Below, one piece after another: positions 1 through 39,696 of a stretch of DNA of 39,696 nt (positions are counted from its first letter, which is position 1; each line of letters opens with the position of its first letter). The DNA is from a virus, in the IMG/VR virus record IMGVR_UViG_3300037169_000020, positions 1-39,696 of that record; one strand, 5' to 3'. The notes under the pieces are model-generated. The model was not told the origin of the DNA. It did not search any database and saw only the letters and a list, made by a program, of their open reading frames with translations. A program made the translations under genes and the position numbers.

Positions 1-127
1 TTTTAAGGCGCGTTCCAGGTCGCTTATTCGTGAGCTTAATTTACTAATCCAATACGATAAACCTATGCAATTTATGGATAACAGCATTATGGGTAAGCAC
101 TCAAAAAAGGTCATGCGGCCACCTGTA
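1..127. repeat. 127-bp terminal redundancy, left copy
   Basis: These 127 bases are identical to the last 127 of the window. They cover the start region of the membrane-protein gene annotated at 39486-39683 and the 3' end of the gene at 111-653, so reading across the join gives a normal ATGA overlap between two operon genes. The exact length of 127 equals a common maximum k-mer of short-read assemblers. With P22-type headful packaging genes present, this points to an assembly overlap of a circular or permuted genome and not a biological terminal repeat. Confidence 0.95.
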
Positions 128-653
128 TGAGCTGGTCGATTACGTTATGGCACTGCTGTTCAACATAGTTAAAATCTTTTACGGTTTGCCCTGTTTCAAT
201 GTCGTCATGGTTTATGGCATTAAAAAATGATTGTTTTTTCTCTACCTCTTCTTCACCAAAATATTTTCTAAACATTTTCACATCGCATTTATCTAAGTAA
301 TGGCCGCAATCAAACCCTATCCACATATCAGTACACGGGATGGGTAGCAAATCCTTTAACCCGTGGTCAGGTGACATAAAGGTAAGGCCGCCATGTACGT
401 CAATATTCAGACTGTCATAGTCGTAATGCTGATAGGGTCTACCGCATAATTCTCGTGTCTCTTCGGGCGTTTGACTGTATGGGTGATCGGAAGGTATGGC
501 TATATAACCGCAACGATGACCACTAGTGTTTAAGACAATAAGGTATTCATGGTCTTTGTAAGTTCCACCGCCTTCTACAGCAATCCACTTGCCATCTGGT
601 ACTAAAACTTCCTTGTCACCCTTTAGCTTCAATATTTCTGTAATACAGCTCAT
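111..653 (-). CDS. conserved phage hypothetical protein, 180 aa
   Basis: Unidentified soluble protein. The central part carries a GYIAIP...HP motif, then VHGGLTF, then WIGFDCGH. I recall this arrangement from uncharacterised proteins common in phages and prophages, but no function is known to me. The start ATG at 653 has an AGGGAT ribosome site. The 3' end overlaps the ATG of the next operon gene (39683 = position 114) as ATGA, so the leftward operon continues through the closure point. It lies downstream of the Cro-like regulator and two small membrane proteins, so it should be expressed early. Confidence 0.75.
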   Translation of the reverse strand: MSCITEILKLKGDKEVLVPDGKWIAVEGGGTYKDHEYLIVLNTSGHRCGYIAIPSDHPYSQTPEETRELCGRPYQHYDYDSLNIDVHGGLTFMSPDHGLKDLLPIPCTDMWIGFDCGHYLDKCDVKMFRKYFGEEEVEKKQSFFNAINHDDIETGQTVKDFNYVEQQCHNVIDQLIQVAA

Positions 654-654
654 G

Positions 655-741
655 TTATCTATCCCTATTGCAAATTATGTATGTGATTACTACGGCTGCC
701 ACGCATATAAACAATACTGCTGCTGTGAAATCGCCTGTCAT
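655..741 (-). CDS. 28-aa single-span membrane peptide
   Basis: A tiny ORF whose ATG (741-739) overlaps the TAA stop of the upstream coiled-coil/membrane gene, which suggests translational coupling. The product starts MTGDFTAAV, has one hydrophobic segment of about 18 residues (VLFICVAAVVITYIIC) and ends in a charged NRDR tail. The stop lies just before the ribosome site of the 111-653 gene, so it fills the gap between two operon genes exactly. Function unknown. A holin/antiholin or superinfection-exclusion role is possible because no holin is otherwise evident, but nothing in the sequence proves it. Confidence 0.5.
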   Translation of the reverse strand: MTGDFTAAVLFICVAAVVITYIICNRDR

Positions 742-992
742 TACATTACCCCAAACACTTTACCCAAAGCGGCTGCCCCTATCATCGCGTAAATACCTAA
801 GATTAATCCTATATTCCAATGACCCTGGCTTCTTATTTCATCGCGCATTGAGTGTAATTCGCTTCTCAAATCGGAACTTAAAGAGGTCATATTGGCACCT
901 AAACCATGAATCTCTCTTAAAATACCCTCTTGAGTGTTCTTTAATAGGGCTATATCAAGCTGTTCCTGGCTGTACGTTGTTTTCTGTGTCAT
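741..992 (-). CDS. small coiled-coil protein with C-terminal membrane span
   Basis: 83 aa beginning MTQKTTYSQEQ. I chose the third in-frame ATG (992) because GAGG sits about 9 bases upstream of it, while the earlier starts lie inside the regulator gene without a good site. Residues 10-55 look like an amphipathic helix/coiled coil. The last 25 residues (GLILGIYAMIGAAALG) form one transmembrane segment. The layout resembles the small coil-plus-membrane proteins seen in phage lysis or membrane-anchoring roles, such as XhlA-like proteins, but no family is firmly recognised. It overlaps the end of the Cro-like gene by 38 bp. Confidence 0.7.
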   Translation of the reverse strand: MTQKTTYSQEQLDIALLKNTQEGILREIHGLGANMTSLSSDLRSELHSMRDEIRSQGHWNIGLILGIYAMIGAAALGKVFGVM

Positions 993-1173
993 TTTCATCC
1001 TCTCTGTTAGCAATTAATTTATTGTCTGTAATGATTTGTAGCTCGCATTGTCTAGTAAATGGTATGGAGTTCTTCTCCTTCCATAAATTTACAGTTTTGC
1101 GAGTCACCCGTAATGCCTTTGCGATTCTAATCATCTTATAATCGTAGTAGGCCATGACTTCTTGAAACTGCAT
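955..1173 (-). CDS. Cro-like helix-turn-helix transcriptional regulator
   Basis: 72 aa. Residues about 8-50 fit the Cro pattern: YYDYKMIRIAKALRVTRKTV is helix 2-turn-helix 3, followed by W-K and IPF..ELQIITDNKL, as in Cro proteins that read 'IP.E.C..IE..TGG'. The C-terminal 20 residues are polar and probably disordered. ATG 1173 has a good GAGG site 8 bases upstream. It is the first gene leftward of the interleaved promoters at 1201-1236 and is likely autoregulated through the palindrome at 1219-1235. No partner CI-type repressor gene is seen, so it may be the sole switch protein. Confidence 0.8.
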   Translation of the reverse strand: MQFQEVMAYYDYKMIRIAKALRVTRKTVNLWKEKNSIPFTRQCELQIITDNKLIANREDENDTENNVQPGTA

Positions 1174-1200
1174 ATTTCGCCTCGTTTTTGTATATTTCAG

Positions 1201-1229
1201 TTGACAAACTATAGCCTATGACGCATTAT
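1201..1229 (+). promoter_or_regulatory. rightward sigma70 promoter of the recombination operon
   Basis: The -35 TTGACA is at 1201-1206 and the -10 CATTAT at 1224-1229, with a 17-bp spacer. The predicted start is near 1236, about 59 bases before the exonuclease ATG at 1295. The -10 lies inside the palindromic operator. Confidence 0.7.
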
Positions 1230-1236
1230 GTGTCAA
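1208..1236 (-). promoter_or_regulatory. leftward sigma70 promoter of the early operon
   Basis: On the minus strand a perfect -35 TTGACA (1236-1231) is followed after 17 bp by the -10 TATAGT (1213-1208). The predicted start near 1201 leaves a leader of about 28 bases before the regulator ATG at 1173. It interleaves completely with the rightward promoter, so the two cannot be occupied by polymerase together. Confidence 0.75.
1219..1235. promoter_or_regulatory. 17-bp palindromic operator candidate
   Basis: TGACGCAT-T-ATGTGTCA is a dyad with 7 of 8 half-site positions matching. It covers the -10 of the rightward promoter and the -35/spacer of the leftward one. It is the natural binding site for the adjacent Cro-like protein. 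I see no second full copy nearby. Confidence 0.65.
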
Positions 1237-1294
1237 TGCCATGACGGCGGTATCGCACAAGAAAGGTGCTTAATTATCTAAATACGAGACTATT

Positions 1295-2131
1295 ATGATT
1301 ACAGAACAGCAAAGAGAAGAGCGCAAATTAGGTATCGGCGGCAGTGATATGCCTATTATTCTAGGGTTATCAAGTTACAAAACACCCTATCAGTTATATT
1401 TAGAAAAGATTGGCGAGGTTGACACAAGCCAAGAGATGACCGAATTTCAATACTGGGGTCATGCTTTAGAAGGAATTATACGCGATGAATTTGCGAAACG
1501 AAATAACGTGGTGGTCGAAACGCCTGATACCTGTGTTCATCCTTTCCATGATTATCTACGCGGTAACGTTGACGGGTTTATACCTGCTTGGAATGCTGTG
1601 CTTGAAGTTAAGTGTTCCTCTGGGTTTATGGCTCATGAATGGGGTGAAGATGGTTCTGACACCATTCCCATGCAATATCTTGTACAAGTCGCTCATTATT
1701 GCGCTACTCTCAATGCCGATTGCGCGTATATTGCGGTGCTTATAGGTGGAAATCAGTACAGGGAATTTAAATACACCCGTGATTTACAACTTGAAGCTAC
1801 GCTAATTGATGCTGCTAAGAAATTCTGGGAATGCGTCCAGACACGCACACCACCTGAGCCAATAAACCAAATTGACTTAAAATTAATGTACCCCAAACAT
1901 GACCCCGAAAAGACCAAAACAATTGACACCGAGGTTAAGGAACAATTAACAACTCTTGCTGAAACTCGATTTAAAATCAAGCAACTTAGTGAGGTCGAGG
2001 ACAAGTACAAATTTAACATCATGCAATTTATGCAAGATGCTGAATGCTTGACTGATGAGTCCGGCAAACCGATTGTCTCATGGAAGGCCAACAAGCGCGG
2101 AGCGCGTACATTTCTACTTAAGGCTATGTGA
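1295..2131 (+). CDS. YqaJ-family phage recombination exonuclease
   Basis: 278 aa. It matches the lambda-exonuclease/YqaJ branch of the PD-(D/E)XK nucleases: GIGGSD at 13-18, LEG around 58-60, D93 in GNVDG, E104-x-K106 in LEVKC, and Q131 in the following helix. It should degrade 5' ends of double-stranded DNA to give 3' overhangs for the annealing protein encoded two genes downstream. Its stop overlaps the next start (TGATG). The ATG start is about 59 bases from the predicted transcript start. The charged C-terminal third is helical and less conserved. Confidence 0.9.
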   Translation: MITEQQREERKLGIGGSDMPIILGLSSYKTPYQLYLEKIGEVDTSQEMTEFQYWGHALEGIIRDEFAKRNNVVVETPDTCVHPFHDYLRGNVDGFIPAWNAVLEVKCSSGFMAHEWGEDGSDTIPMQYLVQVAHYCATLNADCAYIAVLIGGNQYREFKYTRDLQLEATLIDAAKKFWECVQTRTPPEPINQIDLKLMYPKHDPEKTKTIDTEVKEQLTTLAETRFKIKQLSEVEDKYKFNIMQFMQDAECLTDESGKPIVSWKANKRGARTFLLKAM

Positions 2132-2385
2132 TGTTTGATTTTAATACGAGTGATGAGGTTATCCCCTGTGGATGTGGGTTTGATGATGTGAGCTTTCCAC
2201 ATTCATGTAATCCTAAAATTAACTACCATTTTAACGTATGGGAAACCCAGGATATATGGGTAGCCGATATCCGAGCCAATAGTGATTTTCTTGTTGGCTT
2301 AAGCGAGTTTGCCAGTGAAAAAGAAGCCAGAATCGCAGCAAACGCATTTATACAGGGCATCAAATTTGCAAGAGGTGAGAAATGA
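2131..2385 (+). CDS. small hypothetical protein of the recombination operon
   Basis: 84 aa beginning MFDFNTSDEV. I prefer ATG 2131, which overlaps the exonuclease stop, to the GTG one codon earlier. It has an N-terminal CGCGFDD...SFPHSC cluster (three Cys, one His), then a beta-rich stretch with two Trp and an alpha-helical end (EKEARIAANAFIQGIKFA). No family is recognised. Tight overlaps with the exonuclease upstream and the annealing gene downstream suggest a role linked to recombination or host-nuclease control, which is inference from position only. Confidence 0.7.
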   Translation: MFDFNTSDEVIPCGCGFDDVSFPHSCNPKINYHFNVWETQDIWVADIRANSDFLVGLSEFASEKEARIAANAFIQGIKFARGEK

Positions 2386-3275
2386 GTAACCAACAATTAT
2401 CAGCAGTAGAGCACGCAACAGACGTAGTAATGTGGGATGACCAACAGAAATTAGATGAAATCCGCAAGCTATTCGCGCCCAAACTTACAGACATGGAGTT
2501 TAAGTTTTTCGTAGGACTCGGCAAAGCTTCCAGGCTTAACCCGTTTACACGTGAAATCTGGTGTGTCAAGTATCAGGATAACGCACCTGCTCAAGTGTTC
2601 ATCGGCCGAGATGGCTATAGAAAAGCGGCACAAGCACATAGCGAGTACGATTATCATCAATGTGATGCTGTGTATGAGAATGATTCCTTTCAGGTACATA
2701 ATGGCGAGGTCAAACATTCCTATAAGTTAGTCAATCGGGGTGCCTTGGTTGGCGCGTATTGTATTGCCAAACGTCACAAATCTTCAAGACCAATATACGT
2801 CTTTGCGGAATTGAAAGAATACTCCACAGGCAAGAGCTTATGGAATAGCCAGACTGGTAAACCCGCAACAATGATTAAAAAGGTTGCTGAGTCACAATGT
2901 TTGCGCGCATGTTTCCAGGATTTGCTAGGTGGAACCTACGGCGAAGAAGAAATGGAGAGTATTAAATCGCAAGAAAATAATCTTCATGTAATCCGTGGCA
3001 ATACCCAGACTGAGAAGCTTAAAAATATATTAAACGAGGCCGTAGTAGATGCTGAAACAGGCGAGGTAATTGACCAAGAGCCAGTACATAATACGGGTCG
3101 AGATGACATTAATGCAAGTCAGGAACAGATAGACGAGATTGTCGCAATGATGGCTAATAAGGGGTTCAGTCAAGAACGAATCAAGAAAGCCTTGGGTTAT
3201 TACAAAGTCGATCAGCTAACCGACCTAACAGACGCCCAGGCGAGATTATTTATCTTACAGTTGGAGAAAGCATAG
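2382..3275 (+). CDS. bet: Bet/RecT-family single-strand annealing protein
   Basis: 297 aa. The N-terminal 190 residues fit the Red-beta family: LNPFTREIW at 52-60, FIGRDGYRKAA at 73-83, and MIKKVAESQCLR at 164-175 are hallmark stretches. The C-terminal 100 residues are charged and end in a small helical domain (ARLFILQLEKA), the part that in Red-beta contacts the exonuclease and SSB. It anneals complementary single strands during recombination and phage replication. It forms an operon with the YqaJ exonuclease and SSB, with overlapping starts and stops on both sides. Confidence 0.9.
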   Translation: MSNQQLSAVEHATDVVMWDDQQKLDEIRKLFAPKLTDMEFKFFVGLGKASRLNPFTREIWCVKYQDNAPAQVFIGRDGYRKAAQAHSEYDYHQCDAVYENDSFQVHNGEVKHSYKLVNRGALVGAYCIAKRHKSSRPIYVFAELKEYSTGKSLWNSQTGKPATMIKKVAESQCLRACFQDLLGGTYGEEEMESIKSQENNLHVIRGNTQTEKLKNILNEAVVDAETGEVIDQEPVHNTGRDDINASQEQIDEIVAMMANKGFSQERIKKALGYYKVDQLTDLTDAQARLFILQLEKA

Positions 3276-3688
3276 TGATTAATGAAGCAATTTTAGTCGG
3301 CAATGTCGGACGAAAGGAAGTGAAAGTGCTGAAAAATGGAGGTGACTTAACCGTCATTTCTCTGGCTACAAGCACTAAATACAAGGACTCTAGCGGCCAA
3401 AAGCAAGAACGTACCACATGGCACAATATTAATTGCTTTAGTAAACTTGCTGAAATCTCGGCTAAGTATGTCCATGTAGGTGATGTATTATATGTGCGCG
3501 GAGAGATTAATAATCGTAAAGTCGAGGAAGGCGACCGCGCAGGTCAATATATGTACTCAGTGACCGCAAATGATTTAAAATTCCTGCCAGGCGGTAAGAA
3601 AAAAGCCGAAGAGTCAAAACAGAGTCAAGAAAAAGCTCAAAAAGATGCTAAAGAGTTTGAGTTTGATGATAGCGAAGTGCCTTTTTAA
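3275..3688 (+). CDS. ssb: single-stranded DNA-binding protein
   Basis: 137 aa with an OB fold over about residues 1-105: AILVGNVGRKEVK, then ISLATST, TTWHNI, and the L-Y-V-R-G-E-I strand, all typical of bacterial SSB. A low-complexity KKKAEESKQSQEKAQ linker follows. The acidic tip FDDSEVPF matches the C-terminal tail that binds partner proteins. The start is GTG 3275, overlapping the annealing gene stop. It coats single-stranded DNA in replication and recombination. It is the last gene of the rightward operon, followed by the hairpin region. Confidence 0.95.
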   Translation: MINEAILVGNVGRKEVKVLKNGGDLTVISLATSTKYKDSSGQKQERTTWHNINCFSKLAEISAKYVHVGDVLYVRGEINNRKVEEGDRAGQYMYSVTANDLKFLPGGKKKAEESKQSQEKAQKDAKEFEFDDSEVPF

Positions 3689-3737
3689 AGAGCGAGCACC
3701 GACTAGAACACATCAACTTTGGCCGGTTTAATGTTTT

Positions 3738-3777
3738 AGTCGATAACAGAATGCTTCAGGGCTTTTGTTAAGCGACT
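3738..3777. other. inverted repeat between convergent operons
   Basis: AGTCG-a-TAACA pairs with TGTTA-ag-CGACT (10 bp with a small internal loop) around a 17-base loop. It lies 50 bp after the SSB stop, is followed by no clear T-run, and is best read as part of a transcript-end region. Confidence 0.5.
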
Positions 3778-3780
3778 CAC

Positions 3781-3827
3781 GCAACCTAGATATCAATTAC
3801 TTTCGCCGGTAGAGATATCTAAGTTGC
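3781..3827. terminator. 14-bp stem-loop between convergent operons
   Basis: Arms at 3781-3794 and 3814-3827 enclose a 19-base loop. Thirteen of 14 positions pair on the plus-strand transcript. On the minus-strand transcript the odd pair becomes a U-G wobble and the stem is complete. It separates the rightward recombination operon from the end of the leftward late region. There is no downstream T-run, so it may be a processing, stability or factor-dependent end and not a classical intrinsic terminator. Confidence 0.5.
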
Positions 3828-3864
3828 CACTGGAGTGCTTTTTGGAATACCACAAACCATCATA

Positions 3865-4239
3865 TCATTCAAAGCAGTACCTATCAATAACCGCAATAGC
3901 ATCCTCAATTGAGCGGCAGATTACAGTGTAGTAACCCTGCTGCCTCATGTCCTCAAGAAACTCGACCTGAGCGGGACTAACGACACCCTGCTTAGTTTTT
4001 AACTCAATCCACGCACCATGATAACCATGACGCGCCATAGAGATAAATAAATCAGAGACACCAGCACGCATACCCATTTCGTTCATCAGACGGCCAAAGC
4101 TCGGGGTTCTCTTGCCTTCATTCGGAAAATGCATCACAAGCTTTTTGATGGTTGGTTTTAATCGCACCCAATCCATTACCGCTTTATGTATTGCCTCTTC
4201 GGACAGCTCACCTGATTTTAGAAATTTAGAACGAGGCAC
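3865..4239 (-). CDS. VRR-NUC domain nuclease
   Basis: 124 aa. A compact PD-(D/E)XK nuclease of the VRR-NUC type: FPNEGKR at 38-44, RAGVSDL with D63, WIELK with E79 and K81, SPAQ at 88-91, and an N-terminal helix with E15/E16. Such stand-alone domains are often found in phages and are related to Holliday-junction-type nucleases. The start is GTG 4239, inside the end of the endolysin gene, with AAGG upstream. It is the last gene of the leftward late region. It may act in DNA processing before packaging; its exact substrate cannot be told from sequence. Confidence 0.85.
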   Translation of the reverse strand: MPRSKFLKSGELSEEAIHKAVMDWVRLKPTIKKLVMHFPNEGKRTPSFGRLMNEMGMRAGVSDLFISMARHGYHGAWIELKTKQGVVSPAQVEFLEDMRQQGYYTVICRSIEDAIAVIDRYCFE

Positions 4240-4768
4240 GCGCCAGCCAGCCTTTTAAAAAGACTTTTTGGTCTGGGTGTTCGTCTACAATGGTCTCATA
4301 ATACCATTTTTGCTCGTCCTGGATTTCGAATTTTAAATCTTCTTCGCGATTGTGTAAGCTAATCTCGTTTATAGCACCTATCGTTAAACCGCCAAATTTG
4401 CCATCTACGGCGATTTTATGGCCGCAAGCGTTAACGGCACGCTGGATAAGTAAAGTCCCTTCAAACGCCCCTACGTTCACGCACAGGTCAAGAATTTTGG
4501 TTGCCAGATATAGGGAATTTACGGCGTTATAATTAAACTTGTCCCACCACTCGGATTTGTAGTAGTCTTCGGCATTTTGTTTTGTGAGCAGCTTTACATC
4601 TGCGGGCAAGTTAAGTCGCGCATGACATAAATCCAACTCACGCTGTTCAATACCGAAGTTGGTGCAGCCGCCGTGGTCTTCGGGGTCATGGGTATAACCG
4701 CCTTCGTGTTGTAATAGAATGGAAACTGCGGAGCTAAAACGCTCCGCTGGAGTTAAGTTATCGGTCAT
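4226..4768 (-). CDS. endolysin, GH108-type muramidase
   Basis: 180 aa. The N-terminal HEGGYTHDPEDHGGCTNFGI block holds the presumed catalytic Glu22 and matches the glycoside hydrolase 108 signature (EGGY..DP.D.GG.TN.GI). Residues about 105-150 (IQRAVNACG...VDGKFGGLTIGAIN) fit the peptidoglycan-binding domain that follows in this family, and 180 aa is the usual length. It cleaves the glycan backbone of murein for lysis. No signal peptide is visible, so it needs a holin. None is certain; the small membrane proteins at 655-992 and 17223-17402 are candidates. Confidence 0.9.
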   Translation of the reverse strand: MTDNLTPAERFSSAVSILLQHEGGYTHDPEDHGGCTNFGIEQRELDLCHARLNLPADVKLLTKQNAEDYYKSEWWDKFNYNAVNSLYLATKILDLCVNVGAFEGTLLIQRAVNACGHKIAVDGKFGGLTIGAINEISLHNREEDLKFEIQDEQKWYYETIVDEHPDQKVFLKGWLARASF

Positions 4769-4790
4769 AGCAATCCTTTGCTAGTTGATA

Positions 4791-5015
4791 TTAGTCCATT
4801 ACGGCTGCACCGCTATCGGCTGGATTTTGTGGGGCTTCTGGAACTGGGTATTCAGGGGTAGCAGGTGGGTTAGCGTCCGCGTGCTCTTTTTCATTAATTT
4901 GATTTAAGAGGGTTTGCGCTTCTTCCAGGCGACCCACTGCAAAGTTATACTGCGCAGCTTGGTTGTCTACGTCTTTCTTTAATTGTGCTACACGTGCTTC
5001 AACTAAATCTTTCAT
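4791..5015 (-). CDS. small coiled-coil hypothetical protein
   Basis: 74 aa. Residues 1-45 (KDLVEARVAQLKKDVDNQAA...) form a strong amphipathic helix with heptad spacing. Residues 46-74 are Pro/Ala-rich (PPATPEYPVPEAPQNP) and disordered. The ATG has an AAGGAAG site. Similar small helix-plus-proline-tail genes often sit between tail-fibre and lysis genes in phages. No function can be assigned. Confidence 0.65.
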   Translation of the reverse strand: MKDLVEARVAQLKKDVDNQAAQYNFAVGRLEEAQTLLNQINEKEHADANPPATPEYPVPEAPQNPADSGAAVMD

Positions 5016-5035
5016 ACTTCTTCCTTGTGTTGTTG

Positions 5036-5875
5036 TTAAATCATAAACCAGCCACTAACTCCGACATTTAAAACCGTCCCTGTTGGAACGCTCGAAGTCG
5101 TCATTAACGCTGATGAACTTGAGGTAGGCGTGACAACGTTTAAGAATACAATTGCAAAACCTTCACTGACAACTGGATGAATTTGCGACCCAGAGGTAAG
5201 TGCTAAGCCTGATATATTCGTTAAGTTCATGCCTGTAAAATCCCCGTTACCTACAGAGTTAGGCGTTGCGGGTAATCCTGTAATTCTTAACTGACCACTT
5301 GAGGTAGTCCATGTTAATGTCCCAGCTACAGAAAGCAAAAAGTGACATATATTCCCGTTAATTGAATACCTTCCACGCTGTGTAGTATATGCAACCGACA
5401 AATTACCTACGGTCTGAAATGTTAATGTTGGTGTAAAAAATAAATAAGTGCCTTGGGGTGTTGTTCCTACATCTACCGTCCATGAGGTAGGTGATGTTCC
5501 TGTGATAGTAACGCAAGTAAATGTAGTTGAGGTTCCAGGTTGTATTGAATAGATAAGGCTTCCACCAGAGGCATTCACGTTTAATACGTTAACGGTATCG
5601 ACATTGCTAATAGTCCAGGTCATGCCTTTCACTAGTGTTGAAACAACAGGCATAGTTACCGAGTCACCCGTTATTGTGCCGCCAGTTCCGGTATAATCTT
5701 GAATCGCAGCACTGGAAACAGTCAAAGTGTAAACTGATGAGTTACTTCGCGCCGTAGATAGAAATCCCTGTAAGGCATTATTTGCCGATAAATTTTTATT
5801 CGTGTCCCACAGAGAAGCCCCTCCGGCGGTAGGGCTGCTCGTTAATAAAGTGTTTATTCCATTATTTGTCGCCAT
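5036..5875 (-). CDS. tail fibre-like protein, 279 aa
   Basis: A Ser/Thr/Gly-rich beta protein of the phage fibre kind. The N-terminus reads MATNNGINTLL..SPTAGGASLWD and resembles an adaptor that joins a fibre to the tail. The middle (GSLIYSIQPGTSTTFTCV) looks like a beta-sandwich module. Residues about 165-279 (YTTQRGRYSINGNICHF...ITGLPATPN) resemble a C-terminal receptor-binding head seen on other fibres. It is downstream of two further fibre genes in the same orientation. Likely virion-associated and host-binding, by composition and context. Confidence 0.7.
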   Translation of the reverse strand: MATNNGINTLLTSSPTAGGASLWDTNKNLSANNALQGFLSTARSNSSVYTLTVSSAAIQDYTGTGGTITGDSVTMPVVSTLVKGMTWTISNVDTVNVLNVNASGGSLIYSIQPGTSTTFTCVTITGTSPTSWTVDVGTTPQGTYLFFTPTLTFQTVGNLSVAYTTQRGRYSINGNICHFLLSVAGTLTWTTSSGQLRITGLPATPNSVGNGDFTGMNLTNISGLALTSGSQIHPVVSEGFAIVFLNVVTPTSSSSALMTTSSVPTGTVLNVGVSGWFMI

Positions 5876-5885
5876 GTTTTCATCC

Positions 5886-8303
5886 TTAAACGATAGTTAG
5901 AGCCGAGCCTTGAGGCGCGCCTAATGTTGTCCATGTGGTATTAGACACAGTACATAACAAGTCAATGGAGTCAAACTGGTTGGTTGAAGCAACACTGCCT
6001 GTAACCCCAACAGTAGATGACACATTACCAACCTGTACGTTCTGACCTGCATTTTGCGCAATCTTCCATCCACCCGCACCAGCACCGATAATACTAAACG
6101 CAGTACCAAAGGCCGCTGTAGCAGGTAATGTAATCGTCACAAGACTCGCATTATCGGAAACATAACCAGAATCAGCCGCACCAGCCTGAGTAGTACCTGT
6201 AACGTTAGTCCAGCCAATACCAGAACCAGTACCAGAGATTGTGATTGTTCCAGCGCCGTTTGCGATTGATATTCCTGACCCAGCACTTAATGTACCTGGC
6301 ACAGGGGTAGCACCTGTAGAGCCTATAATGAGCTGACCATTGGTTAATGATGCGGTCATGGACGGTACGCCAGTAGCACTTGTGACCAGCATGGAGCTAT
6401 TAGCACCTGTCAATCCACTAACAGCAGTGCCAGTAGTCGCATAATAAGCTAGCTGATTTGCTGTGCCGCTATTTACTGTACCTGAGCCAGCAGGTGCGGC
6501 CCATGTACCGTCCCCACGCCAGAATGTAGTAGAGCTTGCCGCAGTACCGCTATTTAGGTTCGTTACGGGTAAATTACCTGTAACCCCTGTACTTAACGGT
6601 AAGCCTGTAGCATTCGTTAATACGCCTGAGCTTGGCGTGCCTAATGCGCCGCCGTTGACTACGAATGCGCCAGCAGTTCCAACGTTTACACCTAGAGCTG
6701 TGGCAACGCCTGTTCCTAATCCAGTCAATCCAGCTAATGGCAATCCAGTTGCGTTAGTTAATGTCAATGACGCAGGTGTCCCCATTGCAAGACCGCTTGG
6801 CAATGTAGTGCTTAAACTTGGAACCCCTGAGCCACTAGTGACTAATACTGCGCTGTTTGCGTCAGTTAATCCACTTACTGCGGTGCCTGTTGTTGCGTAC
6901 CAGGCTAACTGATTCGCAGTTCCAGAGTTAACAGTACCCGAGCCAGATGTAGCCGGAGTTGCCCACGTACCATCACCACGCCAGAAAGTTGTTGAAGACG
7001 CTGCGGTACCTGAATTTAAATTAGTAACAGGCAAGTTTCCGACAACGCCAGTGGCTAATGATAACTGAGTCGCATTAGTTAGAACGAGAGACGCCGGAGT
7101 ACCCATAGCTAAGCCATTAGGCAATGTGGTGCTAATACTTGGAACGCCAGTGTTACTCGTTACAAGAACGCCGCTGTTAGCAGTTGCCAAAGGAGAGACA
7201 GCAGTTCCTGTGGCAGCGTAGTAAGCCAGGTCATTAATCGTACCCGTATTGACCGTCCCACCACCTGCGGGCGTAGCCCATGTGCCATCGCCGCGCCAAA
7301 AGGTAGTTGAGCTGGCCGCCGTCCCAGAATTAAGGTTTGTAACAGGCAAGTTACCAGTAACCCCAGTTGCTAAAGGTAAACCCGTAGCATTGGTAAGGGT
7401 AACAGAGGCCGGAGTTCCTAACGCAGGGGCAATTAATGTTGGCCCATTGTTAAATACGAGTGCGCCTGTACCTGTAGAGCCTGTAACCGCTGCGGCTAAA
7501 TTAGCACTTGATGGTGTGGCTAAAAATGTTGCAACGCCTGTCCCAAGTCCGCTTACGCCTGTGGCAATTGGCAATCCTGTGCAGTTAGTCAATGTTCCGC
7601 TTGCTGGAGTTCCTAAGATTGCATTACCTGTGAATGTAGGGCTTGCAAATGTTGGTGAGCTAGTAGTACCAATTGACTGTGGCAGTGTTAAAGTAACCGC
7701 GCCTGTTTGTGGCGTACCTACAGTACCATTAGCCAAGACCTGGTTTGCTGTACCTGTAATGGTTTCCGTTCCCGCATTGGGAACCGCCCAAGTACCATCG
7801 CCACGCCAGAATGTGGTCACACTGGCCGCAGTTCCGCTGTTTAGGTTGGTTACGGGAAGGTTTCCAACAACGCCAGTAGTCAGTGGTAGCCCTGTACAGT
7901 TCGTGAGAACGCCAGAGGTTGGTGTGCCTAACAAAGGAGCTGTAAATATAGGATTTGCAAATGTCGGTGAACTGGTTGTGCCAATGTTTTGAGGTAGTGT
8001 TAAAGTCACAGCACCCGTTTGGCCTGTACCAGTCGTACCATTAACCAATACTTGGTTAGCAGTTCCCGCAGCAGAGGACACAAATAATGTCGGAATCTGT
8101 GAGGTCGTAGCCAAAGTACCTGATGTAGGGAATGTAACCGCTGTGTTTCCAACCAAAGTACCTGCAAAAGTAAATGGGCCAAGAAATGAGGTGTTACCCT
8201 GATATGTCAAAATCAAGCCTGTGTTATTAGCCCCTGTTCCCCCAGCATAGCCAGGTAAGGGCGTGTTAACATTGGCGTTTATAGCATTGTTAATAATAGC
8301 CAT
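5886..8303 (-). CDS. long repetitive tail fibre protein, 805 aa
   Basis: The largest fibre gene. The shaft is built from Gly/Thr-rich beta repeats: four copies of a 28-residue unit ([26 protein letters not shown]) encoded at 7779-7862, 7269-7352, 6954-7037 and 6492-6575. These alternate with units such as [15 protein letters not shown] and, near the N-terminus, [20 protein letters not shown] (twice). The last 90 residues ([33 protein letters not shown]) form a C-terminal head also present in the neighbouring gene at 8313-9014. It is most likely a trimeric host-recognition fibre. The repeats are nearly identical as protein but differ widely in synonymous codons. Confidence 0.85.
6492..7862 (-). 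repeat. four protein-level repeats with scrambled codons in the fibre gene
   Basis: The 84-bp units at 7779-7862, 7269-7352, 6954-7037 and 6492-6575 encode almost the same 28 residues. Their DNA differs at many third positions; the Ser of the NSG motif is AGC, TCT, TCA and AGC in the four units. FWRGDGTW is written with a different codon set each time. Confidence 0.85.
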
Positions 8304-8312
8304 TATTCATCC

Positions 8313-9014
8313 TTAAATAATTGACAACATTCCTTGTGGGCCGACAATAGTTTGCCAGGTAGTATTGGCTACCGAGCAGATTAACTCTATCCCATCGTGC
8401 TGACTCGTAGAAGAAACACTTCCCGCTACCCCGATACTTGACGATACATTACCGACAATGATTTGCTGACCTGCATTTTGCGCAATAGTCCATCCGCCAG
8501 CAGCTAAACCCGTCACCCTGATAATACTTCCAAGAGGTGCTGTTAGGGGTAACGTTAAGGTGACTAGCGATATATTATCGGCCTGATAGGTTGTATCGAT
8601 AACCATTTGCTGGCTAGTGGTCATAACAGGGATAAAATTAGCGGCAAACGATGCTGAGCTAATTATGATTTGGCTGCCAGATTGGTCAATTGCAATCCCA
8701 GCACCCGCTGTAAGCGTCACTGATTGAGTCCAAACTGCGGTCGTTGCGGTTCCGGTAGTCGTACAAACCCATAAGATACCGTCAACCGTGTCCCAGCAGA
8801 ATGAATAAGCCGTCCCTGCGACTGCGCCATTCGGGTTCCCAGCATTAAACTGGATTAAGCCAGATTGGAAAAGTTGATACACCTGCCCCAGCGTTTGTTG
8901 CGTGGACAGACCTAAATTAGACGAGCTGACATAGCCCTGTATCGCGCATATGATATCGGACATGGTAGAGTTCGATACCGCGGGCAATGATGTGAACATT
9001 TCCTCAATAGCCAT
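8313..9014 (-). CDS. tail fibre or tail-tip protein sharing a C-terminal head with its neighbour
   Basis: 233 aa. Residues 1-70 (helix-rich, LPAVSNSTMSDIICAIQGYV) resemble an adaptor. Residues 70-120 hold a small beta module (FCWDTVDGILWVCTTTG). The last 100 residues, including AAGGWTIAQNAGQQIIVGN and SSTSQHDGIELIC, are clearly paralogous to the C-terminus of the 5886-8303 protein. It probably forms a second receptor-binding or capping subunit. It has an AAGGA site, and 9 bp separate its stop from the next gene. Confidence 0.7.
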   Translation of the reverse strand: MAIEEMFTSLPAVSNSTMSDIICAIQGYVSSSNLGLSTQQTLGQVYQLFQSGLIQFNAGNPNGAVAGTAYSFCWDTVDGILWVCTTTGTATTAVWTQSVTLTAGAGIAIDQSGSQIIISSASFAANFIPVMTTSQQMVIDTTYQADNISLVTLTLPLTAPLGSIIRVTGLAAGGWTIAQNAGQQIIVGNVSSSIGVAGSVSSTSQHDGIELICSVANTTWQTIVGPQGMLSII

Positions 9015-9045
9015 TTAAAAATCCTTTTTCTAAATTAGCGAATTA

Positions 9046-9414
9046 TTATGGGTAACTAGCTGCAAAAAATGCGACTTCAATGTCACAAGTTGTATTTGGC
9101 GTAATGAAGCTAATTACATCCCCAGCATATACGGTTCGTTTATATTCAATCGTTCCTGCAATTAATTCTGATGCGGCAGCAGCTAATGTGCCACCAGCGG
9201 GAACAGCCGCAGTTGCGGTGCGAGAACACCAGCACCAGCCGTTAGGTTGAACGCGAACATACATAATCCATGACGGTTTATTACTAGGCACAGTTACGCT
9301 TTCAGCGGTTCCAGTAGCAAGTGTTGCCGTAAAAACGTTAGTAGGGAATTGTGGAGCATAAGCATTAAACCCCTGGACATCCCGCCCAAAGTTTAACTCG
9401 GTTGATATAGCCAT
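9046..9414 (-). CDS. small virion-associated protein, probable
   Basis: 122 aa beginning MAISTELNFGRDVQGFN. ATG 9414 is chosen because AAGGA lies 8-9 bases upstream, and the GTG two codons earlier has none. Beta-rich and Ala/Thr-rich, with a WIMYVRVQPNGWCWCSRTATAAVPAGGT stretch split by a WCWC motif and a C-terminal ITPNTTCDIEVAFFAASYP. Short proteins with this composition are common among phage tail genes as decoration or fibre-linking proteins. No family is firmly recognised. Confidence 0.6.
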   Translation of the reverse strand: MAISTELNFGRDVQGFNAYAPQFPTNVFTATLATGTAESVTVPSNKPSWIMYVRVQPNGWCWCSRTATAAVPAGGTLAAAASELIAGTIEYKRTVYAGDVISFITPNTTCDIEVAFFAASYP

Positions 9415-9505
9415 AAACACAATCCTTATGTTTAAAAAAACTTAAATTTTCGACACGTTCCAACATCATGTTTACCGTGGCGACCTATTTGTACCCATTA
9501 TTACA

Positions 9506-11122
9506 TCAAAGCTTAAAAAATACATTAACATAGAGTGACGGCCCAAGAGCAGGTACAGAGAACGGTGTTGATGTTCCTGGCCCATTTCCAGTTGCCCCCG
9601 TCGGATTTTGTAAATTCGTACCGGATGCAAATCCAAATCCAAAACCAGAACCCACTGTTGTATATACATAAGTGTGTGAGTGAGGCGGCAAATTTGCAGG
9701 AACTAATGTCACGCTGTTAGCTTCGGCACCTGTTGCTTGCCCTAATACAGTAGGTGTTAATCCAGCACCGGAACCCGCTGTAGCTATTGCTCTACCTAAC
9801 GCTTTTGGTAAAGCCATTGGCTTATTTGCTGTAAAATCTGCGTAAGCATTAGCACCGCGACCGCCTGTGACAGGTGCCCAAGTTTGCGATACTGCTGACC
9901 AAAGTAAATTATAAAGCTGCCAAGTATCTGTATTGGCGCGAGTTGTAGCACCCGACCCTGTATTGCCGATTGTCCCATCATTAGCAGGAACCCATCCCCA
10001 GGGTGAGAACGCATTCATTGACGTTCTAATATCACCCGTTCTAGGGCTATTAATAACCGCATCAACCTGATCGTAAGTCTCAAAGCTATTCATTGGCACA
10101 TCATTAGTTAAGTAAATTGATGGCCGTGTAAAGTTTAGCGAGCACGCAATGTTCAAAGGCATTTGTAATACGAGATAAAGCGCATCATCGCCACCCTGGC
10201 TTAATGTTAAGCCATTTGTAGAGGGGAATATGCTGTTAAACGTGTACTTATCCCAACTGCTATTAGCTGTAATTGAGCCAATCGCAAATGGTGTCGGAGC
10301 CGTTGTCCCTGTTCCGGTATCTTGATAAATGTAAGCGTTAATAGTGTCTTGCCCTGGGGCTGTGCCACCTAGATTTTGTGCTTGTAATGTGAAGCTAAAA
10401 CCCACCGATACCAACGTATTAACATGCAATGATATAGGGAAGAAATAGGCTTTTTGCAGCTCGCCCGTAACCGCATTGGTACAGGTGTGATTGATATAAA
10501 ACTCAGGGGTAATATCATCAGTCAATATAGGGTTAATGGTTAATGGAAACTTATTGAATGTAATGGTGTCCATACCGCCGCCAGTGTTCTTAAAGAACGT
10601 CATGTCTGGCAATCTAAAACCATCATGTTGACTTGGGCAGATTGTGGCACTAAAGGCAGTACCCACTGTTCCGGTCGCCGCTACAGAGCCAACATTACGC
10701 CAAAATCCATTATTGATAATGTAATTTTCATGCGAGCCTTGTCCCGCAGCATCTTCCTCGGCTACGATAAATGGGAAGTTTTGACGAGTTATTTGGTTCG
10801 TTTTAGCATAATTAACAATCGTGATGTAATAAGGCTGTTTAGTATTTTGGTCTAACTCGCTATAAGGATAGAAAAACGGGATAGTATCTACCCCGTTAAT
10901 GTCGCAAATAGTGCCAGCAGCACTTAACGTCAGTGGGTTAGGTAGTCGCACATAGGTATACGCGCCAGGTAATCCAGACTGATAATACCAGTTCTTTAGC
11001 GTGGTTCGGCTGTTATCTTGGTAACAAGTCACCGTCCCACCAGCCATAGGTGTGCCGTCTTTATCAACGAAGCTATCTTGAAGGATTGCTGCTGCAATCA
11101 GTAAATCTGTATTAATAGGCAT
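9506..11122 (-). CDS. tail protein with collar-like C-terminus
   Basis: 538 aa from ATG 11122, which has GAAAGGA 8 bases upstream; an upstream in-frame start lacks a site. Residues about 8-110 (ILQDSFVDKDGTPMAGGTVTCY..., LPNPLTLSAAGTI) form a domain frequent at the N-terminus of podoviral tail and fibre proteins. The middle is beta-rich. The C-terminal 130 residues have a collar-like run (PKALGRAIATAG, LGQATGAEANSVTLVPANLPPHSH, then a His/Gly-rich loop and ALGPSLYVNVFFKL), typical of phage tail-collar and microcystin-dependent proteins. It probably caps or decorates the tail. Confidence 0.75.
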   Translation of the reverse strand: MPINTDLLIAAAILQDSFVDKDGTPMAGGTVTCYQDNSRTTLKNWYYQSGLPGAYTYVRLPNPLTLSAAGTICDINGVDTIPFFYPYSELDQNTKQPYYITIVNYAKTNQITRQNFPFIVAEEDAAGQGSHENYIINNGFWRNVGSVAATGTVGTAFSATICPSQHDGFRLPDMTFFKNTGGGMDTITFNKFPLTINPILTDDITPEFYINHTCTNAVTGELQKAYFFPISLHVNTLVSVGFSFTLQAQNLGGTAPGQDTINAYIYQDTGTGTTAPTPFAIGSITANSSWDKYTFNSIFPSTNGLTLSQGGDDALYLVLQMPLNIACSLNFTRPSIYLTNDVPMNSFETYDQVDAVINSPRTGDIRTSMNAFSPWGWVPANDGTIGNTGSGATTRANTDTWQLYNLLWSAVSQTWAPVTGGRGANAYADFTANKPMALPKALGRAIATAGSGAGLTPTVLGQATGAEANSVTLVPANLPPHSHTYVYTTVGSGFGFGFASGTNLQNPTGATGNGPGTSTPFSVPALGPSLYVNVFFKL

Positions 11123-11167
11123 AGGAAGTCCTTTCTCTATATTGCTATCATTGTAGCCTAACTCTGG

Positions 11168-11173
11168 TATAAT
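11168..11173 (+). promoter_or_regulatory. extended -10 promoter for the Endo VII-type gene
   Basis: TGGTATAAT at 11165-11173 is a perfect extended -10 on the plus strand. No good -35 is at 17 bp. It would start transcripts near 11180, just before a structured leader, and give the inserted gene its own expression against the leftward late transcript. Confidence 0.55.
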
Positions 11174-11181
11174 ATACACCG

Positions 11182-11232
11182 CAAAACCTAGCCTTCGCGA
11201 GGCGAAAAGCGATTCATCATCGCCCGGTTTTG
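11182..11232 (+). other. three-way-junction leader RNA candidate
   Basis: CAAAACC (11182-11188) pairs with GGTTTTG (11226-11232). Inside are two hairpins: GCCT/AGGC (11191-11203) and GCGAT/ATCGC (11209-11223). This 51-base cloverleaf-like fold begins a few bases after the predicted transcript start and ends about 30 bases before the Endo VII-type start codon. Confidence 0.45.
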
Positions 11233-11263
11233 TAATTACAATGATGACACCGGATGAGTGATT

Positions 11264-11827
11264 ATGTCAGAGATAGTTAAAACTTGTAAAATTCATGGCA
11301 ATCTTACAGAAAATGAAGTTTATAGAAGAAAGCCACCACGCAATGAAATTGTATGTAAAAAATGCAACAATGAAAAATCTTCTAAATATCGGTATAAAAC
11401 CGTCTCAAGTGACATTATAGAGCGAAGATGTTCACGTTGCTGTATCATAAAACCTAAATCCGACTTCAAGCCATATCAATGGGAATTAACTTCTCCTTAT
11501 TGTAATCTATGCAGAGTCGAAAATAGCACTAAGGAATATCATAAAAATCGCTCTCATTTAAAAAGAAGATTTGGTTTAAATATCAATGGATATGAACTTC
11601 TTATTGCAAAACAAAATCACGCATGTGCTATATGTAAAAAACCTGAATCGGCACTAGGAACCAAAACGGATGGCTCTCCAAAAAGACTTTCTGTTGACCA
11701 TTGTCATGAAACAAAAATAATCCGTGGATTATTATGCCAACGATGCAATTCTGGCATTGGAATGTTTTTTGATAACCCAGATTATTTAAAATCAGCAATT
11801 GACTACTTAATTAATCCTCTGAATTAA
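11264..11827 (+). CDS. recombination endonuclease VII-type homing endonuclease
   Basis: 187 aa. The C-terminal half fits the T4 endonuclease VII (HNH/His-Me finger) family: C121xxC124, DHCHET at 145-150, and C158QRC161NSGIG, giving a zinc site plus the catalytic DH pair. The N-terminal half holds further CxxC pairs (31/34, 56/59, 80/83) that suggest extra zinc knuckles for DNA recognition. Plus-strand orientation within a long leftward gene block and its own promoter mark it as an inserted free-standing mobile gene. I prefer ATG 11264 (GGATGAG upstream) to GTG 11258. Confidence 0.85.
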   Translation: MSEIVKTCKIHGNLTENEVYRRKPPRNEIVCKKCNNEKSSKYRYKTVSSDIIERRCSRCCIIKPKSDFKPYQWELTSPYCNLCRVENSTKEYHKNRSHLKRRFGLNINGYELLIAKQNHACAICKKPESALGTKTDGSPKRLSVDHCHETKIIRGLLCQRCNSGIGMFFDNPDYLKSAIDYLINPLN

Positions 11828-11912
11828 ATCCTATTATAAAAGCTATTAATACTACAATCATAAATCCTGCTGGTAACATTATATTTCCCATATAAAATGC
11901 GCATATTATCAT
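11811..11912 (-). CDS. possible 33-aa membrane peptide
   Basis: A short minus-strand ORF in the gap between the inserted endonuclease gene and the ejection protein. The product is nearly all hydrophobic (MIICAFYMGNIML, then AGFMIVVLIAFIIG) with an acidic NSED tail. It overlaps the last 17 bases of the endonuclease gene. No ribosome site is evident. It could be a late small membrane protein, or chance in AT-rich DNA. Confidence 0.25.
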   Translation of the reverse strand: MIICAFYMGNIMLPAGFMIVVLIAFIIGFNSED

Positions 11913-11934
11913 CAAATGATTAAATATAAAACAT

Positions 11935-13215
11935 CTAATGTGTGCCTAATAGCTTTCTTATTTCATAGGGCAAAAATCCTGTGGCAAGTGTGCCAGCCCC
12001 TAATGCCGCCCCTTGAGCTAATTTATTTTTCTTAATTTTATTGTACTTCTCACGCCTTAATAAGTCAGGGTGTTTATTTCCTGCTTGTGCGAGAAATTCT
12101 TCTTCTTGCAATAATTTATCAGCAAATTCTTTAGGTCGTACAGTCTGAACGCCACGTTTATTTTTACCAAGCAACCCGTTAATCACTGGGCTATCAAGGT
12201 ACGGGGCTACTTCATTGGCATAATCAACACGCGATTGCTGATATCCTGCGCCATGTTCTTTGACTCCGGCTTTCTCAAAACTTTCTGAAATCTTTTTGAG
12301 TAACCTATTTTTAAGCTTCAATGCCTCTGAATATACATCAGCTTCAAGGCTTCCTTCTTTAGAACGTGAGTACTTGGACACGATTTTATTTAAATCACTC
12401 TGTGCTTTGTGAGCGTTAGAAAGTGTCGGAGCCTCATTAAACTTTTCCAATCCGTAAGCAAGTTTTCCTTCTCCGGCCTTCTTCAATAATTTAATATTGC
12501 CTTTTTCGGCTTTGAGAAACTTGTTTGCTCCGCCCTTTTCACCAGCTTGTAAATGACTTGTGAACCGTTCATTGAAGTGCTGGCCAAGTCGCCCTACTTC
12601 TTCTTGAATATTTTTAGCTATGCTCTTAGAGCCAAGTGATTTAGCAAAGTTGTACGCTGCTGGCAACGCATAGCCAGCGGTTCCTGCGATAGAACCAATA
12701 GCACCACCAAGGCCGCGATTCTCTTCATTTGCTGCTGCTCCTTCCAAAGCACCACCAGCACCACCAGCCAATAATTTGCCAATAAGAGGCAATTGTTTGC
12801 CAGCACGCAAAGCTTGATATCCTTTTCCAGCGAGTTGTGCGGCTTTCATACCAACCCCACCAGGTAGCGCAAATCCTGCTCCAACCTGTCCTATAGTCCG
12901 TCCAATAGACTCACCTAATGAATCAGATTCTTTATCTAATAAATGCGGATGAGGAACATGAGGCAACTTATGACCAGACAATTTTTCAATGCCGGAAATC
13001 GGCCAATTAATTGCTGATGCCCCCATATCCCCCAGAGCTTGGCCACCACCTTTCAAGACTCCTTTGGCATAATGTCCATAGCCTTGTAGGGCTGATTTCA
13101 AAAAGCCTGGTTCTTCTTCTTGCTGTGGTTGAGCCGAAGGTTTTTGCGCTTGAGCACCTTGAGCAATCTTCATCAGCTCTTCATTAGAGTATTTTGAGAA
13201 ATCGATATCAGCCAT
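11935..13215 (-). CDS. DNA ejection protein candidate (P22 gp16/gp20 position)
   Basis: 426 aa. A polar N-terminus with a Gln-rich patch (QKPSAQPQQEEEP) is followed by Gly/Ala-rich, weakly hydrophobic segments at about 105-200 (GRTIGQVGAGFALPGG, LAGGAGGALEGAAAN, GSIAGTAGYALPAAY), then a long charged helical region and a hydrophobic Gly/Ala stretch near the end. This amphiphilic, Gly/Ala-rich layout is typical of internal virion proteins that leave the capsid and form a channel in the host envelope. It is the last of three such genes, where P22 has gp16. Start overlaps the upstream stop. Assignment is by position and composition. Confidence 0.65.
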   Translation of the reverse strand: MADIDFSKYSNEELMKIAQGAQAQKPSAQPQQEEEPGFLKSALQGYGHYAKGVLKGGGQALGDMGASAINWPISGIEKLSGHKLPHVPHPHLLDKESDSLGESIGRTIGQVGAGFALPGGVGMKAAQLAGKGYQALRAGKQLPLIGKLLAGGAGGALEGAAANEENRGLGGAIGSIAGTAGYALPAAYNFAKSLGSKSIAKNIQEEVGRLGQHFNERFTSHLQAGEKGGANKFLKAEKGNIKLLKKAGEGKLAYGLEKFNEAPTLSNAHKAQSDLNKIVSKYSRSKEGSLEADVYSEALKLKNRLLKKISESFEKAGVKEHGAGYQQSRVDYANEVAPYLDSPVINGLLGKNKRGVQTVRPKEFADKLLQEEEFLAQAGNKHPDLLRREKYNKIKKNKLAQGAALGAGTLATGFLPYEIRKLLGTH

Positions 13216-14483
13216 TATTGTTGCCCCGCTGCTTGTCGTCTTTGTAATTCTGCTAATGCCTGATCAGGGGTAATTTCTACCTTCTTCGCTGGATGTAATA
13301 TAGTGCGTATCTCTTGCTTAAGAGCTATTGGATCGAGCATCTTATCAGCCGCAATTTTCGCCTGCAGTGGACTAAGGCCAGAATTACGCATGTAATCAGC
13401 TTCAAGCTCAGCACGTTTACTAAGCATGGTAGTTAAAAAGGTCAACGCCTCAGCCTTACCTTTCATCATGTCTAAGCTGTCACCAGGGTTAGGCTTCATG
13501 TTGTTAAGTAATGCCTGTTCCCCTACTCTGAATTGTCCGGCAAAATCTTTCGCACTATCCTTGATGATGTTGCCCATATAGGTTTGTGCTTTACCGACCA
13601 TATCTTGTTGTGCTTTAGTTCCGAATTTCGCGTACCATCCAAGTTCATGTTGTCCTAATGCTGGATTTCTACGCATAGCTTCAAATTCATCACTGCCTAA
13701 CATGCCATTTAATTCTTTAAATGTATCAAGCTTGCTAGAACTGCTTAAAACAATATCTTCAAGTGCTGAAATTTTTCTAGCATCTTGTTTGCTTAATTCT
13801 TTGCCTTGTTCAGATAAACCATGTACGCCCGTATCGATATTTCCGAATGGAGTAATTGCCATGTATTTACCGTTAGCATCAACTACGTGCGGCTTACCTA
13901 ATCCTAAAAGTTGCATTGCAGTTGCGGCTTTGGCATAATCCATCCCCTGATTTTGGGGTTGTTGTGGTTGCTCTTGCTGGGGCTGTTGCATTTGTTGCCC
14001 TTGAGGAAACATACCACCGCCTTGACCTGGTTGTGGTGCTGGCTGTCCTTGTTGACCGCCCATTTGCCCACCTGGTTGACCTTGGCCGCCATTCATTTGA
14101 CCACCACCGCCCATAAGCTGCTCACGAATCATTTGTAATAAGCGTGCTTTCTGTGCTCCGGCTTGTGCTTCGGCAATCTGAGCTTTCATCTTTTCAGGCA
14201 TGTATTGATTTTCTATGCGAGCACCTTTTGTCTGCTCACCTAAAAGACCTGTACGAGCACTCGCTTCACCAGTTTGCGCACCACGTAGGCCAATTTTAGA
14301 CTCCATATCTTTGCCATAATATTCATTGAAGAGTTTATTTTTCTTCAATTCTTCTTCAAGACCTGGCTTTAAAAACTTTGCTTTAGTCATATCGGTATAA
14401 CCACCTAATAACTTTCCGATCAAATCGTTATAAGGCGAGTGCTGAGGCTCAATACCAGCGTAATTTGTGAATGTAAATGACAT
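13215..14483 (-). CDS. DNA ejection protein candidate (P22 gp20 position)
   Basis: 422 aa. Residues 1-120 are helical and charged. Residues about 123-180 form a striking Gly/Gln/Pro/Met low-complexity tract (GGGGQMNGGQGQPGGQ...). The rest is helical again (QDARKISALEDIV, FAGQFRVGEQALLNN). P22 gp20 and related ejection proteins share a Gln/Gly-rich helical character. It lies between the gp7-like and gp16-like candidates in the P22 gene order. Role: delivered into the cell with DNA to help its passage across the envelope. Confidence 0.7.
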   Translation of the reverse strand: MSFTFTNYAGIEPQHSPYNDLIGKLLGGYTDMTKAKFLKPGLEEELKKNKLFNEYYGKDMESKIGLRGAQTGEASARTGLLGEQTKGARIENQYMPEKMKAQIAEAQAGAQKARLLQMIREQLMGGGGQMNGGQGQPGGQMGGQQGQPAPQPGQGGGMFPQGQQMQQPQQEQPQQPQNQGMDYAKAATAMQLLGLGKPHVVDANGKYMAITPFGNIDTGVHGLSEQGKELSKQDARKISALEDIVLSSSSKLDTFKELNGMLGSDEFEAMRRNPALGQHELGWYAKFGTKAQQDMVGKAQTYMGNIIKDSAKDFAGQFRVGEQALLNNMKPNPGDSLDMMKGKAEALTFLTTMLSKRAELEADYMRNSGLSPLQAKIAADKMLDPIALKQEIRTILHPAKKVEITPDQALAELQRRQAAGQQ

Positions 14484-14494
14484 TAGTTAGCCCC

Positions 14495-15100
14495 TTAAAT
14501 GTTGCCGAACATGCCCCAAGGGTTAAATCCAGCCAAAGACCCAGCGGCATTAAATGCGCCGCCGAATAAGTCATTTTGGTTCTGGTTCTTTTGTCGCTGC
14601 CCTTGAAATGCTAAGTTACCTTGTTGCGCTAGGGTTTGGGCAATAGTATCGGACATGCTTTGACCTGCTTGCTGTCCTTGATTCGCCATCCCTTGCGAGC
14701 CGTTTAGTCCCTGGCCATACATACCTAATGCTTTGTCCATCCAGTTATTGTATTCCTGGTTGCCAAGGTCGGTTGCCATTTGCATGTTTTGCTGTTCGTG
14801 CTGAGGACTTCCCGCCATACCACCGGCTGCCGCTGCGTGATTACCACCCTGCATTGCCTGTTGCATTGCGAACTTAAATCCTGGGGACTCTTGAAATGAC
14901 TTGCCGATATCATTCATACGACCACCTGGGTCATTCATCAGCTTGCTGTATTGGTCTTGAAGTCCAGGTAATTGATTCTTACCCGCGTCAAAATAGGGTT
15001 GTTGATATTGCTGCGTTTGCCCTGGAATCTGGTTAAGATAGGGCATTGCTGCGTCTGCGGGGTTTTTACCTCCGCCAAATAAATTGCTTAACCAGCTCAT
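14495..15100 (-). CDS. DNA ejection protein candidate (P22 gp7 position)
   Basis: 201 aa. It begins MSWLSNLFGGGKNPADAAMPYL, a start I know from small internal virion or tail-tip proteins of many podoviruses. The remainder is Gln/Asn/Gly/Met-rich (MQQAMQGGNHAAAAGG, QGMANQGQQAGQSM) with Gly-rich ends. Composition and position between the gp10-like protein and the larger ejection candidates match P22 gp7. Expected to be packaged inside the head and ejected ahead of or with DNA. Confidence 0.65.
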   Translation of the reverse strand: MSWLSNLFGGGKNPADAAMPYLNQIPGQTQQYQQPYFDAGKNQLPGLQDQYSKLMNDPGGRMNDIGKSFQESPGFKFAMQQAMQGGNHAAAAGGMAGSPQHEQQNMQMATDLGNQEYNNWMDKALGMYGQGLNGSQGMANQGQQAGQSMSDTIAQTLAQQGNLAFQGQRQKNQNQNDLFGGAFNAAGSLAGFNPWGMFGNI

Positions 15101-15114
15101 AATTCATCCTTGAA

Positions 15115-15483
15115 TCATACATAGGCCAAAGTTCGCCAAGTCGCCGTTACAATGTTCGGCGGCATAGCACCATCATACGTTATAACAAATTGTTTTGACA
15201 CTTTGTTAGTATAGTCAAATACCGTTTGTCCGCTAATATCTGGTATATTTTGAGGCAATGGGCCACCAATTAATGGTGTATAAATTGCCTGTATATTAGC
15301 TATATTAGCAGCAGTTAATCGCGGGAACAAAATACCTTCGTTCTTAAAGTTTTCTTGCAATGCCTGAAACAGGGAAGACAAGCCTAAAGACCATAAAGGG
15401 CTAAAATCACCGGACTTATCTAAGACAGGTGATTCCCTTGGTAAGTCGGGGAATATGGCCTGTAAATTACTCATACTTGGCAT
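15115..15483 (-). CDS. small virion protein next to the gp10-like gene
   Basis: 122 aa. It starts MPSMSNLQAIFPDLPRESPV, carries a helix (LGLSSLFQALQENFKNEGI), and ends with a beta-rich half (FDYTNKVSKQFVITYDG...TATWRTLAYV). A gene of this size and position follows the gp10-like gene in many related podoviruses, but I know no function. It has a CAAGGAG site 8-9 bases before the ATG and a stop 14 bases before the gp7-like gene, so it is part of the tail operon. Confidence 0.6.
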   Translation of the reverse strand: MPSMSNLQAIFPDLPRESPVLDKSGDFSPLWSLGLSSLFQALQENFKNEGILFPRLTAANIANIQAIYTPLIGGPLPQNIPDISGQTVFDYTNKVSKQFVITYDGAMPPNIVTATWRTLAYV

Positions 15484-15488
15484 CGCGC

Positions 15489-17213
15489 TTATCTCCTTGC
15501 GTTTATAATTCCGTCTGTAATTACGAAACGTCCCAATCCCCAGAATTTAAACTGCGGTACGAAATCATTTGATATTCCAATTTGCCACCACATAACACGG
15601 TTTTTTCTATGACCTATTGCGGGCAGGTAGTATGCCCATTCATTACCGAATGTTGCGCCACCGTCTGTTGATATAGATAAATCAATGTGTGGTAAAGATA
15701 GGTTTGATGTTCCAGTATTGGCGCGTTGCTGGGCGATTAGAATTGCAGTGGAACCCTCCGCATTTTGTTGGCTAGTAAGGTATATACCGTCTTGAGAAAC
15801 AATTTGATTACCGCTTTGAGTAATGAACCCAAGAAATGAGCCTTGTGTAATTAATTGATTACCTGCTTGAGTAATTAATATAATTTCACCCAAATCTTGC
15901 TGCTGGTAATCTGTTTCCCCTGACTCAACCGTAAAGCCTAAATCATTAATAATCTGGTAGTCCTGGTCAGGGGCGCGTGTGTTAGAACACGTTCTGATTC
16001 TTGGGATTTCATTTATAATTCGGTCGTTCTTGGTATCAACATCCTCATAAGTCGTAATCGTTGTATCAAATACGAACAGATTTCCATTGTTTTTAGTAAT
16101 GAAATAGTACTGATTGTTGAAGAACGCAACCTCTGAGGCAATGAAGTAATTTAAGTTCTGGTCGCAAGCATGGTAGAACTTGTCATTAGTGAAGTCGTAA
16201 AATAGAGATAGATTATCGCTATAAAAATTAATGTGGTAAAACAAATGACCATCTTGGCGATATAGGAATCCTTGTGAATCCGCTGGGTCTTCCAGGGTAG
16301 AAAAAAGATAATCAATACCGTCAGTAGTAATCTTTTTAGGCATTCCCCCATCAGAATATACAATAATTGGGCCAGATTTCTCGTTCTGAGCGAGCCACAC
16401 CACAAACTCGTCCATATAAGCAACAGTAGCAGGTTGTAAGCATCCATAGTCAATATTAAATTGGTTGTTGCGTTGATAAGGGAATAATTGCGCGCCAGTA
16501 TCAAACCAGGCTTCGGTTACAATACTGCCCATCACAAATATCATATTACCTTTAGACGGGAAGCGTACAACGGCTTTTACGTTGTCAGGTTTTGTTTGTA
16601 GCAAACCAATGCTGGCACTGTCTGAGTTCCAAGTATAGCCGTCATTTTGACCTGATAAACGCCAGGTGTTGTTGGCAGGTGGCGAATAAAATGTATCGTT
16701 GCTCGCTGCCAGGATAAAATAGGTATCATGGAAGGTCAGGTAGCCAGGGGTAAAGTTCAAAGGAACGGCTTCAAATGTCGCGTGACCCATAGGAGGGTTT
16801 GGGTCATAGACATAAAACGCCGTGCCATCAGATATACCAAGCTGCGGCTTATTATTTTCAGAGATGTACACCACACCAGTAGTTGTTTGGAGTGTGCCAA
16901 TACGAAATACTTGAAAAGATGTGACGGACTCAGAGGATTGCGAATAGTTAATTTGGACTAAAAATACCCCATTACCTTCAACTACAACTAACTCACCGAA
17001 TTTCGTACTTGTGAATATGCAACGCCCTTCAATGGCATTTAGGAAGTTAGCAGCCGTAATACCGATACTATAGCCCGCATAAGGAACCATAAAAGTATCG
17101 GAAATGAACATATTGTAAGTTTTCTCAATGCTAATCTTGGGGTATCGCCCGAAGATGCTTGAGCCTACAATATTTAATGGAAACTGTTTAAAGTTCTGGC
17201 CACGGGCTACCAT
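15489..17213 (-). CDS. packaged DNA stabilisation protein, P22 gp10-like
   Basis: 574 aa, longer than P22 gp10 (about 470). The N-terminus (FPLNIVGSSIFGRYPKIS.EKTYNMF, VPYAGYSIGI) and the series of WD-like beta blades with motifs such as GELVVVEGNGVFLV and LGISDGTAFYVYD are typical of this family. About residues 430-500 contain three successive ITQAGNQ/ITQSGNQ-type short repeats. It forms the middle ring of the tail machine that plugs the portal after packaging. Gene order (gp4-like, this gene, ejection genes) agrees. Confidence 0.85.
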   Translation of the reverse strand: MVARGQNFKQFPLNIVGSSIFGRYPKISIEKTYNMFISDTFMVPYAGYSIGITAANFLNAIEGRCIFTSTKFGELVVVEGNGVFLVQINYSQSSESVTSFQVFRIGTLQTTTGVVYISENNKPQLGISDGTAFYVYDPNPPMGHATFEAVPLNFTPGYLTFHDTYFILAASNDTFYSPPANNTWRLSGQNDGYTWNSDSASIGLLQTKPDNVKAVVRFPSKGNMIFVMGSIVTEAWFDTGAQLFPYQRNNQFNIDYGCLQPATVAYMDEFVVWLAQNEKSGPIIVYSDGGMPKKITTDGIDYLFSTLEDPADSQGFLYRQDGHLFYHINFYSDNLSLFYDFTNDKFYHACDQNLNYFIASEVAFFNNQYYFITKNNGNLFVFDTTITTYEDVDTKNDRIINEIPRIRTCSNTRAPDQDYQIINDLGFTVESGETDYQQQDLGEIILITQAGNQLITQGSFLGFITQSGNQIVSQDGIYLTSQQNAEGSTAILIAQQRANTGTSNLSLPHIDLSISTDGGATFGNEWAYYLPAIGHRKNRVMWWQIGISNDFVPQFKFWGLGRFVITDGIINARR

Positions 17214-17222
17214 CTACTGTCC

Positions 17223-17402
17223 CTATATTAATTTGGTTAAATGAAGCAGTAATGCGCTTATGGATGTGACAACAGTACCGATTATCCATGTATATTGGCC
17301 GCTTAACTTCGCCTCGTTATCTTTGTATTTCTGATCGTAATGCTCTAATAATTTTTCTAGCTGCCTAAGTCTGACCTCATGGTCTATAAGGTTCGGCTCC
17401 AT
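17223..17402 (-). CDS. small coil-plus-membrane protein, holin candidate
   Basis: 59 aa beginning MEPNLIDHEVRLRQLEKLL. ATG 17402 has AAGGGG 7-8 bases upstream; the longer reading begins inside the gp4-like gene. Residues 8-35 are a charged coiled coil and residues 36-59 one membrane span (YTWIIGTVVTSISALLLHL). It resembles XhlA/holin-like proteins. Its place in the tail operon between gp4-like and gp10-like genes is unusual for a lysis gene. A tail-associated membrane factor is an alternative. Confidence 0.6.
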   Translation of the reverse strand: MEPNLIDHEVRLRQLEKLLEHYDQKYKDNEAKLSGQYTWIIGTVVTSISALLLHLTKLI

Positions 17403-17412
17403 AACTAACCCC

Positions 17413-18207
17413 TTAAGAAGGTCGCCAGCCCCTGCCGATGTTAACGTCACCCCAGTTCACGCCACCTGCATTTTCAGCGCATAGGATTGATGTTTTTATA
17501 ACCGTGAGGTCTGGCGGAGAAACGTACATTAGTTTGCGTTTGTAACTGGTTAGAATCTTTTCTGATTCTGGATTAAATAAAACACCGTACTCCGAGCACA
17601 TGTATTGCGCTAATGCGTAGCGTAGGTACTCGATGTATGAGGTGTCGTAGCCTTGGACATTGTTATTAATGAATGTGTAAGGCGTGTAATTTGGTGGTGC
17701 TAATGGGTCTAATGGGTCAAGGAATGTACTTGTTACGTCCGTTAGGTCTGTTTGCAAGGTCACATCAACCAAAAATAGTTTGACCATTAACTTCATGGGA
17801 TAAGCAGACTCAGGCTTAAAATACAATGCCAGATTGCCACCGCCCAATGCGCGGTTGTAATTCCAGTTAAACGGCAGTGTAGAAATATCATCTACACGTG
17901 AAGAGCCGTAATACATGCGGCGTGACGTTGTGTCCATTGGATAACGAACGACACCAATATTAAAAGTGGCGGACTCAATTGCTGCTACATAAGGAAGAAA
18001 ATAGAACTCTTGGCCGCCGACAGCGGGAAACTCAATATATGTCCAGTAGGGGATTAAATCCGTTTCTATCTGTTTGAAATTGAGCAAATCATTAAGCATT
18101 TGCAAGCCATCATAAATCTGATCGCCTGTTGGAACTTGTAAATTCCTGGCTACTATTCCAGATAAAAACCAGGAACGAGTTACTAATTGTTCTGCTGTGT
18201 AGGCCAT
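17413..18207 (-). CDS. tail accessory factor, P22 gp4-like
   Basis: 264 aa. The opening (YTAEQLVTRSWFLSGIVAR, QIYDGLQMLNDLL) and the later YLRYALAQYMCSEYG...KIL motif are typical of P22 gp4-type head-to-tail connector proteins. These bind under the portal as the first ring of the tail. Its length is larger than the P22 protein (about 166 aa) because of a beta-rich insertion at about 60-190. It sits between the structural protein after coat and the gp10-like gene. Confidence 0.8.
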   Translation of the reverse strand: MAYTAEQLVTRSWFLSGIVARNLQVPTGDQIYDGLQMLNDLLNFKQIETDLIPYWTYIEFPAVGGQEFYFLPYVAAIESATFNIGVVRYPMDTTSRRMYYGSSRVDDISTLPFNWNYNRALGGGNLALYFKPESAYPMKLMVKLFLVDVTLQTDLTDVTSTFLDPLDPLAPPNYTPYTFINNNVQGYDTSYIEYLRYALAQYMCSEYGVLFNPESEKILTSYKRKLMYVSPPDLTVIKTSILCAENAGGVNWGDVNIGRGWRPS

Positions 18208-18228
18208 AATAACTCGCTCCTAAGTTAA

Positions 18229-19077
18229 TTAAACTGGGTACGCCACGTGAGGTGCGCCAGTCCAACCGACTACAGACATTGATACAGCATCACTCGAACT
18301 CGTTACTTCATAGTCAATGGACGCATGGCTTGAACCATTCACGCCAGCAATGACTTGGATGTATTGAGATTGCGCAATTCCTGCAACAAGACCTGTGATT
18401 GTTACCAATCCAGTAGTAGCCGCACTTCCTGTAGGTCTGATAACAACGGTATCGCCAACTGCTGCTGGGATGAACGTTACTAACAGCTCAACAATCACGT
18501 TAGGCAATGTGCCAGATGGAACAGCACTATTTAAATCAACGCCAGTGAATGTAGTCGCAGCACCACCAGACAATACAGAAACAGGAGGTTGTAGGTAGTA
18601 AGCCACAGCACTTGCCATTTGTTGAGGCTCATGAGTCGCGTACACAAAGTGAGACGAACCATCAGTTTCAATAAAGCCAAGCAGACGATAAGAATCATAA
18701 CCAAAAGGCAGTAAAGGGAATGGATTGCTGGTTAAACTCAAAACAGCAGCCACTTGGTTGTAACCGCGAGAGTCACCAATCAAATAGATTGCGTATTGAG
18801 TGGAAGCCGCAATAGTTCCCGCATCAAGTCCATTAGCTCCGTTAATTGCAGAGTTAATAAACAAAGGAGGCATATACCCTTGGAATTGAATTGCAGGATT
18901 GGTATTTCCTTGTAAATCAGGGAAACCAACAGGCATATCAATGTTGTCATTGGCATCACGCGCTTGACCAGGTGCTACTGCTAGCAACGTGGTAGAAGCA
19001 ACAGAGATACTCAAACCACTAATGTATAAATGTGGTAATGAGTAAATTGGGTCATTTTGTACTTGTGGAGTAGGCAT
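18229..19077 (-). CDS. virion structural protein following the coat gene
   Basis: 282 aa, beta-rich and Ala/Ser/Thr/Gly-rich. The N-terminal 110 residues (LYISGLSISVASTTLLAVAPGQARD, AIYLIGDS) look like a module used by phage decoration or fibre proteins. Residues 150-282 (SGGAATTFTGVDL, GDTVVIRPTGSAATTG) form a second beta domain. It lies directly between coat and gp4-like genes with an AAGGATATAAAG site. A head decoration or tail role is likely by position. No exact family is recognised. Confidence 0.6.
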   Translation of the reverse strand: MPTPQVQNDPIYSLPHLYISGLSISVASTTLLAVAPGQARDANDNIDMPVGFPDLQGNTNPAIQFQGYMPPLFINSAINGANGLDAGTIAASTQYAIYLIGDSRGYNQVAAVLSLTSNPFPLLPFGYDSYRLLGFIETDGSSHFVYATHEPQQMASAVAYYLQPPVSVLSGGAATTFTGVDLNSAVPSGTLPNVIVELLVTFIPAAVGDTVVIRPTGSAATTGLVTITGLVAGIAQSQYIQVIAGVNGSSHASIDYEVTSSSDAVSMSVVGWTGAPHVAYPV

Positions 19078-19134
19078 CTTTATATCCTTACAAAAAACGT
19101 TGAATTAGAGAGCGGCCAAAGCCGCTCACCCGAA

Positions 19135-20457
19135 TTAGCCTTGTGACAAAGGAATAACGTAACGCATGGAGTATTCAGGTACGATTACTGAACCATGTGT
19201 CTCGTCATAGACCATACCAGTTTGGTTTTGACCGAACAGAGAACCGTAGGTCAATCGCATTGATACGCCTGTATCTTCGTCATACTCATTGGCAGTTGCG
19301 TAGGGGTCTTGTTCTGGTAACTGAGGCATCGCTAAATAGAACGCATCACCACCCAAGATACCGCCGCAACGGTGAGAAGGCAGACCAAGAATTTGCATTC
19401 CAGCCGCAATCGGGTTGTTCAAGTTTTGATTTTGACCACCTGCCCAATTTAATGCTGGGAAAATGTTAATGGTTACTAAACCAGCAGCGTTAGCAGCAGC
19501 ATTAGCAGTAGCCCTGAATTGAACCTGGTTAGCTGATGGGCTGTGTGCGATGAAGGTTAAGTAGCGCATGTTAGGTTGACCCGCAACGCCGTCTTGGAAA
19601 CTAAATAAGTCACCAGAGAACACCGCGTTAGCATCACTAGCAGTAGCACCGCTTACAGTGATTTGTGTGACGTTTTGACCTGTAGGGTCGTTAGTACTTA
19701 CTACAGTCAAAGTTTGTGCGTTCACGCCAGTATCGCCTGATACGTGGATGGGCATTAAGTTTGATTGGTAGTAACTTACTAAAGGAGTACCGAAGTCCCC
19801 AACTTCCCAAGACATAGCGATTTCATCGTTACGTTTTGGTACGAATTGGTTTAGACCGTTACCTACGATGGCAGGAACCACAGTATCAGGAAGGTAAACC
19901 TTGATTCCCTCAGCAACAGAGCCGTAGTTCTTGAAGAACATAATAGCTTGAGCCAGTTGTTGATAAGAGGTCAACGCAGTAGAACCATTACCGAAATAAC
20001 GATATGGGCCAGAGAAGGTATTTAGAGTAGTAGTACCAGGTAATTGAGATTGAACGCCAGATGCCCAGTTAAGAGCTACGTTCTTTTCAACCACACCCGC
20101 AAGTTCCGCAATGAACGACTTACCAAACACACGCATGTAATCTTCTTCGCCTTTTTCCAAGTTGAAGATACGTTGTTGTGAAGTCACTGCGAATGATGCG
20201 TTGTTCGCTTGGTCGCACACTAATTGTTGAACTCGTTGTACAGCAGGTTGGAATGACGCAACCAAACCAGCAGTAGTAGTAGCTCTAGGTGGTAAATCGA
20301 AGGTGACAGAAGAGCCTAAGTTGGCCTGAATTTTGTCAAAATCCTTAAATTTTGTATTAGCTGTTGCAATATGGCAACATAAGTTCTGTAATAGCGCAAG
20401 ACCAGACCGTTGGTATGTGACAACGGTTTGTAAAATATTGTTCGGGAAAACAGCCAT
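19135..20457 (-). CDS. major capsid protein, P22 gp5-like coat
   Basis: 440 aa, close to P22 gp5 (430). The N-terminus (MAVFPNNILQTVVTYQRSGLALLQNL) and the FDLPPRAT, QRIFNLEKGEEDYMRVFGKS and LNWASGVQSQLPG blocks fit the P22 coat family with its HK97 core and inserted domain. It forms the procapsid lattice with the scaffold encoded just upstream. It has a strong TAGGAG site, as expected for the most expressed late gene. Confidence 0.85.
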   Translation of the reverse strand: MAVFPNNILQTVVTYQRSGLALLQNLCCHIATANTKFKDFDKIQANLGSSVTFDLPPRATTTAGLVASFQPAVQRVQQLVCDQANNASFAVTSQQRIFNLEKGEEDYMRVFGKSFIAELAGVVEKNVALNWASGVQSQLPGTTTLNTFSGPYRYFGNGSTALTSYQQLAQAIMFFKNYGSVAEGIKVYLPDTVVPAIVGNGLNQFVPKRNDEIAMSWEVGDFGTPLVSYYQSNLMPIHVSGDTGVNAQTLTVVSTNDPTGQNVTQITVSGATASDANAVFSGDLFSFQDGVAGQPNMRYLTFIAHSPSANQVQFRATANAAANAAGLVTINIFPALNWAGGQNQNLNNPIAAGMQILGLPSHRCGGILGGDAFYLAMPQLPEQDPYATANEYDEDTGVSMRLTYGSLFGQNQTGMVYDETHGSVIVPEYSMRYVIPLSQG

Positions 20458-20506
20458 GTTAAGTACTCCTAACTTTCATCCATTAAGTTAGGATTCAGGG
20501 TGATAA

Positions 20507-21211
20507 TTACCCGCGATACTTAGCCTTCAAATCGCGCATCGACAGAGTATTACCTGAATCCGTTCCGGTATTAGAAGGTCGTTGCTGTGATAATGGGGCT
20601 TTGGCATTGCTCATATTCGAGTGCTGCTCATTCGCTTTAATCGAATCAGACAAGCGTTTAATCTCGTATATGGCATCTTGAGGATTTCGAGAACATAAGT
20701 CCTCTATTTGACCTAACTTAATGCGGTGTTTTGCCAAGTCATATAATACGTCATGCGAGTTATCCACGTATTCTGCAAGGAGCTGAACGACGTTAGGGTA
20801 ATATCTCATGTCGACATTATTGGTCACGGCCTCAAAGTCTTCATATTTGTCTTTACCAGCAGAGATTTTTTCTTTATAGCTGCTCACTATGCGCTCTGCT
20901 GCCTGGGCATTCGCGCGTTCCTGGCTCTCACGAGTCCATTCTTCACGATACCTATTTAGCTCTTCACCAGTTAGCCGCTTAACATCATCTTCCGACAATG
21001 CTTTAAAGTTGCTCTGAGGGGCTTGATACTGTGGGGCTTGCGGGGCTTGTTGCTGTTGTTGGCGTTTATAGCTTTCAACGGCGTCATGCTTTGCTCGTCC
21101 TACAATTTCATTTAACTCAGCTTGCTTAAACAAACGTTCTTGTGTTTGTTGCGCAGTCTCTACAGGCGTCTGACTCAATTCAGACGTGTTATCCATAACA
21201 CTATTATCCAT
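20507..21211 (-). CDS. scaffolding protein
   Basis: 234 aa, highly charged, helical and Gln-rich (SYKRQQQQQAPQAPQYQAPQ at about 49-68). The C-terminal residues (SMRDLKAKYRG) form a short basic helical end similar to the coat-binding tail of podoviral scaffolds. It lies 49 bp before the coat gene, where P22 has gene 8. It assembles inside the procapsid with coat and portal and then exits. Identification is from composition and position. Confidence 0.75.
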   Translation of the reverse strand: MDNSVMDNTSELSQTPVETAQQTQERLFKQAELNEIVGRAKHDAVESYKRQQQQQAPQAPQYQAPQSNFKALSEDDVKRLTGEELNRYREEWTRESQERANAQAAERIVSSYKEKISAGKDKYEDFEAVTNNVDMRYYPNVVQLLAEYVDNSHDVLYDLAKHRIKLGQIEDLCSRNPQDAIYEIKRLSDSIKANEQHSNMSNAKAPLSQQRPSNTGTDSGNTLSMRDLKAKYRG

Positions 21212-21507
21212 AACATTCCTTCTAGCTATTATCCCCGCTACGGTAATACCTCTGCCTTACGAACAGGTCTCGGATTATTACGCCATCACGCTGAAAATCA
21301 TTCCTCTATTAACGCAAGAGTCTCGTGTGGGTCGCCGTCCTTAGCGATATTCATCCATCCCACATGCCAAATGTAGTCGATTACATAGGGTGGTTCTATT
21401 GAACTGGGTAGTAAGTGACAAAGAGAGGTAAAAGATGTTAAATAAAGGTAATTTAGGATTATTGATGTCAGGTACGGATAGAAAATATAATGAAAGGATA
21501 AAAACGG
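21212..21507. other. intergenic region between scaffold and excisionase-like genes
   Basis: About 296 bp. It holds the plus-strand promoter at 21462-21491. On the minus strand it carries the long leader of the scaffold gene. A minus-strand reading frame ends at 21298 with a protein-like tail (GWMNIAKDGDPHETLALIEE) but lacks a credible start, so it may be the remnant of a small gene. I see no other gene here. Confidence 0.4.
21462..21491 (+). promoter_or_regulatory. sigma70 promoter of the excisionase-like gene
   Basis: TTGATG (21462-21467), an 18-bp spacer and a perfect TATAAT (21486-21491). The predicted start lies only about 10 bases before the ATG at 21508, so the transcript would have a very short leader that still contains the AAGGA site only if initiation is slightly earlier. 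Confidence 0.6.
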
Positions 21508-21714
21508 ATGATTAAGGACAATCAAATGATAGTGAATGGCCAGCGTTATATTAATGAAAAAGAAGTGGCGTCACTTTATGGGAAAACAGTTAGGTGGGTT
21601 CAAAAAGTGAGATACGAGGATAGGCACTTTCCCTACTATAAGTTAAATGGACGCGTTTATTTTAAACAGACTGAGCTAGACCTATGGTTTGCAGATAATC
21701 TTAAGCCAATGTAG
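21508..21714 (+). CDS. excisionase-like/MerR-type helix-turn-helix protein
   Basis: 68 aa. YINEKEVASLYGKTVRWVQK is a winged-helix HTH of the AlpA/excisionase (HTH_17) type, followed by FPYYKLNGRVYFKQTELDLWF, the usual wing that ends with 'V.F...EV..W'. Such proteins bend DNA as excisionases or act as small transcription factors. No integrase gene is present in this genome, so a regulatory role or a relic of a lysogeny module is likely. It is the only plus-strand gene between TerL and the fibres apart from the Endo VII-type gene. It has its own promoter and a hairpin downstream. Confidence 0.75.
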   Translation: MIKDNQMIVNGQRYINEKEVASLYGKTVRWVQKVRYEDRHFPYYKLNGRVYFKQTELDLWFADNLKPM

Positions 21715-21718
21715 AAGA

Positions 21719-21755
21719 ATGAGCCTGGGAAAAGGAAGGGAAAAACCAGGCTCAT
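21719..21755. terminator. 10-bp inverted repeat with all-purine loop
   Basis: ATGAGCCTGG (21719-21728) pairs perfectly with CCAGGCTCAT (21746-21755). The 17-base loop contains only purines on the plus strand. It sits exactly between the stops of two convergent genes (21714 and 21765), which suggests a bidirectional transcript end, though there is no T-run. Confidence 0.6.
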
Positions 21756-21764
21756 AATGTTGTC

Positions 21765-22478
21765 TTACAACACAGAATAACCGATCAGAATAGTACCGTT
21801 TAATGCAGTCGCAGCGGTATTATTGTAGATGGTTAATGTAGCAGTACCAGCACCCGCAACAGCTTTCAATGTAATGTTTTCAGTAGTATTAGTACCGCCC
21901 ATTATTGATAATAGGATTACAGAGCCAGCAGTAATTTGCGAGTTAGTCCAGGTTATAGCATAGCTTGCGCCACCAGCAGTGGTTAACGCCGAAGTAGTAA
22001 TCACCCCAGCATTACCCGCAGCAGTAGTAACCGCGTTTGCAGCCTCAGTGCCATTTACTTTTAGTAGTGTGATTGAGCCACCAGCAGCCATAACATTTGC
22101 AGAGTTTAGCTTCATGACATTAGCAGCAGCAACGCCCGAATCGGTAATCTGTCCAGTCGTCCCGTTGAATGTCGCTATATTCCCGTTCACCACCGGAAGA
22201 TTCACGTTTCCCGAATCAGCCCATTGCACCAGGGTAATGACACCGTTAGTTATGCTAACTGTGAATATCCCAAATGTTCCGGCTGTTGATTGAAGGTTGT
22301 AATTATAAAGCACCATCAAAATATCAGTATTAGCAATGGGGTTACTCTCCAAGGCTACACCGTTCAAGTAGGCGGCAGCGGTAATGGTTGCCAGATTATC
22401 AGTTGAAACCATGAATTTCATGTTTGGTAATACACCTACTTGGGCGGGAACCTGAGTAGGCAATTGTAGTATGCCCAT
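21765..22478 (-). CDS. virion structural protein, decoration or fibre-like
   Basis: 237 aa, beta-rich and Ala/Thr/Asn/Gly-rich. Residues 1-90 (LPTQVPAQVGVLPNMKFMVST, LATITAAAYLNG) are a module frequently found on phage virion proteins. A linker NIATFNGTTGQITDSGVAAAN is of the kind used in fibre shafts. Residues 130-237 form another beta domain (GGASYAITWTNSQITAGSVI). It lies near the capsid genes, so a head decoration protein is one reading and a fibre subunit another. Confidence 0.6.
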   Translation of the reverse strand: MGILQLPTQVPAQVGVLPNMKFMVSTDNLATITAAAYLNGVALESNPIANTDILMVLYNYNLQSTAGTFGIFTVSITNGVITLVQWADSGNVNLPVVNGNIATFNGTTGQITDSGVAAANVMKLNSANVMAAGGSITLLKVNGTEAANAVTTAAGNAGVITTSALTTAGGASYAITWTNSQITAGSVILLSIMGGTNTTENITLKAVAGAGTATLTIYNNTAATALNGTILIGYSVL

Positions 22479-22504
22479 TGTAATATCCTTATTAGTTAAT
22501 GGTT

Positions 22505-22696
22505 TTATGCTTTACGTGGGGTCATTGAATCACCTTTGCGTGACCAATCGGCTTTAGCACCTTTACCCATTTTTCCGTTATGTCCTTCAACGTCATTTCT
22601 ATCTTCTTTACGTTGTAGAACACGCTCGATACCTTGTTGATGATTGTCTTTAACCATACGGTTATCAATCATACCTTCTTTGCATTTGTAGCCCAT
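22505..22696 (-). CDS. small Lys/Arg-rich protein
   Basis: 63 aa, strongly hydrophilic and basic (VLQRKEDRNDVEGHNGK, DSMTPRKA), with Cys only at residue 5. AAGGATATTATC lies before the ATG. It is the downstream end of a run of about ten very small basic genes between portal and the structural protein at 21765. No family is recognised. A DNA-binding virion or packaging accessory role is conceivable. Confidence 0.6.
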   Translation of the reverse strand: MGYKCKEGMIDNRMVKDNHQQGIERVLQRKEDRNDVEGHNGKMGKGAKADWSRKGDSMTPRKA

Positions 22697-22718
22697 GATA
22701 ATATCCTTATCGTGATGG

Positions 22719-22964
22719 TTAGTAATGATTATACAGATTGTCGTCTAGCACACCAAAGCCGCCAGTGTTCCGGTGGTTGTATCTCAATATACTGCCTTTA
22801 AACTCATTGGGCAATTTCCTTTCCAGCTCTAAGTCGAGTTGCCGCAACTGATAATTAAAGAACGTTGTATACTGCTTCCGGTCGTCCAACGGGTCTTTGA
22901 TTTTCTTTTTTTTCCTCTTCGGAACAATAATATTTCCATCAATGTCTATGTTACTTTGAATCAT
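22719..22964 (-). CDS. small hypothetical protein
   Basis: 81 aa. A basic KRKKKKIKDPLDD patch at 16-28 precedes a helix (LRQLDLELERKLP) and a polar Gly/Tyr/Asn tail. The ATG overlaps the stop of the preceding gene (ATGA), so the two are translationally coupled. Part of the basic small-gene cluster. No function can be given. Confidence 0.65.
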   Translation of the reverse strand: MIQSNIDIDGNIIVPKRKKKKIKDPLDDRKQYTTFFNYQLRQLDLELERKLPNEFKGSILRYNHRNTGGFGVLDDNLYNHY

Positions 22965-23143
22965 TTTTTCATCTTCTTTAACGTTTTAGCCAAAGCAACT
23001 TCCTTCCTAATGGTTGGAGACTTAGACTTTGCAGCCTTAGCCAACTTCTTCTCAGGAATCTTTTTACCTTCGGGTACGCCAAGCTCTCGGTGGAGCTTAC
23101 CTGGGTGTTTACTTACCGCTTTTTGAATCCATTTTTCCGCCAT
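22961..23143 (-). CDS. conserved small phage protein, MAEKWIQKA type
   Basis: 60 aa. Starts MAEKWIQKAVSKHPGKLHRE and ends with a Lys-rich helix (IRKEVALAKTLKKMKK). I recall many phages with a short protein of this start and basic end, found near head genes, but without known function. It is overlapped at its start by the end of the inserted HNH gene. A GGAG site lies before the ATG. Confidence 0.7.
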   Translation of the reverse strand: MAEKWIQKAVSKHPGKLHRELGVPEGKKIPEKKLAKAAKSKSPTIRKEVALAKTLKKMKK

Positions 23144-23648
23144 TACTAACTCCCTTTAGAATAAATTCCTGAATTTTAGGATGTCGCTTGGCGTGACAAT
23201 GACAACATAAAATCACTATATTATCATCATTACAACCTAGCTCAGGAAAATCAGAATAAGACTGTATATGATGACCCTGTAAATTGTCATTACCATTACA
23301 ATCAGAACATCTTCCATGTAGCTCTACTAATTGCTTTATTTTCTTTCTAACTTTATATGGTCTTTCACTAACACCACCCTTCCAATTAATGTGAGAATCT
23401 TTGAATGGCATTCTTTTTCTTCGGCACTCATTAGAACAATATAAAGCCGTTTCTTTTCTATACTTTTTCACTTCAAACTCATTACCACAAACCAAGCAAT
23501 TTTTTTTTATTCTTAAAAATAATCTAGGTTTAGCAGAACTAGAGCATGTCTTAGAGCAAAATCTACTTGGCCTATCAATTCGCCCAGAAAAAGACTTATG
23601 ACAAACTTCGCAGTTTTTTTCTATCTTTCCAGTGCCGTGCCTTCCCAT
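23109..23648 (-). CDS. HNH homing endonuclease with multiple zinc knuckles
   Basis: 179 aa. Three N-terminal cysteine pairs or knuckles (C13/C16 with C31/C35, C51/C54 with C71/C75) resemble NUMOD-like zinc motifs. The HNH core is C114xxC117, H126-H127 and CCHCH at 148-152 followed by AKRHP. The final 14 residues (GVSNGGKMDSKSGK) run into the start of the next gene in another frame. GGAGG precedes the ATG. A free-standing mobile endonuclease inserted into the cluster of small basic genes; it cuts homologous DNA lacking it. Confidence 0.85.
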   Translation of the reverse strand: MGRHGTGKIEKNCEVCHKSFSGRIDRPSRFCSKTCSSSAKPRLFLRIKKNCLVCGNEFEVKKYRKETALYCSNECRRKRMPFKDSHINWKGGVSERPYKVRKKIKQLVELHGRCSDCNGNDNLQGHHIQSYSDFPELGCNDDNIVILCCHCHAKRHPKIQEFILKGVSNGGKMDSKSGK

Positions 23649-23699
23649 ATAATGCCTCCAAATAAAGCATTATACCATTTGATTGCTTCTTTAATCCAG

Positions 23700-23963
23700 T
23701 TACGCTGCTTTCTGCGCATCTTGGACTACTGCGTTTCCCGCAGCGGTCGCAGCATCAGCAGTTGCTTTGTTTACCAGGTCTAATACAGGGTCAACAGCAG
23801 CAGCGGCCGCAGGTGATTTAGCCTGTATCAGGGCTTCGATTTTAGAGATGATTAATTGCGCCTCTTTTATAATCATAGCTAATAAAGCTGGTTCCTCTTG
23901 AACTAATAACGATTCAAGTATAGTTAAAAGATGAGCACCGATATAAGAAAATAACATTTGCAT
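23700..23963 (-). CDS. small helical Ala-rich protein
   Basis: 87 aa from ATG 23963 (AAGGAG 10 bases upstream; the GTG three codons earlier is inside the site). Residues 1-40 are hydrophobic and helical (MQMLFSYIGAHLLTILESLL), and the rest is Ala-rich amphipathic helix (SPAAAAAVDPVLDLVNKATADAA). It could lie on a membrane or form helical bundles. No family is recognised. It is directly upstream of the inserted HNH gene. Confidence 0.6.
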   Translation of the reverse strand: MQMLFSYIGAHLLTILESLLVQEEPALLAMIIKEAQLIISKIEALIQAKSPAAAAAVDPVLDLVNKATADAATAAGNAVVQDAQKAA

Positions 23964-23992
23964 AATAAACACTCCTTGTTTAGTTATTAAAA

Positions 23993-24229
23993 TTACTTAC
24001 CTGTTTTAATAGGTTTCTTCATTACCTTGCGTATATTTGCAGTAGGTTTAACGGCTGGCACTGTTGGCCCTTCAATACGCTTTGCTGTTTCCTTGCGGCG
24101 CGTTTTGTTGGTGTCCTTAGCGACAGGCTTGACCGACTTTTCTACAGATTTAAACGCTTTCTTGGTCACTTTGTCCTCGTGACGGTCGTAAGGGTCTTTA
24201 TCTGCTACTTTACCTTTTCGTTTTTCCAT
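23993..24229 (-). CDS. small Lys-rich protein
   Basis: 78 aa with a very high Lys content throughout (VTKKAFKSVEKSVKPVAKD, KTRRKETAKR, KVMKKPIKTGK) and almost no hydrophobic core. It resembles histone-tail-like or nucleic-acid-binding virion proteins, though this rests only on composition. It overlaps the preceding gene by 25 bp. Confidence 0.6.
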   Translation of the reverse strand: MEKRKGKVADKDPYDRHEDKVTKKAFKSVEKSVKPVAKDTNKTRRKETAKRIEGPTVPAVKPTANIRKVMKKPIKTGK

Positions 24230-24384
24230 GACTCTAAGTCCTCCAGGCGTTGATGAATATGTGTTAGGGCTATTGACACCAATTGCGTTGCCTCTTCGAA
24301 CTCAATCCGTGCCTTTTCTAAGGTCTCTAATACTGCGTCTAAACGCTTTTCGAGGTCTTCTGTAGGTGATTTATATTCTGTCAT
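24205..24384 (-). CDS. small acidic coiled-coil protein
   Basis: 59 aa from ATG 24384 (MTEYKSPTEDLEKRLD). Heptad-like helix over nearly the entire length (AVLETLEKARIEFEEA, HIHQRLEDLESW). The ATG overlaps the stop of the 38-aa gene upstream (ATGA). It is the one acidic member among basic neighbours, so it might pair with one of them. No known family. Confidence 0.6.
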   Translation of the reverse strand: MTEYKSPTEDLEKRLDAVLETLEKARIEFEEATQLVSIALTHIHQRLEDLESWKNEKVK

Positions 24385-24497
24385 TTTATGCAATCCTTTT
24401 TAACCATTTTCTTTACGAGCTTTTTATCCTGCTTCGCGTCCATGTGCTTTTCCATTTTCTTGGCACGCTGCTTTATATCCTTAGCTTTTATCTTCAT
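24381..24497 (-). CDS. 38-aa Lys-rich peptide
   Basis: Begins MKIKAKDIKQRAKKMEKHMD and ends KKMVKKDCIK; about 15 of 38 residues are Lys. AAGGAAG lies just upstream of the ATG, and both ends overlap neighbours as ATGA, so it sits in a chain of coupled genes. Likely nucleic-acid-binding by charge. Confidence 0.6.
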   Translation of the reverse strand: MKIKAKDIKQRAKKMEKHMDAKQDKKLVKKMVKKDCIK

Positions 24498-24640
24498 TTT
24501 TTCTTCCTTTTTTTTGATTGTTTAGCCTCTGAGTACGCAATGGCAATAGCTTGGTTTTTAGGCTTTCCAGCTTTAACCTCTGCCGCTATGTTCTCACCGA
24601 ACTTTTTACTTCCTGGTTTAGCACCTTTATTCAATGGCAT
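24494..24640 (-). CDS. 48-aa conserved phage small protein
   Basis: Begins MPLNKGAKPGSKKFGENI, continues EVKAGKPKNQAIAIAYSEAK and ends in a QSKKRKKK tail. The KAGKP..QA.AIA pattern is common in short phage proteins of unknown function encoded near head genes. The ATG overlaps the upstream stop (TGATG) and its TGA overlaps the next ATG. Confidence 0.7.
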   Translation of the reverse strand: MPLNKGAKPGSKKFGENIAAEVKAGKPKNQAIAIAYSEAKQSKKRKKK

Positions 24641-24816
24641 CACTCTTTACCTTTTTTCGAATAAACAGTTTCATAGAAATCTCTACGTTGATGAGAGTTT
24701 GCCCCGTCCATATGCTTGCGCACCTGGGTTTCAAGCTGCCTATCATTAAGCTTGTAGGTTTTCTTGAGTTCAGATTGTGTCGCATTATGCAAATCATTCC
24801 AAGTTACTTTGCTCAT
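24640..24816 (-). CDS. 58-aa hypothetical protein
   Basis: Begins MSKVTWNDLHNATQSELKK; ATG 24816 is chosen for the AAGGAG site 7 bases upstream. Predicted mostly helical and basic, ending VYSKKGKE. It overlaps the preceding gene by 23 bp and its stop overlaps the next start. No family recognised. Confidence 0.6.
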   Translation of the reverse strand: MSKVTWNDLHNATQSELKKTYKLNDRQLETQVRKHMDGANSHQRRDFYETVYSKKGKE

Positions 24817-25024
24817 TGTCTCGCTCCTTTTCAAGTAGTGTTTGCTCTAAAAATGTAATTAATTGTCTTACACCGTCTTCACCAAGTACGCCGCCAGGGT
24901 AAGGCATTGTTTGCTCGAAACCTTCTTGGCATGGGATAGAAAATGTGAAGTGCTCATTGGCCAGCAAGATACCCCACATATCGCTACCAAAATCCTTACC
25001 TAACTTAATGAGTAGTTGACGCAT
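24794..25024 (-). CDS. 76-aa hypothetical protein after portal
   Basis: Begins MRQLLIKLGKDFGSDMWGIL and ends in a helix (LITFLEQTLLEKERDNEQ). Mixed composition with PCQEGFEQTMPYPGGVLG in the middle, where one Cys and two Pro-Gly turns lie. The start is within the last 20 bases of the portal gene; the AAGGAGA site is a little distant (about 12 bases). No function assigned. Confidence 0.6.
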   Translation of the reverse strand: MRQLLIKLGKDFGSDMWGILLANEHFTFSIPCQEGFEQTMPYPGGVLGEDGVRQLITFLEQTLLEKERDNEQSNLE

Positions 25025-27107
25025 GACGCTTATGTTCTCCTTGTCGTACTTTATGGTGTGCCTCGAATGCTTTTCTTAAATGCTCATGGCTCACATCAAA
25101 TTTCTTAATATCCAGGTCTGTTTGCTTGGCGAAACGCTCGGTTTGTGCCTTAATTAATGCAACTGTCGCATCTTGTTTGCCTAGATGTAGATTGGCTTGT
25201 AATTTCTGTTGTTCTGCCTGTAACTTCGCCATATCGATCATGTTTTTCTGCTGGTTCTGCTGTGCTTGCATTTCCATCTTCTTCATATCCATTTGCGCTT
25301 TCATAGCCGCAGGGTTTTGTTGCTGGGCTTGTAGGGCTTGCTGCTTCTCTTTCTGGTACTCTTGCAACCATTCTTCGGTGAGGTCTTTAAGCTGCTCGAT
25401 GCCTTTGCCTTCCATGTTGTCTAAAATGAAGTTTAAGCCTTTTTCTGCCATGAACTGACCAAATAGCGGCGACATGCCCATGATTTCTTTGACCATCCCA
25501 ATAGTGCGGGTTTTCTGGACTTGGAAGCTTGCCCCTGCTTTTAGGACTACATTTAAGCTGTTGGTATCAAAATCCATCGGCATACCGTTAGGCTGGTTGA
25601 TTTTGACGAAGTGACGCTTGCCTTTTTCATCAAGTATCGGAAGTGTGCGAGGCGTTGTAAAATACTTGGGCATTAAATCAACGTAAATCTCGGCTACACG
25701 TTGGAAACCTTGCAGGCAACCAACAATATAAGGCATTGCAGTAGCGTTAGACTGACTTGCAGCTTCCACGATTGCAACACCAGACAATTGATTGTCGTTG
25801 ATGCCAAGACTAGCATCGTAGGAGCCAAGGACGTTTTGTATAAGGCTGTCCGCTCCGGTAAATGCTTGAGCAATTTCAGGAGGACACGGCACACGCTGTA
25901 TTTCCCTAATTGGATTAGCAATAGGCAACTCAGGATTGCTTTCGTGTACAGAGTTGTAAACCAAGACCGACTCTTTTTGAGTATTTTTGTAAGCATCTAA
26001 AAATTCCTCTTCTTTCGGTAAAGCTTCCTTCGCAACCATAAATTTATGCTGTACTGTGTTCTCGATTTCATTCGCAAGAGCAATACCCGCATAGTTCTTA
26101 AGACGCTGCGCACCCTTAGCATGGTAGACATATGGCCTCGTTACTTGTCGGATGTTCCCGTTTTTAGGGGTCTTAATCATCAATGAGTGACCATCGATAA
26201 AGACAATGGGTAAATGGGTGAAGTCTGTTTGTTCAAACTCAATCACCTGGTTTTCTACGAGCCTGTAACGGTCAATAGTATCAATCATAGTCTTACGCGA
26301 TTTACCCATTGTGCCAGGTGGTTGTGTGATATCATTCCATTCATCGAGCATTTTGCGATACTTGCGCATCGTCATAACACCCATGTCACGCACCTGTACA
26401 ATCGTTTCCTCGCGCTTTTTCTTCTCGTAGTAGTCTGCAACCACAATGATTTTATTGTCTGCGTTTTGATACGACCAATTAAAGCCCGCAAAGTCACGTC
26501 TAAAGCTCATCTTGTTAATGGGAATATCGGGATGCTCTTCTTGAAACTCGTCATAATCACGAGGGAATAACTGAAAGGCAAATTGTCCATCGCCTTTATG
26601 GCTGAACCTGGCAAGCTTATCAAACCCACATAATGTAGGTTCGCAACGCTCAATCTTAATCGTCTGATTCATCGACATTGGGTGTTCGTAGTCGGTAAAT
26701 ACTTTAATTGTGGAGAAACCACCAGACAGCAAGTCTTTATAAACCTCATAGCGCAAGTGCTGGTTGTTATTGTCCATGAAGACGTGTTTTAAGTGTTGCT
26801 CGACCACCTTAATAGTGATAGGGTCGGCTTGGTCTTCATCAAACGCATTAACCGCAATATCTGGTTCTTGCTTTGAAAACTCACCTAAAAGTCTGCTAAT
26901 ATAGGCTTCGAGTACGTTGAATTCTAATTGCGGTCGGTTCATAGTCATCAATAGGGTTATTTCATCCTCCTTTAGGGAAGAGTCGAAAACAAACCTGCGA
27001 AACTCGTTGTACCTGTCGTAATTGTCCTTGAAATAATCATGCGCATTGCGTACTCTAGTCTTTATGCGCGCAAGATTATCGGCATAGCGTTTTGCTACAT
27101 CCTTCAT
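25005..27107 (-). CDS. portal protein, P22 gp1-like
   Basis: 700 aa, close to P22 gp1 (725). The N-terminus (MKDVAKRYADNLARIKTRVRNAHDYFKDNYDRYNEF split across helices), the FNVLEAYISRLLGEFSKQEPDI block and later VQHKFMVAKEALPKEEEFLDA fit the P22 portal family. The C-terminal 120 residues form a long Gln/Lys-rich coiled coil (EKQQALQAQQQNPAA), equivalent to the barrel helix of P22. Twelve copies form the DNA channel. Its gene follows TerL with 59 bp between. Confidence 0.9.
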   Translation of the reverse strand: MKDVAKRYADNLARIKTRVRNAHDYFKDNYDRYNEFRRFVFDSSLKEDEITLLMTMNRPQLEFNVLEAYISRLLGEFSKQEPDIAVNAFDEDQADPITIKVVEQHLKHVFMDNNNQHLRYEVYKDLLSGGFSTIKVFTDYEHPMSMNQTIKIERCEPTLCGFDKLARFSHKGDGQFAFQLFPRDYDEFQEEHPDIPINKMSFRRDFAGFNWSYQNADNKIIVVADYYEKKKREETIVQVRDMGVMTMRKYRKMLDEWNDITQPPGTMGKSRKTMIDTIDRYRLVENQVIEFEQTDFTHLPIVFIDGHSLMIKTPKNGNIRQVTRPYVYHAKGAQRLKNYAGIALANEIENTVQHKFMVAKEALPKEEEFLDAYKNTQKESVLVYNSVHESNPELPIANPIREIQRVPCPPEIAQAFTGADSLIQNVLGSYDASLGINDNQLSGVAIVEAASQSNATAMPYIVGCLQGFQRVAEIYVDLMPKYFTTPRTLPILDEKGKRHFVKINQPNGMPMDFDTNSLNVVLKAGASFQVQKTRTIGMVKEIMGMSPLFGQFMAEKGLNFILDNMEGKGIEQLKDLTEEWLQEYQKEKQQALQAQQQNPAAMKAQMDMKKMEMQAQQNQQKNMIDMAKLQAEQQKLQANLHLGKQDATVALIKAQTERFAKQTDLDIKKFDVSHEHLRKAFEAHHKVRQGEHKRHASTTH

Positions 27108-27166
27108 TATTGTAGCTCCTTGTAGAGAAATCCTTTCCCTTGGATAATTAATTGTATATTAATTAA

Positions 27167-28708
27167 CTATCGTGTATAAGCACTTTGTTTCAGTCTGTTT
27201 ATCTTGTTAGTGTTACTCATTAATGATTTAGCCACGCTCGTATAATCCACCGCATTTACCTGTGATGATATAATTGTTTTATCTATTAAAGCTATTTTTA
27301 TCGCATCGGCCGCCGTGTCCGCAATGTCATCCCAACGATGCGTTTCGTTCGCAGTTATTTTGCTCATATGGTCTATACATACCTTAACATGACGTCCGAA
27401 GGCTGGGAATGACACTCTTCTTTCTGCTAAATAGGGTTGAGCCTCTAAGAATCGTTTCGTTTTATTGCCCTGCTCTCTTGTGCGTGGTATATCCATGAGC
27501 TTGATAGTCCGTATCTCATCCAACAAGCTCAATAGTGTACCGCCTGTCGATTTCTTCTCAATAGCTACCATCTGTGGCGGCTTCTTGTAACGCATACATT
27601 GCTGCCAAAAATCCAGGAACGTATCTTTTAGGTCTTTAGGCTCAATTCGACACTCTAGCGTATCTATCCAGTGTAGCCCATACTGACCTGTTTTTACACC
27701 GTAGGACTCTATCTCATAAATGCCCCAAAAGCTAAACACAGTCGCATCATTATAGCTTTTCGAGGTCTCGGCTGTATCGCTTGTAATAAAGCTGTACAAT
27801 ATGTCCGGCTCATCTTCAAGCATGACGAACCATTCAGGTTTAAATAGCGCACCACCTGCGGGTATTGGCTCTTGCTGGTACTGCGAGCTAAATACATAAG
27901 GGTCGCGTTCTTGTTTGATAAGGAGTGATTCGAGCGGGTTAACCTCTGGATATAGGGCATTTCCGGCCTCGTCAATTGATTTAAGTATGACTGTGTGCCA
28001 GTTATAACCATCTTTTCCCGCGATTAGGTACGCTGCTAAATCGTCTTCATGTAAACGCTGACCTATGAATATGTAGGGGACATTTATTCCCCTTGCTCTT
28101 TGTTGGATGGTTTCTCGGTAATTGTCGATAACAGATTGTCTAATCGTGTCAGAGTGGACTTCATCCGGTTTATGAGCATCATCGATAATGACTGCGCCTG
28201 TAAATCTGGCCAGTCCTGGCAATCCAGCATCTTGTCCCGTAATAGCTCCTCCACTTCCGAAAGCAGCCACAGCCCCTCCAGCAGTGGTTTGGAAATATTC
28301 TCGCGCTTTTGAGTCATGTCTAATCCTCACGTCAAATAAGTATACATAATGTGCTAATTGCATAATACGCTTTATGGTTTCAGTGTGTTTAGCCGCTAGA
28401 ACTTTTGAATAGGAGATGTACAGGAAGCGTGAATCAGGGAATTTAGCCATTGTCCACGCAACCCACATTGCTAATAAGGTAGACTTTCCAGAACCAGGAC
28501 TGACGTTAATCAATAAACGATGATCGGGTATCTCAAGGCGTGATGCTTGGCTCAATGACCTTGCAATAGTTATGTGATGCGATTCCCTTCCCACTGGTTG
28601 AGAAACAATAAACTGTCGACCAGTAAGCAATGGGTAAAAGTACTTTGTAAACTCTAACAAGCTGCCCCGTAACTCCGAGGCGAGCTGCTCCTTGTCCTCT
28701 GCTGCCAT
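27167..28708 (-). CDS. terL: terminase large subunit
   Basis: 513 aa. ATPase: Walker A SPGSGKST at 70-77, Walker B VIIDDAHK at 173-180, coupling motif FIGQRLHEDD at 214-223. RNase H-like nuclease: FITSDTAETSK around D311, VAIEKKSTGG (Glu) and DDIADTAADAI near the end. It pumps DNA into the procapsid and cuts at the end of a headful. Unusually, TerS is 4.5 kb upstream, separated by small genes, tRNAs and a moron. AAGGATTATTC precedes the ATG. Confidence 0.95.
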   Translation of the reverse strand: MAAEDKEQLASELRGSLLEFTKYFYPLLTGRQFIVSQPVGRESHHITIARSLSQASRLEIPDHRLLINVSPGSGKSTLLAMWVAWTMAKFPDSRFLYISYSKVLAAKHTETIKRIMQLAHYVYLFDVRIRHDSKAREYFQTTAGGAVAAFGSGGAITGQDAGLPGLARFTGAVIIDDAHKPDEVHSDTIRQSVIDNYRETIQQRARGINVPYIFIGQRLHEDDLAAYLIAGKDGYNWHTVILKSIDEAGNALYPEVNPLESLLIKQERDPYVFSSQYQQEPIPAGGALFKPEWFVMLEDEPDILYSFITSDTAETSKSYNDATVFSFWGIYEIESYGVKTGQYGLHWIDTLECRIEPKDLKDTFLDFWQQCMRYKKPPQMVAIEKKSTGGTLLSLLDEIRTIKLMDIPRTREQGNKTKRFLEAQPYLAERRVSFPAFGRHVKVCIDHMSKITANETHRWDDIADTAADAIKIALIDKTIISSQVNAVDYTSVAKSLMSNTNKINRLKQSAYTR

Positions 28709-28734
28709 GAATAATCCTTATTCATTGGTTTGTA

Positions 28735-29196
28735 CTACTTTTCTGTAAAAAACATGTCCAGCATTTTCTGCTCAAGCTCATTCATACGCATGTTAACGGC
28801 TTGTAATGACGCCTCAAGCCCTGCAATCTTCACGTTTTCAGTCGATTTAGATTTCACAAACTCATTAAACGCTTTTTGTAAGGTATAGTAATGTCGGTTT
28901 AACCTGTCTTTGAATGAATCATAGACTAAATCAAAGCTTTCCTCGACCTCTTGGAGCTTAAGCGCGTAATGGTCTCGCTCTTTAATAGCCTCTTTAAGCT
29001 GCTCTTTTACTTGGACTATAGCATCACGGGTAAAATAGCACTCTCGGTTATGTCGAGCCTTGACGGCTTTTAGTTCCGACTCGCAACCATCCAAAGCGAG
29101 TTTTAATTCTTTGACCGACTCCGCACGCTTACGCACTAAAACGTTGTTCTTTTCGGTCTGGACTACAAGTGCCTCTAGCTTCTCTTTGATGTTCAT
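28735..29196 (-). CDS. coiled-coil protein
   Basis: 153 aa from ATG 29196 (AAGGAT 7 bases upstream, TAATG overlap with the preceding gene). Nearly all residues form heptad-repeat coiled coil (MNIKEKLEALVVQTEKNN, QVKEQLKEAIKERDH, LEASLQAVNMRMNELEQK). It is directly before TerL, so a packaging or structural accessory role is possible. No family recognised. Confidence 0.65.
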   Translation of the reverse strand: MNIKEKLEALVVQTEKNNVLVRKRAESVKELKLALDGCESELKAVKARHNRECYFTRDAIVQVKEQLKEAIKERDHYALKLQEVEESFDLVYDSFKDRLNRHYYTLQKAFNEFVKSKSTENVKIAGLEASLQAVNMRMNELEQKMLDMFFTEK

Positions 29197-29531
29197 TAGT
29201 CCATCCTTACATACTGCTTGCAGTCCTCGCATTGATAGCCAGGTTCCATATCCAGATTTTCATGCTCGCACTCGTCTTTAAACAGGCGTGCTACATTCGC
29301 ATTAAAATCAGGTGGTATATCATATTCTGGAAACTCTGGCAGCTCTGCCCAATGGGTAACGGGGCAAATATCACCCCTAAGCCCGAATGAGTGATAGGGC
29401 AAATAGATGTTCCAACCCTCGGCGCACATATAGCCCATTGATATATTTCGCAAGTGTCCATGTGTTACCCAGTGGAACAGAACCTTTTGCAATTTGCGCG
29501 GTAATCTTTCTTTAACGCTAATCCAAATCAT
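29196..29531 (-). CDS. DUF551-like protein
   Basis: 111 aa. The N-terminal two thirds match the DUF551 pattern of phage proteins: WISVKERLPRKLQKVLFHW, then PVTHWAELPEFPEY. The C-terminus adds a CEHENLD...GYQCEDCKQYV zinc-ribbon-like cluster. DUF551 proteins are common in phages and have no proven function. ATG 29531 overlaps the previous stop. Confidence 0.75.
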   Translation of the reverse strand: MIWISVKERLPRKLQKVLFHWVTHGHLRNISMGYMCAEGWNIYLPYHSFGLRGDICPVTHWAELPEFPEYDIPPDFNANVARLFKDECEHENLDMEPGYQCEDCKQYVRMD

Positions 29532-29776
29532 GTTATTGCCTTACGTGCGACACCCTTCAAGAAGTCACAGAATGCCTCAATCTCGACACACTGATCGTCT
29601 ACATCTTTGATAGGTGTTTGTACAGTGAACAAAACACGGGCAAAGAAACTGTACACCGCCATAAGCTCGGTACGGTCAATTTGCCCATGCTTTTTTATGA
29701 ACTCGTCCATAGCATCTACCATCGCGTTAAGCAGCTCATCTTCACGCTCTGTCATCTTGCCTATACGTTCTTTCAT
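29528..29776 (-). CDS. small helical hypothetical protein
   Basis: 82 aa, acidic and helical (EREDELLNAMVDAMDEFIKK, VEIEAFCDFLKGVAR). It lies directly after the secreted moron and overlaps the DUF551 gene by 4 bp. No family or function recognised. Confidence 0.6.
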   Translation of the reverse strand: MKERIGKMTEREDELLNAMVDAMDEFIKKHGQIDRTELMAVYSFFARVLFTVQTPIKDVDDQCVEIEAFCDFLKGVARKAIT

Positions 29777-29781
29777 TCAAA

Positions 29782-30168
29782 TCACTTCTTGATGATGTTT
29801 AAGCTATTCGCTTGAGAAGATTGATAGCACTGCAAGGCGGAATTACACACCACAGGGCCACCAACAATATTGCCTGATAGTTGACTACCAACCACTAGCA
29901 AATCGAGCTTACACGCTTGCCCTGCGCCTAAATTGAATGGATTAGCACACGCGCCATTAGCAACCGTTTGGGTTATGCCTTGAATTGGGTTCATGCTTAG
30001 GGATTTAGTGGATTTGGCTTGATTGGTTACGAGGTATTGAATAACGAGCTGTTCACCTGCTGATATAGTCGCAGTCGTTGGAGTTAATGGGGTAAATGTC
30101 CACATCGGTTGACTTGCGTTAGCTGTTAATGATGCTGCAAGAAGTGTGCCAAGTACTAATTTATTCAT
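29782..30168 (-). CDS. secreted moron protein of a Legionella-like family
   Basis: 128 aa with a clear Sec signal peptide: MNKLVLGTLLAASLTANA, cleavage after Ala18. The mature part starts SQPMWTFTPLTPTTATI and continues with YLVTNQAKSTKSLSMNPI, CANPFNLGAGQACKLDLLV, GSQLSGNIVGGPVVC and QCYQSS..NSLNI, with four Cys (74, 86, 108, 114). I recall this pattern from large families of secreted proteins in Legionella and relatives. It is host-type cargo (a moron) rather than phage machinery, perhaps altering the host envelope or its surroundings. It has an AAGGATGG site. A tRNA 3' fragment lies directly upstream. Confidence 0.75.
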   Translation of the reverse strand: MNKLVLGTLLAASLTANASQPMWTFTPLTPTTATISAGEQLVIQYLVTNQAKSTKSLSMNPIQGITQTVANGACANPFNLGAGQACKLDLLVVGSQLSGNIVGGPVVCNSALQCYQSSQANSLNIIKK

Positions 30169-30192
30169 TATTCCATCCTTATTTACGTTAAT

Positions 30193-30240
30193 TGGCAGGG
30201 CTAACAGGACTCGAACCTGAGTTACAAAGTAATTAGCCCC
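30193..30240 (-). other. tRNA 3'-end fragment forming a mini-tRNA fold
   Basis: On the minus strand GGGGCTA (30240-30234) can pair with TAGCCCT (7 bp, one G-U), followed by discriminator G and CCA. A TTCGAGT T-loop with a CAGG/CCTG stem is present. Between acceptor and T arm is only a tiny TTAC-TTT-GTAA hairpin; D and anticodon arms are absent. The 5' half coincides with the last codons of the HNH gene. It is a tRNA remnant or a tRNA-like element, not a decoding tRNA. Confidence 0.6.
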
Positions 30241-30635
30241 GCATGTAACTTTCTATGACAATTAGAACAGATAACAACACATTTTCTAATTTCTGCCTTC
30301 AATCTTTTATGAGAAAAACATACCATTCTACTAACAGGCATATCTTTTAGTTTTGGTTCTATATGATGATAGTCCAATGCTACAGGTTCTCTTTCACCAC
30401 ATTTACGACAACCAACTAGCCTCTTATGCCTAAAAATCATTTGATAGCTTTTTTCAGTTTCTTTCTTATCTCTAGCCCGAAGCTTTGCTCGCCTTACAGG
30501 ACTATTACGGTAATTATCGTTGTTGAACTTTTGAGCACATGGCCTACAATAAGTCTGCAATCCATCTTTCTTTAATTTATTTCGATTAAACTCTGAATAA
30601 TCCTTTTCAGTGTCGCAATTATTACATTGTTTCAT
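30222..30635 (-). CDS. HNH homing endonuclease next to a tRNA remnant
   Basis: 137 aa. N-terminal C4xxC7 and C30xxC33 zinc knuckle, then C76xxC79, catalytic H90-H91 in LDYHHIEP, and C123xxC126H with H131 at the end (CSNCHRKLHAG). This is the common phage HNH type with a zinc ribbon. The last five codons and the stop form part of the tRNA-like fold at 30193-30240. The start ATG 30635 has a GAGAAA site. Likely a mobile gene that inserted at or beside a tRNA gene. Confidence 0.85.
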   Translation of the reverse strand: MKQCNNCDTEKDYSEFNRNKLKKDGLQTYCRPCAQKFNNDNYRNSPVRRAKLRARDKKETEKSYQMIFRHKRLVGCRKCGEREPVALDYHHIEPKLKDMPVSRMVCFSHKRLKAEIRKCVVICSNCHRKLHAGLITL

Positions 30636-30646
30636 CTATTTCTCAT

Positions 30647-31027
30647 TTAATGTTCGGTCTGAGCCTCACAATGCTTGCACTGCTCACCCGTTACCCTGTC
30701 AAAGTCATCAGCAATCTTTCTCACCTCATCAATGGCAATCATAGCCGCTTGATGGCCTGTAAAATGTTCCTCGCCTTTCTCTTTTGATTCGTCCATAGCT
30801 TCCCAAATCTTGCCTCCTACATTATGGATTACCTGAACCACTAAGCGGGCTATCAAATTATCAACGGGGCAATCATCCTCGAACTTACTAAGCCAGTCAT
30901 TAATTGATTTTAGGGGTGATTTAGACGCAACGATAAGCAATAACTTCTCAAATATCCTTCGCCCTTCGTCATCCATATTGCCCATGATACGGGTCAATTC
31001 TTCTCCATTAATTTCTATTCGTTCCAA
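30647..31027 (-). CDS. hypothetical protein with C-terminal Cys pair
   Basis: 126 aa, helical and acidic, ending GEQCKHCEAQTEH, a CxxC that could bind metal. The start is TTG 31027, two bases after the previous stop with AAGGG upstream; the next ATG would remove 15 residues. No family recognised. It lies among small genes between TerS and TerL. Confidence 0.55.
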   Translation of the reverse strand: MERIEINGEELTRIMGNMDDEGRRIFEKLLLIVASKSPLKSINDWLSKFEDDCPVDNLIARLVVQVIHNVGGKIWEAMDESKEKGEEHFTGHQAAMIAIDEVRKIADDFDRVTGEQCKHCEAQTEH

Positions 31028-31029
31028 TT

Positions 31030-31293
31030 TTAAAACCCTTCTTCGTTAGTTAATGGTTCTTCATAAGGTTGCAAAGACCATCTAAAGCAATTATTCTCAC
31101 GCTCTATAGTCAATTCTTTGCCGCAACGCCTGAGCCATGCGCGTAAAGCGGGCTTCATGGTCTCGCTTTTGTTGCTTACACCCGTTTGTTCTGCCAATTC
31201 ATGCGATAATAACCCGCCTGGATTGTCTAATAATGCTTGTACAATCCTTCGCTGATGCTCACTTACACTGCCTAATAATAAATCCAAGCTCAT
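31030..31293 (-). CDS. small winged-helix-like protein
   Basis: 87 aa from ATG 31293 (AAGGAAG 6-7 bases upstream). SEHQRRIVQALLDNPGGLLSHELAEQTGVSNK fits the first helices of a winged HTH when read in blocks, and the remaining RAWLRRCGKELTIERENNCFRW fits helix 3 and the wing. It probably binds DNA and could regulate late genes, but no named family is clear. Confidence 0.6.
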   Translation of the reverse strand: MSLDLLLGSVSEHQRRIVQALLDNPGGLLSHELAEQTGVSNKSETMKPALRAWLRRCGKELTIERENNCFRWSLQPYEEPLTNEEGF

Positions 31294-31455
31294 TTTAACT
31301 TCCTTATTAAAATCAACCAAATTATGCGGGGTTCTCACCCGCTCCAAGCTCTATTAATGCCGCTTCTTGCATACCGAAGGCATAAGTTAACACGCCATTA
31401 CTCACTATGGGTTAGTCGGTCAACCCTCTTACCACGTGCTAGCCGTGTTAAGTTC

Positions 31456-31530
31456 TGGTAGCGGGAATTGGAATCGAACCAATGACCGATGGCTTATGAG
31501 ACCATCATTCTACCTCTGAAATATCCCGCT
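31456..31530 (-). tRNA. tRNA with CAT anticodon (Met, or Ile2 if modified)
   Basis: 75 bases with CCA encoded. Acceptor AGCGGGA/TCCCGCT is perfect. The anticodon arm ATGGT-CTCATAA-GCCAT gives anticodon CAT. T arm has GGTTCGATTCC. No C1-A72 mismatch, so not an initiator. Whether it serves Met or lysidine-modified Ile (ATA) cannot be told from the sequence. Confidence 0.9.
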
Positions 31531-31536
31531 ATGCTC

Positions 31537-31611
31537 TGGCTCTCCGTGATGGACTTGAACCACCGACCAATAGATTAACAGTCTACTGCTCTACCACTGA
31601 GCTAACGGAGA
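31537..31611 (-). tRNA. tRNA-Asn(GTT)
   Basis: 75 bases with CCA encoded. Acceptor TCTCCGT/ACGGAGA with discriminator G, D arm TAGCTCAGTGGTAGAGC, anticodon loop CTGTTAA, T loop TTCAAGT. The 5' 29 bases overlap the end of the protein gene at 31583-31843. Confidence 0.95.
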
Positions 31612-31843
31612 ATAATTCATCATGTTCTTGTAATGCTCTTGCTAGCTCTACATCAAGCGCAATACTATCAGGGCATAAAAACCCCTCGTTCATCTCTCTT
31701 ACCATGTGAACCAGAAACATATAGGCTCGCTGTATCGCCTCTGGGTTCTTGGTCTTAACGCTGCGCTCCATATTATCAAAGAACTTATGAACGTTTTTAA
31801 TCTCACGCAACACGCCTAGGCGCATTTTATTTATGTCTTTCAT
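31583..31843 (-). CDS. small helical hypothetical protein ending inside tRNA-Asn
   Basis: 86 aa, helical (KDINKMRLGVLREIKNVHKF, AYMFLVHMVREMNEG). The last ten codons (FSVSSVVEQ and stop) are read from the 5' half of the tRNA-Asn gene; the TAG stop lies in its anticodon stem. The start overlaps the preceding gene by 17 bp. No family is known to me. The shared end suggests the tRNA arrived at or was captured by the gene's 3' end and replaced the original tail. Confidence 0.6.
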   Translation of the reverse strand: MKDINKMRLGVLREIKNVHKFFDNMERSVKTKNPEAIQRAYMFLVHMVREMNEGFLCPDSIALDVELARALQEHDELFSVSSVVEQ

Positions 31844-32078
31844 CTGCTGGTTCTGGTTCCTGCGCGTACATTGCTTTGAACTCAGCTTGAGACATATTTT
31901 TCATATGTACGGCTTTAAGCCTTGTTACTGGCCTTTCATCTTCCCCACAAAAATATCCATAGCTCACATACTGAGCTTGTGAGTAGCTTAATTGCTCTCT
32001 TTGTTCGTCTGTCATACGCCTTCCGCAATCATTGTTACATCGAGGACTTGCGCAGAATGTTTTATCTAAGTAGCTCAT
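31827..32078 (-). CDS. conserved Cys-containing phage protein
   Basis: 83 aa. MSYLDKTFCASPRCNNDCGR at the start has three Cys in C-x4-C-x3-C spacing, a motif I recall from many phage small proteins, followed by MTDEQREQLSYSQAQYVSYG and a second Cys (YFCGED). It is likely a small zinc-binding protein. Starts in an ATGA overlap. Function unknown. Confidence 0.65.
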   Translation of the reverse strand: MSYLDKTFCASPRCNNDCGRRMTDEQREQLSYSQAQYVSYGYFCGEDERPVTRLKAVHMKNMSQAEFKAMYAQEPEPADERHK

Positions 32079-32266
32079 TCAATGACCTTTAGTTCAGTTG
32101 ATTGCTGATTGGCAATCGTCATCAGTAATTTGGCTATTTCAACCTTGTTATGTAGTCCGCAACCACTTAATAGCGTTTGATCGAACTTATACAATGTCTC
32201 TAACGCATTTTGATAAGTATGAGCTATTTGCATTAGCTGGATGATTTGCTTTTCACTTACAATCAC
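32075..32266 (-). CDS. 63-aa helical protein
   Basis: Starts with GTG 32266 (AAGGTG upstream), overlapping the preceding stop. Helical and amphipathic (EKQIIQLMQIAHTYQNALET, VEIAKLLMTIANQQS). No family or function recognised; it is one of a chain of overlapping small genes. Confidence 0.55.
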   Translation of the reverse strand: MIVSEKQIIQLMQIAHTYQNALETLYKFDQTLLSGCGLHNKVEIAKLLMTIANQQSTELKVIE

Positions 32267-32487
32267 ATCGACACCTTACATACATGTTTCGTTAAACCGT
32301 TGAGCATCTCGCGGCAGTCTTCACAGGTCGCAACCCATCCAGTCCCTTGCGTAAATTGATGCCTAATAAGCGGTGTTACTGCACCCTTCGCAATAAATCC
32401 CTCATAGGTTCTTGAACAAAAACAAGTGGGGTTAAATGGGGCGTTCATCCGTCCACATCTCGGACATTCCCACGGTTGATTACTCAC
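32263..32487 (-). CDS. 74-aa zinc-ribbon protein
   Basis: WECPRCGRMNAPFNPTCFC gives a rubredoxin-like zinc ribbon near the N-terminus, and a second C-x2-C plus HVC (ATCEDCREML...KHVC) lies at the C-terminus. Two zinc sites are likely. GTG start 32487 overlaps the previous stop with GAGG upstream. Such proteins in phages may bind nucleic acid or host factors; nothing more specific is visible. Confidence 0.6.
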   Translation of the reverse strand: MSNQPWECPRCGRMNAPFNPTCFCSRTYEGFIAKGAVTPLIRHQFTQGTGWVATCEDCREMLNGLTKHVCKVSM

Positions 32488-32648
32488 TCGGTAGCCTCTT
32501 CCGTCAAAAATCTGTCTAGTTCAAGCAACGCTTGCTTGTACCCTGTATTAAAACCACACGCAAAACTCGCGGGTTCGGTATGAACAAGATTTGGCAGCTT
32601 TTCGGCTACCTTAACAAATCCGTTATCTATCCATTCTTGTAAGCTCAT
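32484..32648 (-). CDS. 54-aa hypothetical protein
   Basis: Begins MSLQEWIDNGFVKVAEKLPN. ATG 32648 is chosen for the AAGGGAT site; the longer reading begins in the tRNA-Tyr. Ends in a helix (GYKQALLELDRFLTEEATE). It follows tRNA-Tyr by 13 bp. No family recognised. Confidence 0.55.
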   Translation of the reverse strand: MSLQEWIDNGFVKVAEKLPNLVHTEPASFACGFNTGYKQALLELDRFLTEEATE

Positions 32649-32661
32649 ATCATCCCTTATA

Positions 32662-32748
32662 TGGTGGAGCAAGTTGGAGTCGAACCAACACGGAACTAGC
32701 CGGCCACAGATTTACAGTCTGGCACCCTTCCTATAAGGTGTTTGCTCC
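32662..32748 (-). tRNA. tRNA-Tyr(GTA)
   Basis: 87 bases with CCA encoded and a long variable arm, as in class II bacterial tRNA-Tyr. Acceptor GGAGCAA/TTGCTCC is perfect, anticodon loop CTGTAAA, T loop TTCGACT. It stands alone between two small genes of the leftward operon. Confidence 0.95.
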
Positions 32749-32769
32749 GAGTGCGCGCAGAGCGGTTAC

Positions 32770-33006
32770 TCAGCTTTTTCTACCATTGGTAGATAAGATA
32801 TCATTGGCATATAATGCCCTTGCTCTATGATATGTATTAATAGCATCATCACACGCATCATAATTCTGTAAATGTTCAAGTGTTAACTTAGGTTTTGTAC
32901 TGCTCCACGCCTTTTCTTGTCTACAAATAGCTTCATAGTCTTTAAGTAAATCAGCAATAGCTAAGTCTTTTTTCCCGTATTTCTTTAACCAATACTCAAA
33001 TGTCAT
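32770..33006 (-). CDS. 78-aa hypothetical protein
   Basis: MTFEYWLKKYGKKDLAIADL is like the start of YozE/SAM-like small phage proteins (TF..WL..). The rest is helical (LKDYEAICRQEKAW, YDACDDAINTYHRARALYAND). AAGGAAATGTT precedes the ATG. Directly upstream lies the duplicated hairpin element, which would be in its 5' leader. Confidence 0.6.
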   Translation of the reverse strand: MTFEYWLKKYGKKDLAIADLLKDYEAICRQEKAWSSTKPKLTLEHLQNYDACDDAINTYHRARALYANDILSTNGRKS

Positions 33007-33021
33007 AACATTTCCTTATTA

Positions 33022-33255
33022 ATTGCCCATTCACGCAACTATAGGGCTGATAGTTTGAGAACAATTGCGCTTCTCCACATCGCGCGCTGTATGGAGTCCA
33101 GCCGGAAAGACATGAAACGGCCTTTGCGCTATTGCCCATTTTACGCACTAGAGGGCTGCTAGTTAATAACGTGATGGAGGCACGCGCGCTAAGCTGGGGA
33201 CGCCGTAACGAACCCTGATACTCCTTTACCGCCTTTGGCAATGAGCTATACAACC
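33022..33255 (-). repeat. tandem degenerate repeat with conserved hairpin, non-coding
   Basis: Two units of about 110-125 bp start at 33022 and 33131 (plus orientation). Each opens with ATTGCCCATT, then a hairpin whose loop AGGGCTG is identical while the closing pair differs: AACTAT/ATAGTT in the first, ACTAG/CTAGT in the second. Both also share GCGCGCT and a C-CGCCTTTG-like or ACGGCCTTTG-like stretch near the end. It is the 251-bp gap between TerS and the 32770-33006 gene; I see no protein-coding gene in it. Confidence 0.6.
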
Positions 33256-33257
33256 CG

Positions 33258-33746
33258 CTAAAACTCCTTTTTATTCCTCTCATCTAATTCGTCTTTGCGC
33301 TTTAAAACATCCTCATGTAAAACGTTGCTGGCGTCTTCAATCTTCGCATCACCGTATTTCTTCGGCTTAAGCTTTGAGGCTTGCCATTTAATGGCGTCCA
33401 TCTTTAAACGCAACATTGGTACATCTAATCTCGTGTAGCCTGTTTCTTCATCCACATATTTATGCGGCTCGTTCATCATTTCTTGCATATATTCTACGCA
33501 AACCTCGGTTTGGTCTTCCTTGGCTTGCGTGTAATTGTCGCGAAACTCTGGGTGTTTTCTTCTCCACATGTAAATAGTCGCTCTATCCGGCCAGTGAGGA
33601 TTAGCATTTACCAAGTGAATCAACCCTAACTCAGAGGAAGCAACAGCATCGCAAATTTGCTGCCCAATCTCTTTTGTATATTTTGTTGGTCTGCCTATTG
33701 GCTTTTTGACTTTCGGCACATCCTGCGCCTTCTTCTTCCCTGTCAT
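33258..33746 (-). CDS. terS: terminase small subunit, Sf6-like
   Basis: 162 aa. GRPTKYTKEIGQQICDAVAS near the N-terminus and the HTH-like ATIYMWRRKHPEFRDNYTQA block are signature features of the Sf6-type small terminase family; the C-terminal half is helical and charged (LRLKMDAIKWQASKLKPKKYG). It recognises the packaging site on phage DNA and activates TerL. A pac site often lies within or near terS in headful phages. It is separated from TerL by about 4.5 kb of small genes and tRNAs. Confidence 0.85.
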   Translation of the reverse strand: MTGKKKAQDVPKVKKPIGRPTKYTKEIGQQICDAVASSELGLIHLVNANPHWPDRATIYMWRRKHPEFRDNYTQAKEDQTEVCVEYMQEMMNEPHKYVDEETGYTRLDVPMLRLKMDAIKWQASKLKPKKYGDAKIEDASNVLHEDVLKRKDELDERNKKEF

Positions 33747-33754
33747 AATTCACC

Positions 33755-33994
33755 TTAAGGTTTATTATATGCCTCTTCAAACATCTTAACGGCTTCGGGT
33801 CTGGATATACTAGGATTGAGAGCCATTATTTCACGTATGGCTTTTTGATAAGATTGTGATTTTCTATCGATAGGCGGCTTTTCTTCGGCTGCCTCGGTCT
33901 TTACATGTCCCGACTCATCGCAAATAGTACACTTGGTCGTCATCATTCCATTTCCTAAGTATTTCCCTGTACCACCGCATCTATAACACAGCAT
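33755..33994 (-). CDS. small zinc-motif protein upstream of TerS
   Basis: 79 aa. C3xxC6GGTGK and C22xxC25DESGH are two DnaJ-type zinc-knuckle halves (CxxCxGxG-like), likely forming one zinc site. The rest is a helical segment (AIREIMALNPSISRPEAVKMFEEA). AAGGACAGGCTA precedes the ATG. It is the first gene of the leftward late region, facing the divergent accessory operon. No function is known to me. Confidence 0.65.
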   Translation of the reverse strand: MLCYRCGGTGKYLGNGMMTTKCTICDESGHVKTEAAEEKPPIDRKSQSYQKAIREIMALNPSISRPEAVKMFEEAYNKP

Positions 33995-34083
33995 TAGCCT
34001 GTCCTTAGCCTTTGATTTTCAATGATACTAGCATAGTAAAGAAAACCCATAAAGTCCAAAACATAAATATTTGAATATAGTGC

Positions 34084-34112
34084 TTGACTTAGTAGTGCGA
34101 AGTATACATAAT
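34084..34112 (+). promoter_or_regulatory. strong sigma70 promoter of the accessory operon
   Basis: TTGACT (34084-34089), a 17-bp spacer and CATAAT (34107-34112): five of six consensus bases in each element. The predicted start near 34119 lies 40 bases before the first ATG. Confidence 0.75.
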
Positions 34113-34158
34113 GGGTACTTGGAAGCAGATTTGTGTATCTAACCAGAGAGAGCCGATT

Positions 34159-34560
34159 ATGAGTGAAATGACTGTTGATGTGAGTAAAGTAGCAATACCT
34201 GTATGGGTTCATGTGTATTGGAGCGAGTCGGGCAAGTTTAAAGACAATGAACTGATACCGTTTAAGAAATTCGAAGCTAAAGCATTAGCAGCAGCAAAAC
34301 ACAAAGCGGTAGGTGTTCCAGCTAACCAACAATATTACGGCTATTACAAGACTAAAGTTAAGGTGCTATTCACAAGCGGTGATGAGTATGAGTGCCGTTT
34401 AGATTTAGCTTTAGGTGATACAACAGGGTTCAAAAATCACGCAGCACAGTTAGTTACACGATATGAGAATGTAGAAGACGATTCAGCCGAGCAAGAGTAT
34501 TTGATTGATTGTTTTAAAGAAAATTACGAGTTCCTTAAAACTGTAGTTTGGCCAGAGTGA
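34159..34560 (+). CDS. LPD25-like small protein
   Basis: 133 aa from ATG 34159 (MSEMTVDVSKV; GAGAG upstream). YYKTKVKVLFTSGDEYECRL is close to the conserved core I recall for the LPD25 polyvalent-protein-associated domain (Y-KT...W-DG--Y--R-DL), found in phage and mobile-element proteins. No enzyme motif is visible. First gene of the rightward accessory operon with its own promoter, suggesting an early, host-directed or anti-defence role, which is inference. Confidence 0.6.
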   Translation: MSEMTVDVSKVAIPVWVHVYWSESGKFKDNELIPFKKFEAKALAAAKHKAVGVPANQQYYGYYKTKVKVLFTSGDEYECRLDLALGDTTGFKNHAAQLVTRYENVEDDSAEQEYLIDCFKENYEFLKTVVWPE

Positions 34561-34575
34561 TTTAAGAGTAATTTA

Positions 34576-34606
34576 CCGCGACTTACCGCGAATACGCGGG
34601 TCGCGG
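34576..34606 (+). other. GC-rich bulged hairpin in leader of 34661-34903
   Basis: CCGCGAC-tta-CCGCG pairs with CGCGG-GTCGCGG around an AATA loop: 7+5 bp with a 3-base bulge. The only strongly GC-rich stretch in an AT-rich 100-bp gap. It is not followed by a T-run, so it is probably an mRNA processing or control structure, not an intrinsic terminator. Confidence 0.6.
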
Positions 34607-34660
34607 GATAAAAAATCTAACCAAAGATAATTAATTTAACCATAGACAGAGGATATAACC

Positions 34661-34903
34661 ATGATAAACGATAACTTAAATTTATTACGTGAATTTGCTA
34701 ACTGGGTTCGCGTTAATATCGGTAAAGCTGCAAATATAGATGTGTCAATCTGGTGTCATACTTGCAGTGGTGATGAGTCAATAGAATACCGCATATGGGT
34801 TGATGGATTAATTCATAAATCGAGCAAGAGCATTGAAGAGCTGGTAGCAATGATACCTAAATTCAAAAGCTATTGTGAACTAAGCATGGAGGTTGCAGCA
34901 TGA
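34661..34903 (+). CDS. 80-aa hypothetical protein
   Basis: INDNLNLLREFANWVRVNIG is a helix; IDVSIWCHTCSGDESIEYRI is a beta section with a CHTC pair, then a helix (SIEELVAMIPKFKSYCELSM). Good AGAGGATATAACC site. Its stop overlaps the next ATG (ATGA). No family recognised. Confidence 0.6.
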   Translation: MINDNLNLLREFANWVRVNIGKAANIDVSIWCHTCSGDESIEYRIWVDGLIHKSSKSIEELVAMIPKFKSYCELSMEVAA

Positions 34904-35046
34904 GCTATCAAGGAATGATGGACGGTTGGCATGGTGACGAGAACGAATGTCACGGCCACTGTGGATTATGTGAAGAGTGTGAACGCGCCTATGATGAGCG
35001 GTGCGATTATGAGTATGAATTGTACCGTGATGAGGAAGCCGCATAG
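34900..35046 (+). CDS. 48-aa acidic Cys-rich protein
   Basis: Starts MSYQGMMDGWHGDENECHGH and continues CGLCEECERAYDERCDYEYEL. Five Cys and two His cluster between residues 17 and 35; Asp and Glu outnumber Arg about five to one, with no Lys. A small zinc-binding, strongly acidic protein. ATG overlaps the upstream stop and TAG overlaps the next GTG. An anti-defence or DNA-mimic role is an inference from charge only. Confidence 0.6.
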   Translation: MSYQGMMDGWHGDENECHGHCGLCEECERAYDERCDYEYELYRDEEAA

Positions 35047-35246
35047 TGAGCAGAGAAAAATACAGTTGTTATGAGTACATCATTGAGTATGATATTGATT
35101 TCGGTTGGTATTACATTATTTACGGGACAGGATGTCCGCCCTATGATAATGGCGAGATTGAATCAGAGGATTTCTTTGATGCTGAACAAGAGGCACGATT
35201 TGCAGTAATAGGTCATATCGACTTATTAGAAAACGGAGAAGGTTAA
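35046..35246 (+). CDS. 66-aa acidic protein
   Basis: GTG start 35046 with GAGGAAG upstream, overlapping the previous stop. Tyr-, Asp- and Glu-rich (YEYIIEYDIDFGWYYIIYG, EIESEDFFDAEQEAR). Net charge is strongly negative. Pattern of beta strands followed by a helix. No family recognised. Confidence 0.6.
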   Translation: MSREKYSCYEYIIEYDIDFGWYYIIYGTGCPPYDNGEIESEDFFDAEQEARFAVIGHIDLLENGEG

Positions 35247-35247
35247 A

Positions 35248-35439
35248 ATGGACTTAATCACAAAGATAATGGCTGTGCTATGGGCTATCATTGAGAAAAA
35301 CAAAGACTGCAAAGTCAATGTAGCCACAATCGATAATAAACTTACCGTGAATATACTCCGTGGTAAGCGTAGAAACACTATTGCAGATACAGACGGCAAT
35401 ATAGTTCTCTTAAAGCTACAGCAGTTTGCATTAAACTAA
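35248..35439 (+). CDS. 63-aa hypothetical protein
   Basis: Starts MDLITKIMAVLWAIIEKNKD, a helix, followed by beta strands (KVNVATIDNKLTVNILRGKR). GGAGAAGG lies before the ATG. It is the last gene of the accessory operon, followed 15 bp later by an intrinsic terminator. Its stop overlaps the 3' end of the convergent gene. No known family. Confidence 0.6.
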   Translation: MDLITKIMAVLWAIIEKNKDCKVNVATIDNKLTVNILRGKRRNTIADTDGNIVLLKLQQFALN

Positions 35440-35771
35440 TCTGCGTAGGGTATGAAGGGCTTTCGATATGTTAGCCCTTCTTGTTTTTCTTCCAAGGTAT
35501 TAAAAGGTTTTTCACGTTTAATACGTTTTTGTTCATCATGATAGGGTTCAGTTTTACCATGTGCGTAATCAGGCATTCCATTATCTACCCATACTTTGAT
35601 ATGACATTCCAAAGATTCAATAGGTAAATCCCCATTGCGCATATCGTTTTTATCATCCTCACTCAGTAGCCTAGTAACAACCAACTGAGGACGTACACAA
35701 AGTTTCTTACAAAGCTTGGTGATTATTTGCTTACAATCATCGTCGCTTAACAGGGGTATTTGTAGTTCCAT
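35436..35771 (-). CDS. hypothetical protein of the replication operon
   Basis: 111 aa. MELQIPLLSDDDCKQIITKL, then RPQLVVTRLLSEDDKNDMRN and HIKVWVDNGMPDYAHG. The last third is charged (EPYHDEQKRIKREKPFN). The start overlaps the end of the lambda P-like gene by 35 bp. The 3' end is shared with a terminator of the opposing operon. No family recognised; its place after P resembles the ninR-type position of lambda-like phages. Confidence 0.6.
   Translation of the reverse strand: MELQIPLLSDDDCKQIITKLCKKLCVRPQLVVTRLLSEDDKNDMRNGDLPIESLECHIKVWVDNGMPDYAHGKTEPYHDEQKRIKREKPFNTLEEKQEGLTYRKPFIPYAD
35454..35493 (+). terminator. intrinsic terminator of the accessory operon
   Basis: GAAGGGCT (35454-35461) pairs perfectly with AGCCCTTC (35473-35480) around an 11-base loop, followed by TTGTTTTTCTT. 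It ends the plus-strand operon 34159-35439 and lies within the coding end of the opposing gene. Confidence 0.8.
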
Positions 35772-36474
35772 CGGCGTTCATCTCTAACATTTTTCTTATT
35801 TCAGGCATACATTGCTCATAGCCTTTAAGGTTATCAAAGTCCTTTTTGATTTCTTGCTGCTTTTGTAGCTCTTGGGTTTCCTCGTGCTTATCTTCTAATC
35901 CTTTCGGTATTGGCTGTAACTTCCCAGTCATGAAATCACGCAATGCTATTTCATAGTTTCGATAGAAGACAGGTTGTGTTTTGGTCATTGGGTTGTTGCG
36001 CATGAAATAGCGATCAGATTCGCGAATAGAATGTTCAAGTAGCATATTCTGTTCGTCTGATAAATCTTTGAGATTGCCATCACGGATAAATTCAGCACTC
36101 CGGTTAAAGGCTTGTTCCTTGCTCAGTAATCCTAAGTCGCCTGGTGTTGGTGTACACCATGCCATAAACTGGCCTATGGTCGGTGTATTAATGGGCGATT
36201 CTAAGCGGCATTTTTTAATACCCAGGTTAATACGGCGCATGTCTGTAAAGTTTTCGTCTGTGAATGCTCTAAACCATTGCGCTTTTTCAATCTTAAGCTT
36301 GTTCGGGTCTTGGAATTGCTTTTCAAATCCCCTGCAAGTTCCGTAAAAAAATACGAATATCTTGTTTACAATTTCAACGGCTTTCTGGTTTAACGGCTGG
36401 GGTTCATCATCAAATCCACCAAGTCCCGTTAAGCTGTCCGCATTTGGTATAAGCTTTGATATGTGTTTTTCCAT
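35737..36474 (-). CDS. replication protein P-like helicase loader
   Basis: 245 aa. The NQKAVEIVNKIFVFFYGTCR region and KAQWFRAFTDENFTDMRRIN followed by PTIGQFMAWCTP correspond to the lambda P family pattern (helix, 'W..A.....I....I..G...C.....P..P..F..WC.P'). It should bring the host DnaB helicase to the origin bound by the O-like protein. It starts 2 bases after the O-like stop, so the two are translated together. Confidence 0.75.
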   Translation of the reverse strand: MEKHISKLIPNADSLTGLGGFDDEPQPLNQKAVEIVNKIFVFFYGTCRGFEKQFQDPNKLKIEKAQWFRAFTDENFTDMRRINLGIKKCRLESPINTPTIGQFMAWCTPTPGDLGLLSKEQAFNRSAEFIRDGNLKDLSDEQNMLLEHSIRESDRYFMRNNPMTKTQPVFYRNYEIALRDFMTGKLQPIPKGLEDKHEETQELQKQQEIKKDFDNLKGYEQCMPEIRKMLEMNADGTTNTPVKRR

Positions 36475-36476
36475 GA

Positions 36477-37313
36477 TTAGGCACTCAACACAGAGCTAAT
36501 ATCCCATTGTGTTTTTGGAGCAGGTGCGGTTTTCCCTAAGAAATACTTAAGCTCGATTGATTGCCATCCGCTTGCAACCATTGTTTCAAAAGCATCCCTT
36601 GGCTTTACTTGGGCTTCGCGTTCGATTATCTCAAGGGTACGATTTATTTTATTCCATGTAGTCTTGGTAATGGCTGCTCGTTTGGATTTCCTAACCTTAA
36701 TCCAATCTTCAAGGTGTTGCTGGTCTATTCCATGTGGATTGTCGCTAAGCAGTGCTTCAATGCCGAATGATTCGGGTTTTTGTTTTTTAGGTTTAGGCGA
36801 AAGAATAAGCGACTTATCTTCATCCTGGGGTACATCGTCAGATGTGCCTATAGTGTTTATAGATGGTTTAGTATCTGGTTTAGTATCTGGTATAGGTGTC
36901 ACAATTCCGAGAAATAGATTTCCCCAGTCCGTGAAATTCATTTCACATTTTGGGGAAATCGATAAATACAGGGTTTCAGCAAATACAGGTGCTTTCAATT
37001 CTGGGAAATAGTCGTATGCTTTATACGTTAAAGCGTACCAGCATGTACGGTCATAGCGGTTCTTGTTGTAATTGCCTTTCATGATAAGCCCCGCTTTAAC
37101 TGCGTTGCTAATGATTGTTTCTAGTTGTCGTTTCGTCCAGAATGGAAAGGTGACTTGAAAAGCTTCGAGAGTATTGTACGTCCAGCAGAATCCATCATGC
37201 ACATTCCGCTTGTTGGCAAGGTTGTTGAAAGTCCAGAACTTCACTGAGTCGAGAAATAACGCAATATTTACATCATAATCGACTGCAATGTTTGTATTTA
37301 AATGGTGGTTCAT
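36477..37313 (-). CDS. replication initiator, lambda O-like
   Basis: 278 aa from ATG 37313 (CAGGG about 11 bases upstream; the longer TTG reading has no site). The N-terminal 110 residues fit a winged-helix DNA-binding domain (WTYNTLEAFQVTFPFWTKRQ, LETIISNAVKAGLI). A flexible middle (DTKPDTKPS) is followed by a C-terminal domain (LEDWIKVRKSKRAAITKTTW, INRTLEIIEREAQ) common in phage O-like initiators. Like lambda O, the gene carries repeats in its middle that may be the origin. It recruits the P-like loader encoded next. Confidence 0.75.
   Translation of the reverse strand: MNHHLNTNIAVDYDVNIALFLDSVKFWTFNNLANKRNVHDGFCWTYNTLEAFQVTFPFWTKRQLETIISNAVKAGLIMKGNYNKNRYDRTCWYALTYKAYDYFPELKAPVFAETLYLSISPKCEMNFTDWGNLFLGIVTPIPDTKPDTKPSINTIGTSDDVPQDEDKSLILSPKPKKQKPESFGIEALLSDNPHGIDQQHLEDWIKVRKSKRAAITKTTWNKINRTLEIIEREAQVKPRDAFETMVASGWQSIELKYFLGKTAPAPKTQWDISSVLSA
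36865..36900. repeat. tandem 12-bp iteron-like repeats in the O-like gene
   Basis: GGTTTAGTATCT at 36865-36876 is repeated exactly at 36877-36888 and followed by a diverged GGTATAGGTGTC. They encode the DTKP-DTKP linker. In lambda the O-binding iterons lie at the same place in gene O. Confidence 0.65.
36917..36960. repeat. 44-bp nested palindrome in the O-like gene, origin candidate
   Basis: Outer arms GATTTCCCCA (36917-36926) and TGGGGAAATC (36951-36960) pair over 10 of 10 bases. Inside, after 4-base spacers on each side, GTGAAA-TTCA-TTTCAC is a second perfect inverted repeat. The symmetric layout would allow a cruciform. It lies 17 bp from the iteron-like repeats. Confidence 0.7.
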
Positions 37314-37344
37314 AGTATAATCGCCCTGGTTAGTGTGGCACAAA

Positions 37345-37403
37345 CGCGAAGGGATGCGTAACCCATTAACAAAAGCCCGAGGCCAAAACTTTTGTTCTTC
37401 GCG
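37345..37403 (-). promoter_or_regulatory. long stem-loop in the leader of the O-like gene
   Basis: CGCGAAG (37345-37351) and AACAAAAG (37368-37375) together pair with CTTTTGTT-CTTCGCG (37389-37403), 15 bp with a 16-base one-sided bulge and a 13-base loop. It ends 32 bases before the O-like start codon, so it would shape the mRNA leader or processing. Confidence 0.5.
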
Positions 37404-37460
37404 GTGGTAATGTTTGAATTAACTAACTTGGCGGTGAGCAATTCAAATGACTCAAATAAT

Positions 37461-37497
37461 AAAAAAGTAGTGAGGCAGGAAGCCTCTAAAACTTCCT
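37461..37497 (-). promoter_or_regulatory. attenuator-like alternative hairpins before the O-like gene
   Basis: On the leftward transcript GAGGC-TTCCT-GCCTC is followed after 5 bases by TTTTTT, an intrinsic-terminator-like unit. The upstream AGGAAG can instead pair with CTTCCT, which covers the terminator's left arm and loop. The two folds exclude each other. Confidence 0.45.
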
Positions 37498-37545
37498 AGA
37501 TATAGTAACCGTAAAATCCTCTAATTGAAATCAGCATCCACGAAA

Positions 37546-37734
37546 TTAATCAACTACGCTGTTCAAGAAAAAATCAATAGATTCAATAATCTGCTTTGTT
37601 AGCGTGTCTATAAGCTCTTGGTTCAATGATTTATTGTAGTGTGAAGCCAAATTGGACTTTAATAGCACGGTCAATTTGTCCTCGTTAAGGCATATCTTTG
37701 GTTTAAAATTATCAGGTATATTACATGTAACCAT
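37546..37734 (-). CDS. 62-aa hypothetical protein
   Basis: MVTCNIPDNFKPKICLNEDK start, then a long helix (LIDTLTKQIIESIDFFL). GGAGCAAATAGC precedes the ATG. It is followed by a 232-bp non-coding leader with the alternative hairpins before the O-like gene. No family recognised. Confidence 0.6.
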   Translation of the reverse strand: MVTCNIPDNFKPKICLNEDKLTVLLKSNLASHYNKSLNQELIDTLTKQIIESIDFFLNSVVD

Positions 37735-37748
37735 GCTATTTGCTCCAA

Positions 37749-38084
37749 TTAGTGCGCCGTTGTATTATCGGCCTTGTTTGTCTCTAGTGCTGTCCATAGA
37801 TGCAAGCTCATCGATTGAACCTCTTCCAAGCACTCCTTTGCCATCTTCATTCGTAACTTTAGGTCGTTGCTTCCAATTGCGGTAACTAATAAATTTACCA
37901 GGATATTTGATACCACCATTGAAATTAATGTTTTTGGATGAACTTCGACTAATCCTGTATCAGGGTTTTCAAGCGCATCAGATAGACGCGCCTTAACCAT
38001 AAATACAATTTCAGACAAAGAACGTTGAGGCTCTGTGTCAGGCTCATGTTCGCCCAATACAAAGTGAGACGTTTTGTATGTCAT
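37749..38084 (-). CDS. 111-aa hypothetical protein of early operon
   Basis: Helical protein: SLSEIVFMVKARLSDALENP, then TLISMVVSNILVNLLVTAIG, then LRMKMAKECLEEVQSMSLHL. The middle helix is hydrophobic but probably packed in a bundle. AGGG site 5-6 bases before the ATG. Function unknown. Confidence 0.6.
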   Translation of the reverse strand: MTYKTSHFVLGEHEPDTEPQRSLSEIVFMVKARLSDALENPDTGLVEVHPKTLISMVVSNILVNLLVTAIGSNDLKLRMKMAKECLEEVQSMSLHLWTALETNKADNTTAH

Positions 38085-38091
38085 GTGAACC

Positions 38092-38475
38092 CTATTCTTT
38101 GTTTGACCAGTTTTTAAGACATGCTAGATTACAAAAGTTCTTATTGTCTTCTAGTTCGGGTTGAATGTCTTTTTGTTCTGCTCCAGGTAATATTTGGCGT
38201 AACTCTTGGGTTAAACGCAACCTGTAATGAGGGTAATATTCTGATTTGCTGATATCTGATTGGCACGCATCGCATAGGACAGTGATTGTTTCTGACATGG
38301 TTTTAGCTCCTTCTAAGTGTAATATATATTCGCAAAGCTTCTCTACTTGGCGAGTAGCGCGCCAGAGATCGGAATCTCTAAACAATCGATACTGAGTCAG
38401 TATATCTGGCTCGTACCATATTCCCAACTCTAGTTCTTTTCTCCAGGTGTAACGCTCATCCGTAAGCCATGTCAT
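38092..38475 (-). CDS. hypothetical protein with internal strong start
   Basis: 127 aa from ATG 38475 (MTWLTDERYTWRKELELGIW); no good ribosome site precedes it and the upstream gene ends in its first codons, so coupling is possible. An in-frame ATG at 38298 (MSETITVLCDACQSD) has an excellent AAGGAGC site and would give a 68-aa zinc-ribbon protein (CDAC...CNLACLKNW). Either a two-domain protein with a second short product, or two fused genes. No family recognised. Confidence 0.55.
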   Translation of the reverse strand: MTWLTDERYTWRKELELGIWYEPDILTQYRLFRDSDLWRATRQVEKLCEYILHLEGAKTMSETITVLCDACQSDISKSEYYPHYRLRLTQELRQILPGAEQKDIQPELEDNKNFCNLACLKNWSNKE

Positions 38476-38485
38476 ATATAATCCA

Positions 38486-38773
38486 TTAGTCAATTGCAAG
38501 CCCTATCCCGCAGCCTATTGCGAGACCTTCCCATAAAGTAGGATGTATTCCAAAATGGTTTATTACTGTGAAATAGATAACTAATATTCCCGTAAATTTC
38601 CAGTATGGTCGCGTGTTAATCATGAAGTCTATAAACCTGCCATGTAAGTTTTTCTTAATCATGACGTGGTAATTTCTGGTCAGCTCATCAGCATCTTTGA
38701 ATAATGCGGTGTGCTTATTTGCCGCCTTTTTTGTCTTGTAAGTTGTGCCGCATAGGCATAAATATTTACTCAT
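38486..38773 (-). CDS. 95-aa protein with C-terminal membrane segments
   Basis: MSKYLCLCGTTYKTKKAANK start (C-x-C) is followed by a basic helix and two hydrophobic stretches (FTGILVIYFTVINHF and LWEGLAIGCGIGLAI). Likely anchored in the inner membrane with a zinc-finger-like cytosolic head. GGGGATTAA lies before the ATG. Function unknown. Confidence 0.6.
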   Translation of the reverse strand: MSKYLCLCGTTYKTKKAANKHTALFKDADELTRNYHVMIKKNLHGRFIDFMINTRPYWKFTGILVIYFTVINHFGIHPTLWEGLAIGCGIGLAID

Positions 38774-39115
38774 TTAATCCCCGCAAATCATGGTTTTTAG
38801 CTTCTCTTTAGCAATCCCTAAGCGGTGTTGATTTGGCTTGCCATCGACCCACATTTTATCTTTCCATTCGATGTACCATTCGCCAATCATGTAGCAAATA
38901 TGGTCTATTTGTTCACCTGTAAATGATTGCTCTATGGCTAACCTACTCTCGTATTTTTCCTTAATCCCTGGGCAAGCTGCTTCCATAGTTTCAAGGGCTT
39001 CATTCCAGTCATTAATTAAGTGCTGGACTGGCTCTACATCGCCCTTGCAATCGTCTGTTACCTGCTTAATCATCTTTTTTGTAGCCCTGTACCATTCTGC
39101 AATAGCGTCATTCAT
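38774..39115 (-). CDS. 113-aa helical hypothetical protein
   Basis: Acidic-basic helical protein: NDAIAEWYRATKKMIKQVTD, QHLINDWNEALETMEAACPG, ICYMIGEWYIEWKDKMW. It overlaps the preceding gene by 8 bp. No family or function recognised. Confidence 0.6.
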   Translation of the reverse strand: MNDAIAEWYRATKKMIKQVTDDCKGDVEPVQHLINDWNEALETMEAACPGIKEKYESRLAIEQSFTGEQIDHICYMIGEWYIEWKDKMWVDGKPNQHRLGIAKEKLKTMICGD

Positions 39116-39305
39116 TACCTGTAAACTCCTGAACTTCGGTTAAAAATTGTCCGTTGATGTATGCCTCAATTAACATTAGTCCATAAGCTGCGCGTTCCTG
39201 TGTAAATCCTTCACCAATTTGCGCATGTTTTTTGAGCTGCTTAATAAAATGTAGCGATTTATTAGCACACCCTACGGCCTTATATTTTGTGGCTTTATCG
39301 ATCAT
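39108..39305 (-). CDS. 65-aa hypothetical protein
   Basis: MIDKATKYKAVGCANKSLHF, then AQIGEGFTQERAAYGLMLIE. GAGGATGTGA precedes the ATG. The G-x-G-(F/Y) pattern preceded by a KH or KHA residue set also occurs in the next gene (HGKFGQGYLMAV), so the two may be related. Function unknown. Confidence 0.55.
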   Translation of the reverse strand: MIDKATKYKAVGCANKSLHFIKQLKKHAQIGEGFTQERAAYGLMLIEAYINGQFLTEVQEFTGNE

Positions 39306-39489
39306 TCACATCCTCTATAATTTTTTTTAATGTTTCACGACATTGTTTCACGGCCATTAGGTAGCCTTGGCCGAACTTCCCATGCTTTTCTATATCTGAT
39401 TCGATAGTCATAACACAGGCATCTACATCAATTTCTGTAAGATAAAAAAATAATGCCAATATGTCTTCTTTTAATAACTTTCCGTTCAT
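39295..39489 (-). CDS. 64-aa hypothetical protein
   Basis: Helical, acidic N-terminal half (EDILALFFYLTEIDVDACVM) and KHGKFGQGYLMAVKQCRETL. Overlaps both neighbours by 4-11 bp. Possibly a diverged paralog of the next gene (39108-39305). Function unknown. Confidence 0.55.
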   Translation of the reverse strand: MNGKLLKEDILALFFYLTEIDVDACVMTIESDIEKHGKFGQGYLMAVKQCRETLKKIIEDVNDR

Positions 39490-39683
39490 TTCAAAAAGCC
39501 CCGTTCTTGCATATATGCTAGGTCACTAGGTGACTCGCCATTGCTAATCGCTTCAATCCACTCCTTTAGTTTTAAGGCGCGTTCCAGGTCGCTTATTCGT
39601 GAGCTTAATTTACTAATCCAATACGATAAACCTATGCAATTTATGGATAACAGCATTATGGGTAAGCACTCAAAAAAGGTCAT
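39486..39683 (-). CDS. 65-aa N-terminal membrane-anchored coiled-coil protein
   Basis: Residues 1-22 (FFECLPIMLLSINCIGLSYW) form one membrane span, followed by a coiled coil (ISKLSSRISDLERALKLKEW) and an acidic end (SNGESPSDLAYMQERGFLK). AGGTGG lies before the ATG, inside the terminal redundancy. The same ATG occurs at position 114. Function unknown; a small inner-membrane protein. Confidence 0.6.
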   Translation of the reverse strand: MTFFECLPIMLLSINCIGLSYWISKLSSRISDLERALKLKEWIEAISNGESPSDLAYMQERGFLK

Positions 39684-39696
39684 GCGGCCACCTGTA
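39570..39696. repeat. 127-bp terminal redundancy, right copy
   Basis: Exact copy of positions 1-127. It contains the first half of the 39486-39683 gene. Removing one copy closes the genome at 39,569 bp without breaking any gene. Confidence 0.95.

Follow-up and report, generated by a model that had tools for sequence, protein, structure and literature searches.

The orphan tRNA 3' end and the gene beside it

In the 39.7-kb IMG/VR virus record analysed here over its full length (the window), which by profile matches encodes a P22-like portal protein and TerL, an HNH endonuclease gene is followed by the 3' end of a tRNA that has no 5' part. How half a tRNA came to lie there is the question raised by this locus. 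The original prediction offered two origins: either the 5' part of a phage tRNA gave way to the HNH gene, or an ancestor integrated at a host tRNA 3' end and left imprecisely with host DNA.

The minus strand from 30240 to 30193 reads GGGGCTA-ATTACTTTGTAAC-TCAGG-TTCGAGT-CCTGT-TAGCCCT-G-CCA (Table 1). The stop codon TAA of the HNH gene ends at 30222 and the T stem begins at 30220, with one base between them. The acceptor 3' strand, the G discriminator and the CCA are read directly in the sequence at 30193-30203, as had been described; the T arm, described as intact, is present, but its stem forms four of five pairs, with T.T at position 49/65. The pattern of a T arm followed by seven nucleotides, a discriminator and CCA occurs four times in the window, in the three tRNAs found by ARAGORN and in the orphan end, against an expected count of 0.06 per strand in the shuffled window. 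The Rfam tRNA model scores 43 nt of the orphan end at 15.3 bits (E 3.3; cut-off 29), a sub-cut-off value that is expected because the sequence is a remnant. Searching phages by blastn with the 81-nt junction returned only weak matches to tRNA-Gln and other tRNAs, useful for the isotype only, and neither strand of the window contains a match to the missing tRNA-Gln 5' part, as a permuted or trans-split tRNA would require. The observed orphan tRNA 3' end is confirmed as real.

Table 1. Coordinates of features at the HNH/tRNA-Gln locus; positions refer to the window unless a relative is named
Feature	Position	Strand	Remarks
HNH endonuclease gene (137 aa, phrog_2255)	30222..30635	-	Inserted in tRNA gene; ends CSNCHRKLHAGLITL-stop
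5' junction	30636..30646	-	Filler ATGAG (30642-30646) and AAATAG (30636-30641); from alignment with L005, L045 and L100
Orphan tRNA-Gln(UUG) 3' end	30193..30220	-	T arm, acceptor 3' strand, discriminator and CCA; complete tRNA-Gln syntenic in L100
T arm of orphan end	30204-30220	-	T49.T65 mismatch
Acceptor 3' strand TAGCCCT of orphan end	30197-30203	-	
Discriminator G and CCA of orphan end	30196; 30193-30195	-	
GGGGCTA, last HNH codons	30234..30240	-	Pairs with acceptor 3' strand 7/7 including one G-U; probably chance
Upstream neighbour P30647, unknown protein	30647..31027	-	Directly before tRNA-Gln in L100, L045, L090 and L048
Downstream neighbour (moron), probably secreted, Legionella-type	29782..30168	-	
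tRNA-Met	31456-31530		ARAGORN
tRNA-Asn	31537-31611		ARAGORN
tRNA-Tyr	32662-32748		ARAGORN
Complete tRNA-Gln(UUG)	L100 4510-4583		TGGGCTATGGTGTAATGGTAACACAGCAGCCTTTGACGCTGTTATTATAGGTTCGAGTCCTTTTAGCCCTGCCA

The HNH gene, which ends ...CAT GCG GGG CTA ATT ACT TTG TAA, is a free-standing ORF with neither an intron nor an intein around it. Its product matches phrog_2255 over residues 1-134 in a profile search (E 9.9e-34, or about 1e-33). The score against Pfam HNH (PF01844) is 17.5 bits, short of the curated cut-off of 21.4, and the zinc-ribbon form is divergent; despite this, the PHROG match and the conserved motif residues are clear. The zinc-binding Cys pairs and the HH...N..H motif are conserved, and C4, C7, C30, C33, C76, C79, C119, C123, C126, H91, N125 and H127 are invariant among 13 aligned family members. 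Compared by sequence with solved structures, the family gives a marginal zinc-ribbon match to Hpy99I as its best (E 0.14) and no other match. Between the window copy and that of the relative L005, 24 of 27 changes are synonymous (dN/dS 0.023), which implies that the protein has been kept functional; by this measure, the gene is under purifying selection.

The start of the downstream moron resembles a signal peptide, and searches of Pfam, PHROG and NCBIfam gave no match for it. The only relative found in a set of 84,980 genomes belongs to a Legionella sp. MAG (37%), which hints at a Legionella-like host.

Intact and split alleles of the tRNA-Gln gene

Relatives were gathered with the window TerL and the moron as queries. 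L100, a close relative without an HNH gene at the locus, has in order the P30647 homologue, a complete tRNA-Gln(UUG), the moron (92%) and the T29528 homologue. A tRNA-Gln likewise lies 3' of the P30647 homologue in L090 and L048, and one precedes the T29528 homologue in L048 and L088. With an intact tRNA-Gln at the same place in these relatives, the window remnant can be assigned as the 3' end of a phage tRNA-Gln.

In L005 and L006, which were assembled separately and whose TerL is 58% identical to that of the window, the HNH gene (98% amino acid and 93.5% nucleotide identity to the window copy) lies in a tRNA array, flanked by both halves of tRNA-Gln. The layout is TGGGATATGG...GACTCTGG / AAAATAG-ATG...TAA-A / TCAGGTTCGAGTCCTGATAGCCCTGCCA, where TGGGATATGGTGAAATGGTTATCACACTAGACTTTGACTCTGG, the tRNA-Gln 5' part through the end of the anticodon arm, precedes the gene and ATCAGGTTCGAGTCCTGATAGCCCTGCCA, the 3' part from the T arm onward, follows it. 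The L005 insert thus consists of AAAATAG and the ORF, with 7 nt before the ATG and at most 1 nt after the stop. L005 also contains, at 1172-1640, a second HNH-like gene between tRNA halves (5' GGAGAAG..., 3' ...CTTCTCCACCA).

The window and L005 have AAATAG-ATG and the T-arm junction in common, and the window is without the 5' tRNA part. Its left junction runs from the P30647 stop codon through ATGAG and AAATAG to the ATG, and 30636-30646 stands in place of the spacer and the tRNA-Gln 5' part, of which about 45 bases are lost. The window tRNA-Gln is dead. When viral contigs were scanned for the exact HNH/T-arm junction, true copies occurred only in L005 and L006, four other matches being due to chance. 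The claim that the HNH gene took the place of a phage tRNA's 5' part, with a complete tRNA to be found here in relatives free of the gene, is strongly supported by the intact tRNA-Gln(UUG) of L100 and the split tRNA-Gln of L005 and L006. At the sequence level, the intact and split alleles demonstrate insertion into a tRNA gene.

At stem positions 49 and 65, L005 and L090 have T-A, L100 has A-T and the window has T.T; T65 is also present in the L045 remnant, where the right flank matches that of the window. The most economical reading, drawn from this one base pair only, is a chimeric T stem: the left side up to the T stem would have come with the HNH gene and the right side would be that of the recipient, the exchange having taken place within CAGGTTCGAGTCCTG. 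Because the HNH proteins of the window and L005 are 98% identical and their TerL proteins 58%, the gene must have been transferred horizontally between divergent phages.

A second endonuclease gene in the same tRNA

L045, with a TerL 100% identical to that of the window and a moron 89% identical, carries an unrelated HNH gene (phrog_23251; L045 209-704) in the same tRNA-Gln. There the original tRNA-Gln 5' part runs into a new T arm and acceptor (CTTCGTTCAACTCGAAGTAGCCCTTCC), which gives a complete tRNA with a swapped 3' half, a T discriminator and a CCA that is not fully encoded. The stop codon TAG of the L045 HNH gene runs into the displaced old tRNA end AGTCCTGTTAGCCCTGCCA, and the moron follows. 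Relatives of this endonuclease are found in tRNA arrays too. An accident is hard to credit when near-identical phages carry two unrelated endonuclease genes in a single tRNA.

Association of the HNH family with tRNA genes

HNH endonucleases of Felix O1-like phages, Pakpunavirus, Vequintavirinae and other phages belong to the same protein family as the window HNH (phrog_2255), and many of them sit in tRNA arrays. In a sample of 126 non-redundant HNH ORFs of the family, which are not phylogenetically independent, a complete same-strand tRNA lies within -60 to +130 nt of the stop in 38, as opposed to 41 of 662 other ORFs of at least 100 aa from the same loci (Fisher 8e-13); the ORF overlaps a complete downstream tRNA in 23 of the 126 and in 6 of the 662 controls (1.6e-14). 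The overlap is exactly 10 nt in ten family ORFs (L003, L039, L102, L109, L110, L115, L120, L132, L152 and L162), at tRNAs for Thr, Asn, Glu, Lys, Gln and others, so that tRNA bases 8-10 (TAG or TAA) serve as the HNH stop codon. The frame itself forces a stop at these bases; the unusual part is how frequently the ORFs run into tRNAs. The tRNA sequence begins 0-31 nt past the catalytic CxxCHxxxHx motif in 23 of 31 measurable cases, and in the window 18 nt separate this motif from the T arm.

Where a tRNA adjoins a member of phrog_2255, it is mostly complete, whereas the window keeps only the 3' end. Orphan 3' parts starting near the T arm occur in the window, twice in L005, and in L062 (same phage family as the window, TerL 83%), L104 (Klebsiella phage VLCpiM5a), L148 and L155. 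The list was compiled from ten calls, with L104 added by eye; L024, L113 and the second ORF of L117 were set aside, as they look like complete tRNAs missed by ARAGORN. Most distant members (80 of the 126 ORFs) are followed directly by neither a tRNA nor an orphan T arm, which means that the family does not target tRNAs throughout.

Joining the flanks of each ORF in an ARAGORN grid gave tRNAs for 36 of 126 HNH ORFs and 15 of 300 controls, a result made noisy by real tRNAs nearby; after reading of the sequences, only L005 (two ORFs), L155 and Pseudomonas phage PaoP5 were accepted as interrupted tRNAs, and L038 is unclear. PaoP5 is the cleanest named case: its HNH (52% identical) splits a tRNA-Lys that is intact between the same neighbours in K5 and PA10. 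Identity to these phages ends after CTTTTAA and restarts at GTGAGTTCGAG, which is the T arm, and about eleven tRNA bases (anticodon 3' stem and variable loop) are replaced. In L155, the HNH gene (2885-3325) follows CTCATA and divides a tRNA within its anticodon loop, much where group I introns of tRNA genes are found. Upstream copies of the 5' half of the downstream tRNA are few (L152 and L115, with a second tRNA-Lys upstream, L117 and L004), and their rarity speaks against a general rule of regeneration.

These free-standing HNH enzymes may form a widespread group specialised on tRNA genes as a class, a tentative reading with somewhat less than even odds. The group would recognise the conserved T arm or the 5' end common to many tRNAs, so that one enzyme could enter genes for different amino acids, and the ORF would take its stop TAG or TAA from tRNA bases 8-10. 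Some copies would then keep a complete adjoining tRNA, and others, as in the window, would kill it.

The window contains two further endonuclease genes, neither with a tRNA-like sequence nearby: an HNH gene (phrog_1271) between structural genes at 23109-23648 (minus strand), and an endonuclease VII-type gene at 11258-11827 (plus strand), oriented against its neighbours. Directly 5' of the latter, at 11181-11247 (plus strand), lies a match to the Rfam int-alpA RNA (RF02996; 40.3 bits, cut-off 35.8), and the pair is possibly another mobile cassette.

Origin of the remnant

The best explanation, with a probability of roughly 0.87, is that a free-standing homing-type HNH gene entered a phage tRNA-Gln(UUG) at the border of the variable loop and the T arm, and that the window copy arrived by recombination in which the 5' tRNA part was lost. 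L005 and L006 would represent the primary state, with the tRNA 5' part, the HNH gene and the tRNA 3' part in succession. The anatomy of the loci suggests homing: the enzyme would cut an intact tRNA gene close to its T arm, and repair templated by a relative with the HNH gene would copy the gene across; insertion would destroy the cut site and thereby protect the carrier genome. Empty sites are found in relatives, namely the complete tRNA-Gln of L100 and, for the PaoP5 copy, the complete tRNA-Lys of K5 and PA10. In the window, the right-hand exchange would have fallen inside the T arm, joining donor T49 to recipient T65, and on the left an untidy repair would have lost the tRNA 5' part and sealed the gene to its upstream neighbour by a 5-nt filler.

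It had also been proposed that the last HNH codons supply a matching 5' acceptor strand, and that the mini-tRNA re-formed in this way, 48 bases long, might be processed or act as a 3' end signal; the structure would then be cut by RNase P/Z, or would mark where the mRNA ends. All seven bases do pair, though only with one G-U wobble; this was equalled in 21 of 1000 ORF-end shuffles, and the fold z is -2.2. However, L005 has TGGGCTT at this place, which reduces the pairing to 5 bp, and the other orphan 3'-half cases have no such pairing. Folding of the window 48-mer predicts a best structure other than the T arm, cleavage by RNase P at that point would take off the HNH stop codon, and the codons concerned encode a HAGLI stretch typical of the family. 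The mini-tRNA is probably a chance formation that is not conserved, and a function for it, weakened by these findings, is highly unlikely.

An interrupted tRNA that is still spliced, in which the HNH gene would be an intron ORF (group I or other) whose 5' exon the window has lost, is similarly improbable. Both tRNA parts are kept in L005, PaoP5 and L155, and PaoP5 and L155 have their insertions in the anticodon loop, the place of group I introns in bacterial tRNA genes. But the L005 insert is almost only ORF, leaving no room for a self-splicing core, and its tRNA has an A5.G68 mismatch in the acceptor stem; Rfam finds no intron RNA family, group I included, in 30100-30700 of the window up to E 10, and the bases replaced in PaoP5 also stand against splicing.

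Less probable still, and contradicted by the relatives, is a fossil attachment site, with the tRNA end and the moron as host DNA carried off by an integrated ancestor. tRNA 3' ends are classic integration targets, and the moron has its relative in the Legionella MAG. Against this, several related phages have a complete phage tRNA-Gln at the same place, in L100 beside the same moron, and the same HNH gene splits the tRNA-Gln of another phage (L005). The fragment abuts the HNH gene and not an integrase, its neighbours being the HNH gene, the moron and small unknown ORFs. The host match that this origin had led one to expect is also missing: the exact 25-base 3' end of the fragment occurs in none of 84,980 bacterial and archaeal species genomes (GTDB set; exact matching). 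A chance tRNA-like sequence with no tRNA history, to which the Rfam score of only 15.3 bits might point, has a negligible probability given 0.06 patterns expected per shuffled strand, and is refuted by L100, where a complete tRNA-Gln with an almost identical 3' end occupies this place.

Relation to known systems and implications

The closest precedent is SegB of T4/T6, a free-standing GIY-YIG homing endonuclease of the tRNA region (tRNA-Arg/tRNA-Ile) implicated in cutting tRNA-containing DNA; the 3' end of segB shares microhomology with the tRNA-Tyr 5' end, and SegB relatives are often near tRNAs (PMC2988022, PMC13096335). The window gene is likewise a free-standing endonuclease gene in a phage tRNA region, but it is of the HNH class and lies within a tRNA gene, whereas SegB lies between tRNA genes; an orphan tRNA half, present in the window, is not mentioned in the excerpted SegB accounts (PMC2988022, PMC13096335). 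The Mob HNH endonucleases (MobA-E) of T-even phages are free-standing and inserted as single genes (PMC2988022). They resemble the window gene in these respects and in their HNH class; unlike it, they are listed with protein genes as their neighbourhoods (Table 1 of PMC2988022). Bacterial tRNA genes can also be interrupted by endonuclease-bearing group I introns, for example one with a tRNA-fMet anticodon-region enzyme (cited in PMC3984707). As with these introns, a tRNA gene is broken up by a mobile endonuclease gene, in some cases within the anticodon loop (PaoP5, L155), but the HNH insert is essentially an ORF without an intron core, and tRNA bases are lost or replaced. A literature search of incomplete coverage found no paper in which intron-free HNH genes break up the tRNA genes of phages or use tRNA bases as their stop codon, which is weak evidence of novelty.

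The scar in the window is real and well explained, and the family pattern is more interesting than the single copy; the insertion fits a wider tendency of such genes to settle in the tRNA genes of phages. Even close relatives among phages have strongly differing tRNA arrays, and the causes are under debate. At the loci described here, endonuclease genes can be seen to break, split and replace tRNA genes at defined points, both in uncultured phages and in cultured ones of Pseudomonas (PaoP5 versus K5 or PA10). Since intact alleles are available for comparison with the broken, split and replaced tRNA genes, the idea that homing causes the loss and turnover of tRNAs becomes testable. The locus also carries a warning: an orphan tRNA end in a phage genome is not necessarily an attachment site.
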